From a virus, in IMG/VR virus record IMGVR_UViG_3300013006_001305, positions 1 to 24,803 of that record: 24,803 nucleotides of DNA. One strand, written 5' to 3'. Every line of letters starts with the position of its first letter. Position 1 is the stretch's first letter. The notes beneath the pieces are model-generated. The model was not told the origin of the DNA and did no database searches. It saw nothing but the letters and a program-made list of their open reading frames with translations. Positions 1-24,803 of the stretch are shown one piece after another. The translations under genes were made by a program, and so were the position numbers.

Positions 1-657
1 GCTGGTCCATGGTTAAGTGATGGTCGCATACTTACATATCTATTAAATCATCCTAATGAATTCTTTGAACAATTAAAATCAGAAATTACCAAAGAAGCAG
101 CAAAAGGCCAAAAAGGTGGTTACTCAGTAAGTATTCGCTGGCATGATGCTGGTGACTTCTTTAGCCCTGAGTATATGGACATGGCATTTAAATTAGCTCA
201 ATCATTACCTGACGTTAAGTTTTATGCTTATACTAAAGTAGCATCGGCGGCAATGGCTAATAAGCCTAGTAACTTTATTATTAATTGGAGTGAAGGTGCA
301 AGTACCGGTCAAGAAAAACAAATTAAGAGAAATGATCCAAACTTAGATGTAACTAAGAATAGTCGTATCGTTCCTAGTAGTTTGTTTTATGATTTATTAG
401 TTAAGGATTCTAAAAAGAACTTGGTTAAAGGACCTGAAGGTCAATGGCAAGTAATACCTGATGAATTACCTGAATTAAAACAGCGACTAGCTGATAAGTA
501 TGGCATAAGCAAGAATAGCATATTAAGCTACGATGAATGGAATACTAAGGGCAAGAATAATAAATCCATGAAGTGGAATGTTATTGTTGCCCCAGGTGAG
601 CCTGATTTAACAGCAAATGACCCCGGTGTATTAGGCACTCTATTGTTGAAGCATTAA
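1..657 (+). CDS. Phage GP88-family protein, 3' part only
   Basis: The reading frame is open at the left edge, so the N-terminus is missing; 218 residues are visible. The segment IRWHDAGDFFSPEYMD followed by LPDVKFYAYTKVAS matches the conserved core of the phage 'gene product 88' family, whose members carry an R-x-H-D-S-G-D-F-F-S-x-E-Y block and a later P-D-V-x-F-Y-A-Y-T-K block. The Cys-rich N-terminal part usual in that family would lie outside the window. The biochemical function of the family is not established. The stop overlaps the next start as TAATG at 655-659, which implies translational coupling to the 589-residue protein downstream. The family call is from memory of the motif; the 5' truncation is certain. 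Confidence 0.7.
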   Translation, partial: AGPWLSDGRILTYLLNHPNEFFEQLKSEITKEAAKGQKGGYSVSIRWHDAGDFFSPEYMDMAFKLAQSLPDVKFYAYTKVASAAMANKPSNFIINWSEGASTGQEKQIKRNDPNLDVTKNSRIVPSSLFYDLLVKDSKKNLVKGPEGQWQVIPDELPELKQRLADKYGISKNSILSYDEWNTKGKNNKSMKWNVIVAPGEPDLTANDPGVLGTLLLKH

Positions 658-2426
658 TGCGTATTAGAGAGTTATTAGAGTCGGTTCAGGACCAAGCTAT
701 CCACTTGACCAAATTGGGTAAGTTTCATAGTGGTTCTGACCAGTTAGGTGAATGGGTTCCTGAAAGGTTAACTCATTCATTTGCACTGCATCCTAATAAA
801 TGGGAATCAACCTTTTTTAGTTTGACTAATAAAGATCCTAGAAAGATCAGTTACTATAAACCCAAAAATATAGATATTGTACCAGGTACTTTAGTAGGAG
901 ATATGGCTATTGCCAATCGTTTCTATCGTACTAAAGATCCAGTAGAAAGAGAACAGTACGCTAAAGCTTACAAGGATTCGTTAAAACCTTATCCAGTTGA
1001 TGTTAGTCAGTATCGCATGCCTGAGTTGTTAATTCCTAGAGAACAAAGTGTAACAGAAGAAGTAGACAATAAACCAACTATTGGTATCAATGTCAGAAGT
1101 GATGGCAATACTGACTACGCTAGTTTAATTGTTGACGGTAAAAAGAAATACGAATCTAGAAAAACCGACAGTCTTAGGCCATATGTTGGTAGAACTGTTG
1201 GTATTGTTAGAACTGGTAATGGCCCTGCAGTTGCAATTGGGCAAGTAACTATTGGGGAACCAATAGTAGTAGATGCTGAAAAGTTTGATAAACTTAGAAA
1301 ACAACATCTAGTTCCGCAAGGTAGTCTGTTTGATATCGGAGCCAACGATACCAAATACTTGTATCCAATGATTAATCCAATACGTTGGGATGAAGAGAAA
1401 TTAATAAAGAATAAAGGTATCGTTGCTAGAAAAATTCAAGAGCAAGAATTAACCGAGTTTGACTATAATAAACATGTCAACATGCTTAATGATTATATGA
1501 ATAAATTAGGCTATAGTTATATCGGTCATGGTACAGACGCACATGTTTTTGCTAAAGAAGAAGGTCCAGTAATCAAAGTATTAATACCTGAGAATGGAGA
1601 TATCTCTACTGCTAAAAATCCATTCTTAGCATTTCTTAATTATTGCGAGAAAAATGCTAATAACCCACACTTACCAAAGTTTATAGAAACTACTAAACAA
1701 CCAATTCAATTGGGAGTTGAAAAGTTTGATCAGGTAGTTATGGAACGATTAGAAGAATTAGATCCTGACTATGATGAAATGATTATAGATATGATGTATA
1801 GTATTGACGAAGGTAGACCATTAGATCCACAATATCGTCAATATGCTAATTTCTATAAAACACTTAAATCAGTTATAGCCACTGGTACTAAATTAGGATT
1901 TAGTAATGATATTATCGCTCATGATTATAGTAATGTAATGCAGAGAGGGGATACACTAGTAATTGCGGATCCTTGGGTTAGTGCAGGGTTAAAGGAAGAA
2001 TTATCTGAAGGACTAATAGACTTTGTACAACGAAAGCTTGGATTAAAGTGGGGTCAAGCAGGAGATGTTATAAAAGGTAGTGTAGTAGCAGAATACCTTG
2101 ATTCACAAGGTGACACTATAGACTCGGATAAGTATATCAATAGTAAGTTTAAATTGATGAACATCAGTGATGATGAGGCAGCCAAATACAGAGAAATATC
2201 TGATAGATCAGGATGGCCTAGCAATACACCATATGAGAAAATTAAAGATTGGGGCATAGACGATTACAAAATGAATCGTATTCGCAGGAATGATGTTACA
2301 TATCAAAGTTTAATGAAACACATTCCTGTAGTATCAAAGCGTGGATTTATAATTAATGGTAATCATCGTATCGCCCGCGCTATCGAACTTGGAATAGATC
2401 CTATTCCAGTTCTTAAAGAAATTTAA
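657..2426 (+). CDS. Multidomain protein: capsid-targeting-like N-terminus, ASCH-like, kinase-like and ParB-like domains
   Basis: A 589-residue protein that seems to be several small domains in a row. It begins MRIRELLES, like a T4 capsid-targeting peptide with an L-x-E end. Residues about 150-240 look like an ASCH/EVE-type domain (YASLIVDGKKKYESRKT, then VGIVRTGNG). Residues about 280-445 look like a minimal protein-kinase-like fold, with a glycine-rich loop IGHGTDAHVF, a lysine strand VIKVL, the catalytic-loop-like HDYSNVM and a metal-site-like DPW. Residues about 465-589 look like a ParB-type domain ending INGNHRIARAIELGIDPIPV. The stretches between domains contain LTE (265-267) and LSE-G (449-452), which fit a T4 prohead-protease site. 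The first ATG overlaps the upstream stop as TAATG. The 3' end overlaps the convergent epimerase gene by 4 bases. Domain calls are by eye; the overall function is unknown. Confidence 0.75.
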   Translation: MRIRELLESVQDQAIHLTKLGKFHSGSDQLGEWVPERLTHSFALHPNKWESTFFSLTNKDPRKISYYKPKNIDIVPGTLVGDMAIANRFYRTKDPVEREQYAKAYKDSLKPYPVDVSQYRMPELLIPREQSVTEEVDNKPTIGINVRSDGNTDYASLIVDGKKKYESRKTDSLRPYVGRTVGIVRTGNGPAVAIGQVTIGEPIVVDAEKFDKLRKQHLVPQGSLFDIGANDTKYLYPMINPIRWDEEKLIKNKGIVARKIQEQELTEFDYNKHVNMLNDYMNKLGYSYIGHGTDAHVFAKEEGPVIKVLIPENGDISTAKNPFLAFLNYCEKNANNPHLPKFIETTKQPIQLGVEKFDQVVMERLEELDPDYDEMIIDMMYSIDEGRPLDPQYRQYANFYKTLKSVIATGTKLGFSNDIIAHDYSNVMQRGDTLVIADPWVSAGLKEELSEGLIDFVQRKLGLKWGQAGDVIKGSVVAEYLDSQGDTIDSDKYINSKFKLMNISDDEAAKYREISDRSGWPSNTPYEKIKDWGIDDYKMNRIRRNDVTYQSLMKHIPVVSKRGFIINGNHRIARAIELGIDPIPVLKEI

Positions 2427-3241
2427 ATCTTTAGTAGTTGACCAATAGTAAATAAACTTTTCATATAGGGTGATACATTCTTTAACACAGAAACTTCTAT
2501 ATCACCTTTTCTACGTGGCCCAATCGTTACATCAATTTTACAGTTATTAATACTTTCAAATATAGTTACCATTTCTTTAACTGTATAACCTTTACCATGC
2601 CCTAAACACTCTAATTGATTAGAGGACTTTTCAATAGCGGTTTTAATAGAATTGCAAATCTCATTTACATGTACATAATCACGAACACAAGTACCATCGC
2701 CTGTATTATAATCACCACCGTATATAGTAAATTTGCCTGTTTCACTAGCCTTAATTAAATTGTAGAATAATCCATCTGGATTAGTAGGTTTAACTACTGT
2801 ACTACCAATTACATTGTAAAATCTAAAGATAGTATAATCCATACTACTCATTTCAGAATAAGACCTAACTACATCCTCTGCCGCACGTTTACTAACACCG
2901 TATGCACTTTCACATGATTCAGCAGCACCAGTGCTAGCGAAAATAAAGTTTTTAGTTTTTATTTTATTGATTACATTCATCGTACCATTTAAGTTAGTAA
3001 TGTAATATTGAATAGGTTGCTTTTCACTTTCTCCTACATTAACTAGAGCGGCTAAATGTATAACTGCATCAAATTCTTCGTCTAGTTGAAAATGACGGTT
3101 AATGTCACATTGATAAAATGCATGTGGTGCTACTTGTGGTTCAACACGATCAAGGCCATGTACTTCGTATTCATCTTTTAACATAGTAGTAAGATGACTA
3201 CCAATATATCCTGAGTTACCTGTTATTAATACTTTTTTCAT
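2423..3241 (-). CDS. NAD-dependent sugar epimerase/dehydratase (extended SDR, GalE-like)
   Basis: A 272-residue extended short-chain dehydrogenase. The Rossmann nucleotide loop TGNSGYIGSH is at residues 7-16, followed by DR as the NAD-ribose region. FASTGAAE near 101-108 supplies the catalytic Ser/Thr, and Y114-GVS-K118 is the Y-x-x-x-K motif. This layout is typical of UDP-glucose 4-epimerases and related nucleotide-sugar enzymes. It is shorter than the usual 310-340 residues, with the C-terminal substrate-binding region reduced, so the substrate cannot be read. The start overlaps the upstream glycosyltransferase stop as ATGA, so the two are probably co-translated. It most likely supplies a nucleotide sugar for the glycosyltransferases in this block. 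The stop overlaps the convergent 589-residue gene. Confidence 0.85.
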   Translation of the reverse strand: MKKVLITGNSGYIGSHLTTMLKDEYEVHGLDRVEPQVAPHAFYQCDINRHFQLDEEFDAVIHLAALVNVGESEKQPIQYYITNLNGTMNVINKIKTKNFIFASTGAAESCESAYGVSKRAAEDVVRSYSEMSSMDYTIFRFYNVIGSTVVKPTNPDGLFYNLIKASETGKFTIYGGDYNTGDGTCVRDYVHVNEICNSIKTAIEKSSNQLECLGHGKGYTVKEMVTIFESINNCKIDVTIGPRRKGDIEVSVLKNVSPYMKSLFTIGQLLKI

Positions 3242-4587
3242 AATCCTTCAAATAGGCTTAAGCCTGTTACTTCCTCTACTGGTCTGAAAGAGGGGTCTTT
3301 AGATAAGTATGTATCATTATCTGTGTAGATAATATTAATAAATTTTTTCTTATTAGACAACACACTTTCAAAATCTTCACGTGCCAAATGTGTGCGATTC
3401 AAATCAGTAATATAATCACGGTATTTAACAGTGTCATATGTATTGATTTTAGCGGCATTAGTATTGCTACGCTTACCTACAAAATCATCTAAAAATTGAA
3501 TCCAACCTTTAGCTACATCATTATCAAGGCTTTTTACATAATCTAATGCTGATGGTAGTTGATCACCACCATAAATTGTTTTAATCAATTCACTAGCATT
3601 CTTTATATCTACCTTATGATAATATTGACTGACAAAATTATCACTCCAGTCTTGTGTATCTAATACTACACATGGCATATGACCAAGACATTCTAAAAAT
3701 GCAAATGGATAATTCTCACGCAAACTTGGCATAAAGAATACGCTACTACTACGAATAAAATCTACTTTTTCTTTTCCAGTAATACCTGCCTTAATCACAT
3801 AATCATGAATGCCTGACTCACTAAATGCTTTTTCAAACTTCTTAGCACCATTGCTATTAGTCATCACTTTGCAAGGTAGTTTAGCTTCCTTCATTACCCG
3901 AATATATGCTTCAGGGTTTTTACCTTCTTCCCAACGACCAATAAATAGAACGCCTTTACGATCACCAGTGTATCTTTCTAATAATCCACGCTCGCTCATT
4001 GGCATAGGTAACAAACGACAGTTTGTTGCTCCGTACTTAGTTAGTTCATCAATATTCTTTTGGCTTTGTGTACCGATAATAATATCAGTAAACTCCATAT
4101 GTTTGTTATAGAAGTTATGATAACTGTCTAAGAATACATCACTACCTTGGCTTTCACGGAAAATCATACTATGCAAATGTGTATAGAATACAACAGGAAT
4201 ATATTGATTGACAGTCATAGCATAGGCCGCTGTCATTGCTTCCTGTGTATTGCATACCAACATATCATAAATGTTAGTTTCAAATCCCTGTAGTATACTT
4301 TTTCTAAAATTTACAATTTTTTCAAAATTGATAGTATCACTAAACGCAAATGTAGCGGTATGGTCTGAATACTTAAGAGGTTCTTTTGGTGAAATAATAT
4401 TTGCACCCAAACTTTCTATAAGTTTACTAAAATCATTTGTGGGTGCTTTGTCTAAAACAATGTCAACTTTCCAGTTGATACGCTGACACATTTCAGTAAA
4501 ACCTTTTGCAAACTGACCAATACCACCATGTGGAATAAAATGTTGGTCACTAATCAAAAAACCAATTCGTTTTTCATATAGTTTCAT
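3238..4587 (-). CDS. Glycosyltransferase, GT-B fold (GT4-like)
   Basis: About 449 residues. The N-terminal domain starts KRIGFLISDQHFIPHGGIGQF, with the Gly-rich acceptor loop (GGIGQ) of GT4-type enzymes. The C-terminal nucleotide-sugar domain has VLFIGRWEEGKNPE, then FFMPSLRENYPFAFLECLGH, matching the family's F-x-G-R and S-x-x-E-x-x-P-x-x-x-x-E-x-L-x-x-x motifs with its catalytic Glu pair region. No signal peptide or membrane segment is visible. I chose the ATG at 4587 because it overlaps the queE stop as TAATG; an ATG four codons upstream (4599) is possible but lies inside queE. The stop overlaps the epimerase start. Acceptor unknown: it could be DNA, a virion protein or a host surface glycan. 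Confidence 0.85.
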   Translation of the reverse strand: MKLYEKRIGFLISDQHFIPHGGIGQFAKGFTEMCQRINWKVDIVLDKAPTNDFSKLIESLGANIISPKEPLKYSDHTATFAFSDTINFEKIVNFRKSILQGFETNIYDMLVCNTQEAMTAAYAMTVNQYIPVVFYTHLHSMIFRESQGSDVFLDSYHNFYNKHMEFTDIIIGTQSQKNIDELTKYGATNCRLLPMPMSERGLLERYTGDRKGVLFIGRWEEGKNPEAYIRVMKEAKLPCKVMTNSNGAKKFEKAFSESGIHDYVIKAGITGKEKVDFIRSSSVFFMPSLRENYPFAFLECLGHMPCVVLDTQDWSDNFVSQYYHKVDIKNASELIKTIYGGDQLPSALDYVKSLDNDVAKGWIQFLDDFVGKRSNTNAAKINTYDTVKYRDYITDLNRTHLAREDFESVLSNKKKFINIIYTDNDTYLSKDPSFRPVEEVTGLSLFEGL

Positions 4588-5438
4588 TATGTACCCCATT
4601 CGTTTTTGAATAAAGGTACCTGGAGTCTATCGCTGTATCGTAATCCATGTTTCATTGCTAACATGGCTACATTTTTATTATTCATAGAGTATACACTTTC
4701 CACACCACCTACTGGCATTAGATAAACATGGCCTTTAAAACCTGCGGCACGATATGCGGCAATAGCGCATTCAGCATCAGCAAAGTCTTGTTCTGTGGCT
4801 ATCACAAATTTTAGATAGGATGTGCCATATTGTTCGTATTCACAGACTATTTCGGGTTTGATAGCATCATCCCACGCTTCTCCGCTACAAGGCAGTTTAG
4901 CACTAACACTAAATGTGATTTCTCTATTGTACCATTTGCTCCATTCTTTCAGTGCTAATTTAAATTCTGGAGTTAGTTTTTGAGTACCATTTGTTTCAAA
5001 AGTAATTTCTTTTAAATCATGCATTTTAAGATGATTTAACAAATCAGGATATTGTCGTTGCCAACCCAGTAGAGGTTCGCCACCTGTAATAACCAAATGT
5101 TCATCACGCCATTGGCCATATGGGAGAATTTCCATGATCCTATCTACAATGGCATTTGTACTAAGTACAGGACTTAGTTCTTTAAACGCAGGATCCCAAC
5201 TGGCATAACTATCGCAACCCGTACTGACAAGAGGCAGTTCTTTATAGTCTTTGTAAGGAGTATTTCCATGAGCAAATGCTACTTGAATTCTTCCTACACT
5301 TTTTTCTCCACGCGGCATGCCAAATCCATCGCAGGTGAAATTACAGCCAAATGTACGAAGAAAAATACTTGGCACACCGGTGTATTTTCCTTCTCCTTGA
5401 ATACTATAAAAAAGTTCGCTTACTTTAATCTTACTCAT
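4587..5438 (-). CDS. queE: 7-carboxy-7-deazaguanine synthase (radical SAM), unusual cluster loop
   Basis: A 283-residue radical SAM enzyme that converts 6-carboxytetrahydropterin to 7-carboxy-7-deazaguanine (CDG). The N-terminus FYSIQGEGKYTGVPSIFLR matches the QueE substrate and SAM region, and VITGGEPLL at 116-124 is the radical SAM glycine motif. The [4Fe-4S] cysteines appear to be C32 and C36 (GCNFTC) and C75 (TGCDSYASW, like the W-C-D-T-x-Y-x-W of QueE). The spacing is thus CX3CX38C, with about 36 extra residues between the second and third cysteines instead of two. ETNGT at about 150 is also typical. It overlaps the upstream 62-residue gene by 8 bases and couples to the glycosyltransferase downstream. 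It acts after FolE and QueD, both encoded in the same block. Confidence 0.9.
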   Translation of the reverse strand: MSKIKVSELFYSIQGEGKYTGVPSIFLRTFGCNFTCDGFGMPRGEKSVGRIQVAFAHGNTPYKDYKELPLVSTGCDSYASWDPAFKELSPVLSTNAIVDRIMEILPYGQWRDEHLVITGGEPLLGWQRQYPDLLNHLKMHDLKEITFETNGTQKLTPEFKLALKEWSKWYNREITFSVSAKLPCSGEAWDDAIKPEIVCEYEQYGTSYLKFVIATEQDFADAECAIAAYRAAGFKGHVYLMPVGGVESVYSMNNKNVAMLAMKHGLRYSDRLQVPLFKNEWGT

Positions 5439-5619
5439 CTGTATAATCTTTAAATAATTGTATACGGGCTTTTTTGCCTAATTCCTGATCAAATATAACT
5501 CTTGCCGAAGTTAACATAGCACAGGCTAACATTAGTACATCTTCTCTATTGTCACACATCATAATTTGGCGATCAATGGGTTCCATTAATTCTGCCATAC
5601 GGTCTCTGATATCACTCAT
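5431..5619 (-). CDS. Small conserved-looking hypothetical protein
   Basis: A 62-residue acidic, mostly helical protein beginning MSDIRDRMAELMEPIDRQI. There is no signal peptide, membrane segment or metal motif. An AGGA ribosome-binding sequence sits nine bases before the ATG. The end overlaps queE by 8 bases and the start lies 18 bases after the small membrane protein, so it belongs to the pre-queuosine gene run. Function not recognised. Being in frame with a good ribosome-binding site and within a tight operon is the main evidence that it is real. Confidence 0.6.
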   Translation of the reverse strand: MSDIRDRMAELMEPIDRQIMMCDNREDVLMLACAMLTSARVIFDQELGKKARIQLFKDYTDE

Positions 5620-5637
5620 TTAAAATTCCTGAAGTAT

Positions 5638-5820
5638 TCACCAATGTCGTATAATCCCTGCTATGATAAACATATTTGTAATGATATATGTTAACACAAT
5701 ACAAGTTCTAACCAAAGCTATTAGGTCACTTTCCTGATCTGTAGCACCAGACTTTTCTCCCAATGCCTTGCTCCATAACCGCCAAAGCCTAACCCTCGTA
5801 GATTGCTGAATTGGCTCCAT
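5638..5820 (-). CDS. Small single-pass membrane protein
   Basis: A 60-residue protein starting MEPIQQSTRVRLWRLW. The basic N-terminal half is followed by a hydrophobic helix (about residues 36-57, rich in I, V, L, F), ending RHW. This predicts one membrane span near the C-terminus. I prefer the ATG at 5820, which has GAGG nine bases upstream, over a TTG two codons earlier. The start lies 32 bases inside the end of the queD gene in another frame, a longer overlap than elsewhere in this block. Function unknown; small membrane proteins of this sort are common in T4-like phages. Confidence 0.55.
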   Translation of the reverse strand: MEPIQQSTRVRLWRLWSKALGEKSGATDQESDLIALVRTCIVLTYIITNMFIIAGIIRHW

Positions 5821-6313
5821 GCTCAAAAACCTCGGCGCTTTTAATTCTTACATTAGGATTAATGGGATATCGCATATTACCGCTAGCTAATAATTCAGCC
5901 ATCTTGTCAAAACATAATTTAGCAAACATTTCACAACCCACGCCTTCTACAATACGTAAGTCACAAATTGCACCGCGCTCATGCGGTTTAACTTCAGAAT
6001 GATTAGCCATCCCTGATTGTGGTGGATGACCCATCCAACTCATTTTACGGAAGAACTCTAAATAAGGATCATCTTTTGCAATGACCAATGTATGATCAAA
6101 CATATAATCGGCCCAAGTCTTGAATTCTTTTAGGCCACCAAAGTCCATACCCCAGTTTTTGTCATCCAATGTTTCACATTCAAATATCAATTTGATACCA
6201 ATGCTGTATCCATGTAGGGTACTACAATGACTATGTGTAGCGCGCCATTGTCTAAAACAGCAACTCAATCCTCTGTCATTGCCATATGTTTTAGTTGAAT
6301 AAAACTTTGCCAT
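5789..6313 (-). CDS. queD: 6-carboxytetrahydropterin synthase-like protein
   Basis: A 174-residue T-fold enzyme of the 6-pyruvoyltetrahydropterin synthase/QueD family. It should convert 7,8-dihydroneopterin triphosphate, made by FolE, to 6-carboxytetrahydropterin for QueE. Visible signatures are H27, then C30-STL-H34-G-Y36, corresponding to the family's C-x-x-x-H-G-H; GMDFGGLK at 55-62, like the G-M-x-x-D-F-x-x-L-K block; FDHTLVI at 73-79 with the catalytic Asp-His; and the C-terminal E161 region. The last zinc-binding His of HGH is Tyr here, which is unusual. It is longer than E. coli QueD (about 120 residues) because of an insertion around 85-115. I chose the ATG at 6313, one base past the upstream stop; a TTG at 6322 would lie in the preceding gene. 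Confidence 0.85.
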   Translation of the reverse strand: MAKFYSTKTYGNDRGLSCCFRQWRATHSHCSTLHGYSIGIKLIFECETLDDKNWGMDFGGLKEFKTWADYMFDHTLVIAKDDPYLEFFRKMSWMGHPPQSGMANHSEVKPHERGAICDLRIVEGVGCEMFAKLCFDKMAELLASGNMRYPINPNVRIKSAEVFEHGANSAIYEG

Positions 6314-6314
6314 A

Positions 6315-6518
6315 TTAATCAACTAAATTGGTTACTAGAGTTTTGATTTCGGCATCGGTTAAGAAGAATTGATAGGTTGAGGTATCTACAACCTCACCTT
6401 TATCATTTTTACTTTCTTGGATAAACTCAATATGAGTCAAACTTTGTGGTTTCAAACACCTATTTTTTTTAACTCTAACTGTGTATTGATGCATATCTTT
6501 AAGAACAAATTCTTTCAT
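6315..6518 (-). CDS. Small hypothetical protein
   Basis: A 67-residue protein with alternating charged and hydrophobic positions that suggest a small beta-rich fold (YTVRVKKNRCLKPQSLTHIE) and a C-terminal helix (TDAEIKTLVTNLVD). The ribosome-binding sequence AAGG lies just before the ATG. It sits 4 bases after the preceding gene and one base before the chosen queD start, so it is co-transcribed with queD. Not recognised; no motif suggests a function. Confidence 0.55.
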   Translation of the reverse strand: MKEFVLKDMHQYTVRVKKNRCLKPQSLTHIEFIQESKNDKGEVVDTSTYQFFLTDAEIKTLVTNLVD

Positions 6519-6522
6519 TTTA

Positions 6523-6759
6523 TTACCTTTTTAAAATATCAATCATTTTTTTCTGAGATTCTTCTTTTAAGAATTCATCTTCACCTGTAAACTTACCAGA
6601 TCGTTCAATTATATCATCTAATAAAAACTTAATATTATATAACTCTTTTTTTATTTCCCATTGAGTAAATCCATCATTAACTGAACTATTTAGTTCTCTT
6701 CCAGCTGCACTAATTTGGTGAACTACAGTATTTAAATCTAGTGGTTTTTTAAAACCCAT
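6523..6759 (-). CDS. Small helical hypothetical protein
   Basis: A 78-residue, largely helical and charged protein (MGFKKPLDLNTVV at the start; KEESQKKMIDILKR at the end). No membrane segment or cysteine motif is present. It starts 2 bases after the end of the 41-residue Cys-rich ORF and is the first gene wholly downstream of the exact-consensus promoter at 6847-6875. Function not recognised. Confidence 0.55.
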   Translation of the reverse strand: MGFKKPLDLNTVVHQISAAGRELNSSVNDGFTQWEIKKELYNIKFLLDDIIERSGKFTGEDEFLKEESQKKMIDILKR

Positions 6760-6761
6760 TG

Positions 6762-6887
6762 TTATACCTTACAGGTACAGTTGCGTCCTTGATTGCAATT
6801 TCCATTGCAATTATTATTGCTTGTGGTTTTAAATATTGAAAAGTATATTATAGCAACAATTATAGGTAATGTCAATATCGTCAACAT
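6762..6887 (-). CDS. 41-residue membrane protein with Cys-rich tail
   Basis: A very short ORF starting MLTILTLPIIVAIIYFSIF, a single hydrophobic span, followed by a polar tail NNNCNGNCNQGRNCTCKV. The C-x-G-x-C-x-Q-G-R-x-C-x-C arrangement recalls tiny phage membrane proteins I have seen in other tailed phages, though I know of no function. The ATG overlaps the folE stop as TAATG and the stop is 2 bases from the next gene, matching the coupling used all along this block. A consensus sigma70 promoter lies inside the same bases, so the coding call rests on the tail motif and the exact junctions. Confidence 0.5.
   Translation of the reverse strand: MLTILTLPIIVAIIYFSIFKTTSNNNCNGNCNQGRNCTCKV
6847..6875 (-). 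promoter_or_regulatory. Exact-consensus sigma70 promoter inside the small Cys-rich ORF
   Basis: On the minus strand TTGACA (6875-6870) is followed by a 17-base spacer and TATAAT (6852-6847), a perfect match to both bacterial hexamers at the preferred spacing. Transcription would begin near 6840 and read the small genes, queD, queE, the second glycosyltransferase and the epimerase. It lies wholly within the coding region of the 41-residue ORF. Confidence 0.7.
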
Positions 6888-7561
6888 TATCGCATCCTTG
6901 CAATCTGATAAAATTCATTGCGTACTTCGGGATCAGATTTAAACCCACCACCAAGTCTAGTAGTAACGGTACTACTACCAGTATCTTCTACACCTCGGCT
7001 TTTGACACAGTAATGTTGAGCATCAATCATAACCGCAACATCATTTGTTTCAAGGATAAACTGTAGTGCATAGAAAATCTGTTCAGTCAATCGTTCTTGA
7101 ATTTGTGGACGTTTGCTAAAGTATTCTACAATACGGTTGATTTTACTGAGACCCAATACTTTTCTTTTTGGTACGTATGCTACAGTCGCTAATCCATCTA
7201 TAACTACAAAATGGTGTTCACAGTTACTTTGAACGTTGATATTACGTTCAACCACCATTTCATTATAGTGCATTTTATTGTCTACTGTAGTACATTTTGG
7301 GAATGCTTCAAAATCAAGTCCCCAAAAAATTTCATTTACATACATTTTAGCAACACGATTAGGTGTTTCTATTAGACTATCATCGGTTAAGTCTAAGCCG
7401 AGAATTCCCATAATCTCACGAAAATGATTCTCAATTTTATCAATTTTTTCTTTTCGGTCAATACCGTTTGAAATAACAGGAGTTTCAACTCCCATTCGTT
7501 CTAGATATTCGTGTACTAGTAATCCTAGTTCAGGATCTGTTTTGGTCTTATTATACGACAT
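6887..7561 (-). CDS. folE: GTP cyclohydrolase I
   Basis: A 224-residue enzyme, close to E. coli FolE (about 222). It converts GTP to 7,8-dihydroneopterin triphosphate, the first step of both folate and 7-deazaguanine synthesis. Zinc ligands are seen as C114-E-H-H117 (QSNCEHHFVVIDG) and C185 (AQHYCVKSRG). The core GLSKINRIVEYFSKRPQIQE and the C-terminal RLGGGFKSD are family hallmarks. The start is ATG 7561, because GGAGGG lies 7 bases upstream; a GTG at 7606 would give 15 more residues but has no such site and sits within an inverted repeat. Followed by the 41-residue ORF with a TAATG overlap. With QueD and QueE in the same block, its product is probably used for 7-deazaguanine. Confidence 0.95.
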   Translation of the reverse strand: MSYNKTKTDPELGLLVHEYLERMGVETPVISNGIDRKEKIDKIENHFREIMGILGLDLTDDSLIETPNRVAKMYVNEIFWGLDFEAFPKCTTVDNKMHYNEMVVERNINVQSNCEHHFVVIDGLATVAYVPKRKVLGLSKINRIVEYFSKRPQIQERLTEQIFYALQFILETNDVAVMIDAQHYCVKSRGVEDTGSSTVTTRLGGGFKSDPEVRNEFYQIARMR

Positions 7562-7568
7562 TTGATAA

Positions 7569-7574
7569 CCCTCC
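7569..7574 (-). promoter_or_regulatory. Strong ribosome-binding site that fixes the folE start
   Basis: GGAGGG on the minus strand, 7 bases before the ATG at 7561. It shows that translation starts there and not at the in-frame GTG at 7606. Confidence 0.8.
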
Positions 7575-7600
7575 GTTGTGATGGTTTTGTTTTGACATTT

Positions 7601-7618
7601 TGTCACCTTTTTGTGACA
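7601..7618. repeat. Inverted repeat upstream of folE
   Basis: TGTCAC and GTGACA, each six bases, are separated by six bases. The repeat lies between the glycosyltransferase stop and the folE start. It could be an operator, or a short RNA hairpin in the folE leader. No promoter hexamers with good spacing are visible next to it. Confidence 0.4.
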
Positions 7619-7628
7619 TTAATATTTA

Positions 7629-8804
7629 TCAATATTTACTTTCTCTAAGATATTTTCTATAGTCAGTAGACATTCTAAGCATACTATCACCTTTGCCTTC
7701 TAAAATGTCACAAATTCGGTCAATAGTACCATCATTATACTTACTAATCTTACCAATATTACTGTGAGGTTTAGTCAACAATTTCTCTAGTTTAGCTAGG
7801 GCATCTTCTATTGACCAAGGTATATAAAGTCTTGTATGGTCATTAGAAAAAGTTTCAGGGAAAGACCGATAAGCAGGGAATAAAACATTACACCCAAGAG
7901 CATCTGCTTCACTGACTGTGTTGGAAACCCAATCTTGAAGGGCGCAATTAAAGACAACCCTACTATCATTAAGAATATTATAATAAGCATTTTTTTCTAA
8001 GTTTTCATAAACCGTTAGCCAACCTTTTTCTTCAAACTTGCGAGTCCTACTCATGTAAGATTGATTGTTTGATTTAAGACTACCGCCGCTACATATAACA
8101 AATTCAGTATTGTGATTTGGATGTGAGGCATAATATGCTTCAATCAAATCCATATACAAATCAGGTTGTTTTTCTTGATCCCATCGTGAACTGAATACCA
8201 CACGCATTCTACGATCTTTGAAATTTTTAATTTTCTCAACACGGCTTTGTACTTCATCAAGACCAAATGCAAGCCCACTGATATTGTAGATTGATGCCTT
8301 CCAACCTGCTACCTTCATGTGCATGACCATTTCTTCATTAGTAGCAAGCAAACCATCTACGAACGAATCAACCATTTTTTCATAATGGCCCATCCACTCT
8401 GACATGCCCCAGACATGAACAAAATCATCTGGATCAATAGACTGAGCAAGACAGCGAACAAAAATACGAGGCTGATGCTCACTACCGATTTGATTGAGGA
8501 TATAAGGTAAGCTCTCGATTCCTGGTTGAAACATGTCCTCAAAGTAGATAACATCTTCATTAGTGCATTCTCCTGCCTTCATCATACGAACTAGATTCAT
8601 TAGTTGCGACATACCAAAATATGTGCGACCATGTGCATCTAGTACCTGACCAGTAACAATAGCTTGATCAGTAGTTAGTGTTTCACCCGGTACAATTACA
8701 TAATCGATTCCTCGACGTTTGAATACAGATTCATTCCAATCTTGTAACTGTAAAGTGTATCGGGCTTTGTAGGGCTCTAGGCCCATATAAAATAGTTTAC
8801 GCAT
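7629..8804 (-). CDS. Glycosyltransferase, GT-B fold
   Basis: A 391-residue protein with a Rossmann-like N-terminal half and a clear GT-B C-terminal half: VVFSSRWDQEKQPDLYMDLI at about 200, then FVICSGG, LTVYENLEKNAYYNIL and FNCALQDWVSNTVSEADALG. The last segment holds the acidic E-A nucleotide-sugar region of GT4-type transferases. No membrane segment is seen. The ATG overlaps the stop of the nucleotidyltransferase-cupin gene as TAATG. It is distinct in sequence from the other glycosyltransferase at 3238-4587. The acceptor cannot be read; DNA, virion protein or surface polysaccharide are all possible. Confidence 0.75.
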   Translation of the reverse strand: MRKLFYMGLEPYKARYTLQLQDWNESVFKRRGIDYVIVPGETLTTDQAIVTGQVLDAHGRTYFGMSQLMNLVRMMKAGECTNEDVIYFEDMFQPGIESLPYILNQIGSEHQPRIFVRCLAQSIDPDDFVHVWGMSEWMGHYEKMVDSFVDGLLATNEEMVMHMKVAGWKASIYNISGLAFGLDEVQSRVEKIKNFKDRRMRVVFSSRWDQEKQPDLYMDLIEAYYASHPNHNTEFVICSGGSLKSNNQSYMSRTRKFEEKGWLTVYENLEKNAYYNILNDSRVVFNCALQDWVSNTVSEADALGCNVLFPAYRSFPETFSNDHTRLYIPWSIEDALAKLEKLLTKPHSNIGKISKYNDGTIDRICDILEGKGDSMLRMSTDYRKYLRESKY

Positions 8805-9553
8805 TATTTTCTCTCGGTATCTTCTTCAACGCATTGTGTTCCATATTGGACTTCAAGAATATGACAATATTCATCGTAGTTATTTTGACCTTGATGCCAA
8901 ACATTAGGGGATATAATATAAGTTTCGTTTTCTTTTTTAGATACTAGTAGTATATCATTATTATGAATTGTTGCAATATCACATTTACCCTTTAATATAT
9001 ACCAATGTTCATTGCGCTTTGTATGGCGTTGCATTGATAATTGTTTCTTAGGTTCAATGACTAGTTCTTTGACCTTATAAGTAATTTTATCATCCAAAAC
9101 TCTATACCATCCCCAAGGACGTTTTGTTTTGGGAGATTTCCATTCTTCTAATAGCCAACTACTACTATTCTTTTTATCTTCTCCGCCTACACCAAATACA
9201 AATTCTATATCGGAAAATACCATTTCAGGAATGTTGTCTTTAGTACGATCACCACCATTAGCAAAGATAATTTTATCTGTAGGATACATTTCTTTAACTT
9301 TACGTATGGCATCAATCGCGGTTCCATCAGTATCATCAAAATTAATAACATTGTGAACCATATGTAGATTATCTAGTATAGTCATGCGTTCGTGCCATGG
9401 CATAAATGCTTGACCCTTTTTGCGTTCAAGCCAAGCATCGCTGTTAAGACCTACAATTAATTGGTCACCTAGATGCTCGGCATGATTCAAATAACTAATA
9501 TGTCCACTGTGTACTGGATCAAATCCTCCAGTAACTAGAACTATAGTTTGCAT
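8804..9553 (-). CDS. Nucleotidyltransferase-cupin fusion (HldE/RfaE2-like plus mannose-6-phosphate isomerase type II-like)
   Basis: A 249-residue, two-domain protein. Residues 1-135 are a cytidylyltransferase-family domain with VTGGFDPVHSGHISYL (the H-x-G-H nucleotide-binding motif) and a GGDRTKDNIPE segment resembling heptose-phosphate adenylyltransferases. Residues about 143-245 are a cupin: KRPWGWYRVLD, KVKELVIEPKKQLSMQRH, then EHWYILKG, WHQGQN and ILEVQYG. That series follows the C-terminal cupin of type II phosphomannose isomerase/GDP-mannose pyrophosphorylase proteins. The likely role is activation and processing of a sugar phosphate for the adjacent glycosyltransferases; the sugar is unknown. 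It is joined by TAATG overlaps to genes on both sides. The fold calls are firm; the substrate is not. Confidence 0.8.
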   Translation of the reverse strand: MQTIVLVTGGFDPVHSGHISYLNHAEHLGDQLIVGLNSDAWLERKKGQAFMPWHERMTILDNLHMVHNVINFDDTDGTAIDAIRKVKEMYPTDKIIFANGGDRTKDNIPEMVFSDIEFVFGVGGEDKKNSSSWLLEEWKSPKTKRPWGWYRVLDDKITYKVKELVIEPKKQLSMQRHTKRNEHWYILKGKCDIATIHNNDILLVSKKENETYIISPNVWHQGQNNYDEYCHILEVQYGTQCVEEDTERK

Positions 9554-9762
9554 TAGGCTGCTTTCATATCAGCATCCCACATATTCTTTATAGGTTTGCC
9601 CTGCAAGAGTTTGGTATATTGTCTAAATACATAGCTTTTAGTGCTATAGAGTTCGGCTTCGTTAAAACGATAGCCATATTCCACACAAAAATCCCGATAT
9701 TTTTCGAGGTCGTCGAAAATTGCATGAACACGGGCGTTAGGTTGAAAGTTATATTTTGCCAT
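9553..9762 (-). CDS. Small hypothetical protein
   Basis: A 69-residue protein starting MAKYNFQPNARVHAIFDDLEK, then YRDFCVEYGYRFNEAELY. It is rich in aromatic and charged residues and looks helical and soluble. An AAAGGA ribosome-binding sequence precedes the ATG, and the stop overlaps the nucleotidyltransferase-cupin start as TAATG. No function recognised. Confidence 0.6.
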   Translation of the reverse strand: MAKYNFQPNARVHAIFDDLEKYRDFCVEYGYRFNEAELYSTKSYVFRQYTKLLQGKPIKNMWDADMKAA

Positions 9763-9773
9763 TATATTTTCCT

Positions 9774-10223
9774 TTAAATAGCAAGTTGTTGATAAGGTTT
9801 GGTTGTGTTGTAGTAAATTGTGGCGCCGTTCTCACCATCTTCTGATACAGTGATATGAATGTCACGGTCGGGATAGCGATTAGCAATAGACTGATAAAGG
9901 TCATCACTAATCATTTCACAACTTTTGAAATTTAGTTCAAGTGTGCCGCGATAGAGATTCTCCAACCATCGCTTAAACTGAATAAATTCAATATCCCTGT
10001 CGTTATGAAATACTTGAATCGCCACATTAAAATGAAAAATGTGACGATGCGGAGTTCCTAAAAAGCTTACGTCATATTCATCTCCTGTTGCCAAATTAGC
10101 ATCAATAGATGCTGCTGGATAGCAATGAATACCTTCTTTTTGAAACGTAACCCAAATCATGCGTTTGGCTTGATCTTTAATACGGTTACGCTTTTCTTGT
10201 TTAGCGAGTACTGCTTGTTCCAT
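9774..10223 (-). CDS. T-fold protein, QueD/PTPS-like paralogue
   Basis: A 149-residue protein whose layout follows the QueD/6-pyruvoyltetrahydropterin synthase fold without being a standard member. KEGIHCYPAA near 29-38 sits where QueD has its first zinc His. PHRHIFHFNVAIQVFH at 58-73 corresponds to the H-G-H strand, giving H59, H61 and H64 as possible metal ligands. KSCEMISDDL at 101-110 and the strand ITVSEDGENGATIYY match the E-containing C-terminal half of QueD. It lies between the dpdA-like gene and folE. It may act on a 7-deazaguanine intermediate. I cannot tell whether it equals the CDG decarboxylase reported as DpdL. The stop of the preceding gene overlaps its ATG as TAATG. Confidence 0.55.
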   Translation of the reverse strand: MEQAVLAKQEKRNRIKDQAKRMIWVTFQKEGIHCYPAASIDANLATGDEYDVSFLGTPHRHIFHFNVAIQVFHNDRDIEFIQFKRWLENLYRGTLELNFKSCEMISDDLYQSIANRYPDRDIHITVSEDGENGATIYYNTTKPYQQLAI

Positions 10224-10435
10224 TATCTATCATCCTCAAAGTTAACTCGGTCATGTTCTTCTTCCCATTGAAGTTTCTGCAATTTTCTAATTTCAAGTTG
10301 GGTTTTTGACCTTTTACTGATCAAGTCTTGAAGTTTTACTTGGTCTTTATTTTCATTTTTCATTAATGAAAAAACCTCGTTGTCTAGATTTTTGTAAGTT
10401 TCTTGTAAATTTCTAATTTGAGATTTATATGGCAT
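10223..10435 (-). CDS. Small coiled-coil protein
   Basis: A 70-residue protein that is almost entirely a charged heptad-like helix (ETYKNLDNEVFSLMKNEN, then LISKRSKTQLEIRKLQKLQ), so a coiled coil is likely. It lies between the zinc-ribbon gene and the T-fold gene and overlaps the latter as TAATG. No enzymatic motif is present. Function unknown. Confidence 0.6.
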   Translation of the reverse strand: MPYKSQIRNLQETYKNLDNEVFSLMKNENKDQVKLQDLISKRSKTQLEIRKLQKLQWEEEHDRVNFEDDR

Positions 10436-10450
10436 GTTGATTCCCGATTA

Positions 10451-10657
10451 TTAATCCTCTATATTATAGTCAGTAGTTGCACTGGGCACACCGTCAAATT
10501 CCAGCCATTTAGATGCCGGGCATCGAATACGTGCTATTGTAACTTTAAAGGGCATAAGACACCCGCATTTTTTACAGACTTTAACAATATTGTTGAATTC
10601 ATCACAACTTTTACAAATTGCGTAACGTTCACTAGCAGTAACGAGTGGTACAAACAT
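10451..10657 (-). CDS. Small zinc-ribbon protein
   Basis: A 68-residue protein with RYAICKSCDEFNNIVKVCKKC followed by GCLMPFKVTIARIRCPASKW. The C-x-x-C pairs and a further Cys before a KW are the pattern of a small phage zinc-ribbon family (I associate it with DUF6171-type proteins). The ribosome-binding sequence AAAGGAAAGG precedes the ATG and the gene follows dpdA by 13 bases. It may bind nucleic acid or act as an adaptor, but nothing in the sequence proves this. Confidence 0.7.
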   Translation of the reverse strand: MFVPLVTASERYAICKSCDEFNNIVKVCKKCGCLMPFKVTIARIRCPASKWLEFDGVPSATTDYNIED

Positions 10658-10670
10658 AACGACCTTTCCT

Positions 10671-12209
10671 TTAATCTGTAACTAGCACTGTATGCTCGTT
10701 TTCATCTTCATATGTATTGAGTTCTTCTGTAGCAAACAATTGATCAAACATTGTCATAGCATTTACTGTTTTCTTACCACTAAATCCTTGACTACCGCTT
10801 TGCATCTGCATCCAAAATCTGCTATAATGATCAATCAAGTCTAGACTCTTTTGACGGTCTTTGAGAGAGAAAATTTCATCTACAATTTCACTAAAACGAA
10901 TACGCTCAAAAGTTTCATTCATAATCATTTTTGGAATAATACCTTGTTCATATCTACGGTTAGCCTCTTGCACAGCATAGATATGTTGATATACATTGTG
11001 AGATTGAAGTAGAGTATAACTTAATGTATCCCAACTAGTTTTTGTTTCTTTACCATGCTGACCAATGAATCCTTGACCCCTGTAGCATAAGTCCTTCATA
11101 AGCATTCTATCAGTTACGGGACTATCTGTAAATAGTTTATGGATACCGTCTTGTAGTACACCGTCACTAAATTTGCGAGTATCTGTAGCATAAGATTTTT
11201 TCTCTGCGGTTTTTTCCATGCTATAGGACCATTTTTTATTATGCTCAATACTGGTATTGAAATATGCTAGTCCTTTAGCTGCACTGAAAAATGGACTAGC
11301 ACAGTCAAAAGTAATCTGAAGTTTTGAGTTATGATACTTCCTAACCGCTCGTTGAATATCGGTAAAAAGTACCGCATATTCTAAAATAGAAGTACCCAAA
11401 CAATGAATCAAATCATGCTTACCTTCTTGTAGAAGACCATCATGGATGATACCCACGATACGTTTGAGAGTAAGATGAATATCAATTTTATTTTGTCCCC
11501 CAAATGCCCAACCATTGAAATGATTTTCAGGATAGATATTTGGGTCACAATATTTTTTCATCTCTTCATACCACTGGTCACTTTGAGTATGAGTAAGACC
11601 CTGTAGAACATTTAAGAACTTGCAGTTACCATTACGGTTCTCAATAAAATATTCGTTATTGATATGTGTAGCATCGATAGCCTCTTGAATAGTACTGATG
11701 CCATGTAAAGACTTACCTGTCTTTGGATCCTTTAAGTGAAATGTGCGTAGAGATTGCGAAGGAATATCAAGACACATACCATAGTCCATGTATGTGTCCA
11801 TCCATGTGAGAACTGCTTTACGCTTAATCATTGCCTTGGGACAGTTAGGATCTTTCCAATCTGCGGGCCATTGACCTTTTAGAATTTGAAAACCACCGCT
11901 ATCTCCTAGCATAAATGTACCACTTTCACGATCACGGATAATACTTTCGTTGAAGTCAACTTTAGTAGTATCTAAGTTAGCATGACCCGCACTATACAAT
12001 CCCCATTTGTAATAGTACATTCCTTCTTTACTATTAAGAAAATTAAGTTTTTCTACATCACCACCAAACCCTGGTGGGATTCTTGCAGCTTCAAAATACT
12101 CTTCACCATTGCGCTGTTTACCCAAGCCAGCAATGTAAAAACTACTGACTGCTGGCAAGAATAGTGCCCAATCGGGATTGTGTGCGGATGATAGATTTAT
12201 TTGTTCCAT
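10671..12209 (-). CDS. dpdA: DpdA-like DNA guanine transglycosylase (TGT superfamily)
   Basis: A 512-residue member of the tRNA-guanine transglycosylase superfamily. FMLGDSGGFQI contains the D-S-G-G-F-Q base-recognition motif at 103-108. CKFLNVLQG at 196-204 matches the V-Q-G segment. FNGWAFGGQN at 231-240 matches G-x-A-x-G-G. ITFDCASPFF at 299-308 holds the catalytic Asp of F-D-C-x-x-P. The C-x-C-x-x-C zinc site of bacterial Tgt is not evident. It is much longer than Tgt (about 375 residues). These features, in a phage block with folE, queD and queE, point to DpdA, which exchanges guanine in DNA for a 7-deazaguanine. A tRNA substrate cannot be excluded. The ATG overlaps the previous stop as TAATG. 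Confidence 0.8.
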   Translation of the reverse strand: MEQINLSSAHNPDWALFLPAVSSFYIAGLGKQRNGEEYFEAARIPPGFGGDVEKLNFLNSKEGMYYYKWGLYSAGHANLDTTKVDFNESIIRDRESGTFMLGDSGGFQILKGQWPADWKDPNCPKAMIKRKAVLTWMDTYMDYGMCLDIPSQSLRTFHLKDPKTGKSLHGISTIQEAIDATHINNEYFIENRNGNCKFLNVLQGLTHTQSDQWYEEMKKYCDPNIYPENHFNGWAFGGQNKIDIHLTLKRIVGIIHDGLLQEGKHDLIHCLGTSILEYAVLFTDIQRAVRKYHNSKLQITFDCASPFFSAAKGLAYFNTSIEHNKKWSYSMEKTAEKKSYATDTRKFSDGVLQDGIHKLFTDSPVTDRMLMKDLCYRGQGFIGQHGKETKTSWDTLSYTLLQSHNVYQHIYAVQEANRRYEQGIIPKMIMNETFERIRFSEIVDEIFSLKDRQKSLDLIDHYSRFWMQMQSGSQGFSGKKTVNAMTMFDQLFATEELNTYEDENEHTVLVTD

Positions 12210-12541
12210 TATGCTTTCAAGAGCGTTGTAACTACTTTAATCTGCTCTTTAGTGTAGTTGAGTTGGTCAACTAAATCTTTCAGAGTAGTATTTTCTTTTG
12301 CTAGTCTTTCTAGTTCTTTTTCTTCATGCATTTGTTCTCTAGCCCATCTCACAACCATCAAATAATCATGATCAGCATTTAAATTTATTGAATTTTCAAT
12401 ATCCATCCAACCAGTACCATTGCTTACTTGAAATTTTTTAGTCGTGCCGTTCCATTGAACAGATCCGGTAACACCTGGTAAATTGTATGAAGTATCATTT
12501 TGAAAAAATGGTACACCACCTGAGTGGTTAATTCTAATCAT
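12209..12541 (-). CDS. Hypothetical protein with beta-rich head and coiled-coil tail
   Basis: A 110-residue protein. The N-terminal half is Gly/Asn-rich and beta-like (GVTGSVQWNGTTKKFQVS, NGTGWMDIE), recalling short repeats seen in phage fibre or neck proteins. The C-terminal half is a charged helix (EKELERLAKENTTLKDLV) likely to form a coiled coil. It sits between the clamp (ATGA overlap) and dpdA (TAATG overlap), an odd place for a virion fibre. Function unknown. Confidence 0.6.
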   Translation of the reverse strand: MIRINHSGGVPFFQNDTSYNLPGVTGSVQWNGTTKKFQVSNGTGWMDIENSINLNADHDYLMVVRWAREQMHEEKELERLAKENTTLKDLVDQLNYTKEQIKVVTTLLKA

Positions 12542-13269
12542 TTAACTTGTCCCGGAAGTAGATATTGATAAGTAGCTACTCCACTGTCAACCGTAATTTC
12601 AGCAACACCTTGGTCAGAAATTTTGACGATTTTATCGCCTGACAGATCCATAATTGCCAAGAAAACTTTAACGGGCCACATAAAAGAACGAGCCAATGAT
12701 CCAGTTACACCAGAGTAAAAAACGAAATTTCCACTGTGGGTAGATGGATCACCAAAATAAATCCTAAGATCACCATTTTCAGTTTTAGTAGCAAAAGTTG
12801 TTTCTTCGCTATTAGCCTGATGTTGTTTTTTCAAACGCAAGATACCTGAAACTGTAGGTTCAAAACTAATGTTCCATGTAGCACCCTTAAATGTAGGGCT
12901 CTTGACTTTTTCTTCAATAATAGCCTTAGCCATTAGGCGATAATCATTAACAAAATCTTTAGTTTTTGTTTCAAAATGAATTGCTGTAGGAACATCCTCA
13001 CCATCTTTATTCTGTCTAGTGACATTAATGACAGCATGTTCATCATAGTCATCAAAGCCAAGAATAGTTTTGAGTTTGCCAAGATTAGGCATACCAAACG
13101 TTCCGATAAAATCAGCAGAAGGACTATTAAACTTTCCGTTAATAATAACACTTTTATCTTCAGATACGGCGCTAATTTGCGTTTCTGTATCTGTTCCTGT
13201 GATTTTGATAAGCTCAATATTGCCTAAGCTGGATGTGTGTTCAATCAAGTCTTGTAAATTATCTTTCAT
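12538..13269 (-). CDS. 45: Sliding clamp, DNA polymerase processivity factor (T4 gp45-like)
   Basis: A 243-residue protein starting MKDNLQDLIEHTSSLGNIEL, directly downstream of the gp43-type polymerase. T4 gp45 is 228 residues. The sequence has the two-domain beta-rich look of a clamp subunit and ends with strands that parallel the gp45 C-terminus (VAEITVDSGVATYQYLLPGQ). It should form a trimeric ring that tethers the polymerase and, in T4, also activates late transcription. The start is ATG 13269: AAAGGA lies just upstream, and the longer start at 13311 would fall inside a promoter -10 box. Similarity to gp45 is by eye and weaker than the positional evidence. Confidence 0.75.
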   Translation of the reverse strand: MKDNLQDLIEHTSSLGNIELIKITGTDTETQISAVSEDKSVIINGKFNSPSADFIGTFGMPNLGKLKTILGFDDYDEHAVINVTRQNKDGEDVPTAIHFETKTKDFVNDYRLMAKAIIEEKVKSPTFKGATWNISFEPTVSGILRLKKQHQANSEETTFATKTENGDLRIYFGDPSTHSGNFVFYSGVTGSLARSFMWPVKVFLAIMDLSGDKIVKISDQGVAEITVDSGVATYQYLLPGQVK

Positions 13270-13275
13270 ATTTTT

Positions 13276-13281
13276 TCCTTT
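13276..13281 (-). promoter_or_regulatory. Ribosome-binding site that fixes the clamp start
   Basis: AAAGGA on the minus strand, 6 bases before the ATG at 13269. It supports that start over the in-frame ATG at 13311. Confidence 0.7.
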
Positions 13282-13311
13282 ATATCTGTTATTTAGGTTA
13301 CTATAGTGCAT

Positions 13312-13340
13312 ATTATAGTGGAATTTATTGCGAAATGCAA
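13312..13340 (-). promoter_or_regulatory. Sigma70-type promoter for the sliding clamp
   Basis: Minus strand TTGCAT (13340-13335), 17-base spacer, TATAAT (13317-13312). The -10 box is exact and the -35 box matches four of six bases. It lies in the 78-base gap between the polymerase stop and the clamp start, one of the longest gaps in the window. It would give a leader of about 35 bases containing the clamp ribosome-binding site. It allows clamp expression apart from the polymerase. Confidence 0.7.
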
Positions 13341-13347
13341 CATCAAT

Positions 13348-16062
13348 TTAACCAAAAGAAAATAAATCATCAAATGTATTACTAGTATTTGTGTCGCTAC
13401 GCAAATTCCAATCTAACACACCTAATAAATTTTCAATCTTTTCATCTACTAGTGTTCGTTCCATTTCAGCGTCATCAAATGGCAACTCACAGAACCAACT
13501 TGGTAATCTTAGTTCATCAGTTGGATATGCTATTGAAGTAAATCCTAATGGGTTTGATTTAAGTTTACAAACCACTACCTTCATACCGTCTACAATTTTC
13601 ATTGAGTAATTATCACTGTTTACTTTACGCAAATAGTTATAATTAAGAGCCGCTCTAACGTGACCCGGCATATTAGCTTTACCAACTTTGCTTTTTGCTT
13701 CTAGGTCGCCATACATAGTAAGTTTGTTAACTGACTTGGGCGATCCTTTAGTCCAACTATCCTGTGCTGATAACTGACGTTTAAATTCCTTAATGAGTTC
13801 AATTATCTGTGCTCTTTGTTCACCAGCAAGAACTCTTTTAAGAACATCCATCAAAAATTCTTGAATGTATTTGGGGGTATCAGCACGTTTTAAATCAAGA
13901 CCCATAGCCTTAATATCACCTGTTTTACCATTAACATCTTTGCGTTTACCTTCTTTGTCAAAGATATTGATAGCATAACGTTTCTTAGTGATAAACAATG
14001 AACGATCGCCGATCAATTCACGACCAGCTTTAATAATTTCACCATTCTTTCTTGGAGCATGAAACGCACGTTCCATGAAAGATGGGAATGAGTCATTGGC
14101 TTGATCGGCTATGCTATCATACAACCCAATACACATCTCTTTATTCCAATCTAGCTCACCTTTATCAATTTGTTCTTTGAGTATAGGATATGCTGTGAAA
14201 TAGCAACTGTCAGTATCGCCATATACAATTGCTTGTCCTTCATGTGAATATGTACCTTCAACTAGTTCATTGATGGTACTCATCATATGGCGAACAATTT
14301 GACGACCGCTTAGTGTTACAGATTGACCGATACGCTTATCATAGAAGCGACAATGTTCGTTAAGAAGTGCACCATATGCACTATTAAGTAAAATCTTACG
14401 CACTAATTGACGTTTATCCCAATACTCTTTATCTTCGTCGGTAGTTGATTCTTTAAGTTTCTTTTGCATGACCTTACGATCACTGTACCAGCGTGAGAGT
14501 AGACCGGGAATCACTCCTTCTTTCTCGTAAGTATAGATAGTACCATTTGCACTAATGATATATGGCTTATGACTGTCAAAGATCAATTTCCATATTTCTG
14601 CCGCACTCATTTCTACACTACGGCCATCTTCGTAGTCTACTGTAAGAATAGTACCACGTTCTTGGTTCATAATAGCAGTATATTCTAGTGAACCAAACAA
14701 GTTCTCCCAAAGAATACTACCTGTTACGTCATCATCACCTTCTTTGTATCGTTTTTTTTCAGTAGCTAGCCGCCTACCTTTTTCATACATGTATTGGTCA
14801 GTGAGTGTTTGTCTGACCTGTGCGACAATGGTTTCTGGGGCCATGTTAAGAGCGCGGATAGCTGAGGGGTAGAGCGAGTTAATATCGACCGCCCCAACCC
14901 ATTCGTGAACACCTCTTTTGGGAGTAGCAACATAGGCACCTGCTGCTTGTTGGACATCTTCTGCATTTTCAACCTTTCGTTTTTTATCAGGAACAACCAA
15001 TCCACGTTCGTGGGCTTCATTCATAATTGCCATTTCAATCATTGCTACAGAACCCATTACTGTTGGTAGCAGTACTGTATTCTCATGCGCTAGTTGATTT
15101 GCCAATTCTAAGAATTTTAATTTGTTGTGAATTTTAACCAACAACATAGTATCTTGTCTATTATATTCGATAAAGCGTTTGAAGTCTTTATTGTACAATT
15201 GGTCAAGAGTACCTTCATATTGAGTTTTGTTTTCACCGACTTCCATCTCACCAATGAAGTCTAGCTTATAGCTATGCCGACTTTCATAATTATACTTTTT
15301 GTATAGTTGTAGATAGTCCATGTGAACACGACCAACTAAGTCATAAGTAGTTTCACTTTTACCAAATCTTTCATATTCACGTGGCTTAGGAAGTTGACCC
15401 ATCAAGCAAAACTTACGAGTATCATCCTTACTCATCACCCTAGTAACACGATTGACCATGTAAGGTATGTCGTATCCTTCCGAGTTCCAACCAGTGAGTA
15501 CATCAGCATCTTCGATCAATTGAAAGAAAACATCGAACATATCCTTTTCATTATTAAAAAGAATAGTGTTGTCAAATTCTCCCGCAATTTCTTGTGCTGT
15601 TTCGGGACTCATATGCTTGGGAGCAATGACTAGAGTAAAGCATTGGTCAAGCCAATCTAGGTAACAGCTAATAGCTGTTACTGGGTTGAAAGGATCGCTT
15701 GTGGGGCTAAAGCCCTTTTCAGGATCGAAATCAACCTCAATATCAAAGAAGCAAGTATGAAGTTTGGGTGCATCTACCTTTAAGTAGTTTTCGCTTAAGC
15801 ATCTAAATATGACGTTAACGTCACTTTCAAACAGTTTTTTACCTGAATGAATCCTACGTTCTTTTTCAAACTCGGCACGTTTGCGAGTTGAAAATTTGCT
15901 AACAGCATCTCCGTAAATACTACGATATTTACCTTTTGTGTCGGTAAAGTACATTGTATAGTTAGTAGGAAACTCACGATAAGTACGTTTACCTTCGGGA
16001 GTTCGTTCTACGACAAAAATTCTATCCGAATCTCTGTCTAAGATAGCATCTACATAACTCAA
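13348..16062 (-). CDS. 43: Family B DNA polymerase with 3'-5' exonuclease (T4 gp43-like)
   Basis: A 904-residue replicative polymerase, against 898 in T4 gp43. The exonuclease motifs are CFFDIEVDFD (Exo I), TGWNSEGYDIPYMVNR (Exo II) and YNRQDTMLL (Exo III). The polymerase motifs are VDINSLYPSAIRALN (A), RKILLNSAYGALLN (B) and VYGDTDSCYF (C). All catalytic carboxylates are present. The last residues TFDDLFSFG look like the C-terminal clamp-binding peptide of gp43. The start codon is TTG: it overlaps the preceding stop as TTGA and has AGGA nine bases upstream, while the next Met is 36 residues in and would delete part of the N-terminal domain. The clamp gene follows after a promoter-bearing gap. 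Confidence 0.95.
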   Translation of the reverse strand: MSYVDAILDRDSDRIFVVERTPEGKRTYREFPTNYTMYFTDTKGKYRSIYGDAVSKFSTRKRAEFEKERRIHSGKKLFESDVNVIFRCLSENYLKVDAPKLHTCFFDIEVDFDPEKGFSPTSDPFNPVTAISCYLDWLDQCFTLVIAPKHMSPETAQEIAGEFDNTILFNNEKDMFDVFFQLIEDADVLTGWNSEGYDIPYMVNRVTRVMSKDDTRKFCLMGQLPKPREYERFGKSETTYDLVGRVHMDYLQLYKKYNYESRHSYKLDFIGEMEVGENKTQYEGTLDQLYNKDFKRFIEYNRQDTMLLVKIHNKLKFLELANQLAHENTVLLPTVMGSVAMIEMAIMNEAHERGLVVPDKKRKVENAEDVQQAAGAYVATPKRGVHEWVGAVDINSLYPSAIRALNMAPETIVAQVRQTLTDQYMYEKGRRLATEKKRYKEGDDDVTGSILWENLFGSLEYTAIMNQERGTILTVDYEDGRSVEMSAAEIWKLIFDSHKPYIISANGTIYTYEKEGVIPGLLSRWYSDRKVMQKKLKESTTDEDKEYWDKRQLVRKILLNSAYGALLNEHCRFYDKRIGQSVTLSGRQIVRHMMSTINELVEGTYSHEGQAIVYGDTDSCYFTAYPILKEQIDKGELDWNKEMCIGLYDSIADQANDSFPSFMERAFHAPRKNGEIIKAGRELIGDRSLFITKKRYAINIFDKEGKRKDVNGKTGDIKAMGLDLKRADTPKYIQEFLMDVLKRVLAGEQRAQIIELIKEFKRQLSAQDSWTKGSPKSVNKLTMYGDLEAKSKVGKANMPGHVRAALNYNYLRKVNSDNYSMKIVDGMKVVVCKLKSNPLGFTSIAYPTDELRLPSWFCELPFDDAEMERTLVDEKIENLLGVLDWNLRSDTNTSNTFDDLFSFG

Positions 16063-16319
16063 AGAGTTTTTCCTACAGTTTCCAAGATTTCGTTCAAATC
16101 TTCGTGTTCTTTGTTAGTTTGTCCCAAGCTAGCCTTGTGTGCGATACGAATTGCTTTTTTCAGAATGCTTGGTTTGATTTCCAATTCTTCTGCCACTGCT
16201 TTAACTGTGTCAGCTAATCCTTCAGTAAGGGCATCAATTTCATGCATGGTTGCCATGCCTTCATTGACAATTTGTGTAAGTTTAAGCTTAGCTTCAACGC
16301 TAAAAGTTCTTGAAGTCAT
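16059..16319 (-). CDS. dsbA: T4 DsbA-like double-stranded DNA-binding protein
   Basis: An 86-residue helical, charged protein, close to T4 DsbA (89 residues). The second half, with AVAEELEIKPSILKKAIRIA then HKASLGQTNKEHEDLNEIL, follows the T4 pattern of A-x-x-E-L-(G/E) helix, L/I-rich helix, H-K, and an acidic C-terminal helix. T4 DsbA binds DNA near late promoters, so a role in DNA organisation or late transcription is plausible. The start at 16319 has the strong site AAAGGAGAACCT before ATG; a start at 16370 would overlap the promoter -35 box. It is the first gene of the long minus-strand block and overlaps the polymerase start by 4 bases. Confidence 0.6.
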   Translation of the reverse strand: MTSRTFSVEAKLKLTQIVNEGMATMHEIDALTEGLADTVKAVAEELEIKPSILKKAIRIAHKASLGQTNKEHEDLNEILETVGKTL

Positions 16320-16324
16320 AGGTT

Positions 16325-16330
16325 CTCCTT
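16325..16330 (-). promoter_or_regulatory. Strong ribosome-binding site for the DsbA-like gene
   Basis: AAGGAG on the minus strand, 5 bases before the ATG at 16319. It decides the start of this gene against longer alternatives. Confidence 0.75.
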
Positions 16331-16341
16331 TAAAGTATGAT

Positions 16342-16370
16342 AGTATATATGTTAATGTGGATTGAGTCAA
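16342..16370 (-). promoter_or_regulatory. Sigma70-type promoter at the head of the replication/modification block
   Basis: Minus strand TTGACT (16370-16365), 17-base spacer, TATACT (16347-16342). Each hexamer matches five of six consensus bases. Transcription would start near 16335, about 15 bases before the DsbA-like ATG. It faces left, away from the divergent oxygenase gene, and can serve the whole block down to 2423. This looks like a host-polymerase (early/middle) promoter. Confidence 0.75.
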
Positions 16371-16421
16371 GAGTTTTGTGAGGTAAATTTATCCATAGTA
16401 ACTTAGAAAATAAATATTGGT

Positions 16422-16949
16422 ATGATATTTGAAGAAAAAACAGTTCCAACTACTGCAACCATTTTTACCGCAGATTTTTCGGAATATAAACCTTTATTAG
16501 AATTATCCAAAGAAGCTATTTTTGAAGAAAAAATAAAAGATAATGGTGAATCTCTAAATTCTAATGTAAGAGCTAGTTACGTAACATCTTACTTTGCTCA
16601 TGAGCATAACGAAAAATTTACTCCATTAATTGATTTGGTTACAAAAACAGCCAATGATATAATCAATGAAAAAGATAAGGCTAATATACAATTTCGCTGT
16701 TTGAATGCATGGGGAATGGAATATTTATCAGGAGATTATGCATTACCTCATAGGCATTTTCAATGGGCACCTAGCTACTCAGCGATATGTTATATTGATG
16801 TTGATGATGATTGTGCTCCTATTATATTTGAAAATCACACGCTTATCAAGCCTAAATCAAATATGTTTATTTTATTCCCCGCATCAGTGTTGCATCATGT
16901 GCCTAAAACTAAAGGCAACAGAATTTTAATGTCATATAACTTGATTTAA
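16422..16949 (+). CDS. 2-oxoglutarate/Fe(II)-dependent oxygenase
   Basis: A 175-residue protein alone on the plus strand between two minus-strand blocks. Residues 108-136 (ALPHRHFQWAPSYSAICYID, then a central CAPIIFEN) and FPASVLHHVPKTKGNRILMS form a double-stranded beta-helix pattern as in the phage '2OG-FeII_Oxy_5' type. H110 or H112 would be the first metal ligand, H158 or H159 the distal His, and R167 the 2-oxoglutarate-binding Arg. The substrate is unknown; in phages such enzymes are candidates for hydroxylating a virion protein, a base or a sugar. The stop overlaps the tilS-like stop on the other strand by 4 bases. No ribosome-binding site is clear before its ATG. Confidence 0.75.
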   Translation: MIFEEKTVPTTATIFTADFSEYKPLLELSKEAIFEEKIKDNGESLNSNVRASYVTSYFAHEHNEKFTPLIDLVTKTANDIINEKDKANIQFRCLNAWGMEYLSGDYALPHRHFQWAPSYSAICYIDVDDDCAPIIFENHTLIKPKSNMFILFPASVLHHVPKTKGNRILMSYNLI

Positions 16950-17536
16950 TCCTGCTTTTCAACTAAACGTTTTACTACTGTATGTAGTCCAGGATTTACT
17001 TTAAGAGCATTGGGCATCATTAAATGTCTAATATAATTTCGTGTATATTGAACATCATCATTGCTTAAATCTTCACACCAATTAATATTCTTACGTTTGC
17101 ACCAATTAATAAACTCACTCTTTCTAGTAGAAAGAAACGGCCTTAGTACATTATTTCTTGTTTTTGGGATGACTTTGGGAGTACCATGCATACAAGACCA
17201 AAGATAAGTTTCGGTGCAATCATCAAGGTGGTGCCCAGTTATTACAGGACCCAGTGGTTCAAAAAACTTATATCGTTCGTTTCGCCAAAACTCTTCCTGA
17301 CTTAATTCTTTTGGTTTCTTTTCATGAAGCATACCAACTAGTAGTGGAAGATCACGTTCGGTACAAAATTTGGCAACGAACTCAAATGCCCGTTGAGAAT
17401 TTTCTGTTCCATGATGATAAAACGCACAAGTGACCTCATGATTTTTTGTAAGAAAATCAGTAATAGCAACACTATCTACACCACCACTTAGTGCAATAGT
17501 AAGTTGTTTTGGTAATGGGAAAAGTAATTTAAGCAT
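16946..17536 (-). CDS. tilS: tRNA(Ile)-lysidine synthase-like PP-loop ATPase, short form
   Basis: A 196-residue N-type ATP pyrophosphatase. TIALSGGVDSVA at 13-24 is the PP-loop. GHHLDDCTETYL is the TilS H-H-x-D-D-x-x-E-T motif. RPFLSTRKSEF, NWCEDLSNDD and YTRNYIRHLMMP follow the TilS order R-P-L, E-D-x-S-N and R-N-x-I-R. E. coli TilS is 432 residues; this protein has the catalytic domain only. TilS changes the CAU anticodon of tRNA-Ile2 to read AUA. AUA codons are frequent in this AT-rich DNA, so the enzyme could support translation of phage genes. No matching tRNA gene is in the window. The ATG sits at the predicted transcription start, with no leader. Confidence 0.8.
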   Translation of the reverse strand: MLKLLFPLPKQLTIALSGGVDSVAITDFLTKNHEVTCAFYHHGTENSQRAFEFVAKFCTERDLPLLVGMLHEKKPKELSQEEFWRNERYKFFEPLGPVITGHHLDDCTETYLWSCMHGTPKVIPKTRNNVLRPFLSTRKSEFINWCKRKNINWCEDLSNDDVQYTRNYIRHLMMPNALKVNPGLHTVVKRLVEKQD

Positions 17537-17554
17537 CTGTGTATGATAACACAG
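17537..17554. repeat. Inverted repeat directly before the tilS-like start codon
   Basis: CTGTGT and ACACAG, six bases each, separated by six bases, ending at the base next to the ATG. The central six bases are also the candidate -10 box. It could be an operator covering the promoter, or a chance repeat. Confidence 0.35.
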
Positions 17555-17571
17555 TATGCTTTATAAGTCAA
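17543..17571 (-). promoter_or_regulatory. Candidate sigma70 promoter for a leaderless tilS-like transcript
   Basis: Minus strand TTGACT (17571-17566), 17-base spacer, TATCAT (17548-17543), each matching five of six consensus bases. The -35 box is the end of the upstream GNAT gene. The predicted start is at about 17536, the A of the ATG. The -35 hexamer is the same as in the promoter at 16342-16370. Confidence 0.45.
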
Positions 17572-17965
17572 GTATCATTACAGGGTTGTTGCCAGCAGTA
17601 CCTACCACTTCAAACCCAAAACCCGCATACCATTTGGTTAGGTCAAATGGATTATCTTCGTCCGTATCCGAAACTAATAAGATAGCATCTGCCCCGTTAT
17701 TAGCCGCATCGTCAATTGCATTGCTTACCAAATCATTACCGATACCTTGACCACGATAGTCATCATCTACATACATGTTTCTTATTAATGCTAAAGTTTT
17801 ATATCGGTTAGTGATATTGTTTATTAACTCAGGTGTTGCACCTTGACTTTGTAAGTAGTTATTAATATTAGGTTTGTCAGTAGGCATAACATAACCCTCT
17901 AGTGAACCACCTTCGGTATGTTGTGAGATTGATTTCTGTTCAGTTATGAATTCAAATGATTTCAT
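17561..17965 (-). CDS. GNAT acetyltransferase with capsid-targeting-like N-terminus
   Basis: A 134-residue protein. It begins MKSFEFITEQKS, strongly like the N-terminal capsid-targeting peptide of T4 internal proteins (M-K-T-Y-Q-E-F-I-A/T-E), with I-T-E as the would-be protease site. The rest is a GNAT fold: LALIRNMYVDDDYRGQGIGN at about 58-77 is motif A, with R-G-Q-G-I-G for acetyl-CoA; ADAILLVSD and WYAGFGFEVVG are the later strands and the Y/F-x-x-x-G-F motif. The acceptor substrate is unknown. The start overlaps the metallopeptidase stop as ATGA, so the pair is coupled. The upstream partner also has a targeting-like N-terminus. Confidence 0.8.
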   Translation of the reverse strand: MKSFEFITEQKSISQHTEGGSLEGYVMPTDKPNINNYLQSQGATPELINNITNRYKTLALIRNMYVDDDYRGQGIGNDLVSNAIDDAANNGADAILLVSDTDEDNPFDLTKWYAGFGFEVVGTAGNNPVMILDL

Positions 17966-18543
17966 TGGAAAATATGGTGATTCTGTTCGCCGTATATCTT
18001 AATAAATTTCCCAGCAAGCATATCCGCTTGAGCTTCGATTGGGCTACCTGGATAACTAGATCCTGGCTTAATCATATTCAATTCACCCTGGCGAACGTGT
18101 ACCAATTCATGGAATACCGTTCTTAATATATCTACTAAATTACGGTTATTAGCATAAACCCAAACACTATTCTCACCATTTACATGTCTACCAGTATGAT
18201 GGTTGGTTTGTGCTTCTTCAGTATCCATACTTAATTCAATCTTTGGTTTTTTTTCTAATTTTAGAATATCCGATGCCCAATCAGCAAATTTATTTACTTC
18301 ATCTTCTATGTTTAAATCATCCTCCGTATCAGTTTCATCTAGTTTATTTTTGAGCCAATGATCAGGAGTCTTTTTATATTTTTTTAAAAATAAATTATGT
18401 AAAGCTTTTCCTGTAATACTATGCTTATTTGCAATATCACGCATAAGCTTATCTATGGTATCATAGTTGTGCTTTCTTAAAGAAGGTAATCTTTTGGCTA
18501 GTTCATTAGCAGCAGATTCCACAATAATTTCATTTGTATTCAT
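17962..18543 (-). CDS. HExxH zinc metallopeptidase-like protein with capsid-targeting-like N-terminus
   Basis: A 193-residue protein. Near the C-terminus, TVFHELVHVRQGELN gives the H145-E-L-V-H149 zinc motif, and SPIEAQADMLAGKFI gives a downstream E170 that could be the third ligand, as in gluzincin-type peptidases. VWVYANNRN before it resembles an edge strand. The N-terminus MNTNEIIVESAANELA has the M-x-x-x-E-I-I-V-E form of a capsid-targeting peptide. Residues about 10-75 are helical and charged. The substrate is unknown; a host protein or the host envelope is conceivable if it is ejected. CATAAATA at 18551-18558, one base off the T4 late-promoter consensus, lies just upstream, but may be chance in AT-rich DNA. 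Confidence 0.65.
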   Translation of the reverse strand: MNTNEIIVESAANELAKRLPSLRKHNYDTIDKLMRDIANKHSITGKALHNLFLKKYKKTPDHWLKNKLDETDTEDDLNIEDEVNKFADWASDILKLEKKPKIELSMDTEEAQTNHHTGRHVNGENSVWVYANNRNLVDILRTVFHELVHVRQGELNMIKPGSSYPGSPIEAQADMLAGKFIKIYGEQNHHIFQ

Positions 18544-18553
18544 AATGTAGTAT

Positions 18554-20377
18554 TTATGTGTATTTAATATTTATTTCGGTTGAAATATTCTGTCTTTCTA
18601 TTATATTATTATGTAATACAACTGCATCCATTTTTGAATACATAAACGAATTAATGGCATCACTTGGGGTTTCAACAATTGGTTCTTTGGGAATAGTATT
18701 AAAAGAAGTATTAAGAAGAATGGGAACACCGGTTAACTCATAAAATTTCCTCAGTAAAAGATAAAGCTTTTCATTTTGTTCTCGGTTAACTACTTGTATT
18801 CTACAGGAATTATCTACATGAGTTACAGCAGGAATTAATCCTAATTTATTTGATTTAACTTTAGCACTAAAAAGCATGTAGTAAGAATCTTTTTTTGGTG
18901 TCGTAAACCAATCATCTACATATTCTTCTAGTACTACAGCCGCATATGGCCTCCACTCTTCTCTTTTCTTAACTTTAGTGTTTAAATGTTGTTTATTATC
19001 ATAGCATGGATTTGCAAGTATGGATCTATTCCCCAAAGCTCTAGGCCCAAATTCACTTTTACCTTGATACCATCCTATTATATTATTGTTTTTTAACTTT
19101 ATTCCAGTGTAATTTATTATTTCTTCAAAATTTAAAGTCTTAACAGAAAAGTTTTTATTAAAATTCTTTAAATTTTGTTTATCTAAAATAGCATTCTTTA
19201 TGTCATTGTCCGAATATTCTAAACCAATACATCCAATATTAGTTGGCAATATTATTTCTTTTTCTAATTGCCACGCTTTTAGTAATGCTGCGCCTTGATG
19301 CAAACCGTCATCATTTGGTGCAGGGGGAATGTGAATGTCCTCAAAAAGTCCTTCTTCAATTAATTTTGAATTAAGTAGTATGTTTAATGCACATCCGCCA
19401 CCTAAACAAAGTTTTTTCTTTTTGATTTGTTTAGGTAATTTTGAAAAATATTCTAACATTATTTTTTCAAAACAATATTGCGTCCATGCTGCTATGTCTT
19501 CTCCTGAAAATTTACATTCTTGATTTTGTATTTCAAGATCTGGTGATACATAAGGTGCTATTTCATGTAAATGCGAATAATTAAACTCATTGTTAGGAAT
19601 TATGGTAGGTATCTCGTATTCATTTGTTTTTGAAGAATATACCATCATAGGAGAAGGTAAATCAATTACTTTACCATAGGCTGATAATCCCATTACTTTC
19701 CCGGGCATTGATTCTATTTCCCATGAATTATTTGTAATGCCTGTCCAATTTAATTTATTTTTTTGTGCAAGACTAAATCCAGAATAATTTACATAAAATC
19801 CCCCAACCCCACCTCCATAAAAAGGCGCGTTACCAGAATACACATATGTAGTATATAAATTATTAAATTGTTTATTTTTATAATTACCAATATTTAAGCT
19901 AGACCAATTTTCGATATGTACACCGTACAGAATTCTTGCTGTTCCTGTCGTATCGAAAGAGTATACATTAACATCTTCATCTTTAAAAGATGAAGTTAAC
20001 AATGTTCCCATTGAATGGGATATATGGTGATCTACAATACATATCTCTGCATTAATAAAAATATCTTTGAAAAAAATTTCAGAAGAAATATAATTATGGT
20101 GCCGAGTTGTATTTAAATTGGGAGATTCGTGGCTATAATCAGGCATAACCACAATATCTATGTCTTTAGGGGTAAAATTAAATTTAGATAATATATCTAC
20201 CGCTATAGATTTAGAAAAATTACCATCGTATTTAATTCTAGTAAATCTTTCGTTTGAAATTGAAAAAACTAATTTTCCATCTGCTATTAACGTGAGTCCG
20301 GCGCCATGAACCCATTTATTATGTCCTCCTACATTAGCGTTCCAATACCATCCACCTGATACACCTAATATATTCAT
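18554..20377 (-). CDS. Carbamoyltransferase (NodU/CmcH/TobZ family)
   Basis: A 607-residue enzyme of the O-carbamoyltransferase family, which makes carbamoyl-adenylate from carbamoyl phosphate and ATP and passes it to a hydroxyl. The N-terminal Kae1-like domain has MNILGVSGGWYWNANVGGHN, SNERFTRIKYDG, IVDHHISHSMG (metal-binding His at 117-121), CLGGGCALN at 324-332 and NDDGLHQGAA at 355-364. The C-terminal domain has SEFGPRALGNRSILANP, EEWRPYAAVVL and GVPILLNTSFN. Length and motif order are complete. The substrate could be a sugar or a hydroxymethylated base; phage homologues have been discussed in DNA modification. A GAGG ribosome-binding site precedes the ATG. A 26-bp palindrome separates it from the amidoligase gene. 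Confidence 0.93.
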   Translation of the reverse strand: MNILGVSGGWYWNANVGGHNKWVHGAGLTLIADGKLVFSISNERFTRIKYDGNFSKSIAVDILSKFNFTPKDIDIVVMPDYSHESPNLNTTRHHNYISSEIFFKDIFINAEICIVDHHISHSMGTLLTSSFKDEDVNVYSFDTTGTARILYGVHIENWSSLNIGNYKNKQFNNLYTTYVYSGNAPFYGGGVGGFYVNYSGFSLAQKNKLNWTGITNNSWEIESMPGKVMGLSAYGKVIDLPSPMMVYSSKTNEYEIPTIIPNNEFNYSHLHEIAPYVSPDLEIQNQECKFSGEDIAAWTQYCFEKIMLEYFSKLPKQIKKKKLCLGGGCALNILLNSKLIEEGLFEDIHIPPAPNDDGLHQGAALLKAWQLEKEIILPTNIGCIGLEYSDNDIKNAILDKQNLKNFNKNFSVKTLNFEEIINYTGIKLKNNNIIGWYQGKSEFGPRALGNRSILANPCYDNKQHLNTKVKKREEWRPYAAVVLEEYVDDWFTTPKKDSYYMLFSAKVKSNKLGLIPAVTHVDNSCRIQVVNREQNEKLYLLLRKFYELTGVPILLNTSFNTIPKEPIVETPSDAINSFMYSKMDAVVLHNNIIERQNISTEINIKYT

Positions 20378-20397
20378 TCGACCCTCATGATTTCAAA

Positions 20398-20423
20398 ATA
20401 GCTAAGATATATATCTTAGCTAT
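20398..20423 (-). terminator. 26-bp perfect palindrome, possible terminator or operator
   Basis: The half-site ATAGCTAAGATAT is followed at once by its exact reverse complement. It lies between the amidoligase stop (20438) and the carbamoyltransferase start (20377). On the minus strand the hairpin is followed by TTTTGAAA, so it could be a weak intrinsic terminator. The AT-rich stem and short T run also allow a protein-binding operator or an RNA-processing site. Confidence 0.5.
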
Positions 20424-20437
20424 AAGGATTGAATAAA

Positions 20438-22165
20438 TTAATTGACCCTATGACGTAGGACAAACCTATTAGGATCTATTGAACTGGCACTATTTCTAGC
20501 CATGCGACGATAATCATCTAATCGTTGCAATGCTTCTTCATCATCTTGTGCCTGAATAGTTTCAACTTCTTCACCAGTTCTACTATCATAAATTTCATAA
20601 TTATTATTTCTACTTGGTGGTTGACCAAATGCAGGCTCAGCAGGACCTGCACTTACTTTTGCTTTAATAGGCTCAATGGGTTTTTGTATACCTCTTGCTC
20701 TTTTAAGTAAAGTTATTAAGTCTTGTTTCTGTAATTGACCAGATGAATACTTGGCAAAAACATCAAGTGCATCACCTTTTGTTGTAGGTTTTAATAATTT
20801 ATATAATTTTTTAAGATATTCGTTACGGTACTTTTGTGGATCACATGCGGCATTCAATGCTACTACGAATCTTAATAGGGTATTTTCTAATTTAGGTATA
20901 TCTTCATTTAACCAATCACCACCTGGGCTACGAAATTCAATATAGCCTTCTTTGGCATTAATACTAACATATTTGCCAGTAACGCCACTATGAATAAGTT
21001 TTGCTGCCTCTACACTTAGTCCCTTTCTCATTTCATCAAAAAAAGTAAGTAACTCAGGTTCACCCTGTATATAAGTGGCTCTAGTCTTTAGACTACTCAT
21101 TGCACTTTTTGCGAAACTGTTTGCTTCACGATCAAATTCTTTCAATATATATTCATCGCCCAATAATAGTGCAAGTTTTACATAGTCTAATTTTTCACGG
21201 CTACACCCAGGTACACTTACATTCATGTGTAAACCTGTACTTCTATTAGTATAACAATTATTGGTTCTAGCCCATTGAACCACTTCATTTAAACTGGTAA
21301 TCATTTCATCTAATGGCAATGGATTACTTACAAATTCTAAACCTGAATCACTGGGCTCTTTCTTTGATGTAAGACTACCATCTGGTTCAATCGTATAAGT
21401 ATCATTTGGTTTATTACGACCAATACTTGTCCAATCATCACCTCCACCTGACATATAATAACTACCATGGTAACTATCACTTACTGCTATGTTGTTAAGA
21501 CCTAAGTCTGACATGAACTGTAAGGCAACTTGTTTTATAGTTCTTTCACCTTCAGCCTCTGGATATGTCCAATATGGCCAAGTAATATCATAGCCTGATT
21601 CAATATCACTCATGGATCTAATGCCTGAATCTTGTAAAAATGCTCTTTCATTTGATTCATCATTCATATATTCTCCAAGCATAGATTCTCTAAAATCCTC
21701 ATCCGCTTGATCATATATTTCATTACCATGACCTTCTTCTACAGCCTTTTCAACTATTTTTTCAAGTTCATCTCTATCTTCGTATTCAATATTTTCTTTT
21801 GCCCATTGATATACATGCTCAGTTGGAGAATGATCCCAATCTTCACTTATTTTTTCACTTACCCAATCTGCATATTCTTCTTGTAATTTGCTATGTAATC
21901 TACCAACTTCAAATGGGCTATTCCACTCACCATCGGCTTCAAAAAATTCATATATTTGGTCAAGACTTCTTGCAGGTATATCTTCATCATAGTCAGGCTC
22001 TGGGCTTGAATCTTCATCTTCACCACCTGCAACATCAGGAACATACATTTCAAATTCCATACCTGCCATGGCACCGGTGCCTGCTGCTAACTGCTTTAAT
22101 GAGTTTGGACTCATATCTATTTCGTCCAAGACTTGGGTTTCTATTATAAATTCAATGGCTCTCAT
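20438..22165 (-). CDS. Amidoligase-like protein (GCS/glutamine-synthetase fold) with capsid-targeting-like N-terminus
   Basis: A 575-residue protein. The N-terminus MRAIEFIIETQVLDE fits the capsid-targeting pattern, with I-I-E as the possible cut. GMEFEMYVPD at 35-44, EPDGSLTSK at about 260-268, GLEFVSNPLPLDEM at 275-288, NRSTGLHMNVSVPG at 307-320 and YIEFRSPGGDW at 408-418 match in order the strands and metal/ATP ligands of phage and bacterial 'putative amidoligase' proteins. An acidic helical insert (about 50-190) separates the first two. The C-terminal segment NNYEIYDSRTGEEVETIQAQ onward is a small add-on domain. It would ligate an amine to a carboxylate, perhaps on a peptide or peptidoglycan; the substrate is unknown. 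No strong ribosome-binding site is seen. Confidence 0.65.
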   Translation of the reverse strand: MRAIEFIIETQVLDEIDMSPNSLKQLAAGTGAMAGMEFEMYVPDVAGGEDEDSSPEPDYDEDIPARSLDQIYEFFEADGEWNSPFEVGRLHSKLQEEYADWVSEKISEDWDHSPTEHVYQWAKENIEYEDRDELEKIVEKAVEEGHGNEIYDQADEDFRESMLGEYMNDESNERAFLQDSGIRSMSDIESGYDITWPYWTYPEAEGERTIKQVALQFMSDLGLNNIAVSDSYHGSYYMSGGGDDWTSIGRNKPNDTYTIEPDGSLTSKKEPSDSGLEFVSNPLPLDEMITSLNEVVQWARTNNCYTNRSTGLHMNVSVPGCSREKLDYVKLALLLGDEYILKEFDREANSFAKSAMSSLKTRATYIQGEPELLTFFDEMRKGLSVEAAKLIHSGVTGKYVSINAKEGYIEFRSPGGDWLNEDIPKLENTLLRFVVALNAACDPQKYRNEYLKKLYKLLKPTTKGDALDVFAKYSSGQLQKQDLITLLKRARGIQKPIEPIKAKVSAGPAEPAFGQPPSRNNNYEIYDSRTGEEVETIQAQDDEEALQRLDDYRRMARNSASSIDPNRFVLRHRVN

Positions 22166-22177
22166 ATTATTATTTAG

Positions 22178-22951
22178 TTAATTACCCCAATTTGCTAACA
22201 ATCCAACCTTGTATAAAAATGGAAGATTGTAAACATCATTATAATAAATTTTTATTGCATTATTGATTGCTTTAAATTCTTTTTCACCGGCATGCACTGG
22301 GAACAAATACCAATGTTTATTAATAGAACGAGATAGTGTACCTGAAGAACCTTTATTAACACCTAAACTTTTTGCTCCTGCTTTGGTCATTGACTTTTCA
22401 AATTTCTTTTGAATTTTAACTAATTCAGGATTACTGTTAGCCTGTTCACTCATATTGACCCAACCCCAACCTGATATTGTAACACCAGGTGTTTTACTTA
22501 GGCTAATCCAATTTCTACGACCACCTACTGTTTGACTTTCACCTGCTATTAATTGTATTCCCTGATCTCTAAGTGCTATCTTGTATAATAAATTACCTAT
22601 ACCCATACCACGATATTCTTCATCAACAGTAACAAACTCTACAGTATATGCAGGTTGTAATGGGAAATCTTTTACGCTAGATAATACTAAGTCACCTATT
22701 ATTCTATCAGCGTTATTAACTATAATAACATGATATTGATTAACATCATCTTTTGGAATAATACCATATCTTAAATCCTGATCATCGGGAACAGGTTTTA
22801 ATTTCTTAAACATTGCATTTATTTGGCTACTAGCGGCTCGTTCTAATTGACCGAGATAATCCTTACCTTGGCTTGATAATTCAGATTGTGGTATTCTAAC
22901 AATAGCATCTTGTATTATTTCTTCATCAACTACAAACTCATTAAGCCTCAT
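22178..22951 (-). CDS. GNAT acetyltransferase-like protein with capsid-targeting-like N-terminus
   Basis: A 257-residue protein starting MRLNEFVVDEEIIQD, of the same M-R-x-x-E-F-V-x-(D)E form as its neighbours. HVIIVNNADRIIGDLVLSS and EFVTVDEEYRGMGIGNLLYK (about 105-124) are the GNAT beta-strand 4 and motif A, with R-G-M-G-I-G for the CoA pyrophosphate. The C-terminal 120 residues (KAGAKSLGVNKGSSGTLSRS, then HWYLFPVHAG) are not part of the standard fold and are unrecognised. The ATG overlaps the Dps stop as TAATG. The acceptor is unknown. Confidence 0.7.
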   Translation of the reverse strand: MRLNEFVVDEEIIQDAIVRIPQSELSSQGKDYLGQLERAASSQINAMFKKLKPVPDDQDLRYGIIPKDDVNQYHVIIVNNADRIIGDLVLSSVKDFPLQPAYTVEFVTVDEEYRGMGIGNLLYKIALRDQGIQLIAGESQTVGGRRNWISLSKTPGVTISGWGWVNMSEQANSNPELVKIQKKFEKSMTKAGAKSLGVNKGSSGTLSRSINKHWYLFPVHAGEKEFKAINNAIKIYYNDVYNLPFLYKVGLLANWGN

Positions 22952-23397
22952 TATGCACGTTGTTTTTTAAGAATACTACGAATCATCCACTGATGTTTTG
23001 ATTGAGCATCTAATCTTTCTGCAATAAAGTTAGCGATACCTTGTTTGTTTTCACCTTCAGCACTAGCAAAACATTGGTTCAGTAAATCAATTAATTTAGC
23101 ATTGTCATGGTAAAGTTCTTCAAACATTAATTCTGCTCTAGGTACTTTAAGTTGATCTTCAATGATACTAAGTTCTTGAAATCTAGTAAAGCTACCCGGA
23201 GCGTATACATCTAGTGTTCTAATATACTCCGCTATTTTGTCTATAGAGTTATTATAAACTTCTTCATACAATTTGCCAAAGAATTCATGATACTGTGGGA
23301 AGTTATCTCCTTCCACATTCCAATGAAAATATTGAACTTTAACAGAAAAGCTATACACACTTCCCAATAATACTTTTAAGTTATCTGCTAACATCAT
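22951..23397 (-). CDS. Dps-like ferritin (DNA-binding protein from starved cells)
   Basis: A 148-residue four-helix ferritin-like protein, a typical Dps length. SVKVQYFHWNVEGDNFPQYHEFFGKLYEEV carries the Dps pattern with the first His in FHWNVEG, the second in YHE, and then D-K-I-A-E (SIDKIAEYIRTL). These are the conserved ferroxidase-site ligands, so iron oxidation should be possible. There is no long basic N-terminal tail for DNA binding and no targeting-like N-terminus. The start is the first of two adjacent ATGs, with AAGGA 8-9 bases upstream. A phage Dps could protect DNA from iron and peroxide or help compact it. It is coupled to the GNAT gene downstream. Confidence 0.85.
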   Translation of the reverse strand: MMLADNLKVLLGSVYSFSVKVQYFHWNVEGDNFPQYHEFFGKLYEEVYNNSIDKIAEYIRTLDVYAPGSFTRFQELSIIEDQLKVPRAELMFEELYHDNAKLIDLLNQCFASAEGENKQGIANFIAERLDAQSKHQWMIRSILKKQRA

Positions 23398-23441
23398 TTT
23401 GGATATCCTTTTCTATTCCAATAAAAATCATAATCTTTCAT
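23394..23441 (-). CDS. 15-codon mini-ORF between the modular protein and Dps
   Basis: An ATG overlapping the previous stop as ATGA opens MKDYDFYWNRKGYPK, whose TGA overlaps the Dps start. Both junctions suit translational coupling, but an ORF this short could arise by chance. It may serve only to carry ribosomes to Dps. Confidence 0.2.
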   Translation of the reverse strand: MKDYDFYWNRKGYPK

Positions 23442-24803
23442 TTTTTCTTTTTTCCTTGGCAATGAGCCCGTTGTGAGAATCCTTTTGGATGACTACAATC
23501 TATACTTCTCTTATATTTATTGCTCCACTTTTCTTCTAATTCTTCCTGTTCACTGGTAAGAGTCATTATACGATAACCACCTTTATTTTTAAAAGGACCA
23601 TATTCTTGTTCATAAGAGCCAGGCATTGGTAAGCCTTTCGTTTCACTTATGCCTTGAAGAATTGAACTCTCGGTAGTTTTCTTTTTAGTAGCAACATTTA
23701 TTGCTTTGCCGTGACGTTCTGGGTTAGGATCTTCTCTACGCTTTCTAGCAGCCGCACTAGCACGACCTTTTTTACCTAAATTCTGTGCTTTACTTTGTGG
23801 TAAACATTTTGGTTTACCCTCACTATCATCACCTCTAGCGCAAGCACCACGAATCTTACCATTAGGTCCAAATCTTACCCACTTCTCTTTGAACCATTTA
23901 TGTAAATTTTCATCAGTTTGTTCTATACCTTCTAATATAGAACTTTCACTCTTTGTGCCCCAGTTGCTAGCGCCCTTCTTACGACATTGTACTAATGCAC
24001 CACTAGCATATGCACTGGGCCATACTTTATAACGGCTCTTAACTTTATAGTAGCAAGCATCTTTCTTTTCGTTAATCATTTCTTCACTAAACATTGGGCC
24101 ACCACATTCAGGACATTGTTGGTGATCTTCATTAGTGTTCTTCACACAGTTAGGATATCTTTTTCCAAACATGGTCTTCATACCTTCTTTATGATAACCT
24201 TTCCAACAAGCTTCGTCAAGTTCTTTTGCTGTCATTGTTTGCTCCCATACTTGACTATCTTCTCCGCGATTTTTATCCCAAAAATGTTTACCAGCTCGTG
24301 TTTGATCACTGCTGCGACGAATAGTAAACCCAAGACTCTTTACATAATCATAAATGGTTTTGGCAATGCCCTGACCACGAAACTCCTCATCTATAGCAAG
24401 ATCAGCAGGTACTAGAGTACTACCATCACGGTCAAATACTACATAACCAGCTTGATATCCATCTACAGATGGACGAATGATTACCTCAGCTCCATCAGCC
24501 GCAACATTTAATTTTATACCACCAATGTCAACATTAGTGCCTTCCGCCATACTTTCTCCGCCACCGCCATCACCACCGCTTTCGCCGGATTCTCCACTAC
24601 TATAATAGCCATAGCCCGGGAAGAAATATCTGCCTAATGATCTTGAAGTTTTTTTGTTTTTCTTTTTTCGACCTTCCGCTACACCTTGCTGACCTTCTTC
24701 TATATTTTGTAAAACTTCTTTAGCGTGGGGCAGGACCTGTTGTAAAGTAGGGCATTTACTTTTTCCATATCCCAACTCTAGCAAATCTTTCTCACTAATC
24801 TCA
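23438..24803 (-). CDS. Modular Cys/Lys-rich protein with GNAT domain, 5' end outside window
   Basis: At least 454 residues, still open at the right edge; the TTG at 24784 is not needed as a start. Numbering from that TTG: a Gly/Ser linker (57-78); a GNAT domain at about 85-172 (LAIDEEFRGQGIAKTIYDYV); a CWKGYHKEGMKTMFGKRYPN module (193-212); a zinc-ribbon-like QCPECGGP (223-230); a DACYYKVKSRYKVWPSAYAS module (242-261); a basic module at about 294-369 resembling DUF5872; and a C-terminal CSHPKGFSQRAHCQGKKKK. The modules are joined by IEE-G, VAE-G, MAE-G, ILE-G and ILQ-G, which resemble prohead-protease sites. The high Lys/Arg content suggests DNA binding. It may be a virion-internal polyprotein; the function is not known. 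Confidence 0.7.
   Translation of the reverse strand, partial: EISEKDLLELGYGKSKCPTLQQVLPHAKEVLQNIEEGQQGVAEGRKKKNKKTSRSLGRYFFPGYGYYSSGESGESGGDGGGGESMAEGTNVDIGGIKLNVAADGAEVIIRPSVDGYQAGYVVFDRDGSTLVPADLAIDEEFRGQGIAKTIYDYVKSLGFTIRRSSDQTRAGKHFWDKNRGEDSQVWEQTMTAKELDEACWKGYHKEGMKTMFGKRYPNCVKNTNEDHQQCPECGGPMFSEEMINEKKDACYYKVKSRYKVWPSAYASGALVQCRKKGASNWGTKSESSILEGIEQTDENLHKWFKEKWVRFGPNGKIRGACARGDDSEGKPKCLPQSKAQNLGKKGRASAAARKRREDPNPERHGKAINVATKKKTTESSILQGISETKGLPMPGSYEQEYGPFKNKGGYRIMTLTSEQEELEEKWSNKYKRSIDCSHPKGFSQRAHCQGKKKK

Follow-up and report, generated by a model that had tools for sequence, protein, structure and literature searches.

The window, that is the whole stretch of 24,803 bases analysed here, is an IMG/VR virus record. 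Its minus strand carries a tight series of genes encoding, in this order, a DpdA-like protein, two small ORFs, a T-fold protein, a 69-aa ORF, a nucleotidyltransferase-cupin, a glycosyltransferase, FolE, a QueD-like protein and QueE. Several gene ends in this series touch or overlap, which suggests that the series is co-transcribed. The locus comprises the following features:

2423-3241, minus strand: epimerase-like gene (look at the sequence and clustering only)
3238-4599, minus strand: second GT4-like glycosyltransferase (PF13692, 3.6e-6, just over the cut-off)
4587..5438, minus strand: QueE-like radical SAM protein, presumed maker of 7-carboxy-7-deazaguanine (CDG) (phrog_2076, QueE-like, 1.5e-51; TIGR03365, 3.7e-16, under the cut-off)
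5789..6322, minus strand: QueD-like protein of H-G-Y type (PF01242, 2.2e-13, over the cut-off; alignment A6)
6887..7606, minus strand: FolE, GTP cyclohydrolase I (PF01227, 4.5e-61; NF006824, over the cut-off)
7629..8804, minus strand: GT-B, GT4-like glycosyltransferase, 391 aa (Pfam Glycos_transf_1, 1.8e-5, under the cut-off)
8804..9553, minus strand: nucleotidyltransferase (RfaE domain II type) with C-terminal cupin (PF01467, 1.9e-13; PF01050, 3.3e-20)
9553..9762, minus strand: 69-aa ORF separating the nucleotidyltransferase gene from the T-fold gene (98/283 unique T-fold loci have a relative)
9774..10223, minus strand: T-fold gene, ATG start, 149 aa (PHROG phrog_17812, function unknown, E 5e-34)
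10223..10435, minus strand: 70-aa ORF directly upstream of the T-fold gene and overlapping its start (relatives in 64/283 unique T-fold loci)
10671..12209, minus strand: DpdA-like (transglycosylase-like) gene, class A, 512 aa (tblastn and HMM merging)

The nucleotidyltransferase-cupin (8804..9553) likely serves nucleotide-sugar supply, and the epimerase-like and second GT4-like genes (2423..4599) might be tied to base modification. A 68-aa ORF between the DpdA-like and T-fold genes (10451-10657; phrog_13558, 6e-13) has two CxxC pairs and looks zinc-ribbon-like. Elsewhere in the window, a 607-aa ORF (18554-20377) resembles a NodU/CmcH-type carbamoyltransferase by the look of its sequence only.

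The T-fold ORF, described with its 149 residues in an earlier reading of the sequence alone (hereafter the sequence-only reading), is a genuine conserved protein-coding gene. Compared with seven relatives at 75-84% amino acid identity its dN is 0.13-0.21, and its dS is 1.0-1.3 for the five of the seven where it was computable, which indicates purifying selection. Searches of Pfam, NCBIfam and PDB with the single sequence gave no match, neither to PF01242 nor to TIGR03367, so that only fold and profile comparison were informative. Relatives are present in at least 580 of 600 candidate stretches of one metagenome scan, among the matches listed, and in 27 phage records found by tblastn. Thirteen of these 27 were analysed, the omitted ones belonging to Pseudomonas, Acidovorax and Cellulophaga groups already represented; two of the thirteen, phi13:1 and phiST, are near copies. 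The protein is annotated as hypothetical in all 13 named phage records fetched. Five scans yielded 321 further T-fold loci, some of which share contigs. The 337 T-fold ORFs, one being left out for an X, fall into 118 clusters at 80% identity, each with one representative.

An AlphaFold2 monomer model built from 104 sequences (window and fetched loci) reached pLDDT 93.8 and pTM 0.83. Its elements, strands 21-33 and 59-71, helices 80-89 and 102-116 and strands 122-128 and 132-138, follow the order strand-strand-helix-helix-strand-strand, that is two antiparallel strand pairs round two helices, as in a T-fold. At E <=0.001 Foldseek gave 21 rows, every one a structure of QueD or PTPS, with E. coli QueD on top (E 1.6e-5). 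A second structure comparison gave Z 12.2 and 2.1 A over 95 residues with Pyrococcus horikoshii PTPS, and Z 11.7 and 2.5 A over 110 residues with E. coli QueD. Profile comparison agrees: the family profile matches the QueD alignment at 87.5% (E 3.6e-6, 107 columns), and with FolE hhalign gave 1.4% only, no likeness. Hence the QueD-like strand order claimed from the sequence is borne out by the predicted model and its structural neighbours, and the unrelated fold that would have spoken against it was not found. QueF and QueF-like preQ0 enzymes have the superfamily fold in common with the model (Foldseek E 0.008, Z 9.4-9.5); a QueF profile match to the T-fold protein was absent (Pfam, E up to 1).

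Conservation in the family is concentrated on a small set of residues. H33, L55, H59, H61, R76 and E79 each occur in 117 of the 118 representatives, with one gap each; S101, E103 and E128 are found in all 118, C102 and D129 in 117. The stretch HRHIFHF covers residues 59-65 of the window protein (minus-strand codons from the sequence: H59 10049-10047, H61 10043-10041, C102 9920-9918). Its HRH corresponds to HGH of QueD and with H33 completes the His3 zinc set. In an alignment with the PTPS PH0634, H33, H59 and H61 fall on its histidines, E103 and E128 on conserved glutamates. In PH0634 the residues concerned bind zinc and the pterin ring, and in PTPS and QueD it is the glutamate aligned with E128 that holds the 2-amino-4-oxo ring. 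H33, H59 and H61 would be zinc ligands, and the roles of the other single residues are likewise predicted.

With QueD and PTPS (PF01242) the protein has in common the T-fold, the His3 zinc set and the two conserved glutamates. It differs from them in having Leu55 for the catalytic Cys, no Asp-His pair, an invariant S-C-E and no match in Pfam or NCBIfam. In QueD the catalytic Cys lies four residues before H59; the loss of Cys-x-x-x-His noted from the sequence is therefore confirmed for the family, with Leu55 in 117/118 and a gap in the other. The Asp-His pair (D76-H77 in QueD alignment A6) is missing from the window protein, as had also been noted; in certain relatives (ACP17, L098) S-C-E is preceded by D-H-x, and the pair is not conserved family-wide. 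S-C-E itself is invariant or nearly so in the family and new relative to QueD. The sequence-only reading was right about the fold and the lost catalytic residues, and overlooked that HRH is the HGH of QueD, together with the His3 set, the anchoring glutamate and S-C-E. The T-fold protein is a widespread QueD relative whose active site has been rebuilt. The parts that hold metal and base are kept, the pterin chemistry is gone and Cys-Glu is fixed, which argues for a new reaction on a similar ring; the protein is probably an enzyme with such a reaction and not a dead QueD.

The genomic company of the family was studied in loci gathered by T-fold searches, many of their contigs being fragments. 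In 77 of the 118 clusters a locus is flanked by 6 kb or more on either side (representative loci); 41 were left out for short flanks. DpdA-like, glycosyltransferase and other labels are our own HMM and clustering assignments (three rounds at E 1e-5), and no T-fold ORF was counted among the DpdA, FolE, QueD or QueE families. DpdA-like genes, which fall into three classes, are present in 74/77 representative loci and FolE, QueD or QueE in 74/77, and none of the 77 lacks all four. Broad presence in phages without deazaguanine genes, named beforehand as an argument against a deazaguanine role, is hence not observed. By DpdA class the loci divide into 41 of class A (the window type), 16 of class B and 17 of class C (like the CAjan DpdA). 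The three loci with no DpdA match are L002, L327 and L109; in phage Phosso (L002) a match lies in another part of the genome.

The window gene at 10671-12209 gave no match in Pfam and PHROG searches. A tblastn search with it hit proteins that carry the annotation 'TGT domain-containing' (E 8e-5 and 6e-4), and its HMM merges with the family of the phage X1 'queuine tRNA-ribosyltransferase'. The class A profile matches the CAjan-type DpdA of class C weakly (17% probability, E 0.0014; aligned stretches DSG, H-x-LG and D-x-x-S), whereas the class B and C profiles match each other at 92.8% (E 4e-7). Against solved structures, a sequence search found none for the class A profile and one TatD for that of class C (E 0.11). 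We treat 10671-12209 as a possible DpdA, weakly supported by profile. The placing of the T-fold gene near dpdA and folE holds with this reservation for the former, FolE being at 6887..7606.

Proximity to DpdA-like genes of three classes would fit a carrier without catalytic activity, from which DpdA receives the base, one of the two roles first suggested for the protein. Such a delivery role is less likely in view of the complete, nearly invariant zinc and acidic set, and the three accompanying DpdA classes are dissimilar. Moreover, in two archaeal loci (L108, L109; Methanosarcinales / Methanoperedenaceae) the T-fold gene is clustered with QueD, QueE and FolE, and a DpdA match is absent within the locus, to which the search was confined. 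We consider a carrier very improbable. The neighbours in L108 and L109 include, by look, methyltransferase-, prenyltransferase- and ABC-transporter-like genes, and the cluster might serve to make a small molecule derived from 7-deazaguanine.

Another conceivable role concerns the QueD-like protein of the window. It had been called a true QueD; 5789-6322 does belong to the PTPS family (50.6 bits, cut-off 22.4), but falls far under the NCBIfam QueD cut-off (32.5 vs 89.25) and has H-G-Y in place of H-G-H. It also lacks the first zinc His. As H-G-Y QueD hits predominate in class A (65/72) and class B (31/36), the T-fold protein could be a partner subunit that restores zinc to such a QueD. This is hard to reconcile with class C, where H-G-Y occurs in 1/24 (all three counts from loci not thinned) and 23/24 loci have an H-G-H QueD and yet a T-fold protein. 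It also fails at both ends in single phages: the control phage Ps15 has an H-G-Y QueD without a T-fold protein, and Faecalibacterium phage Roos has the T-fold protein without a QueD match. A partner role thus appears highly improbable.

The relation to QueC was examined in phage records. Among the 13 named T-fold phage records, FolE is present in 12, QueE in 12 and a PTPS match in 11 (Roos lacks all three, D479 the PTPS match), and full-length QueC in none by Pfam profile. D479 has a partial QueC match over the cut-off (positions 133-201); the matching protein has, by look, a P-loop without full SGGxDS and resembles a second protein of KVP40, a phage which also has a full-length QueC. The QueC match of X1 is under the cut-off, to a PP-loop protein that looks NadE-like. 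Nine deazaguanine phages served as controls, four picked as known ones (CAjan, 9g, CP220, Dp-1) and five drawn from the QueE hits. A T-fold match was absent from each of them (0/9), and each gave a QueC-family match above the cut-off (9/9), full length or nearly so in eight and partial in Ps15. In nine large IMG/VR T-fold records the Pfam profile found full-length QueC in none; short matches (at most about 100/210 positions) occur in seven, two of them over the cut-off. The absence of QueC rests on these Pfam-profile searches, since the model used for locus counts was built from one sequence (CAjan) and retrieved no phages but CAjan and Dp-1. Full-length QueC and the T-fold protein are mutually exclusive among the records tested, and co-occurrence with dpdA but not queC, put forward as a check by the sequence-only reading, is what the 74/77 loci and 0/13 phages display. 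A TilS-like PP-loop gene of the window (16946-17536; ATP_bind_3, 1.2e-31) was rejected as a QueC stand-in, its relatives occurring in only 4/77 representative loci.

The best single hint that the T-fold protein takes the step of QueC, the use of CDG, is a swap. In two Bacillales phages, Bacillus phage BSP7 and Weizmannia phage Youna2, annotated QueC, QueD, QueE and FolE genes lie within a few kb of a gene distantly related to the class B DpdA (22-26% identity). A T-fold match was absent from both, in a search with no positive control within it whose query matched 5/5 positives in another search. Since hosts may supply QueC, preQ0 could be made even where the phage itself lacks the gene. According to an excerpt of PMC6884629, phage Bipper lacks QueC only and might carry the QueC substrate.

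A minority of loci points to another supply of the base. Roos (L013) combines the T-fold gene with a DpdA-like gene and a transporter of YhhQ type (Vut_1), and matches to FolE, QueD, QueE and QueC are absent from its whole record. L139, L205, L246 and L248 have T-fold, DpdA and YhhQ genes and none of FolE, QueD and QueE on the stretch analysed, L246 and L248 looking like one case. With no de novo genes in view, the T-fold protein of these loci would act on an imported or host-made base, and its substrate there is perhaps other than CDG. In general terms, the protein could act on preQ0, preQ1 or queuine salvaged via YhhQ, the phages with QueE using the QueC of the host to arrive at the same base. 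The presence of FolE and QueE in 12/13 named phages, none with full-length QueC, is awkward for a preQ0 substrate, and we regard salvage as an improbable explanation of the family.

Beside what the computations establish directly, namely the gene, its fold, its invariant residues, its DpdA/FolE/QueD/QueE company and the lack of full-length QueC, we propose that the T-fold protein is a zinc enzyme of the QueD/PTPS line which acts on CDG at the step where other deazaguanine phages have QueC, decarboxylation being its most likely reaction. We give this reading a probability of about one half. Taken separately, CDG is the probable substrate. Decarboxylation would be the simplest use of the site and agrees with the prediction reported for DpdL (see below); here the odds are about even. 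In such a pathway, the phage FolE, QueD and QueE would make CDG, and E128 of the T-fold protein would hold the base. Zinc on H33, H59 and H61 would hold or polarise the 7-carboxylate, the acid that protonates C7 would come from the new site (C102, E103, E79 or D129), and CO2 would leave. The product, 7-deazaguanine, would then be put into DNA by the neighbouring DpdA-like enzyme. A change to CDG, the other role first suggested, is accordingly the better supported of the two, the reaction itself being a prediction. If the protein does act on CDG, a missing step of the pathway is filled and the base of those phage genomes is predicted.

A CDG decarboxylase, DpdL, was reportedly predicted by Cui et al. 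2023. DpdL would be expected at the same place as the T-fold protein, after QueE, without QueC and before DpdA. QueC (PF06508) would have its step in common with the T-fold protein, the use of CDG, but is unrelated in fold; it performs an ATP-dependent amidation, as an excerpt of PMC13329287 has it.

One partner of the T-fold gene is not accounted for by this pathway. A GT4-like glycosyltransferase match lies near it in 40/41 class A, 14/17 class C and 0/16 class B representative loci, at a median distance of about 1 kb over all representative loci; the label may include other GT4 genes, given the HMM and clustering assignments behind it. In loci thinned by unique T-fold sequence, the counts are 137/138 (A), 16/20 (C) and 0/22 (B) where 3 kb are available on both sides, and by plain clustering within 6 kb 188/203, 18/26 and 0/38. 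The model of the window enzyme (7629-8804; pLDDT 84.1) matches GT-B, GT4-type folds at Z 21.6-26.0, and the family has conserved residues. Two tetrahydrobiopterin glucosyltransferases are among the structure matches (Z 23.2), which shows nothing by itself, and by sequence the profile found one solved structure (E 0.093). The window glycosyltransferase matched four phage-collection records, all with a T-fold protein (4/4), and that of PA5oct matched 19, of which 15 have one. The glycosyltransferase is present in Pseudomonas phages PA5oct and Paride and in Acidovorax phage ACP17, and no match to it occurs in the T-fold locus of Cellulophaga phage phiST. The link is not absolute: four Xanthomonas/Erwinia records with a distant relative of the glycosyltransferase (23.8%) are outside the list of T-fold records. 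For one of them, PhiXhv-12, the search described for BSP7 and Youna2 gave no T-fold match, and its glycosyltransferase adjoins sugar genes. Sugar gene clusters in large phages are known for surface polysaccharides, according to an excerpt of PMC7824862.

Among the 203 unique class A loci, an epimerase is present in 63 and an RfaE-type gene in 59, both being rare in class B and absent from the 26 class C loci. Plain 7-deazaguanine, having no hydroxyl to glycosylate, does not account for the GT4-like enzyme that accompanies the T-fold protein in classes A and C, which counts against our best explanation. The base made with the T-fold protein may in these two classes be further glycosylated. Tentatively, the T-fold protein could alter CDG (e.g. 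by decarboxylation), the class A or C DpdA insert the base and the glycosyltransferase add a sugar, possibly by a C-C bond at C7, class B remaining unglycosylated; we hold this for possible rather than probable.

Alternatively, CDG could be changed otherwise, for instance by reduction or condensation of its 7-carboxyl, to give a group for the GT4-like enzyme to glycosylate. The frequent glycosyltransferase of GT4 fold in classes A and C and the nucleotide-sugar-type genes in part of class A both speak for this, as do a zinc-alcohol-dehydrogenase-like gene near the T-fold gene in 13 loci (e.g. L314:6516-7403) and a viral database match of the T-fold inside a 459-aa protein named alcohol dehydrogenase. 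However, class B has the same invariant site and no glycosyltransferase, so that the step must make sense without glycosylation, and class C does without the epimerase and RfaE-type genes. Furthermore, the reduction of a carboxylate normally requires activation, and no nucleotide cofactor site is apparent. This course of the reaction is in our view rather unlikely.

The joint company of T-fold protein and glycosyltransferase points to a kind of DNA base with a sugar on deazaguanine. To our knowledge, no source describes a sugar-bearing deazaguanine DNA base. Neither the T-fold protein nor a glycosylated deazaguanine was found in titles and abstract openings of the literature, mostly non-subscription, which is weak evidence of absence.

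Class B has a GT-A-like gene of its own (L283:9992-10945; 28/38 class B unique loci), which is not taken for a specific partner: 61 phage records contain a match, and among the 60 listed only Rhizobium phage RHph_I1_18 is one of the T-fold records. The family c11, of about 170 aa and without a Pfam match (e.g. L206:7193-7711), accompanies the T-fold gene in 107 class A unique loci; that it is a Cys-less copy of QueE was rejected (hhalign 0.6%). Two T-fold proteins (L114:8001-8951, L247:8001-8759) have an additional C-terminal part. By eye this part resembles c11, as in a fusion of c11 to the T-fold, but the c11 profile matches neither protein. The T-fold model also matches parts of the longer viral BFVD proteins A0A6J5LEZ6 and A0A8S5V119, named alcohol dehydrogenase and AAA domain protein. 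Finally, in five loci from Magnetospirillum and a Rhodospirillaceae MAG (L102-L106), the glycosyltransferase, T-fold, DpdA-like and QueD genes lie within about 3 kb in 5/5 cases; these are on bacterial contigs, one of 1.4 Mb, in a prophage or chromosomal island.
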